Assembly (NCBI RefSeq): GCF_016651435.1
Contig: NZ_JAEPRJ010000001.1
Span: 1,984,001-2,048,000, forward strand
Length of the DNA stretch: 64,000 nt
Reading direction: 5' to 3'
DNA from: Catonella massiliensis
GTDB taxonomy: Bacteria > Bacillota > Clostridia > Lachnospirales > Lachnospiraceae
This document shows, piece after piece, positions 1 through 64,000 of the stretch (positions are counted from its first letter, which is position 1; every line of letters starts with the position of its first letter). The notes under the pieces were generated by a model that was given only the letters and a program-made list of their open reading frames with translations, did not search any database and was not told where the DNA came from. Both the position numbers and the translations under genes were made by a program.

Positions 1-497
1 GGAACCTGTCTCCCAAAGTCTGGAAAGAGGTCAAAGCCGTCATGATGGTGGTGTTCAGTGATAGTAAGAGGTGTATGAAGCACCATCCAGTGCAGTAGAT
101 TGGTAAATTGGCACATTCCACCGCCAACTCCTTCCGAAACCTTTCCAAGAGAAATGGTCATCCCCTCTTTGTAGCCTTTATTCGCAGTACAATTGCCCAC
201 AAGTTTCCAAAACGAAAAGGTCTCACCAGGCTTAATCAATATCCCTGAAACCTTAGGTGCCGCCAAGCCAAGATTCACCACCTTATTCTCCTGTAAATCC
301 TGCCTTACACCTCCAAGTCTTCTCCTCATCAAGGACTTATGCTCGTAAAGTAGGACAGGAAGCTTCTCTGTCTTCTTTTCCTTTGCAAATCTAGTTACAT
401 TCTTAAAATCCCTTACTCTTCTCTTGATTCTTTCTTTACACAAGGAAATTTCATATGTAAATGGAGAAATTTCACAAAATAGTTTTCGTTTCTTCAT
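1..497 (-). CDS. VanW family protein (partial, 3' end outside window)
   Basis: Reading the minus strand from an ATG at 495-497 gives an open frame that runs off the left edge (165 codons seen). The translation begins MKKRKLFCEISPFTYEIS. It contains GETFSFWKLVGNCTANKGY and then GGGMCQFTNLLHWMVLHT, followed by ITEHHHDGFDLFPD. These are the hallmark blocks of the VanW family (the G-x-T-F-S-F-W and GGG-x-CQ motifs). The family is named after a gene in vanB-type glycopeptide-resistance clusters, but its biochemical role is not established, and most members lie outside resistance clusters. No signal peptide is visible. A consensus promoter lies 32 bp upstream. The call is secure as a family; the function is open and no other van genes are in view. 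Confidence 0.88.
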   Translation of the reverse strand, partial: MKKRKLFCEISPFTYEISLCKERIKRRVRDFKNVTRFAKEKKTEKLPVLLYEHKSLMRRRLGGVRQDLQENKVVNLGLAAPKVSGILIKPGETFSFWKLVGNCTANKGYKEGMTISLGKVSEGVGGGMCQFTNLLHWMVLHTPLTITEHHHHDGFDLFPDFGRQV

Positions 498-558
498 TAC
501 CCACCCCACAGGATTTATTCTTATGGATATTATACAGGGTGAGAGGGGGAAAGGCAAG
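494..558 (-). repeat. Promoter/start-codon duplication, copy 1
   Basis: About 65 bp covering the start codon, leader and promoter of the VanW gene recurs at 2305-2369 with about two mismatches. Both copies read on the minus strand. Confidence 0.85.
529..557 (-). promoter_or_regulatory. Sigma-A promoter for the VanW gene
   Basis: On the minus strand TTGCCT, a 17-bp spacer and TATAAT are found, with the -10 box about 31 bp before the VanW start codon. The spacing is ideal. The whole block from -35 to start codon is repeated near 2305-2369. Confidence 0.75.
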
Positions 559-620
559 GATTGAAAGGTGGATAAAATCTGATCTGCTTGTTCTCTTTGC
601 GATGCTTATTGTAGCAAAAT

Positions 621-644
621 GCCTGTCCCTAAAATTGGACAGGC
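621..644 (-). terminator. Hairpin, possible weak terminator
   Basis: GCCTGTCC and GGACAGGC form an 8-bp perfect stem with an 8-nt loop. On the minus strand it is followed by ATTTTGC, a poor T-run. It lies downstream of the tail-cassette array, so it may end that transcript; the weak T-run keeps this tentative. Confidence 0.4.
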
Positions 645-768
645 ACACTCCCTGTTTCTATCTAATAGAATTACTTTCCCTATCATATATGTTGTTCCTT
701 GAATGCGCCAAAATTCTTCAGCCAAGAAACCACAGCATTGCAGACGCTTTCATAAAAGTTAGTTTTTT

Positions 769-784
769 AACTTCACGGATTCAG
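769..784. repeat. Dispersed 16-20 bp repeat, site 1
   Basis: AACTTCACGGATTCAG here is also found at 2609, 11729 and, with one change, 14837, always in the same orientation. It sits just beyond the stop codon of the last tail cassette. Confidence 0.7.
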
Positions 785-785
785 A

Positions 786-947
786 TTACACTAAAGCTGT
801 CTCACGCTCTTCAATTATTCTTTTTACTTCATCCATGCTCTTTTTTGTAGCAAGAGAAATTTGTTCCAATGAGAATTTGTTCTTAAACATATTCATCACA
901 ACCTCTTCAAGCGTCTCATCCACTATTCCCTGGCTTAAGTTACACAT
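786..947 (-). pseudogene. C-terminal tail cassette 3 of PD-(D/E)XK nuclease gene
   Basis: A 53-codon frame starts MCNLSQGIVDETLEEVVMNM and ends in ERETALV. It is clearly homologous to the last 53 residues of the complete 308-residue protein at 1205-2131 and to the cassette at 971-1156. It has an ATG and an AAGGAAG sequence about 9 nt before it, so translation is conceivable, but there is no nuclease core. I read it as a duplicated gene tail, not an independent gene. The alternative is a store of spare C-termini (see findings). Confidence 0.7.
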
Positions 948-1367
948 AGTATCCACTTCCTTTATTAGGTCTATACTAAAACTGCCTCTTGCTCTTCAAT
1001 TATTCTTTTTACTTCATCTACACTCTTTTTCGTTGCAAGCGAGATTTGTTCCAATGAAAATTTATTATTGTACATATTCATAATAAAGTCTATCAAATTC
1101 TTTGCTGTTACCTCTGCTGTTACCCTATCCACTATTCCCTGGCTTAAGTTACACATAACTTTATTCCCTCACAATTGAATCACAAAATGTTAAACTGGTT
1201 TATTCTATGCTAATGTAAGCTTATTTATCTCAATTATTTTCTCAACTTCTTCTTTACTCATCTCAACAGCCTTTGCTATTTGTTCCGAGGTATAACCTAA
1301 CCTATGCATATTCAAAATAACTTTTTCAAGCGTCTCATCCACTATTCCCTGGCTTAAGTTACACATA
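920..1367 (-). repeat. Tandem array of three about 210-bp tail units
   Basis: A block of about 29 bp encoding MCNLSQGIV on the minus strand is identical at 920-948, 1129-1157 and 1339-1367. The spacing is about 209 and 211 bp. The 1339-1367 copy lies inside the full-length nuclease gene; the other two begin the isolated tail cassettes. Confidence 0.85.
971..1156 (-). pseudogene. C-terminal tail cassette 2 of PD-(D/E)XK nuclease gene
   Basis: A 61-codon frame starts MCNLSQGIVDRVTAEVTAKN and ends in EEQEAVLV. It matches the tail of the full-length gene and cassette 3, with about eight extra codons near its start. The region after the insertion (FSLEQISLATKKS) is almost identical to cassette 3, so 2 and 3 are closer to each other than to the tail of the full gene. 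A GAGGGA-like ribosome site precedes the ATG. No nuclease domain is present. Confidence 0.7.
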
Positions 1368-2131
1368 ACACTCACGTCCTTTCTCAAAGTATCATTTACT
1401 TGAATTTTATATTCCTTTTCAATAATATTTATTTTTTCACTCGTAGTAAGTTGCTTTGACATCAAAGCTACCAACAAACGATGAAGCTCATATTTTTCAT
1501 CATGAATAGGCAAATCTTTCGCAAGACCAATTAATACGATATTAATCATATCCAGCTTCCCTTCCCACGTTCTAGAACCCAAAGCTTTCCTATTGGCCAA
1601 CTGATAATAATCCAAGCTGTTTTCAGGCATATTCATACAAATCCAAATGGTATAAACACACTTAATATCATCATAGTTAGTATTTACAAAGTCCCTCTCT
1701 TTCTGAGAAGATATCAACCTGCAGGCATAGAAAATCCCCCTGTTTAAGATACTATATCCTGATGGGGCATCTTTCTGTGCTTCAATATTTATTATAATCT
1801 GCGATACTCCGTCTTTTAGCCTGACGTAGAACACAATGTCAAATCTTACTACACCTTCATTAACATCTGCACTTTCTGAATTAAGTCCTGCTAGTCTTTT
1901 CCCACACTGCCTTATATTTGTGAGCCCGGGCTCTACAGGAACAGAACTGATACAAGGCTCTCCTTCAATGTACCCTTCCACATCTGCGGGATCCATATCC
2001 CTAAATTCTTCAACTGTACTCGTAAGAATATGTGCAAGTATGCTCTTATTTCCTAAAAGCCTTTTGGCATTCTCATCATACTGTGCCTTATCCCCTGCAG
2101 AATTAACTGCATTTTTTATTTCTGTATTCAA
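1205..2131 (-). CDS. PD-(D/E)XK nuclease family protein (Rpn / PDDEXK_2-like)
   Basis: The 308-residue protein has the family opening (KAQYDENAKRLLGNKSILAH, then EGYIEGEP) and a PD-(D/E)XK core: FDIVFYVRL followed by IIINIEAQKD (D...E-x-Q). The last 53 residues, from MCNLSQGIVD on, form the family's helical tail. Members are annotated as transposase-like or recombination-promoting nucleases and are often multi-copy in Lachnospiraceae; they are thought to cut DNA. The length suits an intact gene and no stop interrupts it. Two further copies of the tail follow directly downstream on the same strand. I see no partner gene, so its host function is unknown. Confidence 0.8.
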   Translation of the reverse strand: MNTEIKNAVNSAGDKAQYDENAKRLLGNKSILAHILTSTVEEFRDMDPADVEGYIEGEPCISSVPVEPGLTNIRQCGKRLAGLNSESADVNEGVVRFDIVFYVRLKDGVSQIIINIEAQKDAPSGYSILNRGIFYACRLISSQKERDFVNTNYDDIKCVYTIWICMNMPENSLDYYQLANRKALGSRTWEGKLDMINIVLIGLAKDLPIHDEKYELHRLLVALMSKQLTTSEKINIIEKEYKIQVNDTLRKDVSVMCNLSQGIVDETLEKVILNMHRLGYTSEQIAKAVEMSKEEVEKIIEINKLTLA

Positions 2132-2164
2132 TACTAATTTCCCCCTAACCCCTTCTTTCCATTA

Positions 2165-2308
2165 TTATAAGCTAAATCTAGATAATACGCAACTCGAAAA
2201 GCGAATAACAATGAGCTTAGCAAACTCCCCCTTGACCATATCCTCTACTATCTCATACACTACCTTTGCATGATTTCCCTTCAATATCTCCTCAGACAGT
2301 TTCTTCAT
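2165..2308 (-). CDS. Short unknown ORF behind the duplicated promoter
   Basis: A 47-codon frame begins MKKLSEEILKGNHAKVVYEI. Its start codon and promoter are the second copy of the VanW upstream block. It is probably the start of a gene truncated by rearrangement, as the last residues (FSSCVLSRFSL) look like out-of-frame read-through. I do not recognise it. It could be a real small protein, but there is nothing beyond the borrowed promoter to support that. Confidence 0.3.
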   Translation of the reverse strand: MKKLSEEILKGNHAKVVYEIVEDMVKGEFAKLIVIRFSSCVLSRFSL

Positions 2309-2369
2309 CACCCACCCCACAGGATTTATTCTTATGGATATTATACAGGGTGGGAGGGGGAAAGGCAAG
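2305..2369 (-). repeat. Promoter/start-codon duplication, copy 2
   Basis: Near-identical to 494-558. It carries its own TTGCCT, 17-bp spacer and TATAAT (minus strand, 2340-2368) and an ATG at 2306-2308, so it should fire as well as copy 1. Confidence 0.85.
2340..2368 (-). promoter_or_regulatory. Sigma-A promoter (copy 2)
   Basis: TTGCCT-N17-TATAAT on the minus strand, identical boxes to those at 529-557. It would transcribe the short ORF and then the PD-(D/E)XK gene and its tail cassettes. Confidence 0.7.
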
Positions 2370-2431
2370 GGAAGGGACGCTTGGTAGATACTAATTCATA
2401 TGACTTTTAAAATTGCAACCTTTTTAATCTA

Positions 2432-2545
2432 GGTTCTTTGCTCTTTTTGCCCTGATAAAAGGCCTCCTATGATTTATATTCTATCATAGAAGGCCTATTG
2501 CTTAATAGCTATTTACAGAAAAAGCTTCACATACTCTTTTTTAAC
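2432..2545 (-). mobile_element. Remnant of the 5' end of an IS256-type element
   Basis: This stretch matches the start region of the IS256-type pseudogene at about 14725-14825, including the hairpin CTATGAT...ATCATAG and the AGGAGG ribosome site, but the start codon is destroyed and no transposase follows. It is a solo IS end. From 2546 to 2876 I see only the dispersed repeat at 2609-2625 and AT-rich sequence. Confidence 0.7.
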
Positions 2546-2608
2546 TTGTCAATAAAATTCTCAATGTATATAACCAGTATTTTGTATGCTGGTTTTAAAT
2601 AAAAAATT

Positions 2609-2625
2609 AACTTCACGGATTCAGG
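2609..2625. repeat. Dispersed 16-20 bp repeat, site 2
   Basis: AACTTCACGGATTCAGG, same orientation as at 769, 11729 and 14837. It lies about 60 bp beyond the solo IS256-type end. Confidence 0.7.
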
Positions 2626-2876
2626 TTTAGTATAATGCCAATTCATTTCTGTTTCGATGTATTTGTATTGTTTTTGTGGCAATTTACCTCATTCCATCAT
2701 AATGTGTCCACATACGTGCCATCTTCACTATGTCTTCATATTTTACACCGTCTTCATAAGTCTCCTGAACATAACTTTCGTAAACTAACCTATGCTGTAT
2801 ATTTATTCTTCTCTAATGATGTATTTATAAAAACTTTACCCTTATGTACTCTCTAGTTTCAATATTTTAATATTCC

Positions 2877-3941
2877 CTAATCTTCATTTTTCTTATTTTC
2901 TACCTGAATACTAAACATTTCCTTCTGTGTTTCAATCTCCGCACGCAATTCTTCTTCTGTTGGAAGATATAACTTATATTTCGATGCAAATAACTGCTCG
3001 TTTCCATGAAGAATTGAATACTTGGCTATATCTTCATCTGTATCCGCACATAGCACAATACCAAGAGTTGGATTATCTCCTTCCCCACGTTTGAGATCAT
3101 CATACATTCGAATATACATATCCATCTGTCCTATATCCTGATGCGTAATTTTCTTTGTCTTCAAATCAATAAGTACAAAGCATTTCAAAATATAATTGTA
3201 GAAAACAAGATCAATATAATAATCTTCCTTCTCTGTATGAATGTGCTGCTGTCTTGCTACAAAAGCATAGCCTTTTCCAAGTTCCATCAGAAACTTCTGA
3301 AGATTATCTATAATGCATTGCTCTAGGTCAGACTCCAGAAAAGACGTATCCTCTTTCATACCCAGAAATTCAGCAATAACAGGGTTCTTAATGAATTCAA
3401 GCTTTGTCTGATATTCGGAAGTTAATTCCTTCATTTCAGTTTCTACTGCTGATTTATCTTGCGTTTTAAGAATTCTATAGTAGTATTGCGAGCTAATATT
3501 TCTTTGAAGTGTCTTTACACTCCATGTTTCCTTTAATGCTTCATTCTCGTACCATTCTCTTGCAATCTCATCTTTAACCTGTAACAATACCCTATAATGA
3601 GTCCATGATAATTTTACATTAGATTTTCCACTTTTTGAGTGGAAAATCTCTGGATACATCTTATAAAAAGAATAGAAATTATATAAATTTGTTTTAGTGT
3701 ATCCCCTTCCATACTGTGCGTTTAAGTCCTCAGATAATTTTTTAATTACTTCTGCACCATATTCAGCTCTTTATTCACCATTCAGCTCTTCATCAGCTAT
3801 TCTCTTACCAAGAAGCCAGTTCCTGTGAACAAGCGTTAAATCAACTGCAGAGTATGCCACTCTCCTAGCAGTTTCAATAATATTACAAACATCTTCAAAG
3901 ACACTACCTGTTTTTACATATTTCAATAATTCGTTTGCCAT
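2877..3941 (-). pseudogene. PDDEXK nuclease of the YhcG/DUF1016 family, interrupted by one in-frame stop
   Basis: From an ATG at 3939-3941 with AGAGGAG upstream, the frame reads MANELLKYVKTGSVFEDVCN, reaches LLGKRIADEELNGE and then hits TAA at 3771-3773 (codon 57). The same frame continues RAEYGAEVIKKLSEDLNAQY and TNLYNFYSFYKMYPEI into the long open part. Without the stop the product would be 354 residues, normal for DUF1016 proteins (N-terminal helical domain, C-terminal PD-(D/E)XK nuclease). The nuclease core is visible: YYIDLVFYN then FVLIDLKTKK. The family consensus at the stop is usually lysine, so a single AAA to TAA change explains it. The rest is undamaged, which suggests a recent loss. 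The 260-residue C-terminal part has its own ATG at 3659 and could still be made. Confidence 0.8.
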
Positions 3942-4320
3942 AAATCACTCCTCTCTGAAAATCATAATTTATAACAGTTTTTGCCACTCTTCCTTACTGG
4001 AGCGAAACCGTTGTCAATAAAAACGTGGAATACCAACACAGGCAGCATTGCAGCCTGTGAGGATATGCCGCGAAAGTTTATTGACATAAGGTTCTCGGAT
4101 TATCCTATTCTGCTGAAAAGGGCTACTGCACCCTTTTCCTGCCATCCGGCGAGGACAGGTGTGGACAGAGCCCACAAAACGGATTAAGGGACAAGTCCCT
4201 TGTGGGGTTTGGAGCAACGCCCCAAGGTTTCAATCACACAATCTGCAATTTTCAGGGTTTATTGAAGCATATTTTTTTGACTACTTCTTTTATAACTCAC
4301 TTGACACTACCTGAATCATT
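3942..4320. other. Non-coding gap with a hairpin-rich mobile-element-like segment
   Basis: This 379-bp gap is richer in GC than its surroundings between about 3980 and 4240. It contains strong inverted repeats: AAGGGACAAGTCCCTT, CAGGC...GCCTG and GGGG...CCCC. The composition resembles hairpin-rich intergenic parts of conjugative or mobilisable elements, but I cannot name a family. No convincing gene is in it. Confidence 0.4.
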
Positions 4321-5766
4321 TTATAATTTCAAAGTATCGATATCCATTTTTCTTCCTGAAAGGTATAAATCATATGCCATTGTTGCAGGAATCAACCTTG
4401 TTTTAACGTCTTGAAGTCCGAGACTAGAAAGCATCTGCATTCGAACTTCTCCTTTATCTTCTATCTCACTATTTTCTGTGGGCAACAGAAAACAGTTCTT
4501 TACAGACGCAAATTCATGTTCATCTATGAACTTTTGATACGCCAATTGATATAGATACTGCTTGGTAACCGACTCTATGCCCGGTTGATCTGTCGGAGCA
4601 ATTCCCTTTTCCAAATGAGCATTATAATATTTCGCATCAAATATGATGAATTGATATTGGCCACTGACTTTGCAAATGGAAATTAAATCTGGAATCAATG
4701 TATCTTTCGCACATTTTCCTGTAAGTGTCCATAATGGTTTCTCTATTAGTTCAATCAGCTTCTGCCTTCTGTTATAGCCATCTTTCAAAGGAACAGGAAG
4801 CTTTAAAGCACCAAGTGCAACATCTAATTGATTATCCATAATGTCTGCACAGACTTTTTCCCATACTAGATTGAAACTATTTGTCCCAAATAATGACAAA
4901 CAATCTGTATCGCAGAGACTTCCTCTTCTATCGATATAAGCGTACATTGTCTTCAAAACTAGTTGTTTCCTTGTGTTGAACTGAGTGTTAAGTTCATTTT
5001 CAATTCGATATAGGATATATTCTTTATCACCAAAATCTTCCAATTCTTCATCAGTAAGATCAATGCCTGACATTTCAAATAAGTTAAGCAGTTCTGCATC
5101 CTGGAGTTCTTTTGATGCCATTGTCACCACGCACTCATGAAGTCTCTTGAAATAATCAAAATCATTAGTGACCCTCTTACGAGTTTGAAGTTCTGTATAA
5201 TATGGACGATTTTCTGACAGCAATGTAAAAGTTTCGTTGATGGTTTTATCCCACAGAATTTCACCAGAGCCGTTACACTCAATGATATCCTCCGTATTGG
5301 TATAAACTCCATTTTCGAAGTAATCTTGTAGAAGGAACAGTAGCACAGCCAACAGATTAAATGAACTGCTTTCACTACTGTCATTAAACATACGAACAAT
5401 CTGCTCTTTGGAATTGTATTTTTCCAAAACCTTAATGACCTTTCGCAGTTCATCCGCGGGTTCCTTTACATTCAGAAGATACTTCGGATAACACTTCAGG
5501 ACTCTTCCTACTGCGACAATAACCCCAACGAAAGTAAAGACATAGAGATATTCGTTTTCTCCAACCTCCACATCAACCACCTCGATATCCTCTTCCAGCA
5601 AATCTGCCATATTTTTCTGTACATAAGAAGATTTTACTGCTTTAAGAACACCAAATTCTTTCAGCTTTCTGATTAACGAAACCACATATTCTTCACTGCA
5701 CTTTAAAATCTGACATAATTCTTTTTGCGTATATCTTTTCTGTTCTCGTACAAATTCAGAGATCAT
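4321..5766 (-). CDS. LlaJI family restriction endonuclease subunit (R2, McrC-like role)
   Basis: The 481-residue product starts with a helix-turn-helix-like segment (about 1-45, KELCQILKCSEEYVVSLIRK). It ends in a PD-(D/E)XK nuclease core: TLIPDLISICK followed by FIIFDAKYYN (PD...DAK, about residues 385-405). This layout fits the LlaJI-type restriction proteins that act as the nuclease partner of an McrB-like GTPase. It is the last gene of the operon, 13 bp after R1. The known LlaJI of Lactococcus has two methylases, an McrB-like R1 and this type of R2 in the same order. The call rests on motif plus context; a generic McrC is the alternative. Confidence 0.8.
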   Translation of the reverse strand: MISEFVREQKRYTQKELCQILKCSEEYVVSLIRKLKEFGVLKAVKSSYVQKNMADLLEEDIEVVDVEVGENEYLYVFTFVGVIVAVGRVLKCYPKYLLNVKEPADELRKVIKVLEKYNSKEQIVRMFNDSSESSSFNLLAVLLFLLQDYFENGVYTNTEDIIECNGSGEILWDKTINETFTLLSENRPYYTELQTRKRVTNDFDYFKRLHECVVTMASKELQDAELLNLFEMSGIDLTDEELEDFGDKEYILYRIENELNTQFNTRKQLVLKTMYAYIDRRGSLCDTDCLSLFGTNSFNLVWEKVCADIMDNQLDVALGALKLPVPLKDGYNRRQKLIELIEKPLWTLTGKCAKDTLIPDLISICKVSGQYQFIIFDAKYYNAHLEKGIAPTDQPGIESVTKQYLYQLAYQKFIDEHEFASVKNCFLLPTENSEIEDKGEVRMQMLSSLGLQDVKTRLIPATMAYDLYLSGRKMDIDTLKL

Positions 5767-5779
5767 AAATCAGACCTCC

Positions 5780-7909
5780 TTATTCTTCAGAATCAGTGAA
5801 AGGATTCCCGTTTTCATCAAGCTGATATTCATTTGTCACTAAGTCTTGAATCTGTACTAATGTTTGAATTGATCCATTAAAAATGCCAATTCCTTGTTCA
5901 TCGAATGCTTCGCAAATCTTGGAATATCTTGTCTGTCCTTTGGCACTGCCTTCAAATAAACTTGGGCATTTCTGTTTTGCAGCGTCATCGAATAAATACA
6001 TAAGGACTTTATTCTTAAATGCATCACAGAACTTCTTAGAATCAATCTCAGTACCACCATCTTTAGGTATAACGATGCTCTTAGAAATAAAGTAAGGTCC
6101 TAACTGCTTATCTTCATTAATTTTCGATTCTGCAAGGAATTCATTTATTGCTTTTCTAAGTTCATTCCACTCAATACGTTGTTGTTCCTTCGAACCGATA
6201 GTCACATATTTTCCTCGAAGCTGTTCATCATTATCATCGATTCCAAGATATGTAAAATCCCATCTTCTCTTAAAAGCAGTATCCATAGGGAACACACCTT
6301 GGTCTGCGCTATTCATAGTTGCCCATATAAATATATTATCCGGGATTTTTATTTTGTTATAGTCATCCGGATTTCCACCCAGTTCTTTTGCTAGATACTT
6401 CTTAATATCCTCTGTTGCCTGAATTGGATATTCACTGACGAAGTCATTACCTCTATCAAGCAACTGGAAGATATCTCCGAATACCGCTGCCACATTGGCA
6501 CGGTTGATTTCCTCAATAATTAGCAAGAATGGTTTTATATTATCAGTTCTGCTGTTCTTAAGTGCTTTGACATATATACGCATGAAAGGACCCGGAACAT
6601 ACTCATAAGCTATATCTTTCTTACCCTTTGATGGCTTTGATAGATTTACATATGGCCGGATTGCTCTTCCGTGATTACGTTCAACGCTATTATCGCCAGC
6701 CGCATCTGAACCATCCGCTTTTCTTGTTTTGAAACTTTCGTCTGTATAGAGCCCAAGCAAAAGCGGAAGTCTTGTTAGTCCATCACCCTTAAATCTGTCA
6801 TAAAGCAAATCATACTTTTCTTGTGCAGACTTTGTTTCATCAGTTAAAATAGCCAACACTTCCTTTTCGGAAGCTAAAGAAATAATCTCTGCAGAATCAT
6901 CAACCATAACAGGCTTATATGTTCCGACAAAGTTTGCATAAGAATAATCAGGATGGAAGGTTACACGTTCATAGTCTTCCTCGTTGCCTTCTCCCAACAG
7001 TTCTAAGCGGTCGCTATTAATAGTGAAACTCTTACCGGTGCCTGGTGCTCCAAACAAGATTCTGTTTCTTGAAAAGGATGATTCATAACCAGTCTTAAAG
7101 GGATCTTCTCTTTCCACATATGAATCATCTTCTTCACTGAGATCATCATTTGTCACTTCATCATCAATATCCATATACTTTTGATAACTCAGCTTAATAT
7201 CATTGAATGCTTCACCTTCTGGAGTCCAAAAATCTTCATAGGTCAAAATATCATACAGGTCTGCCTTGTTACTGGAAGTTAAAGAATCTGATTCTAATCT
7301 AATACTACCATCATTATCTTCTTTTACACATCCAGACCAAGTTAATACTTTTACCATTTCTCTTACTTGACGAGTCTCCTGTTTCCATTGTCTGTTATCT
7401 TCATTTTTCTCTACAGTTGACGGAAATGAACTATTTTTTCTATATTCTTCTATCTGTTTAATGATAGTTAAATAATCCACTTGATTAGTTTTAGCAACAG
7501 CGGAATTAAAGAAGATAAAATCCGCTATTTCCTCCTTAGTCAGATAAGCATCTGATAATCCTTGAATTTTCATCATATACAGCAATCTGAGAATAATCCT
7601 CATTGGTGCTAACTGAATTCCATCTGCAATTGCAGACTCAAATGATTCCTTTGTTCTTGGGTTAGGAAATTGGAATTTTTTTATAAAATTCAAGACGACT
7701 GTTCTAACATTATTGTTTGCACATAACACAGCACACTGACTACTTTTTGTTAAATTAAAATAAAAGCCTAACGTGTTCATGTTGTTATTTGCATTTTTAT
7801 CTTCGTTAGCTGACGGAACACTATCGTTCATGAAACACGCTCCAGCTTCAACCAATGAATCTTTTAGGTGTGATATCCTAAGATCGTTTGTAAATAAATA
7901 ATGATACAT
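5780..7909 (-). CDS. McrB-like AAA+ GTPase restriction subunit (R1 of LlaJI-type system)
   Basis: The 709-residue protein has an N-terminal region without clear motifs (1-280, presumably DNA-target recognition). A McrB-type AAA+ motor follows: Walker A GAPGTGKS (about 287-294), Walker B FLLIIEEINRANVAAVFGDI and the sensor/signature MNSADQGVFPMDTAFKRRW. Such proteins hydrolyse GTP and drive translocation, bringing the nuclease partner to cleave between sites. The start codon lies 1 bp after the stop of the second methylase, and the nuclease gene follows 13 bp later, so all are co-transcribed. No frame damage is seen, so the system may be active. Confidence 0.85.
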   Translation of the reverse strand: MYHYLFTNDLRISHLKDSLVEAGACFMNDSVPSANEDKNANNNMNTLGFYFNLTKSSQCAVLCANNNVRTVVLNFIKKFQFPNPRTKESFESAIADGIQLAPMRIILRLLYMMKIQGLSDAYLTKEEIADFIFFNSAVAKTNQVDYLTIIKQIEEYRKNSSFPSTVEKNEDNRQWKQETRQVREMVKVLTWSGCVKEDNDGSIRLESDSLTSSNKADLYDILTYEDFWTPEGEAFNDIKLSYQKYMDIDDEVTNDDLSEEDDSYVEREDPFKTGYESSFSRNRILFGAPGTGKSFTINSDRLELLGEGNEEDYERVTFHPDYSYANFVGTYKPVMVDDSAEIISLASEKEVLAILTDETKSAQEKYDLLYDRFKGDGLTRLPLLLGLYTDESFKTRKADGSDAAGDNSVERNHGRAIRPYVNLSKPSKGKKDIAYEYVPGPFMRIYVKALKNSRTDNIKPFLLIIEEINRANVAAVFGDIFQLLDRGNDFVSEYPIQATEDIKKYLAKELGGNPDDYNKIKIPDNIFIWATMNSADQGVFPMDTAFKRRWDFTYLGIDDNDEQLRGKYVTIGSKEQQRIEWNELRKAINEFLAESKINEDKQLGPYFISKSIVIPKDGGTEIDSKKFCDAFKNKVLMYLFDDAAKQKCPSLFEGSAKGQTRYSKICEAFDEQGIGIFNGSIQTLVQIQDLVTNEYQLDENGNPFTDSEE

Positions 7910-7910
7910 T

Positions 7911-9122
7911 TTAAATCTCCTCCAGCAGTTTTCTTACCGCACTAGCTATTGCTTTTGCAAGCCTGGGTGGTACTGCATTACCTATCATTTGGTACGCATT
8001 ACCTCTACTTCCTACAAATTCAAAATCATCTGGGAATGATTGTAATCTTGCGGCTTCTCTAACAGTAATAGTTCTTTGTTGTACGGAATCATAATGTATA
8101 AATCTATTCCCGTCCTTATACAGGTGTGCAATTATTGTTGTACTCGGTTCATCCGGCTCAAGAACATGATACCTATGGATTGGCGATTTGGAACCAATTT
8201 TTTGTTCATATAATTCACTTATTTTTTTACTGTCGTATTCTCTTCGTCCTGACTCAACATCTTCCTCTAAGATTCTAAAGGTATCCATATCTCTTAGATT
8301 ACTGTATCGGGGTACATGCCAAGAGATAGGACATTCCGGAGTTGTATGGGATATCCTCTTTTTATGATGCCCCTCATCAAAAAGCGGCATAAGCTTTGGC
8401 AAATCTCCTATAGCCTCTCTTACTGTAAACAACCGATCACTCTTATATTGGGTTAAAATTTCATCATAAAATTTATCAAGAACCTTTTGAGGTTCCGGAT
8501 AATATTCTTTATTTAGCCCAACAATAATTACTCTGTTCCTATTCTGTGGTACACCATATTCTGCTGCATTCACAATGGCCTTTTTTAAGTCACCAGTAAT
8601 CTGATAACCTATGCTATCAAACCCTTTTGTTATCAATTCAGTTATATGTCTACCATCTGGCGATGCACTTAATATTCCCGGAACATTCTCAAAAATGAAT
8701 AATTTCGGTTTATATCTATTAACAACACTCAAATAATGTTCAAAAAGATAATTACGATAATCATCCTTCATTCCATTTTCGTCTCTAACTCGTCCTGCAA
8801 CCGAATATGCCTGGCAAGGAGGTCCACCAATAATTAAATCTATTTTAGGAACTTGACTTGCATAAAAATCCAGTCCTTTACCGACTCCGAACTCTTCATC
8901 ATCCCATCCATGAAACAGTTCTTCTTCTCTTTGTATATCAAAATGCATTACTCGATCATCTGCATCTTTTTCGCCCCACCTCTCTTTCAATCTTTTTCTA
9001 AGTGTATTCACTTGAGGCTTGAGCCATTCCACGGCAGCCACTTCAGCATAATCTCCCGTCTGCATGAAGCCCTCAGTAAGTCCACCGCATCCGGCAAATA
9101 GGTCAATCATTCTATACTTCAT
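7911..9122 (-). CDS. DNA (cytosine-5) methyltransferase, second of pair (M2)
   Basis: The 403-residue protein carries the C5-methylase motifs in order: motif I DLFAGCGGLTEGF (7-19), motif IV GGPPCQAYSVAG with catalytic C103, motif VI FENVPG, motif VIII QNRNRVIIVG, and motifs IX/X TVREAARLQSFPDDF and GNAVPPRLA. The variable target-recognition region (about 230-330) differs from that of the neighbouring methylase. Its ATG overlaps the stop of the first methylase by 4 bp (ATGA). Two methylases in one R-M operon are typical for an asymmetric target, where each strand needs its own enzyme. Confidence 0.93.
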   Translation of the reverse strand: MKYRMIDLFAGCGGLTEGFMQTGDYAEVAAVEWLKPQVNTLRKRLKERWGEKDADDRVMHFDIQREEELFHGWDDEEFGVGKGLDFYASQVPKIDLIIGGPPCQAYSVAGRVRDENGMKDDYRNYLFEHYLSVVNRYKPKLFIFENVPGILSASPDGRHITELITKGFDSIGYQITGDLKKAIVNAAEYGVPQNRNRVIIVGLNKEYYPEPQKVLDKFYDEILTQYKSDRLFTVREAIGDLPKLMPLFDEGHHKKRISHTTPECPISWHVPRYSNLRDMDTFRILEEDVESGRREYDSKKISELYEQKIGSKSPIHRYHVLEPDEPSTTIIAHLYKDGNRFIHYDSVQQRTITVREAARLQSFPDDFEFVGSRGNAYQMIGNAVPPRLAKAIASAVRKLLEEI

Positions 9123-10213
9123 CTATCATCACCTTGCAAATATTCTATTAATTTTGTCGCAATCACCTGTCCCAGCATAGGAGGAACCGCATTTCCAACT
9201 TGTTTATACTGTTGAGATTTGTTTCCATAAAAGATAAAATCATCTGGAAAACTCTGCAATCTGGCGCTCTCCCTAACTGTAGGAATTCTGTTATACAGAT
9301 AATGAAAATGTGATCTATGTCCTGTATTAATCGTCAGTGATGGTTTCTGACTATGGTATCGTGTCAACGCTTCGTGGTACTTATATAACCCTCTATATTC
9401 TTCTGGTAATGCCTTATAATTTTTTCCTTCAGGAACAAGAGAAATCATTTTTTTTGTCTTTTCAATCGGTATACTCCCGATATGATTTTGTACCAACTTA
9501 GTATTCTTTCTCATAAGATTTTGATATTCTGTTCTAGCTGGGGTTCTGTAATCTTGTATTTCATCACCATAAATTATCTCCCCAGCCTCAGTTTGCAAAC
9601 TTGGTAAATCATCTATTGCATCAACACATGTAACATAATTGTCCTTATCACATGTTGCTAACGGAAATTCAAACTCCTCATTTGAATCTCTTAAACCAAC
9701 AAAGAAAACTCTTTTTCTTATTTGTGGAATTCCATAATCTGGAGCATATAAAAGTTTTGGCGTCATTTTATATCCAATTTCTGCAAAATCTTGGACAATT
9801 CGTTTTGCACCAATGCCACCATTAGTCTGAATCATTCCAGGAACATTCTCCAATACAACAGCCTGTGGTTTTAATCTATCTGCGAGTTTTACCATAGCAA
9901 GATACAATGAATTTCTTTTGTCATTCGTATCCCTTGGTCCGGCAATAGAAAATCCCTGACAAGGAGGCCCACCCACCAAAACATCAAGCTTTATATTTTT
10001 CTCGTCCAAAAACTTAATAATTTTATCTATATTACTGTGGTCAAACAAATCTAATTTCATGGCTTCTGCACTACCATGATTTGCTTTGAAAGTTTTTAAT
10101 GCTGCATCGTCAAAATCAACACCTAATACAACATCATATCCAGCATCTAAAAATCCTCTTGATAATCCACCAGCACCTGAAAACAGGTCAACACAGGTAA
10201 ATTTTTTTCTCAT
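9119..10213 (-). CDS. DNA (cytosine-5) methyltransferase, first of pair (M1)
   Basis: I chose the ATG at 10211-10213 (MRKKFTCVDLFSGAGG, 364 residues) because AAAGGAAG lies 8 nt upstream. An in-frame ATG 45 bp further up lies inside the preceding gene. Motif I is DLFSGAGGLSRGF, motif IV GGPPCQGFSIAG with C85, motif VI LENVPG, motif VIII QIRKRVFFVG, and motifs IX/X TVRESARLQSFPDDF and GNAVPPMLG. It protects one strand of the target site by analogy with LlaJI. In LlaJI one methylase also acts on operon expression; I have no sequence evidence for that here and see no GACGC or GCGTC in 10421-10640. Confidence 0.93.
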   Translation of the reverse strand: MRKKFTCVDLFSGAGGLSRGFLDAGYDVVLGVDFDDAALKTFKANHGSAEAMKLDLFDHSNIDKIIKFLDEKNIKLDVLVGGPPCQGFSIAGPRDTNDKRNSLYLAMVKLADRLKPQAVVLENVPGMIQTNGGIGAKRIVQDFAEIGYKMTPKLLYAPDYGIPQIRKRVFFVGLRDSNEEFEFPLATCDKDNYVTCVDAIDDLPSLQTEAGEIIYGDEIQDYRTPARTEYQNLMRKNTKLVQNHIGSIPIEKTKKMISLVPEGKNYKALPEEYRGLYKYHEALTRYHSQKPSLTINTGHRSHFHYLYNRIPTVRESARLQSFPDDFIFYGNKSQQYKQVGNAVPPMLGQVIATKLIEYLQGDDR

Positions 10214-10227
10214 TTCTAATACTTCCT

Positions 10228-10419
10228 TTATTCTGCACTTTTTCCACTTTTGACCCACTCATCAAGTTCATCTTTTTTAAACTTCCAACAACGACCTATT
10301 TTATGTGTAGGTATTCCATTTTCTTTTTTTATCCATTCACGAACTGTAGTAGCCTTTACACCAAGATATTCTGCTGCTTCATCTGTATTTATCCATTTGT
10401 CTTCCATAATTTTATTCAT
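10228..10419 (-). CDS. Excisionase-like helix-turn-helix DNA-binding protein
   Basis: A 63-residue protein (MNKIMEDKWINTDEAAEYLG) with a MerR/excisionase-type HTH: INTDEAAEYLGVKATTVREW, then the wing GIPTHKIGRCWKFKKDELDE. The ATG at 10417-10419 follows a GAGGTGAG ribosome site; a second in-frame ATG is four codons on. It is the first gene of the R-M operon, 14 bp before M1. By position it may be the system's regulator (the role C proteins play in other R-M systems), though the fold is the excisionase type and not the usual C-protein HTH. That role is inference. Confidence 0.8.
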   Translation of the reverse strand: MNKIMEDKWINTDEAAEYLGVKATTVREWIKKENGIPTHKIGRCWKFKKDELDEWVKSGKSAE

Positions 10420-10457
10420 CCATCTCACCTCAAATACGCAAAAAATCAACATAACAT

Positions 10458-10486
10458 ATTATAACTTATGTCTTATCACTTTTCAA
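10458..10486 (-). promoter_or_regulatory. Sigma-A promoter of the R-M operon
   Basis: TTGAAA, 17-bp spacer, TATAAT on the minus strand, about 40 bp upstream of the HTH gene start. It is the only good promoter I see before the five-gene operon, so methylases and nuclease subunits probably share it. Confidence 0.75.
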
Positions 10487-10638
10487 CATTATACATCAGT
10501 TTGGTTTGTATCAGTCTATAATTTGAAACCATCTAGGGTTCAAATCTTTGTTATTCATCTCCTAGTGTAAACCTTGCCTAGAAGACCAATTCCCGCTCGG
10601 TGATTTTCAAGCATCAAAAAAGAACTTTCCGCAAGACT

Positions 10639-11588
10639 TCATAGTATGTTGTAAGCTATAACGGTAAGCTCCAGCACAAGTGCATTGGTTTCAAACTTCC
10701 CTGGCGGAAGCCTTTCCACGTCCATGTCACTCTTTACCTCGCTGTGGTACTGTTCGCACTCACCATGTCCGTGATAGAGTTTAATGATTTCATGGTCACT
10801 TTTACCGAGATTTGTCCACCAGGTTTCAACCTCTGTATCGGCAGGAAGGAGGAATTGACCTTTTTTATCAATTGTCCACTCAGTTATTTCATAACCTGCA
10901 CGAAGGGTAAAGTCTTTCTCAAAGCGTTTACTTGTAACCTCTTTCCAGTCACTTCCAATGTAAACAGTTTTCCATTCTCTAGGGGTTGTTATATCCTTGC
11001 AGTACGTTTTTGCCATTTGAAACCATTCTTCCTTGCTTTCCTTCCGAAGATTCCTTTTGATAATAAAGCTGCATCCGGTATCTATCAGAACAGCTACATT
11101 ATCAATGGAATCATTACCTGAATCAAGCCTTACCAAAAGAGGCTTATCAGTAAGCTTCTTACACAGGCTTATTGTCTCGTGAAGGAACTCCACTGTACCG
11201 TTCTGGCAGTGCCGCTTTCCTTCACGAAGTTCAAAATTCACTGCATAGCCTTCGGTACCAATGTATGCCATCATTGGTGCATATCCGTCAAAGCCCTTAT
11301 AGGTTCTTGAAACACCCTGCTTTAAAGTCTTTGAATTGCCCATAGGCGTAACATCAATGTCCACAGGTACCATACCGTCGTGAAGTGCACCAGGATAATA
11401 TCTCCATTCTTAATCTGGTGCTGTGAACGGTTCTTGGTCACATCTATATGGTTAAGTTTTTTGGTGAAATTGCTTTTGCCAAGCAGTGCTCCTACGACCG
11501 CTAGGCCACTTGTAGGGATGATTCGCTCGTTTGTATATTTAACAATTATGTTACTGTTATCAAGTGTAATATGACGGTTATGATTCAT
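10639..11588 (-). pseudogene. IS1380-type transposase pseudogene
   Basis: The N-terminal part starts MNHNRHITLDNSNIIVKYTN and continues GLAVVGALLGKSNFTKKLNH and KNRSQHQIKNGDIIL, as in IS1380-family transposases. After about 63 codons the frame jumps to one reading VPVDIDVTPMGNSKTLKQGV and SRTYKGFDGYAPMMAYIG. That second frame continues to LELTVIAYNIL and a stop at 10639. A block of roughly 80 or more residues between the parts is missing, and the C-terminal end is shorter than usual. It is therefore a dead element. The right end at about 11745 may be its terminus; I find no matching left inverted repeat. From 10487 to 10638 no gene is seen. Confidence 0.8.
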
Positions 11589-11728
11589 GATATTTTTCTC
11601 CCGAAACCATTGATTTACAGGGATATTATATCATTATATGGCTTCACCTTACAGGTGAATTGTAATAAAATATAAAACTTTTAATAAGCCACGGTAGCAT
11701 GGGCATATTCGTAAAGGTTAAATTTTTA

Positions 11729-11745
11729 AACTTCACGGATTCAGG
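11729..11745. repeat. Dispersed 16-20 bp repeat, site 3
   Basis: AACTTCACGGATTCAGG, about 140 bp beyond the start codon of the IS1380-type pseudogene, where its terminal repeat would be expected. Confidence 0.7.
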
Positions 11746-11981
11746 TATGTATTTAAGTTATTTTTAAAATTCATCCGCATTTTTTAAAAATCTACTTATA
11801 CTAAATTAATGCTTGTTTTCACGTCACCGAACTTTTTTGGATTGTATCTTCAAAAATGTTTATTACCCTATAAGAAATAGCTTATAAAGATATGAGATAA
11901 TAAATGTCTCAATGAAAAAATAATGGATATTTATACATTTTTAACAATAAACAGGGAATATTAACTAAACCGTTTTGAATG

Positions 11982-12009
11982 TTGCAATTTAATCCGGATT
12001 TTGTATAAT
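11982..12009 (+). promoter_or_regulatory. Sigma-A promoter upstream of the leader ORF and 351-residue gene
   Basis: TTGCAA, 16-bp spacer, TATAAT. Transcription would start near 12016, about 290 bp before the 351-residue gene, giving a long leader. The gap from 11746 to 11981 is AT-rich and shows nothing else I can name. Confidence 0.6.
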
Positions 12010-12066
12010 AGATATATAGGAAGTAAGAAATTTGGGTAAATTACCGAAAGGGGCTTTACAAGTAAA

Positions 12067-12108
12067 ATGAGAGGCGAAATAATTATTCACGACACGCTAT
12101 GCGTATAA
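12067..12108 (+). other. Possible 13-residue leader peptide in a structured leader
   Basis: MRGEIIIHDTLCV followed by TAA; AAAGGGG lies about 13 nt upstream, which is long for a ribosome site. Around it are GGTAAATTACC (inverted repeat) and a T-run at about 12179-12185 (GGCG then T7), but I cannot draw a convincing terminator stem before the T-run. The arrangement hints at attenuation of the downstream gene or an unknown RNA; weak support. Confidence 0.3.
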
Positions 12109-12305
12109 TTTAATTTTTTTAAGGCTTAAATGAAGTACGAGTTAGGCACTTGTTTTGATGCAAATCAGGGTAGGCGTTTTTTTGTGTTTAAAAGATTACT
12201 TAGAGAAGTATAGCAAATAAAGAAAAGAAGAAAATATGGATATATAGAGTACTATTAGCTGAAAATATTACAATTTTATAGATTAGTGGTAGAAAGGACA
12301 AAGAA

Positions 12306-13361
12306 ATGTACAAATTTTTTATTGAAAGTTTTAAAAAAATAATTAATAGATATTCTGATGATTTTATAAACAAGCTAAATAAATCGCTTGAAGATAAATT
12401 TATAAAAGACGATCTTATGGGCAAAGCCTTGGAAGGGGAAAAAGTTGAAGAAGTAAATATAGAATTAAAGATGTTGGTGGAGAAAGTTTGCAGAGAAGCC
12501 ATTAGTATTGATGATACTAGTAATAAGGATCATATTAGAAATGATTTTGAAAGATATGTTAAGGAATTAGACGATGAAGAATACTTTGATGAAAGTAATA
12601 AGGAAGTATTATTTCAGAGATTCAAAATTTTTGTGGAAGGATATAAAAAATATATTAGTAAGCAGATAAGTATTGGTGAAAAGTATATCTTGCAACAAGT
12701 TGGTAGAGTAAGTGAAGAAGTTGCAAATATTGAAAAAAACATAGTATCAGTTAAAAATGTGCAAGAAAAAATGCAAGAAAAAATGGAAAATGCAGAAAAA
12801 TTTAATAAAGATAAGAAAGCTCCTTTAATAGATATAAATAAGCACTATATAAAAGTTGAACCTTATAACTCAAAATATGAATTTTTAGATAATACATTCA
12901 AATTAGCAGGAGAAATAGACCCTTTTGAAGCCGATAACATATATGTTTTTACTTTAAATTTAAAAAATATTAGTGAAGAATTGATTAAAAAAATAAGTAT
13001 TAGAAATTTTAAAGTAATGCTGTGTGCAGAAGATGAGGAAGATCCGACATCAGGATATTTAGTGTGTAATATAATAAAGCAGTGTACTCAATCTGTAGAG
13101 TGTTATTTGAATTTATTAAAAGGAAGTGAACAGAAAATTCATCTTATTATTGAGGATAAGGGATATGAGTTAAATGAAGATAATCTTTATTACTATGAGA
13201 ATTTTGAGAGTGATAGGCTATGTATTAAATTTGATATGAAACTTACGAATGATAGTGAAGAAGCTGATTATAGTTATAGTATTTTTGCAAGCAGAGATAA
13301 AATATCTGAAAATATCTCAGATAGATACTGTGTTGATTCCGTAGAAATGTGTAGAAATTAA
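12306..13361 (+). CDS. Unrecognised 351-residue protein, coiled-coil plus beta-rich domain
   Basis: The ATG follows GAAAGGAC, 6-7 nt upstream. The N-terminal half (1-165) is charged and helical, with a coiled-coil stretch around 125-165 (KNVQEKMQEKMENAEKFN). The second half (about 175-345) reads as beta-rich, with patterns like IYVFTLNLKNISEELIKKIS typical of an immunoglobulin-like fold. There is no signal peptide or membrane segment, so it should be cytoplasmic. I recognise no family and no catalytic motif. Base composition is markedly more AT-rich than the housekeeping genes, and it sits between broken insertion sequences next to an R-M operon and a helicase, so horizontal transfer is likely. 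A role in defence is possible but unproven. It is the only plus-strand gene in the first 25 kb. Confidence 0.75.
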   Translation: MYKFFIESFKKIINRYSDDFINKLNKSLEDKFIKDDLMGKALEGEKVEEVNIELKMLVEKVCREAISIDDTSNKDHIRNDFERYVKELDDEEYFDESNKEVLFQRFKIFVEGYKKYISKQISIGEKYILQQVGRVSEEVANIEKNIVSVKNVQEKMQEKMENAEKFNKDKKAPLIDINKHYIKVEPYNSKYEFLDNTFKLAGEIDPFEADNIYVFTLNLKNISEELIKKISIRNFKVMLCAEDEEDPTSGYLVCNIIKQCTQSVECYLNLLKGSEQKIHLIIEDKGYELNEDNLYYYENFESDRLCIKFDMKLTNDSEEADYSYSIFASRDKISENISDRYCVDSVEMCRN

Positions 13362-13442
13362 ATACAATTTTTGGAGGATAAATGGGAGATAAATATGGGA
13401 CTATGAATAAAAGTCTGTAAACAAGAATCTTCTATGATAATA

Positions 13443-13484
13443 AAGGATGAAAATCTCTCTGGTGGGACTTTCATCCTTGTTTTA
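13443..13484 (+). terminator. Rho-independent terminator of the 351-residue gene
   Basis: AAGGATGAAA pairs perfectly with TTTCATCCTT across a 16-nt loop and is followed by GTTTTAT. It lies about 80 bp after the stop codon. Confidence 0.8.
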
Positions 13485-13548
13485 TATATAACAGTTAAAA
13501 AATGGTATGTCAATAAGAGGTGGCATTTACCACCCATTATTTTTTATT

Positions 13549-14746
13549 TTATTCAGGCTGTCGTCCTTCATACAAGATACTTGACTCTCCGTACACCTGT
13601 GCCCAGTTTCGTATTGTTGTAGTCCATTTTTTAGTTGCTTCAAATGTGGCTAAATACAAAGCCTTAAGAAGTGCTGTATCGCTTGGAAATACGCTTCTCT
13701 GACGGTTTAGCTTACGATAGGTGGAATTAAGTGATTCTATAGCATTGGTGGAGTAAATGACTTTCCTGACATTGGAAGAAAACTTAAAAATTGGGGAAAT
13801 AACATCCCAGTTATCTTTCCAGCGTTTCATTGCGTTAGGATATTTTGGCGTCCATTTTTCTGTCACATGTTCCAATACTACAAGAGCTTTCTTCTCATCC
13901 GGAGCCTGGTAAATAGTCTTTAGATCTGTTGCAAAGGCTTTTCTATCTTTATCCGGTACATATTTCAATGTATTACGTACCTGATGAACTATATACCTTT
14001 GATATTCTGTCTTAGGAAAGACTGCTACTATAGCTTCCTTTATACCTGTGAGTCCATCTGCAAAGATAACAAGGATGTCTTTTACTCCTCTGTTTTTAAG
14101 TTCATTCAGTACTGACAGCCAGTATTTTGAACTTTCATTGTCACCTACCTGTATTGTAAGTACTTCCTTTTTTCCTTCAGTACTTATTCCTAAGATAACA
14201 TAAGCAGCAAGCTTTTTTATAACACCATTATCACGAACCTAATAATGAATGGCATCAATGTAGAGAATTGGGTAAACTTCGTCTAGCGGTCTGTTCTGCC
14301 AATCATCAATCTGAGTAAGGATTTTATCTGTTACATCTGAAATGAAACTTTCTGACATTTCAAAGCCGTATATATCCTCTATTGTCTCTGGAATCTGTCT
14401 TGTTGTCATTCCTTTTGACGCTTTTTGACAATCTGAGGTTCAAAAGTAGAATTACGGTCCTGTGGTACTTCTATGTTAAACTGACCATAGCTACTTTTAA
14501 CCGTCTTAGGCTTGTAACCATTCCTATAATCATCACTATCATATCGCTCAGATTTACCATATCCAAGATGTTCATCCAATTCGGCTTCCTCATTTCTTTA
14601 ATGGTTCCACCTAATAGGTCTTTAAGTGCATCCTGAATGTCTTCAGCTGTTTAGATATCATACTCCTGAAGCAGCTGTTGGATGATGTTTCTTTTACCTT
14701 CAGTCATTACAACTTTGTGTGCTGGTTTCTTTTCTCTTTTTGCCAT
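13549..14746 (-). pseudogene. IS256-family (mutator-type) transposase pseudogene
   Basis: From ATG 14744-14746 (AGGAGG upstream) the frame begins MAKREKKPAHKVVMTEGKRN and meets TAA at 14651-14653. It continues TAEDIQDALKDLLGGTIKEM, then shifts frame near 14415-14430, with codons apparently lost between VKKRQK and GMTTRQIPE. A TAG follows at 14239-14241 inside the conserved DAIHY-(K)-VRDNG motif. The C-terminal 139 residues are intact (MKYVPDKDRKAFATDLKTIY, STNAIESLNSTYRKLNRQ, ending EGRQPE). The family is certain, but with two stops and a frameshift the element cannot move itself. A solo copy of its 5' end is at 2432-2545. Confidence 0.9.
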
Positions 14747-14836
14747 AATAAAGGCCTCCTATGATTTATATTTTATCATAGAAGACCTATTGCTTAATAG
14801 CTATTTACAGAAAAAGTTTAACATACTAAAATTTTT

Positions 14837-14853
14837 AACTTCACGAATTCAGG
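14837..14853. repeat. Dispersed 16-20 bp repeat, site 4
   Basis: AACTTCACGAATTCAGG, one base different from sites 2 and 3, directly beyond the 5' end of the IS256-type pseudogene and 6 bp before the helicase stop codon. Confidence 0.65.
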
Positions 14854-14858
14854 ATAAA

Positions 14859-17453
14859 CTATATATCTTTTAGTTTTTTACTGCACACAAAATTCAAATA
14901 ATCTTTAGGCGTTATACCTGCAATTATGAACTCTTTGTGAACTGCTTCTCTCCATTCACTCTCTCCTATATCCGAAAATGTATTCCATACTCTCCGAATG
15001 ACATTAAGTGATTTAACAGCCCAATCAACATACTCATTTCTATTTACATAATATATATCTTCAGCATATATGCGTGCATCATCATCAATACCAGTTGAGT
15101 TGGTAATTAAAACTGTATATATATTAGCACTTTTTGTTATTCTTCTCTCATGTTCAACAATCCAAGCTCGATGCCTTCCGGCTTCACTGACATCTGATAT
15201 TGGAACCTTTTTCACCGGTTCTTTTTCCTCATAGATTTTATCTTCTGAAACAACTAAATTGTTTTCATTAATTATCCAGTATGGATCCGGTGCACCAGTA
15301 CTGTTAGGGTTTTCTGAAATAAATCCTAGCAATTCACCAAATTCTTTATGTCCTATTTCAAATTTGTTTCCATCAAGTGATTTCAAATTATTTAAAATGC
15401 TCTTGATTTTTTCCTCCATTTTTTGTAGCGTTGGTATAGATGAAAAAACACTTTCTATTCTTTCAATACAATCAAAGAAAAAGTCTGCATCTTTAACATC
15501 TTCACTTTTAACAGAAAATAGTTTTTCTTGTAATCCTGAAAGCCATCTTATACTTATATTTTCTTTTAATGCATCAGATAAAAATTGTACTCCTTGTGTC
15601 TTATACTCTTTTTCCCCATTTTGAAACAAGTAATAAGCCATACATCCCGCCATATAATTCCAAAAGCATTTATATCCATTTAACACAGGTGCATTTAGAT
15701 TTCCAACAATACTGCTGGCATAGTCAAATGCTGATTTATAATCTTTTTTCCATATTGAACATTGAAATTTCACTTCCAGGATTGCTGACTCATGTAATTT
15801 TTTATTAATTTGCTCCTCTGTCGTGTTTTTTTCATTCCAATATTCTTGCCTCAAATCAACAATATACTCTTCAGCTTTTTGCCATTCAGCAGTTCGATTT
15901 AAGAAATCTTTAGCCTGTTCTAACACATCGTTTACAGTTGAATAGTCCAGGGAGTTATCTAAACCAAATTGAATTTCTGCCCTCAACTCTGGTGCAAACA
16001 GCTTAATCTTTTCCTTCTTAGTCAGATCATTCTGAATAGTATCCCCCATTACACAAACAATAGAATAATCACTAGCATTTCTTGAACATCTCCCTACAGC
16101 CTGAATTATCCTCGTTCGTATTCTTTCTGCATATAGTTTTGATGCTCCCATTCTTGTAATCAAAAATTTTTCCTGCAAATTGGTAGTTTTCGGTAAATTC
16201 AAAATGAATAACAATCTGCTCTCATCATCGGAAAAATCCATGCCATCAAAACGATTTGCCAAAATAACCGTTGCCTCTGGAATATCTACAAATAGGTTTT
16301 TCGATTTTTCTATGTCCTCTGCCTCAAAAATTTTTGTACTCTCAAGATTCTCTTCAAAAATTTTTTTAATTTTATCTACTGATTTTATATCTGGAACAAG
16401 AAAGACACTTTTCTTGCACAAATTCTGGAGTTGTTTAATTACATTTTCGTGCTCATCTGCTCCCAATGATAAATCTGGAAAGGTAAAAAACTTTCTTCCC
16501 AGTCCTTTTTTATCCCAGTCATTCACTATTGGTAATTTAAAAATTTTCTCAATGCCTGTGATTCGTTCCAGCTCACCACTTTTTCCTAATGTTGCAGACA
16601 TCAATATTCTCTGCTTCGCATTAACAAATGCATCAAAAAACATAGTTGGTGCTACCCAAGGGCGTATGAGAATTTTTCTATTTGCAAAATATATATTACA
16701 TTCTTTCAAATTTTCTGATATATTCTGATACGCGTAATAATTTGAGTTTCCCTTTTCCATGCCTTGTCTCAAAATTTCTTGAAATTCATTAAGTCTATCT
16801 AATACTAAAGGCATTGGCAACATATTACACCATGCTGCAACATCAGAACTATACTCATCCTCTAGCAAATATTGGTAATCCGTTTCACTAATATATGGTT
16901 TTACCAGTTCTAAAACTTCACTAAAAGTTGTACTTTTACTATCTATCTGAACAGTCCAGTTCGATATAATATAGTCTTCACAGGAATGGACATCATCCAT
17001 TATTATGACATCCACATCATCAAAAAAAGAATGCCGTGCAAAAAAGGAACTATATGTTGTAACCCCAATTGCATCTGCCATAAGAAATCTATTTTTATCT
17101 GTTGGTAAATAATCTTTCTGCTTACCACAAAAAGAAACCGCTTTCAATCCATATTTCATGTTTGATTGTTCAACTACTTGATTCACCAATTGATTTGTTG
17201 GGCACAAAAACAATATCTTTTCTTTGTTTTTACGCCTTCTATATTCACCTATTAGTAATCCTACTAATGTTTTTCCACTTCCAGTTGGTAGTTCTAGGGC
17301 AACTGTTTTTTTATCCATATTTTTGTTGTATTCCTCTAACATGGTTGCCTGATAATCTAAAGGACCCATTATCTTTTTTAGTTTATTATCTTGATACATT
17401 TCTTGTGGTGATGAGTAAAAAAATTCCTCTGTTTTTCGTGTCTTAAAAGCCAT
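14859..17453 (-). CDS. SF2 DEAD/DEAH-type helicase, probable defence-associated
   Basis: I place the start at ATG 17451-17453 (MAFKTRKTEEFFYSSPQEMY, 864 residues) because AGGGGG lies 8 nt upstream; an ATG 14 codons earlier lacks a ribosome site. Motifs: Walker A ELPTGSGKT (about 54-62), Ia FLCPTNQLVNQV, motif II MDDVH (unusual DDVH instead of DEAH/DEAD), motif III MSATL, motif VI IIQAVGRCSRNASDYSIV. The helicase core is followed by about 350 residues of helical C-terminal domain with no motif I recognise. The DinG/XPD-like motif VI and the island context resemble helicase subunits of defence systems such as HamB of Hachiman, but no HamA-like gene is present. Upstream lies an IS3 remnant, which could have replaced a partner. 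Confidence 0.8.
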   Translation of the reverse strand: MAFKTRKTEEFFYSSPQEMYQDNKLKKIMGPLDYQATMLEEYNKNMDKKTVALELPTGSGKTLVGLLIGEYRRRKNKEKILFLCPTNQLVNQVVEQSNMKYGLKAVSFCGKQKDYLPTDKNRFLMADAIGVTTYSSFFARHSFFDDVDVIIMDDVHSCEDYIISNWTVQIDSKSTTFSEVLELVKPYISETDYQYLLEDEYSSDVAAWCNMLPMPLVLDRLNEFQEILRQGMEKGNSNYYAYQNISENLKECNIYFANRKILIRPWVAPTMFFDAFVNAKQRILMSATLGKSGELERITGIEKIFKLPIVNDWDKKGLGRKFFTFPDLSLGADEHENVIKQLQNLCKKSVFLVPDIKSVDKIKKIFEENLESTKIFEAEDIEKSKNLFVDIPEATVILANRFDGMDFSDDESRLLFILNLPKTTNLQEKFLITRMGASKLYAERIRTRIIQAVGRCSRNASDYSIVCVMGDTIQNDLTKKEKIKLFAPELRAEIQFGLDNSLDYSTVNDVLEQAKDFLNRTAEWQKAEEYIVDLRQEYWNEKNTTEEQINKKLHESAILEVKFQCSIWKKDYKSAFDYASSIVGNLNAPVLNGYKCFWNYMAGCMAYYLFQNGEKEYKTQGVQFLSDALKENISIRWLSGLQEKLFSVKSEDVKDADFFFDCIERIESVFSSIPTLQKMEEKIKSILNNLKSLDGNKFEIGHKEFGELLGFISENPNSTGAPDPYWIINENNLVVSEDKIYEEKEPVKKVPISDVSEAGRHRAWIVEHERRITKSANIYTVLITNSTGIDDDARIYAEDIYYVNRNEYVDWAVKSLNVIRRVWNTFSDIGESEWREAVHKEFIIAGITPKDYLNFVCSKKLKDI

Positions 17454-17555
17454 AAGCGTACCCCCTAGTGTAATAATTATATTGCGGTCAAGCATTTTTG
17501 TAACACCATTACCTAAATTTTGTTACGGGGTTATTTAACCCCATAACTAGCCTCT

Positions 17556-17961
17556 TAAGGCGTTTTATATTTATTATAAGCATGTGGTCTGACAGAGTTA
17601 TAATGAACATAGGCAAATTCCTCAATGATGGCATAAGCTCTTTTTCAATATGATAACAATACTGATGAATTAGGTCTGTTTTTAGCATATTGAATTACCT
17701 TTTCATTGGAGCATTATCGTATGGATAACCTGCTTTACTCATACTCCTTGCTATTATAAGTTTTTTGCAAAATTCAGTTTACTCTTTAGAAGTGTACTGA
17801 CTGCTTTGGTCTGAATGAATTAGGAGATTAGTTAAATCAATCCCAGGCTGCGATTCAATTACCTTTTGTAGCGTACTGTAGGCAAAAGCTGCGGTTATAT
17901 TGCGGTATGTTATAACGGCTTTTTTCCTTGAAGCAGAAAATAATTGCATCTCAATGTTCAT
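17556..17961 (-). pseudogene. IS3-family transposase (OrfB) remnant
   Basis: The minus strand encodes LLIHSDQSSQYTSKE, then across a stop TEFCKKLIIARSMSKAGYPY and DNAPMKR. Another stop follows, then in a shifted frame AIIEEFAYVHYNSVRPHAY. These are the last parts of the DDE integrase core of an IS3-type OrfB. At least two stops and a frameshift kill it, and the N-terminal half is not recoverable upstream. It lies between the helicase start and the HD gene. From 17962 to 18294 no gene is seen. Confidence 0.85.
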
Positions 17962-18294
17962 ATACTTATGAACAGCTAATCGCTATCTTATAACCTTTAC
18001 ACACCAGACATTAGTGAGCAATCTTTTCCCCATCTACATCTGTGTGAATGATAAATCCTAGTTCAATACACCTCATATTCACCAAAGTCAATTAAAGCAT
18101 ATTAAAATCCTAATTTCATCTCCTAATTTACGCTACAATATAATTTCAATTATTTTATCGTAGAACCACTCCCTATTATATCATTTATTCACAAAAAATC
18201 TACCCCAAATCACCATTATTTTAGTTATATTTTGAGTTATCTCTTCATTCTCATCAACCTTTTGTAACATTTTGCAATTAACCATTTTTATTAA

Positions 18295-18332
18295 AAGCTG
18301 AACACACCGTAATCACTACAGATGTTCAGCTT
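18295..18332 (-). terminator. Rho-independent terminator after the HD-domain gene
   Basis: AAGCTGAACA and TGTTCAGCTT form a perfect 10-bp stem; on the minus strand the stem is followed by TTAATAAAAA, with the last stem bases supplying Ts. It lies about 40 bp beyond the stop of the HD gene. Confidence 0.7.
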
Positions 18333-18373
18333 TATCTTTAATACAATTTAGTATTATTATCAGCATTAAGTTA

Positions 18374-18895
18374 TCATCCTAGATATATTCTCACTCCTCC
18401 CCCCTCCAGCACCCCAAGCGCCTTCCTATACTTCTCTACCCTCTTTATATCCTTTTCCCTAACCTCCTTAAGCCTCGTCAAGTCCATATTGTGCTTTAAG
18501 TCAGCTATTTTTACTGCTCTAGCCAGTTCGTTGGCTTTGATTCCTTCGATATACTTAGTGTAATCAAGTTTTTTTGGCTTTGTGATTGCTTTAACTGCAT
18601 CTCCTATTTCTTTGCCAAATTCTTCGTATATCATCTCTATAGTTACTTCTGTATCTTCTACTGTATCATGGAGATAGGCTACTATCTTCTCCTTATGTGT
18701 GTGAACTGAATTAACAACGGTTTGAATATGGCCTGTAAAATAATCAACCCCTGCCTTATCAACCTGATTACTATGTGCTTGTTTAGATAATAACCTAGCT
18801 GATTCAAGCAGAGATTCATCTTTTGATGTATACGTTATTTTCTCATTTCCATCACATTCAAGGCTTGTATTGTTTGGCTCAATATTTTTAATCAT
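18374..18895 (-). CDS. HD-domain protein, small (p)ppGpp hydrolase-like
   Basis: The 173-residue protein carries the HD motifs of the RelA/SpoT hydrolase domain: AHSNQVDKAGVDYFTGH, YLHDTVEDT (the HD pair, about 79-87) and KIADLKHNMDLTRLKE. It lacks any synthetase, TGS or ACT domain, so it resembles stand-alone small alarmone hydrolases (Mesh1/SAH type). Such enzymes remove pyrophosphate from (p)ppGpp and can balance small synthetases. The first 30 residues are extra and poorly structured. No synthetase lies next to it. It sits at the edge of the mobile island and could be a cargo gene. Confidence 0.8.
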   Translation of the reverse strand: MIKNIEPNNTSLECDGNEKITYTSKDESLLESARLLSKQAHSNQVDKAGVDYFTGHIQTVVNSVHTHKEKIVAYLHDTVEDTEVTIEMIYEEFGKEIGDAVKAITKPKKLDYTKYIEGIKANELARAVKIADLKHNMDLTRLKEVREKDIKRVEKYRKALGVLEGGGVRIYLG

Positions 18896-19099
18896 TCTAA
18901 CTCCCTATGTGGTTACACAGCAGGAAGGCAAGTGTTATATCATCTCTGCAGTGTTATAATGTATTTTTTCTCCAACACTAGTTCAACACAGATATTACAT
19001 AATCACTAATTCTAATATCAAGATTGTTTCTACGTACACTTTGTATACAATAAGCGACTGATGGCCATCACCTCTTCTAAGGACAACTAACACCTATGA

Positions 19100-19503
19100 G
19101 AAATTCTAATTTGTGGGGCTGATGTGGTTGTGTATCTGACTAAGGCACGCCTTCACTAATAAATGTCCAGACTCGCTACGGTTTTTCTGTAAGATGCTGT
19201 TGTAATATGGCTTTGTTGACGAAAAACCTGATGCGCTCGCTTAGGCATTATTAGTTCCGGCTGTTTGATTGACGAATGACTACAAACAAACACATTAGCC
19301 ACAAAGGGGGCAGGTGAGTGGCTGTCTTTAATTTGGCATTTGAGTTGTAATTTGTATAAACTTAAGGTGCCAGCTCCGAATGATAAATTCTAAGCGAGCG
19401 CATTAGGCGGAGCGAAGCGGATGCCGGAGCGAGTCTGAAATGTTATCATTCGGAGCGTCACTTAGGTTAATTTATATAACAACTCTATAAATTAGAATTT
19501 ACA
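19100..19503. repeat. About 400-bp element with terminal and nested inverted repeats (MITE-like or structured RNA)
   Basis: No gene lies in 18,896-19,662. Within it AAATTCTAATTT near 19,101 and AAATTAGAATTT near 19,490 are inverted repeats at the outer ends. Inside them CAGACTCGCT (19168-19177) pairs with AGCGAGTCTG (19428-19437). The 14-bp ATGCGCTCGCTTAG (19231-19244) pairs with CTAAGCGAGCGCAT (19390-19403). GCTCCGAATGATAA (19373-19386) pairs with TTATCATTCGGAGC (19443-19456). The last pair competes with the others, so alternative folds are possible. Composition is more GC-rich than the flanks. Confidence 0.65.
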
Positions 19504-19612
19504 GTATATGAGTGTCAAAAACATAAAAATCTACCAGACTTTCTTACAAGAAAATCTATTATTTTTTCCACCTGAGCTTTATAGAAGATTTCAATGAGAT
19601 TTTCTATCAAAC

Positions 19613-19641
19613 AAAAAAAAGTACAGAGAGCAGAAGCTCTC
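19613..19641 (-). terminator. Terminator of ppdK
   Basis: On the minus strand GAGAGC-TTCT-GCTCTC is followed by TGTAC and a run of eight Ts, about 20 bp after the ppdK stop. Confidence 0.85.
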
Positions 19642-19662
19642 CATACTCTATATACTTATCTA

Positions 19663-22299
19663 TTATTTCGCCTTCTTCTCAGCGATAGCAGCCTGTGCTG
19701 CTGCAAGTCTTGCCACTGGTACTCTAAATGGTGAGCAGGATACATAGTCAAGACCGATCTTGTGGCAGAACTCAACAGATGATGGATCTCCACCGTGCTC
19801 GCCGCAGATACCGATGTGAAGCTTTGGATTAACAGGTCTGCCAAGCTTGATAGCCATTTCCATAAGCTTTCCTACACCGTTCTGGTCAAGCTTTGCAAAT
19901 GGGTCATTCTCGAATATCTTGGTGTCATAGTAAGCGTTAAGGAACTTACCGGCATCATCACGAGAGAAACCAAATGTCATCTGTGTAAGGTCGTTAGTAC
20001 CGAAGCAGAAGAAGTCAGCTTCCTTAGCGATCTCATCAGCAGTGAGGCAAGCACGAGGAATCTCTATCATAGTACCAACCTCATAGTGAAGGTCTGCACC
20101 AGCTGCCTTAATCTCAGCATCTGCGGTCTCTACTACTATCTTCTTAACAAACTTAAGCTCTTTTACTTCACTTGTAAGAGGAATCATAATCTCTGGAACT
20201 ACCTTCCAGTCAGGATGCTTCTTCTGTACATTGATAGCTGCACGGATAACAGCCTTTGTCTGCATCTTAGCAATCTCAGGATAGGTAACTGCAAGACGAA
20301 GTCCTCTGTGTCCCATCATAGGGTTGAACTCGTGAAGTCCTGTGATTATATCCTTGATAGCCTGAACGCTCTTGCCCTGTGCATCTGCAAGCTTCTGAAT
20401 CTCTTCCTCTGTTGTAGGAACGAACTCGTGAAGAGGTGGGTCAAGGAAACGGATAGTAACAGGTGTTCCCTCAAGTGCCTCATAAAGCTGCTCGAAGTCT
20501 CCCTGCTGATATGGAAGAATCTTCTCAAGAGCTGCTTCTCTTCCTTCTACTGTGTCTGAACAAATCATCTCTCTGAATGCTGCAATTCTGTCAGCTTCGA
20601 AGAACATGTGCTCTGTACGGCAAAGACCGATACCTTCTGCACCAAGCTCACGAGCCTTCTTAGCATCTGTAGGTGTATCTGCATTTGTTCTAACTCTAAG
20701 TCTTCTATACTTGTCTGCCCAAGCCATGATTCTACCGAACTCACCTGCGATAGTAGCATCAACTGTAGGGATTAAGCCTTCATAGATATTACCTGTGGTA
20801 CCATCGATAGAGATTTCATCTCCCTCGTGGAAGGTCTTGCCGCCAAGAGTGAACTTCTTGTTAGCCTCGTCCATAACGATGTCACCACAACCGGATACAC
20901 AGCAGGTACCCATACCACGGGCAACTACGGCTGCGTGAGATGTCATACCGCCACGAACTGTGAGGATACCCTGTGCAGACTTCATACCTGAAATATCCTC
21001 AGGAGAGGTCTCAAGACGAACGAGAACCACCTTCTCACCACGTCCTGCCCAAGCTACAGCGTCATCTGCTGTAAATACTGCCTTACCGCAAGCTGCACCA
21101 GGAGAAGCTCCAAGTCCCTTGCCAAGTGGTGTAGCAGCCTTAAGTGCCTTAGCATCAAACTGTGGGTGAAGGAGAGTATCAAGGTTACGAGGGTCAATCA
21201 TTGCAACAGCCTCTTCCTCAGTTCTCATACCCTCGTCAACGAGGTCACAAGCTATCTTAAGAGCAGCCTGAGCTGTTCTCTTACCATTTCTGGTCTGAAG
21301 CATATAAAGCTTACCATGTTCAACTGTAAACTCCATATCCTGCATATCTCTATAGTGCTTCTCAAGTGTAGAGCAAACTTCATTGAACTCCTTGAAAGCC
21401 TCTGGGAACTTATTAGCCATCTCATCAATGTGCATAGGTGTACGAACGCCTGCAACTACGTCCTCTCCCTGTGCATTGGTAAGGAATTCTCCGAAAAGTC
21501 CCTTAGCGCCTGTAGCAGGGTCTCTTGTAAATGCAACACCTGTACCGCAGTCATCACCCATGTTACCAAATGCCATAGACTGTACGTTAACAGCTGTTCC
21601 CCATGAATAAGGGATATCGTTGTCACGACGGTAAACGTTGGCACGAGGGTTGTCCCAAGAACGGAATACTGCCTGGATTGCTCCGTAAAGCTGTTCCTTT
21701 GGATCGGTAGGGAAGTCCTTACCAATCTTTGACTTGTACTCTTCCTTGAACTGTCCTGCAAGCTTCTCAAGATCCTCAGCTGTAAGGTCAACGTCCTGAG
21801 TAACTCCCTTTTCTTCCTTCATCTTGTCTATAAGCTCTTCAAAGTACTTCTTACCAACTTCCATAACTACGTCAGAGTACATCTGAATAAATCTTCTATA
21901 GCAGTCCCAAGCCCAACGAGGGTTTCCTGACTTCTCAGCGATAACATGTACAACGTCCTCATTAAGACCAAGGTTAAGAATTGTGTCCATCATACCTGGC
22001 ATTGAGGCTCTGGCACCTGAACGAACTGAAACAAGAAGTGGATTTTCATGATCTCCAAATTTCTTACCTGTGATTGCTTCGAGCTTTACGATATGCTCGT
22101 CTATCTGACCACGGATCTCATCATTAATCTTCTTACCGTCTTCATAGTACTGAGTGCAGGCTTCTGTTGTTACAGTAAAGCCCTGAGGTACCGGAAGTCC
22201 GATATTTGTCATTTCTGCAAGGTTTGCACCTTTACCACCAAGAAGCTCACGCATCTCAGCTTTTCCTTCAGTGAATAGATATACCCACTTTCTTGCCAT
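19663..22299 (-). CDS. ppdK: Pyruvate, phosphate dikinase
   Basis: The 878-residue product is full length for PPDK, which interconverts pyruvate, ATP and phosphate with PEP, AMP and pyrophosphate in the cytoplasm. The N-terminal nucleotide-binding domain starts MARKWVYLFTEGKAEMRELL and includes GGKGANLAEM. The phosphohistidine domain has the catalytic-His motif GGMTSHAAVVARGMG. The C-terminal TIM barrel has FGTNDLTQMTFGFSRDDA and ends with ICGEHGGDPSS and the active-site VSCSPFRVPVARLAAAQA. Start chosen at ATG with AGGAGG upstream. Together with gpmI two genes on and pckA in the same window, it suggests pyrophosphate-based, reversible lower glycolysis. It is transcribed alone with its own terminator. 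Confidence 0.97.
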   Translation of the reverse strand: MARKWVYLFTEGKAEMRELLGGKGANLAEMTNIGLPVPQGFTVTTEACTQYYEDGKKINDEIRGQIDEHIVKLEAITGKKFGDHENPLLVSVRSGARASMPGMMDTILNLGLNEDVVHVIAEKSGNPRWAWDCYRRFIQMYSDVVMEVGKKYFEELIDKMKEEKGVTQDVDLTAEDLEKLAGQFKEEYKSKIGKDFPTDPKEQLYGAIQAVFRSWDNPRANVYRRDNDIPYSWGTAVNVQSMAFGNMGDDCGTGVAFTRDPATGAKGLFGEFLTNAQGEDVVAGVRTPMHIDEMANKFPEAFKEFNEVCSTLEKHYRDMQDMEFTVEHGKLYMLQTRNGKRTAQAALKIACDLVDEGMRTEEEAVAMIDPRNLDTLLHPQFDAKALKAATPLGKGLGASPGAACGKAVFTADDAVAWAGRGEKVVLVRLETSPEDISGMKSAQGILTVRGGMTSHAAVVARGMGTCCVSGCGDIVMDEANKKFTLGGKTFHEGDEISIDGTTGNIYEGLIPTVDATIAGEFGRIMAWADKYRRLRVRTNADTPTDAKKARELGAEGIGLCRTEHMFFEADRIAAFREMICSDTVEGREAALEKILPYQQGDFEQLYEALEGTPVTIRFLDPPLHEFVPTTEEEIQKLADAQGKSVQAIKDIITGLHEFNPMMGHRGLRLAVTYPEIAKMQTKAVIRAAINVQKKHPDWKVVPEIMIPLTSEVKELKFVKKIVVETADAEIKAAGADLHYEVGTMIEIPRACLTADEIAKEADFFCFGTNDLTQMTFGFSRDDAGKFLNAYYDTKIFENDPFAKLDQNGVGKLMEMAIKLGRPVNPKLHIGICGEHGGDPSSVEFCHKIGLDYVSCSPFRVPVARLAAAQAAIAEKKAK

Positions 22300-22571
22300 T
22301 GTATTTTCCTCCTGTTGTTACTCTGTAGGACCAGATAATTAGAGTCCTCTCAGAAAAATTTACACTTACCTTCAAAATGTCGACCTAACTCGACACTTCA
22401 AGCATAATCTTAACACATTTTATTCTTTATGTCATTATTTTTCATCATAAAACCATGCTAGATTTATTTCGCTTTTTTCGTATATCTTTGGTAGTTTTTA
22501 CCATAAAACAGCAATCTTAATTTTAGCGGGAAAGAATAGTGAACACTCGGAAACTTTTTTAAATAAAAAAT

Positions 22572-22620
22572 ATCTGTGCAATCAGAAATAAAAGCCTAAG
22601 TTATTTCTTTTTGCACAGAT
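22572..22620 (-). terminator. Terminator of the DUF4288-like gene / gpmI unit
   Basis: ATCTGTGCAA pairs with TTGCACAGAT, with an inner AGAAATAA/TTATTTCT stem; on the minus strand ATTTTTTATTT follows. The rest of the gap upstream of ppdK (22,300-22,571) shows nothing else. Confidence 0.8.
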
Positions 22621-22658
22621 ACTAATCAGTTATAGCAATTTTTGTATAATATGCTATT

Positions 22659-23027
22659 TCATTTCGTTATGGAAAAGTCAGGATAATATTTTTCTATAAC
22701 ATCAGCCACCACCATCGATTTTTTCTCTATGAAATGCCTGCAGTATATTTCCGTAAAATTATCAAATTCTACATTTTCAAATAAGTTAAAATAATCAATT
22801 ACGGCAACAACTTCAACAGAGACTTCTTCTCCGTAAGCATTCGTATACTTATTGGCTGATATTTTCTTTGCAAAATATTCTAACAGTTCTTCTGGTGATG
22901 TTTCTTCAAAAAAATCATCTTCAAGCTCACACAAAACAATGCTCTCTTCAAAGATTTTTGCATCATCTTCAGATACATAGTTTTCTATTTTGCATTCTTT
23001 TAACAATACTACACTGTACTTTTCCAT
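22659..23027 (-). CDS. DUF4288-like hypothetical protein
   Basis: A 122-residue acidic cytoplasmic protein starting MEKYSVVLLKECKIENYVSE. The order of segments (short beta opening, ESIVLCELEDDFFEE, then NAYGEEVSVEVVAVIDYFNL and TEIYCRHF) is like DUF4288 proteins, which have no known function. It starts 18 bp after the stop of gpmI on the same strand, so it probably shares the gpmI transcript, ending at the terminator 40 bp downstream. Family assignment is by memory of the pattern and moderate only. Confidence 0.6.
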   Translation of the reverse strand: MEKYSVVLLKECKIENYVSEDDAKIFEESIVLCELEDDFFEETSPEELLEYFAKKISANKYTNAYGEEVSVEVVAVIDYFNLFENVEFDNFTEIYCRHFIEKKSMVVADVIEKYYPDFSITK

Positions 23028-23045
23028 AACTATTTTTTATAAGAT

Positions 23046-24590
23046 TTATTTTTTAATTAAAAGCGACTTTCCAGTCATTTCAGCAGGCTGTGGAAGCCCC
23101 ATAAGCTCAAGGAGTGTAGGGATGATGTCGCAGAGCTTGCCATCCTCTGCAAGACCATACTCTTCTCCCGCATTCACAAGGATGAAAGGCACAGGGTTGG
23201 TTGTGTGGGCAGTCCAAGGCTCTCCTGTCTCGTAGTCAATCATCTGCTCGGCATTTCCGTGGTCAGCGCAGATGAACATAGCACCGTCAACTTCTTTAAC
23301 AGCCTCTACCACTCTTCCTACGCAGGTATCAACTGCCTCTATAGCCTTCACCGCTGCTTCCATGACTCCTGTATGTCCAACCATATCAGGGTTTGCGAAG
23401 TTACAGATAATCGCGTCATACTTTCCACTCTTTATAGCATTTACAAGTCCGTCACATACCTCAAATATGCTCATTTCAGGCTGTAAGTCATAGGTTGCAA
23501 CCTTAGGTGACTTTACAAGGATTCTGTCTTCTCCGGGGAACGGCTCCTCTACGCCGCCATTAAAGAAGAAGGTAACGTGTGCATACTTCTCAGTCTCTGC
23601 GGTACGAAGCTGTGTTTTGCCAAGCTTTGAGAGATACTCCCCGAAGGTGTTCTTAACGTCTATCTTGTTGAAAGCAACTGTCTTGTTAAGCATATTTGAA
23701 TCATAGTCTGTAAAGCAGACAAACTTAGTCTTAATCCTCCCACCTCTTCTCTCAAACCCGTCAAAATCATCATTACAGAAGGCCTTTGATATCTCTCTTG
23801 CCCTGTCAGGACGGAAGTTGAAGAAGATGATGCTGTCATCATTTTTGATAGTAGCAACAGGTGCGCCGTCTCTCTCAATTACAGTAGGTACAACGAACTC
23901 ATCGGTTACATCACCGCCGTATGAGCTTTCTATGGCAGCCACAGGGTCTGTGGCTGTATTACCTTCACCGTATACCATAGCCTTATATGCAAGCTCCACT
24001 CTGTCCCAACGGTTATCCCTGTCCATAGCATAGTAGCGTCCCATTACGGTAGCCACCTTGCCTACGCCAAGCTCATTCATCTTAGCTACAGCATCTGCTA
24101 CGAAGTCACGGCCACTCTTAGGAGGTGTGTCCCTTCCGTCCAGGAAGCAGTGGAGATAAACCTTATCAAGGCCTTCCTTTTTAGCAAGCTCCAAAAGTCC
24201 GTACATATGAGTAATATGGCTGTGTACTCCACCATCAGAGAGAAGTCCCATCAAGTGAAGAGCGCTGTTTTTCTCCTTACAGTTTTTAACTGCTGATAGA
24301 AGTGCCTCATTCTTAAAGAAATCTCCGTCCTCTATCTCTTTTGTGATTCTGGTAAGCTCCTGATATATGATTCTTCCTGCACCCATATTCATATGTCCTA
24401 CCTCAGAGTTACCCATCTGTCCGTCAGGAAGACCTACAGCCAGGCCGCTTGCATATCCCTTTTTCCAAGGATAAGTCTTCATAATCGCATCTAAATTAGG
24501 CTTCTTCGCCTGTGCTATTGCATTATAGTCTTCTCTTTCATTAATTCCAAATCCATCCATTATTAAAAGTACTACCGGTCTTTTAGCCAT
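23046..24590 (-). CDS. gpmI: 2,3-bisphosphoglycerate-independent phosphoglycerate mutase
   Basis: Start set at ATG 24588-24590 (MAKRPVVLLIMDGFGINERE, 514 residues), which has AAAGGAGC 6 nt upstream; an ATG seven codons earlier lacks a site. The protein has the alkaline-phosphatase-type metal motif IMDGFG and the phosphoserine motif MGNSEVGHMNMGAGR. It also shows LLSDGGVHSH, HCFLDGRDTPPKSG, FNFRPDRAREI and the C-terminal metal motif ICADHGNAEQM. It interconverts 3- and 2-phosphoglycerate using two Mn ions. Length is normal and the frame intact. Confidence 0.97.
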   Translation of the reverse strand: MAKRPVVLLIMDGFGINEREDYNAIAQAKKPNLDAIMKTYPWKKGYASGLAVGLPDGQMGNSEVGHMNMGAGRIIYQELTRITKEIEDGDFFKNEALLSAVKNCKEKNSALHLMGLLSDGGVHSHITHMYGLLELAKKEGLDKVYLHCFLDGRDTPPKSGRDFVADAVAKMNELGVGKVATVMGRYYAMDRDNRWDRVELAYKAMVYGEGNTATDPVAAIESSYGGDVTDEFVVPTVIERDGAPVATIKNDDSIIFFNFRPDRAREISKAFCNDDFDGFERRGGRIKTKFVCFTDYDSNMLNKTVAFNKIDVKNTFGEYLSKLGKTQLRTAETEKYAHVTFFFNGGVEEPFPGEDRILVKSPKVATYDLQPEMSIFEVCDGLVNAIKSGKYDAIICNFANPDMVGHTGVMEAAVKAIEAVDTCVGRVVEAVKEVDGAMFICADHGNAEQMIDYETGEPWTAHTTNPVPFILVNAGEEYGLAEDGKLCDIIPTLLELMGLPQPAEMTGKSLLIKK

Positions 24591-24701
24591 TATTTTGCTC
24601 CTTTCAAGCATAAAACAAACATACCCCTTAGGGTTTTTAACTTGTGCGTTATTATACTATAAAATTATTTAAAACTCAAATGTAAAGATACAAGTGCCTA
24701 A

Positions 24702-24795
24702 TATTTTTGCGAGGGCCTTGCTAAGTGCGGCAGTTGCAGGCCTGTATCAATAGGTATCAAAACTCATTATGACTACATCATTATATACATAGGTA
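24702..24795 (+). repeat. Intergenic two-hairpin repeat, copy 1
   Basis: AGGGCCTTGC...GCAGGCCT hairpin followed by GTATCAATAGGTATCAAA and ACTACATCATTATATACAT. The same layout, with partly different stem bases that keep pairing, occurs at 28570-28663 on the other side of the MocR gene. Confidence 0.55.
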
Positions 24796-24928
24796 TACTA
24801 TGAAATGAGATTTTTGGCAAGTATTTTGATTCCCTCTTCTATCCTATCCTCACTTATATTCCCATAGCCTATCAATATGTAAGCCTCACCGCCTTCAGGT
24901 TTTTCCCCTATCCTGTGCTTTGATAGTC
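24780..24928. repeat. 149-bp direct repeat (left), long target duplication of IS1634-type element
   Basis: Identical to 26924-27072 except at 24900 (T instead of G). It holds the last 131 bp of the MocR reading frame as a disconnected fragment plus 18 bp beyond the stop. It directly abuts the IS left end. Confidence 0.93.
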
Positions 24929-25010
24929 GGGAGTTTGACAACCTAATCCGTTATGAGGTTCATCAAAGCCAGATATGGCTTATTTTTTTTGTCAAATCTT
25001 AAATTTATGC

Positions 25011-25039
25011 TTGCACGTTCCACTCCGATACGTTATAAT
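25011..25039 (+). promoter_or_regulatory. Promoter of the IS1634-type transposase
   Basis: TTGCAC, 17-bp spacer, TATAAT, 19 bp before the ATG; TTGGAGG ribosome site lies in between. Confidence 0.8.
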
Positions 25040-25058
25040 AGTATTGGAGGATAATACT

Positions 25059-26825
25059 ATGAGATTAGGATGGACTACCGGAAAATATTCAATTACCTAT
25101 CGTGCTGTTAAAACAGTTAGAATCAATGGGAAAAACAAAACTCAGATTGTTAAAACCTTCGGTTCAGAAAAACAAATCTGCGAGATGTATGGCGTGAAAG
25201 ATGCAAAAGCCTGGGCTAAAGAACAGGTGCGTATTATGAATGAAGTTGAAAAAGAAGATTCCGCAACATTTAATATTGAGCTCTGTGCCGCTAATGACCT
25301 TGTTAGTAATGAACAGCATAGGTTTAATGGCGGATATCTTTTCCTTCAGGATATTTATTATGAATTAGGCATGCATAAGATTTGCCGTGCAATCTCTGCG
25401 AGACACCCATTCGAGTACGACCTGAATGACGTACTTTCACGTCTTATATACAGCAGAATACTTTTCCCGTCATCAAAAAGGAATAGCTTTGAAGAGTCAA
25501 AGCGTTTTATTGAACAGCCCTCTTTTGAACTGCATGATGTTTACCGCTCATTATCAGTGATAGCTGAAGAGGCTGATTATATTCAGAGCCGCATTTTTAA
25601 AAACAGCACTGCAGTGCAAAAACGAAATACTCAAGTAATCTATTATGACTGTACAAATTTCTACTTTGAAATCGACAATGAAGAGGATGATAAGCAGTTT
25701 GGCAAAAGTAAGGAAAACCGCCCACTCCCTATAGTAGGAATGGGGCTGTTTATGGATAGCGATGGTATTCCTATATCCTTTTGCATTTATCCCGGAAACC
25801 GCAATGAACAGACCACTATGATTCCGCTTGAAAAGAAGATGCTTTCTGGATTTGATATGTCCAAGTTTGTTGTCTGTACAGATTCAGGACTGTCATCTGC
25901 AACAAACCGGGTATTTAATTCCTACAACAGCGAAAACGGCATGCGCGGGTATATAACAACACAGCCTATCAAAATACTTAAAGACTTCTTACAAGAGTGG
26001 TGTATGGCTGATGACGGATGGCTTCTCGATGGTGATAGAAGCGGCAAAAAATATAGAATATCAGAATTAGACAGTGAAAAGGATAGAGACAAGATTTTCT
26101 ACAGATCGCGTTGGATTAAAGAGGAAGGTATAGTCCATACAGACAGTGGCGACAGAAAACAAATAATCGAACAGAAGCTCATTGTTTCATACTCCTTAAA
26201 ATACCGTGATTTCCAGCGCCATGTACGTAGAGGACAGATTGAAAGAGCTGCGAAAATGATTGAAAAAGGACGTTCTTCGATAGAAAGAAAAAAACAAAAT
26301 GATCCTAAACGATTTATAAAAACCGACCATACAACAAAGTACGGTGAGATTGCAGATGTATCCATAAACAGCATAGACCAGTCATATATTGAAAATGAAG
26401 AAAAATATGATGGTTTCTACGCTGTATGCACCAACCTTAATGACAACATAGGTAGTATAGTCAGGGCAAACAAGCGACGTTGGGAGATTGAAGAATGCTT
26501 TAGAATAATGAAAACTGATTTTGAAGCACGTCCTGTATATTTAAACAGGAAAGACAGGATACTAGCCCATTTCATAACCTGTTTTATTTCACTTATTGTA
26601 TACAGGTATCTTGAAAAGAAACTTAATAATAAATATACCATAGACCAGATACTTCCTACCCTTCAGGAAATGGATTTCATAAAGTACGAGGGTAAAGGTT
26701 ATCAGCCCATTTACACCAGAACAGAACTCACAGATGCACTGCACGATGCATTTGGATTCTGTACATCTAAACAGATAGTTCCAATAAAAAAAATGAGGAA
26801 TATTTTTTCACAAACAAAAAAATAG
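25059..26825 (+). CDS. IS1634 family transposase
   Basis: Start set at ATG 25059 (MRLGWTTGKYSITYRAVKTV, 588 residues), with TTGGAGG 9 nt upstream. An ATG 28 codons earlier would lie upstream of the -35 box. The DDE core is visible: VIYYDCTNFYFEI (first D), FVVCTDSGLSSATN (second D) and RRWEIEECFRIMKTDFEARP (E). A large insertion lies between the second D and E, as in the IS4/IS1634 group. The enzyme cuts and joins DNA ends during transposition. IS1634-type elements are known for long, variable target duplications, which fits the 149-bp repeats here. Confidence 0.93.
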   Translation: MRLGWTTGKYSITYRAVKTVRINGKNKTQIVKTFGSEKQICEMYGVKDAKAWAKEQVRIMNEVEKEDSATFNIELCAANDLVSNEQHRFNGGYLFLQDIYYELGMHKICRAISARHPFEYDLNDVLSRLIYSRILFPSSKRNSFEESKRFIEQPSFELHDVYRSLSVIAEEADYIQSRIFKNSTAVQKRNTQVIYYDCTNFYFEIDNEEDDKQFGKSKENRPLPIVGMGLFMDSDGIPISFCIYPGNRNEQTTMIPLEKKMLSGFDMSKFVVCTDSGLSSATNRVFNSYNSENGMRGYITTQPIKILKDFLQEWCMADDGWLLDGDRSGKKYRISELDSEKDRDKIFYRSRWIKEEGIVHTDSGDRKQIIEQKLIVSYSLKYRDFQRHVRRGQIERAAKMIEKGRSSIERKKQNDPKRFIKTDHTTKYGEIADVSINSIDQSYIENEEKYDGFYAVCTNLNDNIGSIVRANKRRWEIEECFRIMKTDFEARPVYLNRKDRILAHFITCFISLIVYRYLEKKLNNKYTIDQILPTLQEMDFIKYEGKGYQPIYTRTELTDALHDAFGFCTSKQIVPIKKMRNIFSQTKK

Positions 26826-26856
26826 ATAGTGTAACGTGCATATGTAAATTTTCTAA

Positions 26857-26900
26857 AAGCCCTGTAACTCGCTTCTATAGCGAATTACAAGGCTTTTTTT
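26857..26900 (+). terminator. Terminator of the transposase gene
   Basis: AAGCCCTGTAACTCGC pairs with GCGAATTACAAGGCTT with two mismatches, followed by a T-run. It lies inside the IS, 32 bp after the stop. Confidence 0.85.
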
Positions 26901-26923
26901 CTTAAAAAGCTGTCAAAGACGGG

Positions 26924-27072
26924 ATTATATACATAGGTATACTATGAAATGAGATTTTTGGCAAGTATTTTGATTCCCTCTTCTATCCTATCCTCACTTA
27001 TATTCCCATAGCCTATCAATATGTAAGCCTCACCGCCTTCAGGGTTTTCCCCTATCCTGTGCTTTGATAGTC
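26924..27072. repeat. 149-bp direct repeat (right), target duplication
   Basis: Right copy of the target duplication. It contains the real 3' end of the MocR gene, so the insertion left that gene whole. Confidence 0.93.
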
Positions 27073-28339
27073 CTACAAGCTTTATCCCACTTTTTTCTCC
27101 TCTGCTTACAACTTCTTCTTCGGACATATCAAGCTTAAATTTAACCATAAGGTGCATACCCGCATTGCCGCCCATTATCTTTACCTTGTCGCCAAAGACT
27201 TTGAGCGAGGAAATCAGCTTATCATGTCTTGACTTATATATCTTTCTGGCTTTGTTGATATGCCTTTCATAATGCCCTCCAAGGATAAACTCCGTAAGCA
27301 CAGCCTGGTCAATCCTTGGTACCGTACAGGCTAGGAAGGCAAGCTTTTTCCTGTACACCTTAAGCAGTCCGTCAGGAAGCACCATGAAGCCTATCCTTAT
27401 GGCAGGGGCGATAGTCCTTGAAAATGTACCCAGATAAACCACCTTATTCTCCGTATCTATCGCCTTCAGAGGGGGGATAGGCAGTCCCTTGTATCTAAAC
27501 TCACTATCGTGGTCATCCTCTATTATATACCTGTCTTCTCCTGATGCCCATCCAAGGATTTCTTTCCTCCTCTTTATAGGCATTACAACCCCAGTTGGGA
27601 ACTGGTGCGAAGGAGTCAGATAGACCGCCTTTGCCTCTGAACGTTTAAGCTCTTCCACCTTAAGTCCGTTCTCATCAAGGTTTATAGGATAAACCTTCCT
27701 GTTTAATGATGAAAATATCCTATAAGCCTGCATGTAGGTAGGGTTTTCCATTGCTATTATGCTTTTCTCATCTATCAAATGCTCTAAAAGTTGCAAGAGA
27801 TAGCCCGTTCCTGCACCTATTATCATATTTTCAGGCTTCACGCTTAGTCCCCTGTAGCCAAAAAGATACTTAGCTATAGCCACTCTTAGCTTCATATCCC
27901 CCTGTCTCTCACCAAGGTTAAAGAGTTCCTCTCCCCTGTCACGCATACACTGTCTATAGAGTCTGTCCCACATCCTGTAAGGGAAGCTCTCCTTACACAG
28001 TGAAAAAGGTGAAAAATCATATTCATACTCTGGTTCAGGATTGACACTCTCATTTTTTATATCGGTAAATTCCTCTTTTTTTTCACTGTTTATCCTGTCT
28101 ATTTTATTCACATAATAACCGCTTTGAGGGCGGACTTCCACATACCCTTCAGCGTAGAGCTGTTCATAGGCAAGGGTAACTGTGTTCCTGCTTATCTGAA
28201 GGTTGGCCGCAAGCCCCCTCTCTGATGGAAGCTTCTCTCCCTCAGCCAGTTCCCCCTCAGTTATAAGCCCCCTAATCTTTAGGTAGAGCTGCTCATAAAG
28301 CGGCATTTTATCCTTAGATTTAAGTTCAACTGTAAGCAT
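26942..28339 (-). CDS. MocR-type GntR regulator with aminotransferase-like domain; PLP lysine replaced
   Basis: The 465-residue protein has a GntR winged-helix domain (1-75: PLYEQLYLKIRGLITEGELA, LPSERGLAANLQISRNTVTL) and a fold-I aminotransferase-like domain (from about 110), with YIIEDDHDSEFRY. MocR regulators use PLP bound to a lysine in a GTFSK motif. Here the motif reads GTFSRTIAPAIRIGFM, with R308 encoded by AGG at 27416-27418, so the usual Schiff-base lysine is missing. The frame is otherwise intact. An IS1634-type element inserted just past its end. It may regulate a neighbour, but no divergent target gene is obvious: the plus-strand ABC-F operon starts 460 bp away. Confidence 0.88.
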   Translation of the reverse strand: MLTVELKSKDKMPLYEQLYLKIRGLITEGELAEGEKLPSERGLAANLQISRNTVTLAYEQLYAEGYVEVRPQSGYYVNKIDRINSEKKEEFTDIKNESVNPEPEYEYDFSPFSLCKESFPYRMWDRLYRQCMRDRGEELFNLGERQGDMKLRVAIAKYLFGYRGLSVKPENMIIGAGTGYLLQLLEHLIDEKSIIAMENPTYMQAYRIFSSLNRKVYPINLDENGLKVEELKRSEAKAVYLTPSHQFPTGVVMPIKRRKEILGWASGEDRYIIEDDHDSEFRYKGLPIPPLKAIDTENKVVYLGTFSRTIAPAIRIGFMVLPDGLLKVYRKKLAFLACTVPRIDQAVLTEFILGGHYERHINKARKIYKSRHDKLISSLKVFGDKVKIMGGNAGMHLMVKFKLDMSEEEVVSRGEKSGIKLVGLSKHRIGENPEGGEAYILIGYGNISEDRIEEGIKILAKNLIS

Positions 28340-28569
28340 ATTTTCTCCTAATAATCCTTATCTATATTATATCATCCTAAGCACACATATTCACCTACTA
28401 TCCACGAAACAGCAACCACGAGAGAGCAAATATTCTCTTATCACCCGACCTTCGCGGACAAGGAGGGAAGCTGGAGCATTTTTTTTATAACTAATCATAA
28501 GATAAACCCGTATTATAATCAAGATAATCTAATGACTTATAATATATTTTGTGAATCTTAGAGTACAAA

Positions 28570-28663
28570 AAATTTTTGCAAGGATTGCTAAAGCTGCGCT
28601 GTAGCAATCCTGTATTAATCGGTGTCAAATACTTTTGACACCTACATCATTTATATACATGCA
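28570..28663 (+). repeat. Intergenic two-hairpin repeat, copy 2
   Basis: AGGATTGCTA/TAGCAATCCT hairpin, then GGTGTCAAA/TTTGACACC hairpin, then CTACATCATTTATATACAT. It is the counterpart of 24702-24795. The rest of 28,340-28,799 shows no gene. Confidence 0.6.
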
Positions 28664-28758
28664 TAGGCACTAGCATAGAAATTCAGCCCTCTTGCGCTGA
28701 CACGCTATTCTGTAGTAGAATATAAGTTCAGGGATTTTCATTCTCTGATAGCCAAAAC

Positions 28759-28782
28759 ATGAGAAAACGACTGGTTTCTCAT
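28759..28782 (+). promoter_or_regulatory. Leader hairpin before the ABC-F gene
   Basis: ATGAGAAA and TTTCTCAT form a perfect 8-bp stem with an 8-nt loop, 7 nt before the AGGAGG ribosome site. ABC-F genes are often controlled by leader attenuation, but no T-run or leader peptide is evident here, so the role is open. Confidence 0.35.
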
Positions 28783-28799
28783 AAAAATAGGAGGACAAT

Positions 28800-30713
28800 A
28801 TGGTATTATCCTGCAATAACATATCAAAGGAATTTGTCACAGGACCTGTACTTAAAGAGGTCAGTTTTCATATAAATGAACACGAAAAAGCCGCAATAGT
28901 CGGCATTAACGGGGCGGGCAAGTCTACCCTCTTAAAAATAATCATGGGCGAAATGTCTGCCGATAGCGGAGATGTATTTCTTTCAAAAGGTGCCAGTGTA
29001 GGCTATCTTGCGCAGCATCAGGAGATAAATACCGAACTTACCATTTTCGATGTACTCCTTGAGGTAAAAAAAGATATCCTAGAGCTTTCAGATAAGATGA
29101 GGGCTCTTGAGATAAAGATGAAGCAGGCGGACGAAGAGGCTCTTGACGCTGTATACGAGGATTATTCAAGGGTTACACATGAGTTTGAGCTTAAGAACGG
29201 TTATGCATATAAGAGTGAAATCACAGGTATACTAAAGGGGCTGGGCTTTGAAGAGGATGATTTTACACGAAAGGTAAATACTCTATCGGGAGGTCAGAAG
29301 ACAAGGGTATATCTGGCAAGGCTCTTGCTGTCAAAGCCTGACCTCATCCTGCTTGACGAGCCTACCAACCATCTTGACATGAAGGCTATTGGCTGGCTTG
29401 AGACCTATCTTAAGAACTTTAATGGAGCAGTTTTGATAGTTGCGCACGATAGATATTTCCTTGATGGAGTTGCTACCAAGATAATCGAGTTAAATAACTG
29501 CAGGGCCACTACCTTTATGGGAAATTATTCGGATTATGCTACTAAGAAAAAGGCTCTAAGAGAGGCTGAACTAAAGGCTTATCTTAATCAGCAAAAGGAA
29601 ATATCCCATCAGGAGGCGGTCATAGAAAAGCTTCGCTCCTTTAACCGTGAGAAGTCTATAAAAAGGGCTGAAAGCCGCGAGAAGATGCTTGATAAAATCG
29701 AAAGAATCGATAAGCCTCTTGAGCTTGATGCCTCAATGAACATAAGTCTAAAGCCTCATAAGGAGAGTGGAAAGGATGTGCTAACTGTAGAGAATTTAAG
29801 TAAGTCCTTTGAGGAAACCCTTTTTGAGAATCTGAATTTTGAAATAAAAAAAGGCGAAAGAGTTGCTATTATTGGCGGTAACGGTACTGGAAAGACAACT
29901 CTCCTTAAGATAATAAACGGAATCACTCCTTGCGATACAGGTAAGATAACCCTTGGCGCAAATGTTGAGATAGGCTATTATGACCAGGAACATCAGGTGC
30001 TGCACTATGACAAATCCCTGTTTGATGAAATATCCGATGACTATCCTTATTTGACCAATACTGAAATAAGAAATGTACTTGCAAGCTTCCTTTTTACTAA
30101 AGATGATGTATTTAAGCTTGTAGGCTCGCTTTCAGGCGGCGAAAAGGGCCGTGTGTCCCTCGCTAAGCTTATGCTTTCAGAGGCTAACTTTCTCCTCCTT
30201 GACGAGCCTACCAACCACCTTGACATCACCTCCAAGGAGATTCTTGAGGATGCACTGAATAACTACGAGGGAACTGTTCTCTTTGTAAGCCACGACAGGT
30301 ATTTTATCAATAAAACTGCCACCCGTATCCTTGATTTAACAGGAAAAAGGCTCATCAACTACATAGGAAACTATGACTATTACCTTGAGAAAAAGGAAAC
30401 TCTCGAGGCTGCCCTTCTTGACGAAGTCCCTAAGGAGGACCAGCCTTTGGCGTCTTCTGCTAATAAGCAGAGCTGGCAGACTAAAAAAGAGGAGCAGAAG
30501 GAGCTTAGGAAAATACAAAATGAACTAAAGAGGATTGAAGATGAGGTCGCAAAGCTTGAGGAGGCTAACGCAAAGCTTGACGAAGAGCTTGCCAACCCTG
30601 AGATTGCCGCAAATGTAGGGAAACTTATGGAAGTACACAAGCATAAAGAAGCAAATGATGAGCGTATAAATGCTCTTCTTGAGCGTTGGGAGGAATTATC
30701 CGAAAATGTCTGA
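28800..30713 (+). CDS. ABC-F family ATPase (YdiF/Uup-like)
   Basis: The 637-residue protein has two ABC domains and no membrane segment. The first has GINGAGKST, LSGGQKTRVYLARLLLSKPD and LLDEPTNHLD; the second [29 protein letters not shown] and LLDEPTNHLD. A charged interdomain linker follows the first domain (GNYSDYATKKKALREAELKA), and the last 80 residues form a coiled coil (ELKRIEDEVAKLEEANAKLD). ABC-F proteins bind the ribosome E-site and relieve stalling; some give antibiotic resistance. The C-terminal coiled coil suggests a housekeeping YdiF-type member. ATG with TAGGAGG upstream. The next gene overlaps its end by 8 bp. Confidence 0.93.
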   Translation: MVLSCNNISKEFVTGPVLKEVSFHINEHEKAAIVGINGAGKSTLLKIIMGEMSADSGDVFLSKGASVGYLAQHQEINTELTIFDVLLEVKKDILELSDKMRALEIKMKQADEEALDAVYEDYSRVTHEFELKNGYAYKSEITGILKGLGFEEDDFTRKVNTLSGGQKTRVYLARLLLSKPDLILLDEPTNHLDMKAIGWLETYLKNFNGAVLIVAHDRYFLDGVATKIIELNNCRATTFMGNYSDYATKKKALREAELKAYLNQQKEISHQEAVIEKLRSFNREKSIKRAESREKMLDKIERIDKPLELDASMNISLKPHKESGKDVLTVENLSKSFEETLFENLNFEIKKGERVAIIGGNGTGKTTLLKIINGITPCDTGKITLGANVEIGYYDQEHQVLHYDKSLFDEISDDYPYLTNTEIRNVLASFLFTKDDVFKLVGSLSGGEKGRVSLAKLMLSEANFLLLDEPTNHLDITSKEILEDALNNYEGTVLFVSHDRYFINKTATRILDLTGKRLINYIGNYDYYLEKKETLEAALLDEVPKEDQPLASSANKQSWQTKKEEQKELRKIQNELKRIEDEVAKLEEANAKLDEELANPEIAANVGKLMEVHKHKEANDERINALLERWEELSENV

Positions 30714-31314
30714 TATTATAGTGGATACTCTTAGGATAGACGGAGGGATTATACTTGTGATAAACCCTCCTTTAGCTTACGATGAGAAGGTAGTTCTAAG
30801 GTTTATAAACAAAATCTCAAAGGAAGATAAATCTTCTTTCTTATTTCCCGCCCTTTACGCTAAATCCCTCTGCAAAGAGGGAGAAATTGTATCAGATGAG
30901 GTCTATGACCTATATGATGGTTTGAAAAGGGATGTAAGTTATGAGAATATCTTTGTCTTTGAAGCCCTGAATGCCCAAGTATCCACCTATGCAGGAGAAA
31001 ATACGCAAAGCATTAATGCACTTGTTGAATATGTAAAAGAGGTAATTAAGGCTCAAAACGATATAAAATCCACCAGTTTAACAGATGAATTTGAAGCCTT
31101 GATGAAAAGCCCTTTTTATAATGACTTTCTTAATGAATTTGGCTTTACCTCCTCTGAAACCCTTATCCTTAAGGGGTTATTTAAGTATGCTTTTCTAACA
31201 GGTATATCTGCCACGGAGCTAATGCAGGAAATTAAGGAGAATATAGGGGAAGGTGCTAACAAAAAACAGCTCAGAAAGGAGTTTATCAATGTGCTCAGGC
31301 AAAGACTGTCTTAA
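30706..31314 (+). CDS. Unknown 202-residue protein in ABC-F / SPL-like operon
   Basis: I place the start at ATG 30706 (MSDIIVDTLRIDGGIILVIN), which overlaps the ABC-F stop by 8 bp, a sign of translational coupling; an earlier ATG is 36 bp inside ABC-F. The protein is soluble, mostly helical in its second half (KGLFKYAFLTGISATELMQE), and has no motif I know. The gene overlaps the SPL-like gene by 26 bp. The tight coupling suggests a joint function with the radical-SAM protein that follows. Confidence 0.75.
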   Translation: MSDIIVDTLRIDGGIILVINPPLAYDEKVVLRFINKISKEDKSSFLFPALYAKSLCKEGEIVSDEVYDLYDGLKRDVSYENIFVFEALNAQVSTYAGENTQSINALVEYVKEVIKAQNDIKSTSLTDEFEALMKSPFYNDFLNEFGFTSSETLILKGLFKYAFLTGISATELMQEIKENIGEGANKKQLRKEFINVLRQRLS

Positions 31315-32317
31315 TAAGCCATTTTCACATATATATGTGGAAGATAAAATAAAGAACTACTCTGCGACTGAGAATATTCTTTCTAACTTTAAGAGCAGCA
31401 CTATCATTTCCATAAGGCATTACAAGGATGTCTTCACCCCTTCAGGACAGAATCTCCTCTTAGCAAAGAATTCTCCCTCCCTTATCCTTGCAAAGAAGGA
31501 GGGCAGGCTAATCTATGAGGGCGCCCCTGTTTGTGAAGATTTTGGCAATGAGCATTTTTACTACACTTCTCTTATAATGAACTGCTACTATGACTGTGAA
31601 TACTGCTATCTATCCGGAATGTACCCTTCAGCCAACATCGTAATCTTTGTAAATATTGATGATGTATTTAACGAACTTGAGAGCCTACTAAAGGAACATC
31701 CTGTATATATCTGCATTTCATACGATACCGACCTCCTTGCCCTAGAAGGTTTTACAGGCTTTGTAAAAGAGTTTATAAAGTTTAGCGCCTTCCATAAGAA
31801 TCTGACTGTAGAGTGCCGTACAAAGAGCGCCAATATAGGAATCATAAAGAAATATATGGATGAAGGTCTTGATGTGCCTGCTAACTTCATCTTCGCCTGG
31901 ACCTTATCCCCCGCTTTGATTGCTACTAAATACGAGCATAAAACTCCTGATTTTACAACCAGGCTTAAGGCTGTGAAAGAAGCCTCTAAGCTTGGACTAA
32001 GCCTTAGACTCTGCTTTGACCCTGTACTTAAAGTCCCTGATTACGAGGACTTATACGGTGATATGCTTGAGAGGGTATTTAGTGAGATTGCTCCTAACTG
32101 CCTAAGGGATATAAGCATAGGCGGCTTTAGGACTTCAAAGGACTTTCTCTCAAAAATGCGAAAGAGGCGTGAAAACTCTGCCATACTAAGCTATCCCTAT
32201 GTGCTTGAAGACGGAGTCTATTCTTATGGTGTTGAAGATAATAAAAAGCTGACCGGTTTTCTCATAGACCGATCAGCCAGATACATTGATAAATCAAAGA
32301 TTTTTACTTGGGAATAG
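31289..32317 (+). CDS. Spore photoproduct lyase family radical SAM protein
   Basis: Start set at ATG 31289 (MCSGKDCLNKPFSHIYVEDK, 342 residues), with AAAGGAG 8 nt upstream. The radical-SAM iron-sulfur motif is C-x3-C-x2-C at C99, C103, C106 (MNCYYDCEYCYLSGMYPSAN), the spacing used by SPL. Other SPL-like blocks are ISYDTDLLALE, VECRTKSAN and FAWTLSP. SPL repairs the UV lesion 5-thyminyl-5,6-dihydrothymine in spore DNA; the length matches SplB of Bacillus (about 342). The organism may therefore sporulate or descend from spore-formers. Function as a true lyase is likely but not proven, as SPL paralogues exist. Confidence 0.87.
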   Translation: MCSGKDCLNKPFSHIYVEDKIKNYSATENILSNFKSSTIISIRHYKDVFTPSGQNLLLAKNSPSLILAKKEGRLIYEGAPVCEDFGNEHFYYTSLIMNCYYDCEYCYLSGMYPSANIVIFVNIDDVFNELESLLKEHPVYICISYDTDLLALEGFTGFVKEFIKFSAFHKNLTVECRTKSANIGIIKKYMDEGLDVPANFIFAWTLSPALIATKYEHKTPDFTTRLKAVKEASKLGLSLRLCFDPVLKVPDYEDLYGDMLERVFSEIAPNCLRDISIGGFRTSKDFLSKMRKRRENSAILSYPYVLEDGVYSYGVEDNKKLTGFLIDRSARYIDKSKIFTWE

Positions 32318-32320
32318 GCA

Positions 32321-34018
32321 TCACCTTATAACCACCGTATGGATGGTTCTATTCCCTTTTTTATCTATAGCGTAGAAGGTATATACGCCCTTTTTTAGTT
32401 TCAGTGCTTTCTCATTCTTTTTATTAAGCCTTAGCTTGGTTCCCTTCTTACTCTTGGTAAAGTATGAATCTCCTTTTTTGCCCCTAGCGTATCTGACCAG
32501 AGATACATCCTTATCCTTATCACTTATCTTGACAAGAACCTTGCCATCTTTTGTAAGAGAAAGGAAGATAACGGGAGCCTTACCCTTTGAAGTCTTCTTT
32601 AAAGCCTTCTTAAGCTCCTCTGCTTTCCTTGCTTCATCGTTCTTCTTAGCTTCCTCAGACTTCCTTAGTTCTTCAGTCTTCTTAGCTTCTTCAAGCTTTC
32701 TTGCCTCCTCAGCCTTCTTAGCCTCTTCAATCTCTCTTGCTTCTTCCGCCTTCTTCTCTTCTACCCTTTTATTCTCAGTTACAAAAGACTGGTAATTGCT
32801 CAGTGCATAGGCGTAGGCCCCGTCTGCATTTAACATGCCTCCTGTAGATACCTTTCCCTCAAGCTCAGGAAGTACCTTAACTCCACTTAGTATTGACTGT
32901 CTTACCTGACTTAGGGTAATACCCGGAAAATCAGAGTAAAGAAGCGCCGCAGTTCCCACTACATAAGGGGCAGCCATTGACGTACCTGTCATATATGCAT
33001 AAGGTGAGGACATCTTCCCGGATGCATAGCCAGCATTAAAGCTTGCTGTATCTATTGTACTAAGTATCCTTGCTCCCGGTGCCGCAAGGTCTACATGGTT
33101 GTTGCTGTAATTTGAGCTAATGTGAAGATTACCATCTGCCTGAAGGTTGGCAACTGTTATTATGTTCTTATACCTGTAGGATGCAGGATATATAGGTCTC
33201 GTGTCTATGTTATAGCCTATGCCTGTATTTTCATCGCCGTTACCTGCTGCTACCACAAAGAGCATATCAGAGTCTTTTATGGCTTCCTCAAGGTATCTAT
33301 CAGGCTTATCAGTACCAAAGCTGAAGTTACATATCGTAGCTCCCATGCTCTCTGCATACTTTATGGCATCAATTATACCCGAGGTAGAGCCTGACTCGTC
33401 ATCGCCACCAAGCGCCTTAAGTACCATGATTTTCACCGTACTACTACCAGCTATTCCTGCTACTCCCTTAGTGTTGTTATTGGCAACTATGGTTCCTGCT
33501 ATATGTGTTCCGTGTGCATCATCCTTGCCATTGTAGATGATATTGTTATCATCATAAAAATTCCAGCCGTTTACATCGTCCACATAGCCGTTACCATCAT
33601 CATCTATGCCATTGCCCGGTATCTCTCCTTTATTTACCCAGAGTACATTTTGCAGGTCTTCGTGGCGGTAATCTACTCCCGTATCAATGATAGCAACTAT
33701 GGTTTCACGCCTTCCACCGCTGTACTTTGCACGAGCCTCAGGAAGGCTTATGTCTATACCGCTTACAGCCTTAACGCTTGTAACAGGCTGCTTGACAAGC
33801 TTGCCTCCAATCTGCTCGTTGTATTTAAAATCTCCTCTATTCTCCATTCCCCACTGGTAAATGAAGTATTTGTCACTAAAACTCACCTTGTCGTCAAATG
33901 CCTTGTATACTACTTCTGTAGTACCCGCATAGGCAAGCCCCTTATCTAATCCTGCAAAGCTCATTGTAGAGAGCCCTATGCCTAATACTGCGGTTATTAC
34001 TGCCTTTTTAAGTCTCAT
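32321..34018 (-). CDS. Secreted subtilisin-like serine protease (S8) with Lys/Glu-rich linker
   Basis: A 565-residue preprotein. The signal peptide covers about 1-31 (KKAVITAVLGIGLSTMSFAG). The S8 catalytic triad is visible: D112 in IIDTGVDYRHEDL, H169 in DAHGTHIAGT and Ser in MTGTSMAAPYVVG (about 349). A Lys/Glu/Ala-rich coiled-coil linker with repeated EEAKK/EEARK units (about 420-480) separates the protease from a C-terminal beta-rich domain (about 485-565). Such linkers can span or bind the cell wall. It likely acts outside the cell on peptides or proteins. The stop is 3 bp from the stop of the convergent SPL-like gene, and no terminator fits between them. Confidence 0.93.
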   Translation of the reverse strand: MRLKKAVITAVLGIGLSTMSFAGLDKGLAYAGTTEVVYKAFDDKVSFSDKYFIYQWGMENRGDFKYNEQIGGKLVKQPVTSVKAVSGIDISLPEARAKYSGGRRETIVAIIDTGVDYRHEDLQNVLWVNKGEIPGNGIDDDGNGYVDDVNGWNFYDDNNIIYNGKDDAHGTHIAGTIVANNNTKGVAGIAGSSTVKIMVLKALGGDDESGSTSGIIDAIKYAESMGATICNFSFGTDKPDRYLEEAIKDSDMLFVVAAGNGDENTGIGYNIDTRPIYPASYRYKNIITVANLQADGNLHISSNYSNNHVDLAAPGARILSTIDTASFNAGYASGKMSSPYAYMTGTSMAAPYVVGTAALLYSDFPGITLSQVRQSILSGVKVLPELEGKVSTGGMLNADGAYAYALSNYQSFVTENKRVEEKKAEEAREIEEAKKAEEARKLEEAKKTEELRKSEEAKKNDEARKAEELKKALKKTSKGKAPVIFLSLTKDGKVLVKISDKDKDVSLVRYARGKKGDSYFTKSKKGTKLRLNKKNEKALKLKKGVYTFYAIDKKGNRTIHTVVIR

Positions 34019-34145
34019 TTATCTCTCCTTCTTCAAATATCCATACAGATTTCTTTCATTTTACTATATCATAACCCAAAAATAAGTCATATATTTGTTT
34101 TTATCGGATATTTTTAAGTCAGAATAAAGTCAAAGTTAAAAAAAG

Positions 34146-34174
34146 TTGATATCCTAACAAAAAAAATGTACAAT
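34146..34174 (+). promoter_or_regulatory. Sigma-A-type promoter of the SpoVB-like gene
   Basis: TTGATA, 17-bp spacer, TACAAT, 36 bp before the start codon. Confidence 0.65.
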
Positions 34175-34210
34175 GGTAAGTGCAATCAATATTGAGAAAC
34201 GAGATAGACA

Positions 34211-35845
34211 ATGAATTCACAAAATAAAAGACAAACTGATAATTTCCTCATTCAGGGAAGCATACTGGCCGCAACCTCTATACTTGTCCGCATCATTGGC
34301 CTGGTATACAGGGTTCCGATGGCAAGGATACTTGGAAATGAAGGAATAGGTTATTACGGCTATGCCTTTGAAATATATAACTTTTGCTTCATCATTTCCT
34401 CATACGGCATGCCTATGGCTGTGTCAAAGCTGGTATCCGAAAGAACGGCTAAGAAAGAATACACCAACTCGCTTAAACTTCTTCTTGGTGCTTTGATAGT
34501 TGCCCTAACCTCAGGCGGTATTTTGTCAGCCGGAGTTTACTTTGGGGCAGGCTTTATATCTACCCATATGTTTGCCAATCCGGCTATCCAGATACCTCTG
34601 AGGGCACTGGCTCCAACAGTATTGGTTTCTGCGGTTTTAGGTGTAGTGAGAGGATTTTTCCAAGGCAAGGGGACCATGGTTCCTACTGCAATATCGCAGC
34701 TTTTTGAACAGGTGGTAAATGGCATTATAAGTGTATGGGCAGCCTTTGCATTTGCAAAAGCCCACTCTGCCTCTATGAATATAGCAGCGTATGGGGCAGC
34801 GGGAGGTGTGACCGGTACCTTTGCAGGTGCATTTGCAGGCCTTATGTTCATCTCTTTCCTGCTCTTTGTCAATATGCCTATACTTAAAAGGCAGAGAAAA
34901 AGAGACCAAGGTGAGCCGGAGGCCATGCCTTATCTAATAAAGGTAATACTTGCAACCTCAGTGCCTGTGATGCTTAGCCAGATACTTGTAAGAAGCAACG
35001 GCCTTATTTCAATGACCTTGTTTAATAACATCCTCAATCACAAGGGGGTTGCAAAGGAGACCTATACTGCGCTTTACGGCATATATGAGGGTAAATTCCT
35101 TCTTCTTTGCAACATAGTAATGGGTATCACCAGTGCCATTACAACTGCTTCCATCCCTTCTTTGGTTAGGGGTAATGTGCTTAGCACCAAAAAGGAAGTA
35201 GGCAAAAAGGTAAGAATGGCACTTAAGTTCAACCTAATCATCGCAATTCCTGCAACCATCGGTCTTGCCATACTTGGAGGTCCTATTATAAGGTTACTTT
35301 TTGGAGATACAGATCCTGTCATAGGGAAGGTCATGACAGTCGGAGCCGCAACAATTGCTCTTTATACTGTATCCATCCTATTCTGTACTATAATTCAGAG
35401 TATATACAGTATGATGATACCTGTAGTTATCAACCTAATTGCAATGCTTGTTGTCATCGTATTTACATACATCCTGCTTATGTACACGAGTCTAAATATA
35501 TTTGCACTTGTTCTTGGCGGTATGCTTATGCCTGCGATAGTTATAGTTCTTTGTACGCTTGTTATAAGATTGCAGCTTAGAATAAGGATTGAGTTATTTA
35601 GAACCTTTGTCATCCCTACTGTTGCCTCAGGAATAATGGGAGTAGTTGTATACTTTATCTATAACCTGGTGCTTAAGTTTACAGGAAGGTACTACCTGGG
35701 ACTCCTCTTATCCCTGCCTCTTGGCATGTTTACTTTCTTTGTATTTGAAATACTATTAAAGGGAGTAAGCAAGAAAGAACTGCATAATTTCCCTAAGGGA
35801 CATTCAATCATAAGACTGGCCCAGAAGTTACACTTGATGAGATAA
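34211..35845 (+). CDS. SpoVB/MurJ-type polysaccharide flippase family protein
   Basis: The 544-residue protein is almost wholly membrane-embedded, with about 13-14 hydrophobic segments, starting with a short cytoplasmic tail and IQGSILAATSILVRIIGLVY. The pattern RVPMARILGNEGIGYYGYAF and SYGMPMAVSKLVSERTAK is typical for the SpoVB/Wzx branch of the MOP superfamily. Members move lipid-linked sugars or cell-wall precursors across the membrane; SpoVB acts in spore cortex synthesis in Bacillus. Several paralogues are usual in Clostridia, so the substrate cannot be told. It is a single-gene unit with a promoter and a strong terminator. Confidence 0.88.
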   Translation: MNSQNKRQTDNFLIQGSILAATSILVRIIGLVYRVPMARILGNEGIGYYGYAFEIYNFCFIISSYGMPMAVSKLVSERTAKKEYTNSLKLLLGALIVALTSGGILSAGVYFGAGFISTHMFANPAIQIPLRALAPTVLVSAVLGVVRGFFQGKGTMVPTAISQLFEQVVNGIISVWAAFAFAKAHSASMNIAAYGAAGGVTGTFAGAFAGLMFISFLLFVNMPILKRQRKRDQGEPEAMPYLIKVILATSVPVMLSQILVRSNGLISMTLFNNILNHKGVAKETYTALYGIYEGKFLLLCNIVMGITSAITTASIPSLVRGNVLSTKKEVGKKVRMALKFNLIIAIPATIGLAILGGPIIRLLFGDTDPVIGKVMTVGAATIALYTVSILFCTIIQSIYSMMIPVVINLIAMLVVIVFTYILLMYTSLNIFALVLGGMLMPAIVIVLCTLVIRLQLRIRIELFRTFVIPTVASGIMGVVVYFIYNLVLKFTGRYYLGLLLSLPLGMFTFFVFEILLKGVSKKELHNFPKGHSIIRLAQKLHLMR

Positions 35846-35953
35846 AAATAGCTTTGGCGGTTCTCATATTCAGCATATTCATACCGCCACTGAAAGATTT
35901 CTCGTGGAATTTTATTGGATAAGATATTTTGAGAAATTACCTGACAATAAGAC

Positions 35954-36022
35954 ACCACCCGGGACGTCCGTATAGGAACCTTGCTTTTAGGTTTTTGTAC
36001 TGTACGGCTTCGGGTGGTTTTT
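35954..36022 (+). terminator. Large branched terminator after the SpoVB-like gene
   Basis: ACCACCCG (35954-35961) pairs with CGGGTGGT (36011-36018), followed by TTTTT. Between the arms CCGTA pairs with TACGG and AGGAACCT with AGGTTTTT, so the stem is long and layered. It lies between convergent genes and may stop both; the T-run on the minus strand is weaker. Confidence 0.75.
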
Positions 36023-36034
36023 AGGTATTTGGGA

Positions 36035-36691
36035 TTATTTCTTTAACCCCTGTAAAAATGTGATTACGTCATTTAGAGTTTCTGCCCTCATTACAATGAT
36101 TTTACTCAGCTCTTCATCAGGCTCTGAGAGGTCCGGAACCATAATCACATCCACTTCCGCACCGTGTGCAGAGCGGACTCCGTTTGGAGAGTCCTCTAGC
36201 GCGAGACAGTCCTTACGCTTCTCTTCTATCTGAGAGCAGGCATAGAGGTAGATATCAGGATCAGGCTTTCCTTTCTTTACCATGTCAGCACAGATAATCT
36301 TGTCAAAGCGTTCTAAAAGCCCTACTTCTTTTAGGTATTTTCTTGCTCTGTCCTCTGGAGTTGCGGTTACCAAAGCCCTCTTTATGCCATTTTCTTTAAG
36401 ATACGCCAGTATTTCATCTACATAAGGCTTCTTCTTAATTCCATGCTTATTAAGCTCCTCTTCCATGATTTCTTTGCGTCTGTCCCTTACCTTGTCATAG
36501 TCAAAGGTTGGACCAAAAAAGTCCTGCATGATAGGCTCAGCGTATTCTTTGTTGCAGCTTCTAAGATAAAGCTGTTCCTTCTCTGTCATGTTAAAGCCCA
36601 GTTCTCTTGCTGCCTGTATCCAAGCCTTCTGATAATGCTTTTCAGTGTCTATAATAAGCCCGTCCATATCAAATAAAACCGCTTTATACAT
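36035..36691 (-). CDS. HAD-superfamily phosphatase (beta-phosphoglucomutase-like)
   Basis: A 218-residue cytoplasmic protein. HAD motif I is FDMDGLIIDTEKHY (nucleophile D8, acid/base D10), motif II LVTATPEDRA, motif III KGKPDPDIYLYA and motif IV LALEDSPNGVRSAH. A helical cap (about 15-85) lies between motifs I and II, as in the PGMB/GPH group (subclass I). These enzymes dephosphorylate small sugar phosphates or isomerise hexose phosphates; the substrate cannot be inferred. No coupled neighbour is present: efp lies about 210 bp upstream on the same strand. Confidence 0.9.
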   Translation of the reverse strand: MYKAVLFDMDGLIIDTEKHYQKAWIQAARELGFNMTEKEQLYLRSCNKEYAEPIMQDFFGPTFDYDKVRDRRKEIMEEELNKHGIKKKPYVDEILAYLKENGIKRALVTATPEDRARKYLKEVGLLERFDKIICADMVKKGKPDPDIYLYACSQIEEKRKDCLALEDSPNGVRSAHGAEVDVIMVPDLSEPDEELSKIIVMRAETLNDVITFLQGLKK

Positions 36692-36859
36692 AATGTCTCC
36701 CTTTAATAATATTTACGATAGAATCCCACTTTGCAGTATTCACCTCTTATAGCATACCGCAAAAGCACACCGTCACAGTTCTGCTCCATTAGTAAATCCC
36801 TTACTTTTTGTAAAGCTAATAATTATTAAAAACCTTTATATATTTAACTCTAAAATTAT

Positions 36860-36891
36860 AAAAAGAGCCGGCACAAAACTGTGACAGCTCG
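36860..36891 (-). terminator. Terminator of efp
   Basis: On the minus strand GAGC-TG-T-CACA pairs with TGTG-C-CGGCTC across GTTT, followed by TTTTTATAA. It lies a few bases past the efp stop. Confidence 0.75.
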
Positions 36892-36897
36892 GTAATT

Positions 36898-37455
36898 TTA
36901 TACTCTCTTAAGATATTCGCCTGTTCTTGTATCAATCTGGATCTTGTCACCCTGATTTACAAAAAGAGGTACATAGACTGTAGCTCCGGTCTCAACCACT
37001 GCAGGCTTTGTAGCACCTGTAGCTGTATCACCCTTAAAGCCCGGTTCAGTATCAGTAATCTCAAGCTCTACAAACATAGGTGGCTCAATTGAGAATACCA
37101 CACCGTTGTGTGAGAGCATTGATACTGTCTCATTCTCCTTAACAAACTTAAGTGCGTCACCAACCTGCTCAGAGGTAAGCGCAAACTGCTCATAGGTTTC
37201 ATTGTCCATGAAGTTGTACATATCTCCGTCAGCGTACATATACTGCATGTTCTTTCTGTCTATTCTTGCCTGAGGGAATTTCTCAGTAGGGCGGAATGTA
37301 GTCTCTTTAACACCACCATTCTTTATGTCTCTAAGTTTGGTACGAACAAAAGCTGCACCTTTTCCCGGTTTAACATGCTGAAACTCAATAATCTGGAAAA
37401 CACTGTTGTCAATCTCGACTGTAAGGCCATTCCTGAAATCGCCTGCTGAAATCAT
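36898..37455 (-). CDS. efp: Translation elongation factor P
   Basis: A 185-residue protein with the three beta-barrel domains of EF-P. K32 in the loop [10 protein letters not shown] is the tip residue that reaches the peptidyl-transferase centre. EF-P relieves ribosome stalling at polyproline stretches. The C-terminal signature region reads [17 protein letters not shown]. The length is normal. ATG with AAGGAGG upstream. In many Firmicutes K32 is modified or not; no modification gene (ymfI, epmA) is in the window. Confidence 0.97.
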
Positions 37456-37520
37456 TAAAAATTCCTCCTTAAAAGCTTATCATAAATTAAAGTTCCTAAA
37501 TCTTAGGACACCGTCTCTTT

Positions 37521-37549
37521 ATTCTACTACAATTTTTCGTTTATTTCAA
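37521..37549 (-). promoter_or_regulatory. Promoter of efp
   Basis: TTGAAA, 17-bp spacer, TAGAAT on the minus strand, about 65 bp before the start codon. Confidence 0.65.
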
Positions 37550-37716
37550 GATGCTATTTTTGCTTAGTATTGGAGAAATCATTTAGAAATTCTTACGAAT
37601 TCTTAAAAAAATATATTGCCTCTTTAATATTTATACCATTTGCTGTATAATATTAAACGAGACAAAGGTATACTTTATTTAATGTCGTTAACTATTTTCA
37701 TAAGGGGAGAAGAACA

Positions 37717-39783
37717 ATGAAAATCATCAGCATGAAATGTCCTCAGTGTCAGGGAAATCTCGATATCAAGGAAGATCAGATGGGGAAATTCACTACCTGT
37801 CCTTATTGTGGCACCAAGTTCTTACTTGAAGAGGAGAAACCTAATATCAACCAGACTTTCAATATCAAAGAGCTTCATATAGGTGACACCGGAAGGAGTT
37901 CTGATTATAACAGGAAAACAGCTCCAAGTGCCGCTGCGCCTCTAGCAGTCATTTTCTGTATAATTGGCGCAGTTTTCATCATCTTTGTTCCACAGATTCT
38001 AAGAAGTACATCAAGCTATGATGTATATAGTGATAATGGCTCGACAGCAGAGTCGGAAGAAACAGCTGCTTCGCCTTTTGTCACATATAGGACAAAGCCT
38101 GAAAGCAAGGCAGTGATAGACTTTGTCGAAGCCGCATTTAAAAAGCCTCTTTCCGATATTAAAAAGGCTGATTATGAATCCATTAAATACCTAAAGGTAG
38201 ATAGAGAGGCTGTTCCGATTACTTCTGAGAAAAATGACAGCACTCCTTGGATATTTACATATGCAAAGAACACAGCTAACTACGGTGCTCCGGATAAGCC
38301 TGTTAAGCTAAAAATTGCAGGCACTAAAAACATAACAGAAGAAGATTTTCAGGTATTTACAGAGCTTGAGTCTTTGGATTTTAGCAATGAGGGCGATATA
38401 GTGCCTGCAGGTGAGAGCTATAATACTACGGACTTTAAAAACCTTAAAAAGCTTCACTATTATACAGGTACTTCTTCCGAATACTTAACACATATGCCTG
38501 CCTTAAACGTAAGCAACATCTATGGTCTCGGCACGACGAGCTTGTACGACATAGAAAAGAGTATATCCGCATTAAAGACTTATAAGAACCTTAAAATGCT
38601 TAACTTTACGAGTCTTAAAAAGGGAGATGCTATAAAGGATTTGTCCTTCCTTTCTTCATTTCCTAATGTTGAGATACTTTCTCTTGACTTTGCAGAAAAA
38701 GACACCTGGGATTTGGCGGGTATTACCTCACTTACAAAGCTTAAGTCCCTTTCAATTAACGGTTATGATACAACCTTTGAACATTTCAATGTATTTAGCG
38801 GTATACCACAGATTGAAAGCCTGGCTTTTAAGAATGTAAAAGACTTAAAGACTCTTGATTTTGTTAAAAATATGCCATACTTAAAGAGTATTAGTATAGA
38901 CAGTTGCCCTGTTATTAAGCTTAATGGCTTAAAAAACTGTATATCACTTACTTCGCTTACGCTTGATAGCTGTGGAGATTTGACTGACGTAAGCGCTCTT
39001 GCTACATTAAAGAGTCTTAAGAAGCTAAGTATATCCGGTATATGGAATTATAATATAACTTTTCCTAATCTTAGCAAGCTCACCGCTCTTAGCGATGTGG
39101 ATATAAGAGCCAGGGATCTAAGTATAATAGCGGGTATGTCATCAATAAAGAGGCTTGAGATAGAAGAAATAGGTAACGAATCTTACTCTTTTAAACCTGT
39201 TGCAGGTATGAATAACCTCGAAGAGCTTACTCTCTATGACTACGACTGGTTAATTAAGCCGGATATGGCACAGTATCTGGCAAAGCTTCCTAAGCTTAAA
39301 ACAATAAACTTTGGATACGGAAGCATTGCCCACTATGGAGATTATACAGATGTATTCTCACTGCCTCAGGTAACAAAAATAGTTAGCTTCTCTCCGAAAT
39401 CAGATGGTTCAGGCATTAACTACATTATACTCTCTGTAAAGAGCTTAAGGGATAATAAAGTCCTTAAGGAGCTTGATCTATCAGGAACTGAGATTTATAA
39501 CAATGATGTAGACAAGGGAGGCACTGATAAGTTTGGTGTATATGCCAATAAGTTTCTCTCTCATTTCCCTAATCTTAAGAAGCTTAACCTGGCAAATACC
39601 TATATAGAAAATCTTGACTTTGTAGATAAGATGCCTTTACTTGAGGAACTTAACATTTCCGGAAATTATGTGACTGATGTATCTAAGCTATTAAAGCTTA
39701 AGAAACTTAAGAAACTGACCTGCGATACGGATATGATTAAGAATCTTGATTTGCTGCCTAAGAGTGTGAAGGTAAACCAGTAG
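37717..39783 (+). CDS. Zinc-ribbon, single-pass membrane, leucine-rich-repeat protein
   Basis: The 688-residue protein begins with a zinc ribbon (CPQCQGNLDIKEDQ...TTCPYCGTKF, about 8-34), followed by a linker and one membrane segment (about 72-92, APLAVIFCIIGAVFIIFVPQ). A long beta/leucine-rich part (about 190-688) follows. Repeats such as LTSLTLDSCGDLTDVSALAT, LKKLNLANTYIENLDFV and LEELNISGNYVTDVSKLLKL mark LRRs of the internalin-like type. There is no N-terminal signal peptide, so the zinc ribbon should be cytoplasmic and the LRRs outside. The arrangement suggests a sensor or adhesion protein. I do not know a named family. It is a single gene convergent to groEL. Confidence 0.8.
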   Translation: MKIISMKCPQCQGNLDIKEDQMGKFTTCPYCGTKFLLEEEKPNINQTFNIKELHIGDTGRSSDYNRKTAPSAAAPLAVIFCIIGAVFIIFVPQILRSTSSYDVYSDNGSTAESEETAASPFVTYRTKPESKAVIDFVEAAFKKPLSDIKKADYESIKYLKVDREAVPITSEKNDSTPWIFTYAKNTANYGAPDKPVKLKIAGTKNITEEDFQVFTELESLDFSNEGDIVPAGESYNTTDFKNLKKLHYYTGTSSEYLTHMPALNVSNIYGLGTTSLYDIEKSISALKTYKNLKMLNFTSLKKGDAIKDLSFLSSFPNVEILSLDFAEKDTWDLAGITSLTKLKSLSINGYDTTFEHFNVFSGIPQIESLAFKNVKDLKTLDFVKNMPYLKSISIDSCPVIKLNGLKNCISLTSLTLDSCGDLTDVSALATLKSLKKLSISGIWNYNITFPNLSKLTALSDVDIRARDLSIIAGMSSIKRLEIEEIGNESYSFKPVAGMNNLEELTLYDYDWLIKPDMAQYLAKLPKLKTINFGYGSIAHYGDYTDVFSLPQVTKIVSFSPKSDGSGINYIILSVKSLRDNKVLKELDLSGTEIYNNDVDKGGTDKFGVYANKFLSHFPNLKKLNLANTYIENLDFVDKMPLLEELNISGNYVTDVSKLLKLKKLKKLTCDTDMIKNLDLLPKSVKVNQ

Positions 39784-39847
39784 TATCATTAATGATACAC
39801 GGACTGCTTCGTGCTTCGCACTCTCGCAGTCCTACAACGAGAGAAAA

Positions 39848-39886
39848 AGCCCCCACCCTCAAGCGAGCTTGTGGTGGGGGCTTTCT
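39848..39886. terminator. Bidirectional terminator between LRR gene and groEL
   Basis: AGCCCCCACC pairs perfectly with GGTGGGGGCT across a 15-nt loop, extended by AAAG/CTTT and GAGA/TCTC outside. CTTTTTCTC follows on the minus strand and CTTTCTCTCT on the plus strand, so it serves groEL best. Confidence 0.88.
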
Positions 39887-39904
39887 CTCTCTATTCTTGT
39901 ATCA

Positions 39905-41569
<1,665 letters not shown>

Positions 41570-41584
41570 TCAGATTGTTTTTAC

Positions 41585-41869
41585 TTATTCAACAACTGCA
41601 AGAATGTCTGACTGCTTAACTATGATATACTCTTCATTCTCAAGCTTTACATTGGTTCCTGCATATTTAGAATAAATAACTTTCTGTCCCTTTTTAACCT
41701 GCATACTTACTTCTTTACCGTCTATTACTCCGCCAGGACCTACAGCAACAACTTCAGCCTGCTGTGGCTTCTCCTGAGCCTGATCAGGTAATATAATACC
41801 TGACTTTGTGGTCTCTTCTGCCGCTATCTGCTTTAATACAACTCTGTCGCCTAATGGTACTAATTTCAT
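41585..41869 (-). CDS. groS: Co-chaperonin GroES (10 kDa)
   Basis: The 94-residue protein has the GroES opening MKLVPLGDRVVLKQIAAEET, the mobile-loop region TTKSGIILPDQAQEKPQQAE and the core GKKVIYSKYAGT-like stretch (KGQKVIYSKYAGTNVKLENE). It caps GroEL rings. First gene of the groES-groEL operon, with a GGAGG site before the ATG. Confidence 0.99.
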   Translation of the reverse strand: MKLVPLGDRVVLKQIAAEETTKSGIILPDQAQEKPQQAEVVAVGPGGVIDGKEVSMQVKKGQKVIYSKYAGTNVKLENEEYIIVKQSDILAVVE

Positions 41870-41911
41870 CTTAGTTCCTCCTTTATATTAAATCATTATG
41901 AATTCATATTA

Positions 41912-41938
41912 TTAGCACTCTTTCTATGTGAGTGCTAA
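41912..41938. promoter_or_regulatory. CIRCE operator (HrcA-binding site)
   Basis: TTAGCACTC, 9-bp spacer, GAGTGCTAA: a perfect match to the CIRCE consensus. It lies just downstream of the -10 box, so HrcA binding would block groESL transcription until heat stress. hrcA itself is not in the window. Confidence 0.98.
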
Positions 41939-41949
41939 ACTATAATCAT

Positions 41950-41978
41950 ATAATAACCTCTTTTATATATTTTTGCAA
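41950..41978 (-). promoter_or_regulatory. Promoter of groES-groEL
   Basis: TTGCAA, 17-bp spacer, TATTAT on the minus strand, with the CIRCE element directly downstream. Confidence 0.8.
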
Positions 41979-42020
41979 GTAGTTTTTTAAATTATCACAA
42001 AATTGTCACAATTAAAACAT

Positions 42021-42533
42021 CTACCGAACCATTACTGCTTCTTCCACCGCCCTCCTTACTGTATGTCTCTCGGAAGGCTTAGCCTCAGCAGCAGGATAGC
42101 CTACAGGGAAGATGGCTATCAGCTCGTATCCCTTCATCTCAGGAAATTCCTCCTTAAGTAAAGGCGCATCAAAATGTCCTACCCAGGTAGTACCCAGTCC
42201 AAGCTCAGTTATCTCAAGCATCATATGTGTAGCTACTATGGTGGCATCTACCTCGGCAAAGTTGTGGTTATCAAACTTCCTTACCCAGGCCTCATCCTCT
42301 TTGGCACCAACCACGAAGAATACTTCTGCTCCAAACTGATATCTGTTTGCCTTTGCAAGCTTTTCCTTAGCCTCAGTGCTTTCTATAAGCCATATCTTGT
42401 AAGGCTGCGCATTGGTTGCAGTTGGAGCAAGTATGCCGGCTTCGATGATTTTATCAAGCTTCTCCTTTTCAACCTTCTTATCACTTAACTGTCTACAGGA
42501 ATATCTCTCTCTTGCCAGTTTTAGAAAATCCAT
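42021..42533 (-). CDS. Nitroreductase family protein (FMN-dependent)
   Basis: A 170-residue protein with the nitroreductase fold: MDFLKLARERYSCRQLSDKK (the R-x-S-x-R-like FMN phosphate-binding start), ILAPTATNAQPYKIWLIEST and, later, LEITELGLGTTWVGHFDAPL. The C-terminal part LIAIFPVGYPAAEAKPSERH is typical. Such enzymes reduce nitro compounds, quinones or other acceptors with NAD(P)H; the substrate is unknown. It is transcribed alone; about 90 bp upstream is the end of a secreted-protein gene on the same strand. Confidence 0.9.
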   Translation of the reverse strand: MDFLKLARERYSCRQLSDKKVEKEKLDKIIEAGILAPTATNAQPYKIWLIESTEAKEKLAKANRYQFGAEVFFVVGAKEDEAWVRKFDNHNFAEVDATIVATHMMLEITELGLGTTWVGHFDAPLLKEEFPEMKGYELIAIFPVGYPAAEAKPSERHTVRRAVEEAVMVR

Positions 42534-42574
42534 AGTTACCTCCTAATATAATCAGTATAATTCTTATTTTAATC

Positions 42575-42606
42575 AAGCCCCAAAAGTATCAAATCAATTG
42601 GGGCTT
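42575..42606 (-). terminator. Hairpin/terminator after the PPC-domain gene
   Basis: AAGCCCCAA and TTGGGGCTT pair perfectly across a 14-nt loop, 14 bp past the stop codon. The T-run on the minus strand (TTGATTAAAAT) is poor, so read-through into the nitroreductase gene is possible. Confidence 0.6.
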
Positions 42607-42620
42607 GGCTACATTAGATA

Positions 42621-43796
42621 TTATTTTTTAACAAACTTATACTTAAGAGAATACTTATTGCCTATAGGGCTGTTGCCAGAAATTCCATATATCCTAACCC
42701 ATACATTCTGACCTTTTTTAGCCTTAAATGTATAACTTTTGTCACTCATAGTAACCTTGGATACAGCTTTCTTTGACTTATTATTTACAAAAACCTCTAC
42801 CTTGTAAACATGTTTTACATTGTCGCCTGTATCTATGCTTAGCTTGTATTTGCCGGTCTTTGCTGCCTTAAAGGTGAAGTAGTCTTCATCAGAGCTGTTT
42901 ATAATATTGGCATACTTAGTTCCGCTAAACTTATTTGCCTTTTTGAAGCTTCCGTTATTCTCGGCTTCCCATTTACCACTCTTTACGGTATTTACCTTCA
43001 ACTTGTATTCAACCTCTACCGGTGCAAAGGTACTTACGGCAAGCTTAGGATGGATTCTTATGTATATTTTCTGTCCCTTTGCCAGAGGCAGCTCAGGAAG
43101 TGTTACGTCATTTGTGATGCCTGCCTCCTTGTATACAAGGCTTTTATTTTTATCATATATCTCCAGATTCCAGCCGCCCAAGATCTTACTAGGAACAAAA
43201 TCAAGTATTTCAAATGAAACCTTGGTATAGCCACTCTCTGGTATCTGATATACAAAATAATCCTCATCATCCTTATTTAAGATACTTCCTTTGACAGCGC
43301 CTCCTGTAGGTATCTCGTTGGCATCAACGTACTTATTATTATTCTCAGTTTCATAGTCACTGTCTGCATAGGTGTGGAAGTTTAAGTTATATTCCACTCC
43401 TTTGGGCATAAACATAGAAGATTTGATACCGCTTTCAACAGAAATGTACACGGTTTTCCCCTTGGCGAAGGCAAAGTTCGCGCTGGTAAACTGAGTTTTT
43501 ATCCCAGACACCTGGTATAGCTCTTCCTTATTTTCATCATATACCTTGAGTGTCCAGCCGTTATTTACCTCATCCTTTTTGGCCGCATCAAAGTTCAAGG
43601 TTATGTTCTGATATCCCTTTTCGTCAATAACCGCCTTATACATATTGACCTGATCCTTGTCCTCTATGCTTCTTACCACATTGAGATTAGGCGTAATATC
43701 TTCTGAGGTGGTTTCTGCCTTTACTAAGCCGAATACTCCGAGAGAAGCCACTAAAAATGCGCCCCCAAAGGCAAGTCCCATTAGCTTTTTTTTCAT
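42621..43796 (-). CDS. Secreted protein with pre-peptidase C-terminal (PPC)-like repeats
   Basis: Start set at ATG 43794-43796 (MKKKLMGLAFGGAFLVASLG, 391 residues), with TTGGAGG 6 nt upstream; a further ATG four codons earlier lacks it. A signal peptide (about 1-27) ends near LVKAE. The mature part holds at least two and probably three beta-sandwich units of the PPC type, marked by DKDQVNMYKAVIDEKG, NKDDEDYFVYQIPESG and SSDEDYFTFKAAKTG. There is no protease domain, LPXTG motif or membrane anchor, so it should be released or loosely wall-bound. PPC domains often bind sugars or help secretion. The actual role is unknown. Confidence 0.85.
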   Translation of the reverse strand: MKKKLMGLAFGGAFLVASLGVFGLVKAETTSEDITPNLNVVRSIEDKDQVNMYKAVIDEKGYQNITLNFDAAKKDEVNNGWTLKVYDENKEELYQVSGIKTQFTSANFAFAKGKTVYISVESGIKSSMFMPKGVEYNLNFHTYADSDYETENNNKYVDANEIPTGGAVKGSILNKDDEDYFVYQIPESGYTKVSFEILDFVPSKILGGWNLEIYDKNKSLVYKEAGITNDVTLPELPLAKGQKIYIRIHPKLAVSTFAPVEVEYKLKVNTVKSGKWEAENNGSFKKANKFSGTKYANIINSSDEDYFTFKAAKTGKYKLSIDTGDNVKHVYKVEVFVNNKSKKAVSKVTMSDKSYTFKAKKGQNVWVRIYGISGNSPIGNKYSLKYKFVKK

Positions 43797-43883
43797 AAAT
43801 ACCTCCAATCAAGCACGAACAATTAAACAACATATAACTATTTAATTATACCTTTTTCGTGAAAATATTCAACACTAACAGGG

Positions 43884-43924
43884 CAAAAAAATATCCCCTC
43901 CCTGGTCACCCCGAGGAGAGGATA
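43884..43924 (-). terminator. Terminator of pckA
   Basis: On the minus strand TATCCTCTCCT pairs with AGGGAGGGGATA with mismatches around a 10-nt loop, followed by a run of seven Ts. It starts about 30 bp beyond the stop. Confidence 0.85.
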
Positions 43925-43954
43925 AAGCTACTGTATATATTATTTAGTTTCTAA

Positions 43955-45559
43955 TTAAAGCTTAGGACCTGCTGCAACAAGTGCCTTACCAGCCTCGTTG
44001 TTCTCATACTTGGCAAAGTTCTTGATGAATCTTCCAGCAAGATCTTTTGCCTTCTCATCCCACTCAGAAGCATTTGCATAAGTATCTCTAGGGTCAAGAA
44101 TATGTGTATCAACACCTGGAAGCTCTGTAGGAACTTCAAAATCAAAGTAAGGAATCTTCTTTGTAGCAGCCTTGTTTACATCACCATTAAGGATGGCATC
44201 GATGATACCACGTGTATCCTTGATGGATATTCTCTTGCCTGTTCCGTTCCAGCCTGTATTTACGAGATAAGCCTTAGCTCCGCTCTTCTTCATCTTCTTA
44301 ACGAGCTCTTCAGCATACTTTGTTGGGTGAAGCTCAAGGAAAGCCTGTCCGAAGCAAGCTGAGAAGGTAGGTGTAGGCTCTGTGATACCACGCTCTGTAC
44401 CTGCAAGCTTAGCAGTAAATCCTGAAAGGAAGTAATACTGTGTCTGCTCAGGTGTAAGGATAGATACAGGAGGAAGTACTCCAAAAGCATCTGCTGAAAG
44501 GAAGATAACGTTCTCTGCAGCAGGAGCAGCTGATACAGGGCGTACAATCTTCTCAATGTGGTCGATAGGATAAGATACACGAGTATTCTCTGTTGTGCTT
44601 CCATCCTTAAAGTCAATCTTGCCACTTGCATCTACAGTTACGTTTTCAAGAAGAGCATCTCTTCTTATAGCATTGTAGATATCAGGCTCAGATTCCTTGT
44701 CAAGGTTAATAACCTTAGCGTAGCAACCACCCTCGAAGTTAAATACTCCATTGTCATCCCAGCCGTGCTCATCATCACCGATAAGGAGACGCTTAGGATC
44801 TGTTGAAAGTGTGGTCTTACCTGTTCCTGAAAGACCAAAGAAGATAGCTGTATGCTTTCCGTCCATATCTGTATTAGCAGAGCAGTGCATTGAAGCCATA
44901 CCCTTAAGTGGAAGATAGTAGTTCATCATAGAGAACATACCCTTCTTCATCTCTCCGCCATACCAGGTATTGAGAATAACCTGCTCACGGCTTGTGATGT
45001 TGAATACTACAGCTGTCTCAGAGTTAAGGCCTAACTCCTTATAGTTCTCAACCTTAGCCTTAGAAGCATTGTAAACGATGAAATCAGGCTTGAAGTTCTC
45101 AAGCTCTTCTGCGGTTGGCTTAATGAACATGTTGGTTACAAAGTGAGCCTGCCAAGCAACCTCAACGATGAAACGAACTGCCATTCTTGTATCTTTGTTA
45201 GCACCACAGAATGCATCAACTACGAAAAGACGCTTGTTAGAAAGCTCTTCCTGAGCAAGCTTCTTAACTTCATCCCAAGCTTCCTTTGAAGCAGGGTGGT
45301 TGTCATTCTTATACTCAGGTGTTGTCCACCATACAGTATCCTTAGAATTCTCATCCATAACGATGAACTTATCCTGAGGAGAACGACCTGTGTAAATACC
45401 TGTCATTACGTTAACAGCGCCAAGCTCTGTTACCTGTCCCTTTTCATAACCTGTAAGACTCTCCTTGGTCTCTTCTTTGAAGAGCTCATCATAAGAAGGG
45501 TTGTGAACGATCTCTGTTGTTCCTGTAATGCCATACTGTGTTAAATCAATCTTTGCCAT
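43955..45559 (-). CDS. pckA: Phosphoenolpyruvate carboxykinase (ATP)
   Basis: The 534-residue protein is the ATP-type PEPCK, joining oxaloacetate, ATP, PEP, CO2 and ADP. The kinase-1a P-loop [14 protein letters not shown] (about 245-258), the preceding [11 protein letters not shown] and the kinase-2 motif [20 protein letters not shown] are all intact. The adenine-binding stretch [14 protein letters not shown] lies near the end. In fermenting anaerobes the enzyme often runs toward oxaloacetate to make ATP on the way to succinate. It is a single gene with its own terminator. Confidence 0.98.
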
Positions 45560-45817
45560 TCTGTTGTACCTCTTTCTTTGTGTTATATTGTTCTTTTATG
45601 CTTACAAACCATTCCCTGCTTTAGACTTATTTACAGTCAATTTAAAATAAATAAGACTTAAAGAGTGAATAATTTGAAATCAAACGAGAAATTTTTAAAA
45701 CTTTCCCTAGTGTGATTATACACTAAAGGCTCTAAAAAATCATCAAACTAAACAGCAATATTTTTGACAAAATTTTTGCAACAATTGGTGCTTTTATTGG
45801 ATATTTTTTCAGTTGTT

Positions 45818-46423
45818 TTATTTATCCTTTAACTGCTTTACGATATTCTCATATACTTCATCGGCTTTTTTAGCATAATGAAGCAGCCTCTCAGCCTTTT
45901 CTTCAATTTCTGTGGCTGTCTTTTCATCCTTCATAAGCGCTGCATTGACCACTACATTCAGATAAGCTGACTTAAGGGCTGCCTCCGCAAACTTAGCACC
46001 TACTCCCACGTCACTTACCACAAGTACGCTTGTTTTATCTGAAAAAATAATAAGAATGTCAATTACCTCTTTAATTGCCTCCATCATCTTAAGAGGAGGG
46101 GTTGCGGCGCTTACAAGGGCTTTTTCTATTAGTTCTTCATCCCTTGGCTTTACTTTATAGGCTTTGTTTATCTCTCCAAAGCCTGCGGCGTCCTCTTCTA
46201 TAAGCTCAAGGAGGCGGAGTCTAAGCTTTTCTGCTTTTTTAAGGTTAGCATTTAGTTCATCTGAATATTTGGCATACTTTTCCTTACCTATAGTAAGGTT
46301 TGCCGCCATTGCACCAAGAGACACGGCTAGGGCACCAACAAGGGCTGATGCTCCTCCGCCTCCTGGTACAGCCTCCTTGCTAAAAAGCTTCTCTGAAAAT
46401 TCATTAAGACTTAAATCACGCAT
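45818..46423 (-). CDS. Cyclodeaminase/cyclohydrolase family protein (FchA-like)
   Basis: Start set at ATG 46421-46423 (MRDLSLNEFSEKLFSKEAVP, 201 residues), overlapping the upstream stop by 8 bp; a TTG four codons earlier is an alternative. The family signature is KEAVPGGGGASALVGALAVS followed by AANLTIGKEKY. The fold is an all-helical bundle as in the C-terminal half of FTCD and in clostridial methenyl-THF cyclohydrolase (FchA). The likely reaction is on methenyl- or formimino-tetrahydrofolate. No histidine-degradation or Wood-Ljungdahl gene is next to it, so the choice between the two cannot be made here. Confidence 0.87.
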   Translation of the reverse strand: MRDLSLNEFSEKLFSKEAVPGGGGASALVGALAVSLGAMAANLTIGKEKYAKYSDELNANLKKAEKLRLRLLELIEEDAAGFGEINKAYKVKPRDEELIEKALVSAATPPLKMMEAIKEVIDILIIFSDKTSVLVVSDVGVGAKFAEAALKSAYLNVVVNAALMKDEKTATEIEEKAERLLHYAKKADEVYENIVKQLKDK

Positions 46424-47084
46424 TTTTAGCCACAATCTCTCCTTTTTTCTTGTATATACTGTTCGCCGGAACTACTCCTCTCACCATCGAAAGAGGGTAG
46501 ACGTTAGAATTTCTTCCTATCACAGTTCCGGGATTAAGCACGCTATTGCAGCCTATTTCTGCGTAGTCGCCGAGGAAGGCTCCTACCTTTTTAAGTCCCG
46601 TCTCAATGCTGCCAGTCTCAGACTTAATGACTACATTTGTCTTATCAGCCTTCACATTGCTTGTGATGGAGCCTGCTCCCATGTGAGAATGATAACCTAG
46701 AATGGAATCTCCCACATAATTATAATGTGGTACCTGGACATCATCAAATATTATCACATTTTTAAGTTCAACAGAGTTACCTACCACACAGCCATTGCCT
46801 ACCAGCGCACTTCCTCTTATAAAGGCACAATGCCTTACCTCGGTATGTTCACCTATGATGCAAGGACCTCCAAGGAAGGCTGTAGGAGCAACTTTTGCAG
46901 ACTTAGCCACCCAGACGTCTTCTCCTCTTTTTTCATAAACACTGCTATCAAGGCTTTCTCCCAGTCGCACTATGAGCTCACTTATTCCTTTTAGTGCTTC
47001 AAACGGATAGGTAAAGGAGTCCAAATAGTCTGATGCCATAGTTTTAGTAAGGTCAAAAAGTTCGGTGATTTTTATATTCTCCAT
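46416..47084 (-). CDS. Left-handed beta-helix nucleotidyl/acyltransferase-like protein (GlmU C-half-like)
   Basis: A 222-residue protein. After an N-terminal helical part (1-50), hexapeptide repeats form a left-handed beta-helix: VWVAKSAKVAPTAFLGGPCI, VRHCAFIRGSALVGNGCVVG, VGDSILGYHSHMGAGSITSN and VGAFLGDYAEIGCNSVLNPG. The GAGSITSN and GDYAEIGCN patterns resemble the acetyltransferase half of GlmU. There is no pyrophosphorylase domain. It may acylate a sugar or sugar nucleotide; the name UDP-GlcNAc pyrophosphorylase sometimes given to such proteins would be misleading. It overlaps the cyclodeaminase gene by 8 bp and follows the C39-like peptidase gene by 12 bp. Confidence 0.8.
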   Translation of the reverse strand: MENIKITELFDLTKTMASDYLDSFTYPFEALKGISELIVRLGESLDSSVYEKRGEDVWVAKSAKVAPTAFLGGPCIIGEHTEVRHCAFIRGSALVGNGCVVGNSVELKNVIIFDDVQVPHYNYVGDSILGYHSHMGAGSITSNVKADKTNVVIKSETGSIETGLKKVGAFLGDYAEIGCNSVLNPGTVIGRNSNVYPLSMVRGVVPANSIYKKKGEIVAKNA

Positions 47085-47096
47085 ATAAACTCCCTT

Positions 47097-48542
47097 CTAT
47101 TTCTTTTCTTGTAGGATAAAGCTCTTCTTTCCTGTAAGTTTATATAATTCATTAGCTGTATCATAGCTTACCGACCTATATCCCGAAATGCTGTCCGTTA
47201 GATAAAGAAGCTCCTTCTTCCTATCATATCCGGATATAACCATTGTATGGCTTGGGAATACGTACGGAACCCCTCTTACTTTGGCAGTATGAGGTTCTTT
47301 ATTGTCTATGGTGAGCCATACTATGACGGGATTATTATTTAATACTTCCTCTTCCAGAAGTTTCTTAAGTGTTTTCCCGGTAGTGTCTACTGCAACATAT
47401 TTTTTTGATTTGTTCTTCTTAAAATACTTATTCACAGCCTTAACCAAAACCGGTGGATTGGCAAGATAGCCCTGCTGCTTTTTATTTGAAGGATCACCCA
47501 GATAGTATTTATCAAATAAATTTTTAATCTTAGTGACTCTCTTATCCCACAGATTTATCATATCCAGATATTTTGATATGAATTCCGATTCTTTTATCTT
47601 AAATCCAAAGTGCTTTAAGACAGCTACAGAAGCATAGCTTTCACAGCCCTCAGGATAATCGGGACTCTGATAACTAAGAGGTATATCCAGTTTATTTTTA
47701 TGATTCTTAAAAAAATCTACTTTTAATATACCTTCGGTTATCTCATCATTTGATTTTACGCTATATTTATAGCTTCCGTTCTTTGATACCACAATTTCAA
47801 ATTTTCTCTTACCTTTACCTGTCTTATCAGGCTCTATCTTCTTGCCGTTAAATATCAGTGAACTGTCAACATCATCAGATTGCATCCTAAGTACTACCTT
47901 AGTTCCTGCAAAAACTTTTTTCTTAGGAATACCTCTGAATACAACTCCGGACTTTGATTCATTATCAGATTCTAATGAGCTTATTTCAAAATATCCATCA
48001 TATTTCAAATTGTTACGAGAACTAATATAATAATTATATTTTTTATTCTTAAGCCCCGCAAGTTCAAATTCAATCTTCAGCTCATTTTGTTTCTCCAAGG
48101 GAAGTGTAAAATCAAGGTCTTCGATATATAAGACATCTGCGAGTGCAAGCTCTTCCACCCCGTTTACCACTTCATCTCCAAGGTTAAAGTCCAAAATAAA
48201 CTTAGCTGTATTTTTAGACTTGCTGTTTTTCCTGATAAGCTTTATGCTCATATAAGCGGTCTCACTTGGTCTTATATCCCTTATGTCCTTGTCGTCTATC
48301 AGGTTTTCTTCCTTGTCCTCTTTTACTATTTCTTCAGTATTTTTATTGTCTTCCTTACTTTCTTCGCTTATTTCGACTTTAATCTGCTCATTTTCAGCCG
48401 GACTTTCCCCGGCACTGTAGTCAGTATCCGGATTTATTTCAGCTGCAAGTGAACCTATGCTGTTAAAATAACTGCCTCCGGTAATAGTAATAAACATAAA
48501 GATAGTAATTGTAAAAATAACCTTTGTTAAGCTCTTTATCAT
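47097..48542 (-). CDS. Secreted C39-like (papain-fold) peptidase
   Basis: A 481-residue preprotein with a hydrophobic signal segment at about 5-30 (TKVIFTITIFMFITITGGSY). An acidic, low-complexity stretch (about 38-90) and a beta-rich middle domain (about 90-285) follow. The C-terminal Peptidase_C39_2-type domain (about 290-481) has LDIPLSYQSPDYPEGCESYA (Q and catalytic C), PHTAKVRGVPYVFPSHTMVI (H) and YLTDSISGY (D). The set Q, C, H, D is complete, so it should be an active cysteine peptidase outside the cell. Its substrate is unknown; no bacteriocin precursor or ABC exporter is next to it. Confidence 0.85.
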   Translation of the reverse strand: MIKSLTKVIFTITIFMFITITGGSYFNSIGSLAAEINPDTDYSAGESPAENEQIKVEISEESKEDNKNTEEIVKEDKEENLIDDKDIRDIRPSETAYMSIKLIRKNSKSKNTAKFILDFNLGDEVVNGVEELALADVLYIEDLDFTLPLEKQNELKIEFELAGLKNKKYNYYISSRNNLKYDGYFEISSLESDNESKSGVVFRGIPKKKVFAGTKVVLRMQSDDVDSSLIFNGKKIEPDKTGKGKRKFEIVVSKNGSYKYSVKSNDEITEGILKVDFFKNHKNKLDIPLSYQSPDYPEGCESYASVAVLKHFGFKIKESEFISKYLDMINLWDKRVTKIKNLFDKYYLGDPSNKKQQGYLANPPVLVKAVNKYFKKNKSKKYVAVDTTGKTLKKLLEEEVLNNNPVIVWLTIDNKEPHTAKVRGVPYVFPSHTMVISGYDRKKELLYLTDSISGYRSVSYDTANELYKLTGKKSFILQEKK

Positions 48543-48649
48543 ATCCTGCCCCTCTATTTGTTATCCAAATTACTCACAAAGCTGCTTGTAAATTCCGCAA
48601 TCAAGCCATAGGCTTTATGCCGCGGCAATTTGGACTCATGATAATTTTG

Positions 48650-50668
48650 TTATTTTTGCAATTTCTTTATAGTTTCAAGCCTGTTACCGAGTTCTCTGCT
48701 CAGGTCTTTAACTTTTATATTGTCAATGTACTTTCTTACATAGGTATTAAGTGTTTCTTCGTATTTATCAGTGCTTATCTCCCCGGCCTCTACTCCCGAC
48801 AACCCCTTTTCCCAGCTTGCTGTCATTTCAGGATTTAGCATAGCAGGTATGGCCATATCTGCAACCTCATACACCATTTCCCCAAAAAGCATAGGTGTAA
48901 GTATCTGCGTCTTTTTATTCAGAGCAAGATAGCCTATTTTTACAAGCTTTTCTATGATCCCTGCCCTTGTAGCAGAAGTACCTATACCCGCTCCCTTGAT
49001 GGTTGCCCTAAGCTCTTCATCTTCTATGAGCTGGCCGGCGTTTTCCATGGCAAGTATCATAGAGCCTGAGGTATAGCGCTTTGGCGGAGTTGTCTTTCCT
49101 TCTTTAGTTTCAAGCTTATTAACGGAAAGAGGACTTCCCTTTGTAAGTGATGATAGAAGATTTAATAAAGCCTCGTTATCTGAAACCTCATCGGCTGCAT
49201 CCCCTGTATCAGAGCTCTCGTCCTTCTTATCCTTTTCTTTAGACGGAAAACCCACTACTTCGAGATAGCCTTTTTCTTTAAGCACCTTCACATAAGAATA
49301 AAATTCCTCGGTAAAATCTCCTTCTTTATGCTTAATTCCGGTCACAAGACTGACTTTATCATAAATTGCAGGAGGATAGAAAATTGCTAAAAACCTCCTA
49401 ACTATTATATCGTAAATTTTCTGGTTTAATTCACTCTGCTTAGCAATTTCTTTTAGATTCCCTGTAGGAATGATGGCATAGTGGTCTGTAACCTTCTTAT
49501 CATCCACATACTGCGTCTTCTCAAGTCCCTTGTATAGCCCTTCATCCCTTATTTTAAGCACAAATTCACTTACAGGCTTGTATGCATAGAGACCGCTTAG
49601 ATTCTTGGTTATCTCCCCTGCTACCGCCTTTGTTATCACCCTCGCATCAGTTCTTGGATATGTGGTAAGCTTCCCTTCATAAAGCTCCTGAACTGCTTTA
49701 AGAGTGGCATCGGGGCTTATATGAAATCTCTTGGTACATTCTGCCTGAAGTTCAGCCAGATTAAATAACAAAGGTGCTTTCTTCTTTTCACTGGTCTTAT
49801 CCTTCTTCAAAACTACAGCTGTAGAATAGTCTAGTTCAGCTATCAGCTTTTTAGCATCTTCTTCCTTCTTAAATCCCTTTTCATTGTAAAGCAGAGGGCT
49901 TTCAAAGTATTTACTTGCCTTGCCTGACTTCCACTCCCCTAAAAAACTTGCACCCTCAGCACCAAAGCTTCCTGATATCTTATAAAAATTCGTCTGAACG
50001 AAGTTCCTTATCTCTCTTTCCCTGCGCACCACCATACCAAGCACACAGGTCATAACCCTGCCTATGGCTATGGCAGAGTACTTCTTAGTACCTGCCTTAT
50101 TGTTTAAGAGGGAGCCATACTTGACTGATAAGGCTCTTGAGAAATTGATGCCCATGGCATAGTCTTCTATCCCTCTCATAATGCCAGCTCCGGCGAGGTT
50201 GTCATAGGCAGATATAGGCTTTGCTTCCCTCATGCCACGCTTTATCTCATCTTCGGTAAAGGAGTCTATCCATACTCTTCTTTCTTCTATTCCTTCTCTT
50301 ACTCCACCGAAGTTTCTGATAAGCCTGATGATGACCTCTCCCTCACGCCCGCTGTCGCCTGCATAGAGGATGGTGTCTACTTCTGTAGAATTCATAAGGT
50401 TATGCACCACATCATACTGCTTCTTTACACTTGGAATGACGGCATACTTATAGGTCTTTGGCAGAAACGGCAGGTCATCAAGCTTCCATTTGTTGTATTT
50501 CTCATCATAATCCCCGGGATAGCACATTTCTATAAGATGCCCTACACACCAGGTAATTATGTATTCATTACTGCTATATGCCCCCTGTCCCCTCTTTGGG
50601 ACTCCAAGTATGTCCGCATACTCTCCTGCTACCGATGGTTTCTCAGTTATAATCAGCGTTTTACCCAT
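48650..50668 (-). CDS. topB: DNA topoisomerase III (type IA)
   Basis: The 672-residue protein starts with the TOPRIM domain (MGKTLIITEKPSVAGEYADI, then LYAGDSGREGEVIIRLI with the acidic metal site). It contains the catalytic tyrosine in GKLTTYPRTDARVI (about 317-330). The late part has KRYTSGSMILAMENAG and IGTSATRAGIIEKL. It cuts one strand to unlink DNA. No zinc fingers follow, as usual for TopB. The TAATG overlap with radA shows translational coupling. Confidence 0.96.
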   Translation of the reverse strand: MGKTLIITEKPSVAGEYADILGVPKRGQGAYSSNEYIITWCVGHLIEMCYPGDYDEKYNKWKLDDLPFLPKTYKYAVIPSVKKQYDVVHNLMNSTEVDTILYAGDSGREGEVIIRLIRNFGGVREGIEERRVWIDSFTEDEIKRGMREAKPISAYDNLAGAGIMRGIEDYAMGINFSRALSVKYGSLLNNKAGTKKYSAIAIGRVMTCVLGMVVRREREIRNFVQTNFYKISGSFGAEGASFLGEWKSGKASKYFESPLLYNEKGFKKEEDAKKLIAELDYSTAVVLKKDKTSEKKKAPLLFNLAELQAECTKRFHISPDATLKAVQELYEGKLTTYPRTDARVITKAVAGEITKNLSGLYAYKPVSEFVLKIRDEGLYKGLEKTQYVDDKKVTDHYAIIPTGNLKEIAKQSELNQKIYDIIVRRFLAIFYPPAIYDKVSLVTGIKHKEGDFTEEFYSYVKVLKEKGYLEVVGFPSKEKDKKDESSDTGDAADEVSDNEALLNLLSSLTKGSPLSVNKLETKEGKTTPPKRYTSGSMILAMENAGQLIEDEELRATIKGAGIGTSATRAGIIEKLVKIGYLALNKKTQILTPMLFGEMVYEVADMAIPAMLNPEMTASWEKGLSGVEAGEISTDKYEETLNTYVRKYIDNIKVKDLSRELGNRLETIKKLQK

Positions 50669-52014
50669 TATATTATATCCATTAACTCCCTTACATTACT
50701 TACCGGTAATACCTTAAAAGGCAGGTCCTTTGTATAGTTTACCTTTGGTATGATGACGAGGTTCTCACCAAACTTGGCTATTTCTTCAAGTCTTAGCCTC
50801 GCAAGATTTACCCCTCTTACTTCTCCTGTAAGTCCTACCTCTCCAAAAGCTATAATCTTTCCCTTACTTTCTCTGTTTCTATAGCTTGATATAAGGGCAG
50901 CCACTATGGCAAGGTCAAGAGCAGGCTCATTTATCTTAAGCCCTCCTGCAACATTTACATAGGCATCACAGTTACCAAGATTAAGCCCCAGCCTCTTCTC
51001 AAGTACGGCTATCAAGATATTTACCCTGTTATAATCTGCTCCCGCTGTGGTTCTCTTTGGAAAGTTAAAATTGGTCTGGCAGACGAGAGCCTGTACCTCA
51101 ACAAGGATTGGCCTGCTGCCCTCCATAGTGCAGGCAACCACAGAGCCCGGTGCATTTTCAGGCATACCTTTTAGCATATATTCTGATGGGTTTGCTACCT
51201 CTCTAAGCCCGGTCTGCCCCATGTCAAATACTCCCACCTCATTGGTCGAGCCAAAGCGGTTCTTGACTGCACGAAGTATTCTGTATGAGGCTACATCTTC
51301 ACCTTCAAAATAAAGTACGGTATCCACCATGTGTTCAAGAGTCCTAGGTCCTGCCACAGTACCCTCCTTGGTCACATGGCCTACAATGAAAACGGACACT
51401 CCAAGGCCTTTTGATATGCGAAGCAGGGTAGAGGTTACCTCCCTTACCTGAGATATGCTGCCCGCAGCAGAGTCAGCCTTAGATGAATACATAGTCTGAA
51501 TCGAATCCACTATGACAACCTCAGGCTTGCCATTTTCTATAGCCGCTTCTATCTTTTCTATATCTGTCTCACAATAAAGGAGCATGTCAGAAGACTGTCT
51601 GCCAAGCCTCTCACTTCTTATGGCAATCTGCCTCTCAGACTCCTCTCCCGATACGTAGAGTACGGATACGTTTTTGTCAGAAAGCTTGGCGCACATCTGC
51701 AAAAGCAGGGTTGACTTACCTATGCCGGGATCTCCTCCTACAAGGACGAGGGAGCCCTTTACTATACCGCCTCCCAGTACCCTGTCAAGCTCTGATATTC
51801 CCGTAGTTACACGCTCATCGCTTTCAAGTGATACATCCTTTATCTTAATCGGCAAAGAGGCAGCCACGCCCGGTTTCAGGCTGCTGCCTCCTTTCTTTAT
51901 GGCCGGAGCTTCCGAAAAAGCGTTCCAAGCCTTGCAGACAGGGCACTGGCCGAGCCACTTAGCCGACTCATAGCCACATTCCCCGCAAAAAAATACTGTT
52001 TTACTCTTTGCCAT
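50668..52014 (-). CDS. radA: DNA repair protein RadA (Sms)
   Basis: The 448-residue protein has the four-cysteine zinc finger FFCGECGYESAKWLGQCPVC (8-27), the RecA-like ATPase with Walker A GGDPGIGKST (about 91-100), the RadA signature KNRFGSTNEVG and a Lon-protease-like C-terminal domain. RadA drives branch migration during recombinational repair. It is coupled by 1-bp overlaps to the small gene upstream and topB downstream. In many Clostridia radA follows clpC, as here. Confidence 0.98.
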   Translation of the reverse strand: MAKSKTVFFCGECGYESAKWLGQCPVCKAWNAFSEAPAIKKGGSSLKPGVAASLPIKIKDVSLESDERVTTGISELDRVLGGGIVKGSLVLVGGDPGIGKSTLLLQMCAKLSDKNVSVLYVSGEESERQIAIRSERLGRQSSDMLLYCETDIEKIEAAIENGKPEVVIVDSIQTMYSSKADSAAGSISQVREVTSTLLRISKGLGVSVFIVGHVTKEGTVAGPRTLEHMVDTVLYFEGEDVASYRILRAVKNRFGSTNEVGVFDMGQTGLREVANPSEYMLKGMPENAPGSVVACTMEGSRPILVEVQALVCQTNFNFPKRTTAGADYNRVNILIAVLEKRLGLNLGNCDAYVNVAGGLKINEPALDLAIVAALISSYRNRESKGKIIAFGEVGLTGEVRGVNLARLRLEEIAKFGENLVIIPKVNYTKDLPFKVLPVSNVRELMDII

Positions 52015-52424
52015 TATGCCTCTTTTACAACTACCTTCTTAGCAGTATCTTCTTTTGTTTCTACATTTATAGTAAGCTTACCGCCAAGGTTAGTTTTAAT
52101 CCTGCCTGAGTTTACACCGTCAATCTCAATCTCATATTCCTTTTCTTCCCCAAGCTCAAGGGTAATCTGTGCATCAGACTCGCCCTCAACAAGGAAGCTT
52201 ACGCCGTTTTCACTACGCTTGTAGTTAAAAACCGCAGTACCCGGAACTGATTCGTAGGCAAAAAGCCCGTTTCTTTCAAGTTTGGTTATCTCCTTGAAAG
52301 TCTTAATCTTATATACATCTCCTTCAAATGAGAATCCTTCAAGCTTTGCCTTACTGCCAAGCTTATAGTTACCAAAATCAATGCCTTCATTTGATTTACG
52401 GATTAGTTCTTCTACTATTGCCAT
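52014..52424 (-). CDS. Unknown small protein between clpC and radA
   Basis: A 136-residue soluble, beta-rich protein starting MAIVEELIRKSNEGIDFGNY, with no signal peptide and no catalytic motif that I can see. The middle (KLEGFSFEGDVYKIKTFKEI, then FAYESVPGTAVFNY) and a terminal beta stretch (GGKLTINVETKED) suggest a single beta domain. It is fully embedded in the clpC-radA-topB unit: 27 bp after clpC and 1-bp overlap with radA. Some databases call such proteins endosialidase-like, a label I cannot support. Conservation of the position would suggest a stress or repair accessory role. Confidence 0.8.
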   Translation of the reverse strand: MAIVEELIRKSNEGIDFGNYKLGSKAKLEGFSFEGDVYKIKTFKEITKLERNGLFAYESVPGTAVFNYKRSENGVSFLVEGESDAQITLELGEEKEYEIEIDGVNSGRIKTNLGGKLTINVETKEDTAKKVVVKEA

Positions 52425-52451
52425 TTTGGTCTCCTTTGTTAATATTCATTA

Positions 52452-54914
52452 TTACTTCTTAGATAAGTTTACCTCAATTTTCCCATCTTTACAACCAATT
52501 TTAACTTCATTTCCTTCTTTGATATGCCCTAATAGTACTTCAGTAGCAAGCAAATCCTCTACTTCTGTCTTTATCTTCCTAGCCAGAGGCCTTGCACCGT
52601 AGTTTGCTTCCTTCTCGATATTGGCAAGGTGCTTAACCGCAGTCTCCGTGAACTTAAGCTTAAGTCCCATCTGCTCCTTTGCCCTTCCTGCCAGTCCTTT
52701 AAGCATAATCTTAACTATCTTCTTAAGCTCTTTTTCAGTAAGAGGATGGAATACTATAATCTCATCTATTCTATTGATGAATTCCGGCTTAAAAAGCTTC
52801 TTTACTTCTTCCATAACTCCTTCCTTCATAAGCTTGTAATCAGTCTCTTTATTCTCATCAGTCTTAAATCCAAGCTTCTTTGGAGTTATTATTCTCTGTG
52901 CTCCTACATTTGATGTCATAATGATAACTGTATTCTTAAAGTTAACTACCCTTCCTTGGGAATCAGTTATTCTACCATCGTCTAACACCTGAAGAAGTAT
53001 GTTAAATACGTCAGGGTGCGCCTTTTCTATCTCATCCAAAAGTATGACTGAGTAAGGATTCCTTCGTACCTTCTCTGAAAGCTGTCCTCCTTCATCATGT
53101 CCTATATATCCCGGAGGTGAGCCTATCATCTTGGATACACTGTGTTTTTCCATATATTCAGACATATCTATTCGAATCATAGACTCTTCACTGCCAAACA
53201 TTGCCTCTGCAAGTGCCTTGCTTAGCTCAGTCTTACCTACACCTGTTGGGCCTAAGAAGAGGAATGAGCCTATAGGCCTTCCTTCAGCATTAAAGCCTAC
53301 CCTGCCCCTCCTTATTGCCTTTGCTACGGCAACAACTGCTTCATCCTGACCTATAACTCTCTCGTGAAGAACAGATTCAAGCCTTATAAGCCTGTCTGTT
53401 TCTGCCTGTTTTAGCTTATTTACAGGGATTTTGGTCCAGTCAGCCACAACCTCTGCTATCTCTTCTTCGCCTATGACATGCACCTTCTGCTGCTTTTTCT
53501 GCTCTTCAGCAAGCTTTAACTCACTAAGCTTCATCCTTAGCTTGTTCTGCTCCTTCTTTATTAGGCTCGCCTTATCATAAGTCTCACTTTTAATGGCGTT
53601 CTCTTTTTCTTCCTCAAGCTTTATTATCTTCCTTTCAAGCTCTGCACTTTCAGGCTTTGTAGTAAATACCGAGAGCCTTGCCTTAGAGGCCGCCTCATCC
53701 ATAAGGTCAACTGCCTTATCAGGAAGAAATCTGTCATTGATATATCTTGCAGAGAGCTTCACAGCCGCCTCAATGGCTTCATCCGTTATCCTTACCTTAT
53801 GATGATCCTCGTATTTTTCACGAAGTCCCTTTAGTATAAGCACGGATTCTTCCTCTGAAGGCTCCTCTACAACTACAGGCTGGAATCTTCTCTCAAGGGC
53901 ACTATCCTTTTCTATGCGTTTTCTATACTCTTCCCTTGTGGTAGCTCCTATTAGCTGAAGCTCTCCCCTTGCTAAAGAAGGCTTAAGGATGTTTGATGCA
54001 TCGAGTGTACCTTCTGCTCCTCCGGCTCCTATGATAGTATGAAGCTCATCTATAAAAAGAAGTACATTTCCACTTTTTATAACTTCATCCAAAGTCCTTT
54101 TGATTCTCTCTTCGAACTCGCCTCTATACTTCGTACCGGCTACCATGGCTGACAAATCAATGGTTACTACCCTTTTTCCTCTGATTGTATCAGGCACGCT
54201 TCCTTCCACTATCCTTTCAGCAATAGCTTCAACTATGGCTGTCTTTCCTACACCGGGCTCTCCTATGATACAAGGATTGTTCTTGGTGCGCCTGCTAAGT
54301 ATCTGTATGACTCTCTGAACCTCTACATCCCTGCCTATAACGGGATCAAGCTTTCCACTTCTTGCGTATTCTGTAAGGTCTTTTGAATACTGGTCAAGAA
54401 TAGGTGTATTGGATTTGGCATTGCTTCCTGTATTGTTGTTAGCATTCTTAAAGTTTGAATAGTCGCTTCTAGCCTGTGAAATGTCCATCCCTATGGCAGT
54501 CAGTATATCCAGATAGACCTTTTGAAGGTTCACTCCCATTGTGGTTAACAGCCTTACTCCAATGCTGTCACCCTCCTTAAGCAGAGCCATAAGTATATGT
54601 TCTGTACCAATCTTACCGGAATTAAGCCTATAAGCCTCTGTTGCAGCCAGAGATATTATCCTCTTTGCGCGGGGTGTCATAGACTCGGTAGAACCAACCA
54701 CCACATTTCCCTGTGTCAATAGCTTGTTGACAAGCTCCATAAATCTGTCGTATGAAACTCCGTTTTCCTCAAGCACCTTCTTTGCCACTCCGTCTACCGA
54801 CAAAAGTCCTATCAAAAGATGCTCGGAGCCAACATAGTTTTGTGATAACGAAATAGCTGCTGAGTTAGCTGCTTCAATGGCAGTTACTGCATTATTCGTA
54901 AATTTATCCTGCAT
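52452..54914 (-). CDS. clpC: ATP-dependent Clp protease ATP-binding subunit ClpC
   Basis: An 820-residue AAA+ unfoldase. Two Clp_N repeats (1-145: NYVGSEHLLIGLLS and GKIGTEHILMALLK) are followed by AAA-1 with GEPGVGKTAIVEAIA and LFIDELHTIIGAG. A UVR-like middle segment (ETYDKASLIKKEQNKLRMKL, about 430-450) and AAA-2 with GPTGVGKTELSKALAEAMF and ILLDEIEKAHPDVFN come next. The middle segment marks ClpC and not ClpA/ClpE/ClpB. It feeds damaged proteins to ClpP. The usual ctsR-mcsA-mcsB genes are not upstream; instead two cell-surface genes are, and no CtsR box is obvious in the 17-bp gap. Confidence 0.96.
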   Translation of the reverse strand: MQDKFTNNAVTAIEAANSAAISLSQNYVGSEHLLIGLLSVDGVAKKVLEENGVSYDRFMELVNKLLTQGNVVVGSTESMTPRAKRIISLAATEAYRLNSGKIGTEHILMALLKEGDSIGVRLLTTMGVNLQKVYLDILTAIGMDISQARSDYSNFKNANNNTGSNAKSNTPILDQYSKDLTEYARSGKLDPVIGRDVEVQRVIQILSRRTKNNPCIIGEPGVGKTAIVEAIAERIVEGSVPDTIRGKRVVTIDLSAMVAGTKYRGEFEERIKRTLDEVIKSGNVLLFIDELHTIIGAGGAEGTLDASNILKPSLARGELQLIGATTREEYRKRIEKDSALERRFQPVVVEEPSEEESVLILKGLREKYEDHHKVRITDEAIEAAVKLSARYINDRFLPDKAVDLMDEAASKARLSVFTTKPESAELERKIIKLEEEKENAIKSETYDKASLIKKEQNKLRMKLSELKLAEEQKKQQKVHVIGEEEIAEVVADWTKIPVNKLKQAETDRLIRLESVLHERVIGQDEAVVAVAKAIRRGRVGFNAEGRPIGSFLFLGPTGVGKTELSKALAEAMFGSEESMIRIDMSEYMEKHSVSKMIGSPPGYIGHDEGGQLSEKVRRNPYSVILLDEIEKAHPDVFNILLQVLDDGRITDSQGRVVNFKNTVIIMTSNVGAQRIITPKKLGFKTDENKETDYKLMKEGVMEEVKKLFKPEFINRIDEIIVFHPLTEKELKKIVKIMLKGLAGRAKEQMGLKLKFTETAVKHLANIEKEANYGARPLARKIKTEVEDLLATEVLLGHIKEGNEVKIGCKDGKIEVNLSKK

Positions 54915-54931
54915 TTTACCTCCATGAGGAG

Positions 54932-55945
54932 TTATTCCTCATCTTCTTCATTTCTTTTATTTTTCATATAAAGCACCAGCCCTAGCATAAGCATGATGCC
55001 TAAAATAACTATGGCACTTATTATAACATAAATGACCATCTGTTTGCTATCATTATTATCAGTTTCCTCCGTGGCCTCTTCTCCCGGTGCATCAGGCACG
55101 TATTCATGTTCTTCTTCTGTGCTTCCTTTACTTCCTGTATCTGACGAGGTTTCTATAGGAGGCTCTTCCTCCTGCTTTGCACTGCTCTTTGTATCCTTTG
55201 CAGTATCCTTTGTCTCCTCAGAAGCCTCATTCTCCTTGATAACAACAATGTTGTAGTTAGTCTTACTGCCGTCTTCCGCCTTTACTATAATATATATATT
55301 ATTCTCTCCAGACCTAAGCTTGTCACCATAGTCCTTTACCAAACTGTAATTAGCCCCTTTATCTGCAGTAGTCACACCTACGGTAATATCGTCCACGCCT
55401 CCACCGACATTTACCTTATAGTCAAGTACACTAGGGCTAAACTTAGGCGTAAGCACTCCTCCAGCCACCTTTATCCCTATTAGGCTGCTGTCTGAGGATG
55501 CCTTCCTAGGATTCTTTATACGCATCTCCAGGTCATTGGTAGCTACAGATATTTCATTATCAGGATTAACCGCATACAAATGTACATCATCAGAAAATGT
55601 CATGGTAAAGTTCCCCGAGAGCTTAGCAAGGAAAGTCATCTTATACTTAAGCTTCCCGTCCACATCTTCAAAATTCTTTATATTAACCCTTAGCAGTCCT
55701 TTTCCTCCTGCTATCCCCTCATCTGCTGAGAGAAACTCAGCCATACTGTCATCGTAGGAAAGGTAAGTTTCTACTCCGCTTAGGCTTTCCTCAGAATCAA
55801 TCTCCAAGGTAACATCAAATTTTTCACCGACTATTGTTTTATTTGCACCCTTTAGCACTACACTGGCACTTGAAGCAAATGCCTTTTCGCCACCAAGCAA
55901 AAGGGAGAATACCAATACAAATATGATTATAATATTTTTTTTCAC
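54932..55945 (-). CDS. Membrane-anchored surface protein with cohesin-type and cadherin-like domains
   Basis: A 337-residue preprotein. The signal peptide (1-24) ends GEKAFASSA. A cohesin-like domain (about 28-145: VTLEIDSEESLSGVETYLSY) is followed by a cadherin-like beta-sandwich (about 155-240: FSPSVLDYKVNVGGG, NIYIIVKAEDGSKTNYNIVV). Next are an acidic Ser/Thr/Glu linker (about 240-300) and a C-terminal membrane segment (MVIYVIISAIVILGIMLMLG) with a short basic/acidic tail. It is anchored by the C-terminal helix, not by LPXTG. It starts 3 bp after the stop of the glucosaminidase gene, so the two surface proteins are made together. Without a dockerin partner in view, a scaffold role in cellulose breakdown is not indicated. 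Confidence 0.85.
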   Translation of the reverse strand: MKKNIIIIFVLVFSLLLGGEKAFASSASVVLKGANKTIVGEKFDVTLEIDSEESLSGVETYLSYDDSMAEFLSADEGIAGGKGLLRVNIKNFEDVDGKLKYKMTFLAKLSGNFTMTFSDDVHLYAVNPDNEISVATNDLEMRIKNPRKASSDSSLIGIKVAGGVLTPKFSPSVLDYKVNVGGGVDDITVGVTTADKGANYSLVKDYGDKLRSGENNIYIIVKAEDGSKTNYNIVVIKENEASEETKDTAKDTKSSAKQEEEPPIETSSDTGSKGSTEEEHEYVPDAPGEEATEETDNNDSKQMVIYVIISAIVILGIMLMLGLVLYMKNKRNEEDEE

Positions 55946-55948
55946 CCC

Positions 55949-58636
55949 TTATCCCTCCTTTGCCACATTTATCTTGTACGTTCTTACACTTCCATCCTCT
56001 GCGGTCACACTAATGCTAATAACATTTACTCCTCCCGGAGTAAGTTTCATCTGCCCGAATCCATTCACTACCGCCTTCTTGTTAGCTGTCTTTCCTGTCA
56101 CCTCAATCACGTCTACATCCTTGCCAACCACAAGGCCATACCCTTCTGTGGTATCGGGCCTGAATGCAGGTGTAAGCTGATATCCTGTAACCTGCAGGGA
56201 GGAAAGCCAGTTGTTAGGACTAGGTATGTCCACAGGCCTCTCACTGATAACAGGAGGCATATTTTGAAAGACAGGAATGGAAAATACCAAAGGCTCATCC
56301 TTTAACTCAGCATAAGCTCTCTTGGTAATCATAGACTCTGAGCTGGGCGAAAACACCGCTGACATATATTGGTGCGAAAATGTATTTTTCTCTGTAAAGT
56401 TAAACTTCTCAAGATAAGGCGTATTCTGCCCCCTTAGTATGTAGTTGTTGCCTATAAACGCAGCTCCGCCAAGGATTGCGCTGTATCTGTTGTTCCAAGG
56501 TATCTTGATATAGTCGTTAAAGCTCTTGTTGCCAATGACTGCCTTAGAAGCACTTCCGTTTGCCGCAAACTTTAGTCCGCTAGCCACAGCCCCACCGGGA
56601 GCAGTGTTGTTGTAAGCTCCTATGTTATAAAAGTTATAATAGCCCTCATATCCCGGCACTGTGCCTGTAACACTTGATGAGAACCTTCCCGCACCTGCTA
56701 CCTCCTGCTTTACTCTACTCGCAAGGTGGTAAGGACTTACGCCTGAGTACACCCCTGCAAGAAGGAAGGTCTCTGCGTAGCTTATGGTCTTGTTCGTTCC
56801 ATCTGAAGCAATATAATCGTAGGTGGTATCTTTCATAGGAGGACCTCCAAGAATAGCCGAAATCCCCTCCTCAGTATGATGTTCAGGCTTGTATGTAAGA
56901 AGCTCAAACTGATAAATATAGTCCTCATTGAGGAAGTTCCTTGGATCCATATAATACCTTACAGCCTTGTTTGAAGCTGTGACCCAGGTACTTCCGTCAT
57001 AGGCTATGAAGGCGTCATTCGCCCAGTCATAGGCCTTTGCTTCCATAGATTTCCAGGCATAGTTACTGGAATTCTGCAAGAGATTTAGTCCTACCACACT
57101 TTCCCTGGATACTGCGTATTCCCAGTCAAGCCCCAAGTGCCTTGCTTCAAAATGCCAGTATGGATGTACCCTGTGAAGCACTCTTAAAAAAGGCTTATAG
57201 TCCTCAGGAAAGCCTTCAGCCGCCAATTCTTTTTCAAAAGCTTTGTCGCTTATTTTCTTCTTATTACTAGAGCCTGTAGAATCATCTACAGGCTCTCCGC
57301 TTAGTTTAATATATTTTTCAGGTACAAAGCCGGCTCCAATTACTTGTTTTCCGGTACTGTCATTAACTATATATGTTATCAGATACCACTTTTCATTGCC
57401 CACAATATACTGTTTTCTGGCAATAACCTCCTGGTTCATATTTAACTTGTAAGGAATTCCGGTTTCACTCTCTTTTAGGATATCAGCCTTATAGTCAGCT
57501 TCGTTATAAAGCTCAACCTTATCAGAAGTAATATACGCCCTCTGTGTCACAAATTTCCCGTTGTTGTTATTTATAACACCACCACTGTTGCCATCATCGT
57601 TATCATCATTATTAGCATTATCATCTGAATTATCATCAGAGCCATCGTTATTATCTCCGGTATTATCAGTATCATCAGCCTTAGGCGTGTCTTTGACTAT
57701 TCCGATTAGCTTAACCTGCGATGCAACCAGGTAGCCTGTATAGGTCTTGCCACTAATTACAAAGCTTACTTTATAATACTTCACATCACTAAGGGTAATC
57801 TCATGGAAGATGCTTACGATATCGTTCTTGGCAAGGACTACTTTCTTCCCCTTGCTATCCTTAAATTCGTTACCCTTTGCAGTAGCCTTTGTCTTTATAA
57901 CTGCACCCTTTTTAGCTGTTACCTTTGCATAAGCCGGTGCCTTCTTATCAACTGAAAGCTTAACAAACTCACTAAGCACATAGCCCTTAACCGTCTTGCC
58001 GTTAACCTTAGTGCTTATCTTATACCACCTTATCTTCTTAGCGTCATTCTTCTCTCCGGTAATGTTAAGCACCTGTCCGTTAGGAAGCACGACTCCAGCA
58101 GTGCCTATCTTGTACTGAGGCTTATCCGTACCTACTCCCGTTCTAAGCCTAAGTCCCTTGGTCTTTACCTCTCCTTTATAGGAATACTTTGAGGTCTCCT
58201 TTATGCTTGATGACTTCTTAGTCTTACCTGCAGTTTTCCTGGTATTTGTCTTTCCATTGTCAGATGGAGTACTTGCATTTTCACTTGAAACCTTGACAAA
58301 GTCGCTTCTTACAAAGCCGGTTACACTTTTACCATTAGATAAGAATCTGACCTTATACCATACCACTCCACTCTTATCCTTTTTCTCTCCAAGGACATCT
58401 GCCTTGTCATTTAACAAAAGATAGACCATGGTGCCGTCAGAGCTTAGCTGTGCAAACTCTGTTCCTGAATCGGTTCTTACCTTAAGCTTATCTACTGTAC
58501 AGGTTGCCACCTTCTTTGTTGCTGCATATACAATCTTTGAATTATGAAGGCCATTACCATAAAGAGGTACGCTTGTTAACACTGTACCCATTATAACTGC
58601 TGATAATATGCCCTTTGCTAAACTATTCTTAAACAT
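55949..58636 (-). CDS. Secreted SH3-domain N-acetylglucosaminidase
   Basis: An 895-residue preprotein. The signal peptide is 1-35. Four SH3-like segments lie between about 40 and 455 (such as LKVRTDSGTEFAQLSSDGTM and GLRLRTGVGTDKPQYKIGTA), with a low-complexity Asp/Asn linker (about 317-350, encoded by a simple repeat). The glucosaminidase domain (about 480-790) contains YMDPRNFLNED, SRVKQEVAGAGRFSS with the likely catalytic Glu, YYNFYNIGAYNN and YSAILGGAAFIGN. A cadherin-like beta-sandwich ends the protein (VTGYQLTPAFRPDTTEGYGL, SVTAEDGSVRTYKINV). It should cut the glycan strand of peptidoglycan during growth or separation, like LytG-type enzymes. Confidence 0.9.
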   Translation of the reverse strand: MFKNSLAKGILSAVIMGTVLTSVPLYGNGLHNSKIVYAATKKVATCTVDKLKVRTDSGTEFAQLSSDGTMVYLLLNDKADVLGEKKDKSGVVWYKVRFLSNGKSVTGFVRSDFVKVSSENASTPSDNGKTNTRKTAGKTKKSSSIKETSKYSYKGEVKTKGLRLRTGVGTDKPQYKIGTAGVVLPNGQVLNITGEKNDAKKIRWYKISTKVNGKTVKGYVLSEFVKLSVDKKAPAYAKVTAKKGAVIKTKATAKGNEFKDSKGKKVVLAKNDIVSIFHEITLSDVKYYKVSFVISGKTYTGYLVASQVKLIGIVKDTPKADDTDNTGDNNDGSDDNSDDNANNDDNDDGNSGGVINNNNGKFVTQRAYITSDKVELYNEADYKADILKESETGIPYKLNMNQEVIARKQYIVGNEKWYLITYIVNDSTGKQVIGAGFVPEKYIKLSGEPVDDSTGSSNKKKISDKAFEKELAAEGFPEDYKPFLRVLHRVHPYWHFEARHLGLDWEYAVSRESVVGLNLLQNSSNYAWKSMEAKAYDWANDAFIAYDGSTWVTASNKAVRYYMDPRNFLNEDYIYQFELLTYKPEHHTEEGISAILGGPPMKDTTYDYIASDGTNKTISYAETFLLAGVYSGVSPYHLASRVKQEVAGAGRFSSSVTGTVPGYEGYYNFYNIGAYNNTAPGGAVASGLKFAANGSASKAVIGNKSFNDYIKIPWNNRYSAILGGAAFIGNNYILRGQNTPYLEKFNFTEKNTFSHQYMSAVFSPSSESMITKRAYAELKDEPLVFSIPVFQNMPPVISERPVDIPSPNNWLSSLQVTGYQLTPAFRPDTTEGYGLVVGKDVDVIEVTGKTANKKAVVNGFGQMKLTPGGVNVISISVTAEDGSVRTYKINVAKEG

Positions 58637-58728
58637 AACTTCTCCAAATCTATAAATATTTTAATCTTACTCTTTCTATAGACTACTTTACAAAGGTGGC
58701 AAAAAAAAGTCAAGTTATTTACAATTTT

Positions 58729-59997
58729 TTATCCCTCTATAGCTTTTTTACCTATATCAGTACGCATATATTTATTCTCAAATTCCACAAGTTCAGTAGC
58801 CTTATACGCCCTGTCTCTTGCTTCTTTTAGGTCTTTTCCTGTAGCTGTCACTCCAAAAACCCTGCCGCCTGCAGTAACAATCTTGCCATTTTGAAGCTTT
58901 GTACCTGCGTGGTAGAGATAGAGTCCATCTTTACCAAAGCCTTCTTTGATGGTTACTTCTTTACCCTTTTCATAGTCTAGAGGATAGCCCTCAGATGCAA
59001 GCACTACACAGACTGCAGCATTGTCATCAAAGACAAGCTCTGCTTTATCAAGCCTTCCCTCTACACAGGCCTCCATTATATCAAGGATATCTGACTTCAT
59101 CCTTGGAAGAACTACCTGTGTCTCAGGATCTCCAAATCTTGCATTGTATTCAAGTACCTTAACTCCACCCGGGGTAAGCATAAGTCCTACAAAAAGAACT
59201 CCCTTAAAAGGCCTGCCCTCACTTTTCATAGCCGCCATTGTAGGCTCGTATATGTTTTTCACACAGAAGTCTTCAACTTCTTTGGTATAAAAAGGACTTG
59301 GAGAAATATTGCCCATTCCACCTGTATTTAAGCCCTCATCTCCGTCCTTTGCCCTCTTGTGATCCATGGCAGAAGTCATAGGCTTGATGGTCTCTCCGTC
59401 ACAGAAGCAAAGTACAGATACCTCAGGTCCGGTCATAAAGTCTTCTATAACTAAGGTGTTTCCCGCACTACCAAACTTCTTGTCTTCCATTATGGTCTTC
59501 ACGCCTTCTATGGCTTCTTCTCCCGTTGTACATATAAGCACACCCTTACCAAGGGCTAGGCCGTCTGCCTTAAGGACTATAGGATAGTCAGCCTTTTTAA
59601 GGTATTCTATTGCTTTATCCGCAGAAGTAAATACCTCATAGCCTGCTGTAGGAATGTTGTATTTTTTCATCAAGTCCTTGGAAAATGCTTTAGAGCCTTC
59701 AATAATAGCCGCATTTGCACGAGGTCCAAATGTCTTAAAGCCTGCCTTTTCGAATTCATCTACTGCACCAGCCACAAGCGGATCGTCAGGACCCACTATG
59801 ACAAAGTCTATATTTTTTTCTTTGGCAAATTCGATTAGTTTAGGGAAATCCATCACTGAAATATCCACACACTCAGCCACTTCAGCTATGCCTGCATTGC
59901 CTGGCGCAGCGTAGATTTTATCTGCTCTCTTGCTTTCGGCTACCTTACAGGCTATGGCGTGTTCGCGTCCACCACTTCCGACTATTAGTACATTCAT
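58729..59997 (-). CDS. purD: Phosphoribosylamine-glycine ligase
   Basis: Start set at ATG 59995-59997 (MNVLIVGSGGREHAIACKVA, 422 residues) because AAGGAGG lies 7 nt upstream; the frame is open further up, through a hairpin. Motifs: GSGGREHA (N-domain), ATP-grasp PIVLKADGLALGKGVLIC, MTGPEVSVLCFCDG, NTGGMGNISPSPFY and EYNARFGDPETQVVLPRM. The enzyme makes GAR, the second step of purine synthesis. It is the last gene of the purE-purM-purN-purD run. Confidence 0.97.
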   Translation of the reverse strand: MNVLIVGSGGREHAIACKVAESKRADKIYAAPGNAGIAEVAECVDISVMDFPKLIEFAKEKNIDFVIVGPDDPLVAGAVDEFEKAGFKTFGPRANAAIIEGSKAFSKDLMKKYNIPTAGYEVFTSADKAIEYLKKADYPIVLKADGLALGKGVLICTTGEEAIEGVKTIMEDKKFGSAGNTLVIEDFMTGPEVSVLCFCDGETIKPMTSAMDHKRAKDGDEGLNTGGMGNISPSPFYTKEVEDFCVKNIYEPTMAAMKSEGRPFKGVLFVGLMLTPGGVKVLEYNARFGDPETQVVLPRMKSDILDIMEACVEGRLDKAELVFDDNAAVCVVLASEGYPLDYEKGKEVTIKEGFGKDGLYLYHAGTKLQNGKIVTAGGRVFGVTATGKDLKEARDRAYKATELVEFENKYMRTDIGKKAIEG

Positions 59998-60034
59998 AAT
60001 GGCCTCCTTTTTATAGATTTCTATCAAAAGTTGC

Positions 60035-60078
60035 ACAGAGAGGACACCACTATCTATGCGGCATTGTATCCTCTCTGT
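60035..60078 (-). promoter_or_regulatory. Intercistronic hairpin between purN and purD
   Basis: ACAGAGAGGA and TCCTCTCTGT form a perfect 10-bp stem with a 24-nt loop. On the minus strand only GCAACTTTTG follows, so it is not a clear terminator. It may stabilise or process the pur mRNA or weaken purD expression. Confidence 0.5.
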
Positions 60079-60112
60079 TGTTCTATCCATGAACTCTAAA
60101 AATAATTATACC

Positions 60113-60736
60113 TTACACTCTCACTGTCTTGCCGTCTACGACCTTTACCTGTCCGCTTGCTACAAGTTCAATGGCTTCCGGGAGTATCTTCCACTCAGCC
60201 TCTTCCATTACCCTTTTTTGCAAGGTTTCTGCTGTATCACCATCTTTTACTTCCACAGCCTTTTGAAGAATAATAGGTCCTGTATCTGTTCCCTCATCTA
60301 CAAAATGCACTGTGGCCCCCGTTATCTTTACTCCGCGCGAGAGGGCCTTTTCGTGTACCTTTAGCCCATAGCAGCCCGTTCCACAAAATGATGGAATAAG
60401 AGAGGGATGTACATTTATTATCCTATTTCTAAACTTTTCTACCATTTCGCGGGGGATGATAACAAGGAAGCCTGCAAGTACAACCAAATCTACCTCCGCC
60501 TCTATAAGCGCATCTGTAAGAGCCTTATTAAAAGCCTCCCTGCTGTCAAACTCAGACGGAGATATGCAGCTTGCTTTTATTCCTGCGTTTTTTGCCCTGG
60601 TAAGCGCATAAGCAGAAGGATTGTTGCTGATAACAAGGGAAATCTCTGCATTTCTAATAAGCCCCGAAGCCTTGGCATCTATTATAGCTTGAAGATTGGT
60701 TCCTCCACCCGATACTAAAACCGCTGCTTTTTTCAT
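60113..60736 (-). CDS. purN: Phosphoribosylglycinamide formyltransferase
   Basis: The 207-residue protein has the PurN layout: MKKAAVLVSGGGTNLQAIID, LAGFLVIIPREMVEKF, the catalytic Asn/His motif INVHPSLIPSFCGTGCYGLK and the Asp in HFVDEGTDTGPII. It transfers a formyl group from 10-formyl-THF to GAR. It starts 2 bp after purM, so the two are coupled. The nearby cyclodeaminase-type gene (about 14 kb away) is in the same folate area of metabolism, but no direct link is shown. Confidence 0.97.
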   Translation of the reverse strand: MKKAAVLVSGGGTNLQAIIDAKASGLIRNAEISLVISNNPSAYALTRAKNAGIKASCISPSEFDSREAFNKALTDALIEAEVDLVVLAGFLVIIPREMVEKFRNRIINVHPSLIPSFCGTGCYGLKVHEKALSRGVKITGATVHFVDEGTDTGPIILQKAVEVKDGDTAETLQKRVMEEAEWKILPEAIELVASGQVKVVDGKTVRV

Positions 60737-60738
60737 AA

Positions 60739-61764
60739 TTATACAAGGGTTACGCCCTTTTCTCCCTCTTTGATTTCACCAATTACAAAGGCCTTTTCGC
60801 CTGCCCTAGCTATGGCTGATATTGTCTTATCTACATCGTTTTTATCTACTACTACCATCATGCCGACACCCATATTGAAGGTATTGTACATAACCTGCTC
60901 ATCTACATTGCCTTCTTTGGCAAGCATCTTAAATATAGCAGGCACCTCGTAAGAATCCTTACGGATAACAGCATGAGTTCCTTCCTTAAGCATACGTGGA
61001 ACATTCTCATAGAAGCCGCCACCTGTAATATGGCTGCAGGCCTTAATCTTAACTCCTGCTTCTTTTACTTCTTTTAATGCTTTAACGTATATAATAGTTG
61101 GCTCAAGCAGCGCTTCTCCAAGTGTTTTTCCAAGCTCATCATAGTATGTACAAAGGCTTTCCTTTTCCATCTTAAATACACTTCTAACAAGTGAAAAGCC
61201 GTTGCTGTGGACTCCTGAGGAGGCGATTCCTATAATCACATCTCCCTCTTTTAGGTCTTTCCCGTCTATAAGGTCTTTTTTGTCACATACGCCTACGGCA
61301 AAGCCTGCAAGGTCATACTCATCCTCCGGCATAAGCCCAGGATGCTCTGCAGTTTCACCTCCTACAAGGGCTGCACCCGAGAGCTTACAGCCCTTAGCTA
61401 CTCCCTTTACTATAGATGCTATTTTTTCAGGTTCATTTTTCCCACAGGCTATATAGTCAAGGAAAAAAAGAGGCTCTCCACCTGCACAAACCACGTCATT
61501 TACGCACATTGCCACACAGTCAATGCCGATAGTATCGTGTTTATCAAGCTCAAAGGCGAGCTTAATCTTGGTTCCTACTCCATCCGTGCCCGAAAGAAGT
61601 ATAGGGTCTTCCATATCTTTAATCGCTTTAAGTGAAAATGCTCCTGAAAAGCCTCCAATTCCACCAAGCACCTCACCTCTCATAGTCTCAGCCACATATT
61701 TTTTCATAAGCTCAACTGACTTGTAGCCCGCTTCTATATCTACTCCCGAAGTTTTGTAATCCAT
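60739..61764 (-). CDS. purM: Phosphoribosylformylglycinamidine cyclo-ligase
   Basis: The 341-residue AIR synthetase starts MDYKTSGVDIEAGYKSVELM. It has GIGGFSGAFSLKA, SGTDGVGTKIKLAFELDKHD, DCVAMCVNDVVCAGGEPLFF, LVGGETAEHPGL, IGIASSGVHSNGFSLVR and HITGGGFYENVPRM, all standard PurM blocks. It closes the imidazole ring of AIR using ATP. It lies between purE (17 bp upstream) and purN. Confidence 0.98.
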   Translation of the reverse strand: MDYKTSGVDIEAGYKSVELMKKYVAETMRGEVLGGIGGFSGAFSLKAIKDMEDPILLSGTDGVGTKIKLAFELDKHDTIGIDCVAMCVNDVVCAGGEPLFFLDYIACGKNEPEKIASIVKGVAKGCKLSGAALVGGETAEHPGLMPEDEYDLAGFAVGVCDKKDLIDGKDLKEGDVIIGIASSGVHSNGFSLVRSVFKMEKESLCTYYDELGKTLGEALLEPTIIYVKALKEVKEAGVKIKACSHITGGGFYENVPRMLKEGTHAVIRKDSYEVPAIFKMLAKEGNVDEQVMYNTFNMGVGMMVVVDKNDVDKTISAIARAGEKAFVIGEIKEGEKGVTLV

Positions 61765-61781
61765 TATATATTCTCTCTTTC

Positions 61782-62294
61782 TTAATTCATTTCTTCAAGA
61801 TAAGTCTTGTAGCCTACCTTTTCAATCTTGGTTTTCTTTGCAAGCACCTCATCTTTAAGTCCCTCAGCAAAGTCCTTTATCTTCTGCCTTACTTCAGGCT
61901 CTCTAACGGAAATGATCTTAGCTGCAAGTATAGCCGCATTCTTTGCTCCGTTGATGGCAACTGTAGCAACAGGTATGCCTGCAGGCATCTGAACTATAGA
62001 ATAAAGTGAGTCCACGCCGCCAAGGCTCTTGGTAAGGATAGGTACACCGATTACAGGGATAGGAGTTATAGCCGCTGCCATACCTGGAAGATGTGCAGCT
62101 CCGCCTGCTCCTGCTATAAGAACATCATATTTGCTTTCAGCGCTCTTTGCATACTCAAAGAAAATGTCAGGCATTCTGTGCGCAGATATGACTGTCACAT
62201 CATACTCAATTCCGAACTTCTCCAAGGTCTCCATAGCCGCCTTCATTACAGAAAGGTCACTGTCGCTTCCCATTACAATACCTACTTTACTCAT
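61782..62294 (-). CDS. purE: N5-carboxyaminoimidazole ribonucleotide mutase
   Basis: The 170-residue protein is a class I PurE: VGIVMGSDSDLSVMKAAMET, ISAHRMPDIFFEYAK (catalytic His), IAGAGGAAHLPGMAAAITPI and VGVPILTKSLGGVDSLYSIV. It converts N5-CAIR to CAIR. Class I PurE needs PurK to make N5-CAIR; purK is not in the window. GGAGG precedes the ATG. It is the first gene of the pur run; a PurR box or riboswitch is not visible in the 100 bp upstream. Confidence 0.97.
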   Translation of the reverse strand: MSKVGIVMGSDSDLSVMKAAMETLEKFGIEYDVTVISAHRMPDIFFEYAKSAESKYDVLIAGAGGAAHLPGMAAAITPIPVIGVPILTKSLGGVDSLYSIVQMPAGIPVATVAINGAKNAAILAAKIISVREPEVRQKIKDFAEGLKDEVLAKKTKIEKVGYKTYLEEMN

Positions 62295-62393
62295 AATTCC
62301 TCCTTTAATGTGTTAATCCCAATCATTCTAAGCAATATTATCTCATCTACTGCACTAAAAATGATTTGAGGTTAATAATTACTGTTTCATCAA

Positions 62394-62966
62394 CTAACAT
62401 TTTTCTACAACGCTGTCACTTCTAGAGCCACCATCTTTTTTAAGTCTTATAATTCCTATTATACAACTGATGATTGTGAGGATATCAAAGATAAATCCTA
62501 CATAATTCTTTATGGAAAAATCATATACTCCCCATCCACAGGTCGTAATGAAAATAAGAATTTTGATTCCAATTGCACCACCCATACCTAAAAAATAGGT
62601 AAAGATGAAGAGGTTTACCGCCGGCAGCCAGCCCGCTATACCACCATTGTTAAAGATAAGCGTCATCACTATACCGAGTCCTACTATGGCGGCCTTAGTA
62701 TATTTATTAAGCTTTCCTCTAAGGTAAATCTCATTTTTAATAATCTGAACCGTGTTGATTATAATACCTGAAAATGCGTTAAGTAAAACTCCCATTGCTA
62801 TAATGAATAGAAGCTGTACATCCTGAGTTCTAAGCATTTTCTTTTCTTTTTTGATGTAGCCTGTTATCACCATCAGAGTATATCCAATCAGGCTAAGCAC
62901 CTGTGCTATAATCCACTTTGTTCCCCCCATGGCCTGTATCCAGTCTTCTATCTTTTGTAAGTCCAT
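62394..62966 (-). CDS. YgjV-like multi-pass membrane protein
   Basis: The 190-residue protein has about five to six hydrophobic segments (WIIAQVLSLIGYTLMVITGY, LLFIIAMGVLLNAFSGIIIN, AAIVGLGIVMTLIF, LPAVNLFIFTYFLGMGGAIG, IGIKILIFITTCGWGVYDF, FIFDILTIISCIIGIIRL). The pattern of a first helix, a KKEKK-type loop and NAFSG fits the YgjV/Imp family of unknown function. It is transcribed divergently from the MATE gene, with 195 bp between the starts. Family assignment is moderate. Confidence 0.7.
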   Translation of the reverse strand: MDLQKIEDWIQAMGGTKWIIAQVLSLIGYTLMVITGYIKKEKKMLRTQDVQLLFIIAMGVLLNAFSGIIINTVQIIKNEIYLRGKLNKYTKAAIVGLGIVMTLIFNNGGIAGWLPAVNLFIFTYFLGMGGAIGIKILIFITTCGWGVYDFSIKNYVGFIFDILTIISCIIGIIRLKKDGGSRSDSVVEKC

Positions 62967-63005
62967 TCTCCCTCCTCATTTTTAAGTATACCTTATATAT
63001 AACTA

Positions 63006-63021
63006 CTTACTATTTAGTAAG
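63006..63021. promoter_or_regulatory. Palindrome, possible operator between divergent genes
   Basis: CTTACTATTTAGTAAG is an inverted repeat (CTTAC-N6-GTAAG) in the divergent control region of the YgjV-like and MATE genes. MarR- and TetR-type regulators bind such sites near MATE genes, but no regulator gene is in view. Confidence 0.4.
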
Positions 63022-63090
63022 AGTTTATAATCTATCTTCATTATATCAATACTACCCCTTATAAATCAACTAAATAAACTAACTTACTCA

Positions 63091-63119
63091 TTGAAAAAAA
63101 TACTTATTTGTATTATTAT
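63091..63119 (+). promoter_or_regulatory. Promoter of the MATE gene
   Basis: TTGAAA, 17-bp spacer, TATTAT, 42 bp before the ATG. Confidence 0.7.
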
Positions 63120-63161
63120 TACTAATACTGATAAAATTAATTTCTCAACCAGGAGGCAGCT

Positions 63162-64000
63162 ATGATTAAAGACTTAACTAAAGGAAGCCCTATTAAAGCT
63201 ATACTTAGTTTTGCTGTGCCTATGCTTTTTGGAAATCTCTTTCAGCAGATGTACAATATGGCTGACTCCATTATAGTAGGTAAATACGTAGGCGTAAAGG
63301 CGCTTGCTGCCGTTGGTGGTACCGGTGCCATCAACTTTCTTGTGCTTGGCTTCATTATAGGTGTCAGCAGCGGCTTTATGATACCTGTGTCTCAGGCCTT
63401 TGGTGCAAAAGACTTTGACAGGCTTAGGAGGCTTGTTACCAATGCCGCCTGGCTCTCCCTTGTAGTAGGCTCCATTATGACAGTTCTTACTGTGACTCTA
63501 ACAAAGTCAATGCTTAGGTTAATGAATACACCAGATGATATCTTTCAGGGGTCTTATGAGTACATAGGAACTATTTTTGCAGGTATCCTTGGGATTATGT
63601 TTTATAACCTGCTTTCCGGTATAATGAGGGCCCTAGGCGATTCCAAGACTCCTTTGTATTTTTTGATATTCTCATCCTTTGTAAATATTGCCCTGGACCT
63701 ACTGTTTGTCCTTGTATTTAAAATGGGAGTATTCGGGGCGGCATTTGCAACAGATATATCTCAGTTTGTATCTTGTATACTATGCTTTTTATTTATAAAG
63801 AAAAAGTATACTATATTAAAAATGAATAAAGGTGACTGGACGTTTAATACAAAGCTGTCGAATAAACTGCTGTTAATGGGGCTTCCTATGGGGCTTCAGT
63901 ACTCCATCACTGCAATCGGCTCAACTGTAATACAGACAGCCGTAAATGGCCTTGGCTCAGTATATGTAGCCGCGATTACAGCCGGAAACAAGGTTTCTCT
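63162..64000 (+). CDS. MATE family efflux transporter (partial, 3' end outside window)
   Basis: From ATG 63162, with AGGAGG 6 nt upstream, the frame stays open to the window edge (279 codons). The start MIKDLTKGSPIKAILSFAVP and the segments MLFGNLFQQMYNMADSIIVG, ALAAVGGTGAINFLVLGFII and SGFMIPVSQAFGAKD are typical of the MATE/DinF-like branch. Later blocks are FYNLLSGIMRALGDSKTPL and GLPMGLQYSITAIGS. About seven to eight membrane helices are seen; a complete protein would have twelve. Such transporters expel drugs or metabolites using Na or H gradients. The substrate is unknown. Confidence 0.93.
   Translation, partial: MIKDLTKGSPIKAILSFAVPMLFGNLFQQMYNMADSIIVGKYVGVKALAAVGGTGAINFLVLGFIIGVSSGFMIPVSQAFGAKDFDRLRRLVTNAAWLSLVVGSIMTVLTVTLTKSMLRLMNTPDDIFQGSYEYIGTIFAGILGIMFYNLLSGIMRALGDSKTPLYFLIFSSFVNIALDLLFVLVFKMGVFGAAFATDISQFVSCILCFLFIKKKYTILKMNKGDWTFNTKLSNKLLLMGLPMGLQYSITAIGSTVIQTAVNGLGSVYVAAITAGNKVS

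Follow-up and report, generated by a model that had tools for sequence, protein, structure and literature searches.

Members of the IS1634 family are normally bordered by direct repeats of 5-6 bp, and for two of them, IS1634 and IS1549, repeats of 8-514 bp are on record (PMC2266710). These long and variable duplications were described in 1998-1999, and according to a 2008 family review no mechanistic model had been put forward for them (PMC2266710). The family table gives a length of 1,500-2,000 bp and the terminal pattern C-----YT (PMC2266710), and the elements ISPfe2 (PMC3281130) and ISGka5 (PMC8024623) each have a 6-bp repeat. The first-pass annotation of the window, i.e. the whole 64,000-nucleotide stretch of Catonella massiliensis DNA analysed here, described an IS1634-type element with a 149-bp duplication, a length that lies outside the usual 5-6 bp of the family and inside the range of IS1634 and IS1549. 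Its statement that IS1634 makes very long, variable duplications is borne out by the published 8-514 bp, a range shared with IS1549 (PMC2266710). To the same annotation the locus looked like a clear case outside Mycoplasma; a long repeat is indeed present here, but it is not the first, IS1549 of Mycobacterium being already known (PMC2266710).

The element in the window and its direct repeats

Sequence repeat analysis delineates an IS1634-family element of 1,995 bp between direct repeats of 149 nt (Table 1), which are 99% identical at a spacing of 2144 and match at 148/149 positions, leaving one mismatch. A repeat of this length at this identity is far beyond chance. The element and repeats are thus as first annotated, with coordinates that are right within a one-base ambiguity at the left IS end, where a C precedes GGGAG while another C ends the right repeat copy. 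Because a C stands at both junctions, the repeat is 148 or 149 bp. In a profile search the transposase scores 349.5 bits against the NCBIfam IS1634 model NF033559 (cut-off 100), confirming the family assignment, and 30 bits against Pfam DDE_Tnp_1. The length of 1,995 bp and the ends CGGGAGTT and CCCGTCTT, which follow the pattern C-----YT, agree with the family definition. Likewise, the end of the MocR gene lies within the duplication as had been claimed, the right copy containing the last 131 bp of the intact ORF.

Table 1. Coordinates of the insertion and of neighbouring features, as positions in the window
Feature	Position	Strand	Remarks
gpmI-like ORF, downstream	23046..24611	-	presumably phosphoglycerate mutase (gpmI-like), by N-terminal motif
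Direct repeat (probable target duplication), left copy	24780..24928	.	149 bp; 148 if last C belongs to IS
TATAAT hexamer, start of left copy	24780..24785	-	168 bp upstream of gpmI-like ORF
Left terminal sequence CGGGAGTTTGACA	24928..24940	+	
IS1634-family insertion sequence	24929..26923	+	first base 24928 if terminal C counted; same bounds in 98% identical second copy
Small hairpin and T-run inside left end, reading into IS	24966..24990	+	terminator-like, pattern match only
Transposase ORF	25059..26825	+	588 aa; in-frame ATG at 24975 extends to 616 aa
Palindrome near right end	26855..26897	.	predicted hairpin of -29 kcal/mol as minus strand (z -6.2); passes forward-terminator criteria, not reverse
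Right terminal sequence, read inward, CCCGTCTTTGACA	26911..26923	-	
Direct repeat (probable target duplication), right copy	26924..27072	.	includes last 131 bp (26942-27072) of PdxR/MocR-type ORF
-10-like hexamer TATAAT	26924..26929	-	touches IS right end; matches junction consensus
Intact PdxR-like MocR-type regulator ORF	26942..28339	-	3' end within duplication; 533.6 bits, cut-off 320

Repeats and empty sites of other copies

The first-pass annotation had named two results that would speak against the duplication, short repeats at other copies and an IS-free strain with both 149-bp copies, and neither came to light. The repeats at other copies in the same genome are not short. A second copy of the element there, 98% identical from end to end, carries a perfect repeat of 136-137 bp that differs from the one in the window (counting the terminal C as part of the IS shortens it to 135 bp). 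A more distantly related IS1634-family element, the third in this genome, is likewise bordered by a perfect repeat, of 148-149 bp. Seven near-identical copies in a relative, apparently Lachnoanaerobaculum gingivalis (G130), show repeats of 118 (with 3 mismatches), 160, 249, 121, 36 and 228 bp, the remaining one being without a repeat. Empty sites were obtained for two insertions of related elements by comparing Lachnoanaerobaculum gingivalis KCOM 2030 with Lachnoanaerobaculum sp. OBRC5-5. The 112-bp repeat of the first insertion (L126) is a single copy in OBRC5-5, with colinear flanks; the 53-bp repeat of the second (L128) is a single copy in L. gingivalis, where the matches of its left and right flank share exactly 53 bp and the right flank is colinear for 198 bp. 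Since the perfect repeats in C. massiliensis differ between copies and the empty sites hold a single copy, the long repeats would represent target duplications. The comparison of near-identical copies with different long repeats, together with the two empty sites of related elements, thus supports the original reading of the 149-bp repeat as a probable target-site duplication. For the window copy itself, no comparable neighbourhood with an empty site was found in four same-genus genomes: only one of these (G003) has the MocR gene of the window over its full length, and the ORF that follows there begins, as judged by eye, unlike the gpmI-like ORF of the window.

Two arrangements were observed beside these comparisons. 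The second copy in C. massiliensis (L002/L020, at about 1,683,400-1,688,300) sits between arrays of tandem repeats of approximately 102 bp, as read from seed spacing. At the end of contig C6 of G130, the right repeat copy of L074 appears to abut the left end of another IS, and this may be either a repeat-IS-repeat-IS tandem or an assembly break.

The wider survey drew loci from the genome of C. massiliensis, its relatives, a genome-contig scan and samples at the family, order, class and phylum level. The resulting junction catalogue holds 210 entries: 121 are repeat-bearing, and the other 89 are right ends that have no repeat. Manual removal of 31 entries (truncated repeat, boundary not at the IS end, or other lineages) and a filter on terminal type and flank length, which took out 17 more, left 162 junctions. 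Elements sharing the right-end type of the window element were treated as one group, a definition that does not refer to a branch of a tree. The 85 complete repeats of this group span 15-853 bp with a median of 108 bp; 83/85 fall at 29-325 bp, 77/85 are perfect, and the 15-bp repeat is that of L329. Helical phasing of the repeat lengths was sought and not found (p=0.43). The footprint of RNA polymerase as a reason for the usual 29-bp minimum is only suggestive, as a 15-bp and perhaps a 7-8-bp case exist.

Where both ends of a copy are present with 1 kb or more of flank on either side, a long repeat is seen in 70 copies and absent from 22. The no-repeat copy L035 (at the place of L200) may have a repeat of 7-8 bp. 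For another, L138, a sister species matches the left flank at one place, and the sequence there is not continued by the right flank; this mapping points to a rearrangement.

Promoter-like sequences at the right junction

A first set of insertions, from which 53/59 were retained (six were dropped by hand, owing to a repeat cut by the locus end or a wrong match), yielded a right-junction logo of ATTATA, a 17-bp spacer and a TGTCAA-like hexamer, which on the other strand reads TTGACA-N17-TATAAT. Across the 162 junctions, 121 match ATTATA beside the right end in at least 5/6 positions. The signal is retained in the 112 junctions that were unused in pattern discovery, where 83/112 have at least 5/6 of the -10 (consensus A94 T77 T84 A74 T88 A87). 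At a spacer of 16-18 bp, a -35 (TGTCAA, reverse complement TTGACA) of at least 4/6 occurs in 47% of the unused junctions compared with 17% at control offsets (p=1.7e-10), and one of at least 5/6 in 24% compared with 0.7%. When the two sets were combined and each of the 106 IS types was represented by one insertion, the -35 was found in 47% vs 15%, with a largest p of 6e-8 over 300 draws. Of 121 insertions at ATTATA-like sites of 5/6 or better, the first set included, 29% have a -35 of at least 5/6. Control ATTATA-like sites from the same loci have it in 3.1% of 2,539 intergenic cases, 4.9% of 715 intergenic cases just upstream of an ORF and 1.7% of 9,582 cases within ORFs.

The signal is one-sided, with a -10 at the right junction in 66/85 insertions and at the left junction in 4/85. 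It is also incomplete: the -10 is below 5/6 in 41/162 junctions, a -35 of 4/6 is missing in more than half of the junctions, and 12/22 of the no-repeat copies have the -10. At the left junction C is preferred (51/82, against a background of 19%). The C that begins the IS is at the same time the next target base in 51/82, and C is favoured two bases before the left junction (36/82). Outside the 162 junctions, a copy on the megaplasmid of Carnobacterium maltaromaticum LMA28 shows an exact AATATA, 17 bp and TGTCAA; its repeat is split into two perfect segments, one of 175 bp and one of 144 bp. Eighteen junctions with other end types (TTTTGCA, TTTTACA, TTCGGAA and alike) have a -35 of at least 4/6 within four offsets in 12 cases, an uncontrolled count, and the -10 is sometimes shifted by one base there; L291 and L312 are counted both among these 18 and among the 162.

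The window copy is matched at the -10 and not at the -35, whereas the group as a whole matches both. Its right junction has a perfect TATAAT, with a -35 that by hand count reaches 2/6 at best. For the gpmI-like ORF, positions 24679-24651, which are closer to it, offer a better candidate promoter. The poor -10 of the second copy in the same genome is TATTTC. The window copy belongs to the promoter-anchored group by its ends and its anchor, yet it is a weak example of a promoter.

Virtual empty sites could be built for 70/85 insertions with enough flank. Anchors are intergenic in 59/70 and inside predicted ORFs in 11/70. Of the 59 intergenic anchors, 57 have an ORF of at least 90 aa within 400 bp on the downstream side of the promoter, and this ORF points in the right direction at 54/57 sites (p=4e-13). 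The remaining two have one at 420 bp in the right direction (L325) and one at 575 bp in the wrong direction (L329). The distance from anchor to ORF is 20-90 bp in 30 of the 55 listed. Ten downstream ORFs were scanned and one matches glmM, a gene that is often essential. In 25/70 insertions the left cut is within an ORF that does not contain the anchor, and the right copy therefore carries that ORF whole; both cuts fall in predicted ORFs in 7/70, and the anchor alone in 4/70. In most cases, then, promoter and upstream gene both remain intact after the duplication. There are exceptions, since 11/70 anchors are in predicted ORFs, seven of them with the left cut in an ORF as well. The initial suggestion of insertion without harm accordingly stands as the usual outcome in the group, but not as a general one.

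A tree of 62 transposases, chosen mostly for having a repeat (L375, a fourth short-repeat row, represents a wrong ORF and is disregarded), places most of the promoter-anchored elements on a branch with a support of 92/79. This is below the mark of the program, and we therefore speak of a group and not of a clade. Named members of the branch are mostly Bacillota. On a plasmid of Ligilactobacillus salivarius (L406), the annotation places an IS1634-family element beside an erm(C) gene. Three short-repeat rows of the tree group together and adjoin three rows of a second set of elements, group B. For the elements of G1320, G1380 and G1346, the best repeats are of 5-10 bp, found with 14 bp of slack that allows for chance matches.

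Group B, likewise of the IS1634 family (L345-L363; 14 insertions of three terminal types), has perfect repeats of 59-1,362 bp. No -10 consensus is present at its 14 right junctions, the left junction is T- or pyrimidine-rich in most, and the left cut is inside a predicted ORF in 11/14. Hence a long repeat needs no promoter, as group B makes its repeats of this length without one, and the long stagger is accordingly a property of more transposases than the promoter-anchored ones, with promoter anchoring as an added target choice. Terminator T-runs as an explanation of the group B left junctions were dropped: by eye, a hairpin directly precedes the T-rich end in a minority of the 14 (clearest in L356 and L362), and 11/14 cuts are in ORFs. 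A copy from Mycoplasmopsis gallopavonis (L408) is also of the IS1634 family, with a 44-bp repeat, group-B-like ends and a T-rich left junction. Its record has 13 matching places and could show which mode the Mycoplasma elements follow.

Mode of insertion and known counterparts

Judged from sequence, we consider it highly probable that the repeat arose by target-site duplication and that the IS1634-family element behind it is one of a group using sigma-A-type promoters as insertion sites. The junction statistics of the group show the right IS end attached to the -10 box on its downstream edge, and the left end joined upstream, 29-325 bp away in 83/85 and with a weak preference for C. In DDE chemistry, the base adjoining each IS end tells which strand was attacked; by this rule the template strand, between -7 and -6, would be the one that receives the right end, and the opposite strand, further upstream, the one that receives the left end. 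The template stretch between -7 and -6 is single-stranded in open complexes. The two strand transfers probably take place one after the other rather than on one tight target complex, and in the first of them something beyond DNA sequence, RNA polymerase or the melted promoter, may act as the guide; we infer polymerase to be the guide of the transposase. Filling of the long stagger would then give two copies of the segment between the cuts, the left one keeping the promoter with its gene and the right one pointing a promoter into the element. In its fullest form the proposal is that a widespread IS group lands on the RNA polymerase-promoter complex, where the right end is inserted into the template strand of the melted -10 and the left end takes free DNA upstream of the polymerase, so that the promoter and, as a rule, the end of the upstream gene are rebuilt. 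We give this fuller form an even chance of being correct.

Among 65 distinct right ends, a terminator is predicted in the forward direction in 32, in reverse in 28 and in both in 21, compared with 1 forward and 6 reverse in internal control windows (n=130). At the left ends, 11/65 have a terminator reading in and none has one reading out. Where terminators act in both directions, as predicted at 21/65 right ends, they could protect the element from the inward-pointing copy of the promoter.

The same junctions might be produced by a transposase that merely prefers ATTATA by its right end, with selection purging harmful insertions and leaving promoter sites where the duplication does little damage. 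Congruent with this, the -35 signal is far weaker than that of the -10, a good -35 is missing from both the window copy and its sister copy, and the anchors are mostly intergenic (59/70). Harmlessness, however, needs no -35 at exactly 17 bp, and a -35 of at least 5/6 is found in 29% of the insertions vs 4.9% of intergenic ATTATA-like sites upstream of ORFs. Moreover, 11/14 left cuts of group B are inside ORFs, so genic insertions are not purged as a rule, and we regard such a preference combined with selection as rather unlikely. It is also conceivable that the transposase itself reads -10 and -35 DNA in the manner of a sigma factor, with no RNA polymerase involved. The signal is sequence-defined; two hexamers at a 17-bp spacing with the looseness typical of promoters would nevertheless be the behaviour of a holoenzyme, and a sigma-like transposase appears distinctly unlikely to us.

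Other explanations concern the repeat rather than the anchor. Two ordinary insertions with short duplications, placed close together on sister chromosomes, could undergo homologous recombination and give repeats of any length with no odd chemistry, and L138, a no-repeat copy whose flanks do not map together in a sister species, indicates that rearrangements occur. Such recombination predicts the same target signature at both junctions, whereas the -10 is seen in 66/85 at the right and in 4/85 at the left, and it calls for two insertions per locus every time; its probability is very low. That the 149-bp repeat is older than the IS, which landed in or recombined into it, would accommodate the one mismatch between the window copies. 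This origin is refuted for the two related-element insertions with single-copy empty sites, while copies of one element have different repeats abutting the IS ends, making a pre-existing repeat exceedingly improbable.

For insertion at promoters as a target-site duplication, the closest counterparts are IS1634 of Mycoplasma mycoides and IS1549 of Mycobacterium smegmatis, which resemble the present group in their IS1634-family transposase and long variable direct repeats; the descriptions of the two in the accessible part of the family review mention no target motif or promoter anchor (PMC2266710). ISPfe2 and ISGka5 have a transposase of the same family and similar ends and, unlike the group, short duplications. 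Promoter anchoring of the IS1634 family, which is absent from the first-pass annotation, was not found in the literature covered, namely titles and the starts of abstracts. The anchor thus appears to be new, the long repeats of the family being already known, and its novelty is not certain because the primary IS1634 and IS1549 reports are outside that scope. The anchor provides a concrete, testable rule, with one end fixed on the -10 box and the other free, and suggests how elements may sit beside genes without breaking them. If true, it would go some way towards the model still lacking for the long, variable repeats that IS1634-family elements make, and the polymerase as guide would represent a bacterial mobile element aimed at transcription initiation.

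Non-LTR retrotransposons combine one specific first joining with a loosely placed second one, and thereby make variable duplications. The group described here differs from them in that no reverse transcription is involved and the counted IS ends are intact. Integration guided to promoters is shared with the yeast retrotransposons Ty1, Ty3 and Tf1 (PMC5371812), of which the group would, if the proposal holds, be a bacterial counterpart. Those are, however, retroelement integrases working with eukaryotic factors, whereas here the integrating element would be a bacterial one of the DDE type, whose junction at the -10 is strand-specific and whose duplication includes the promoter.
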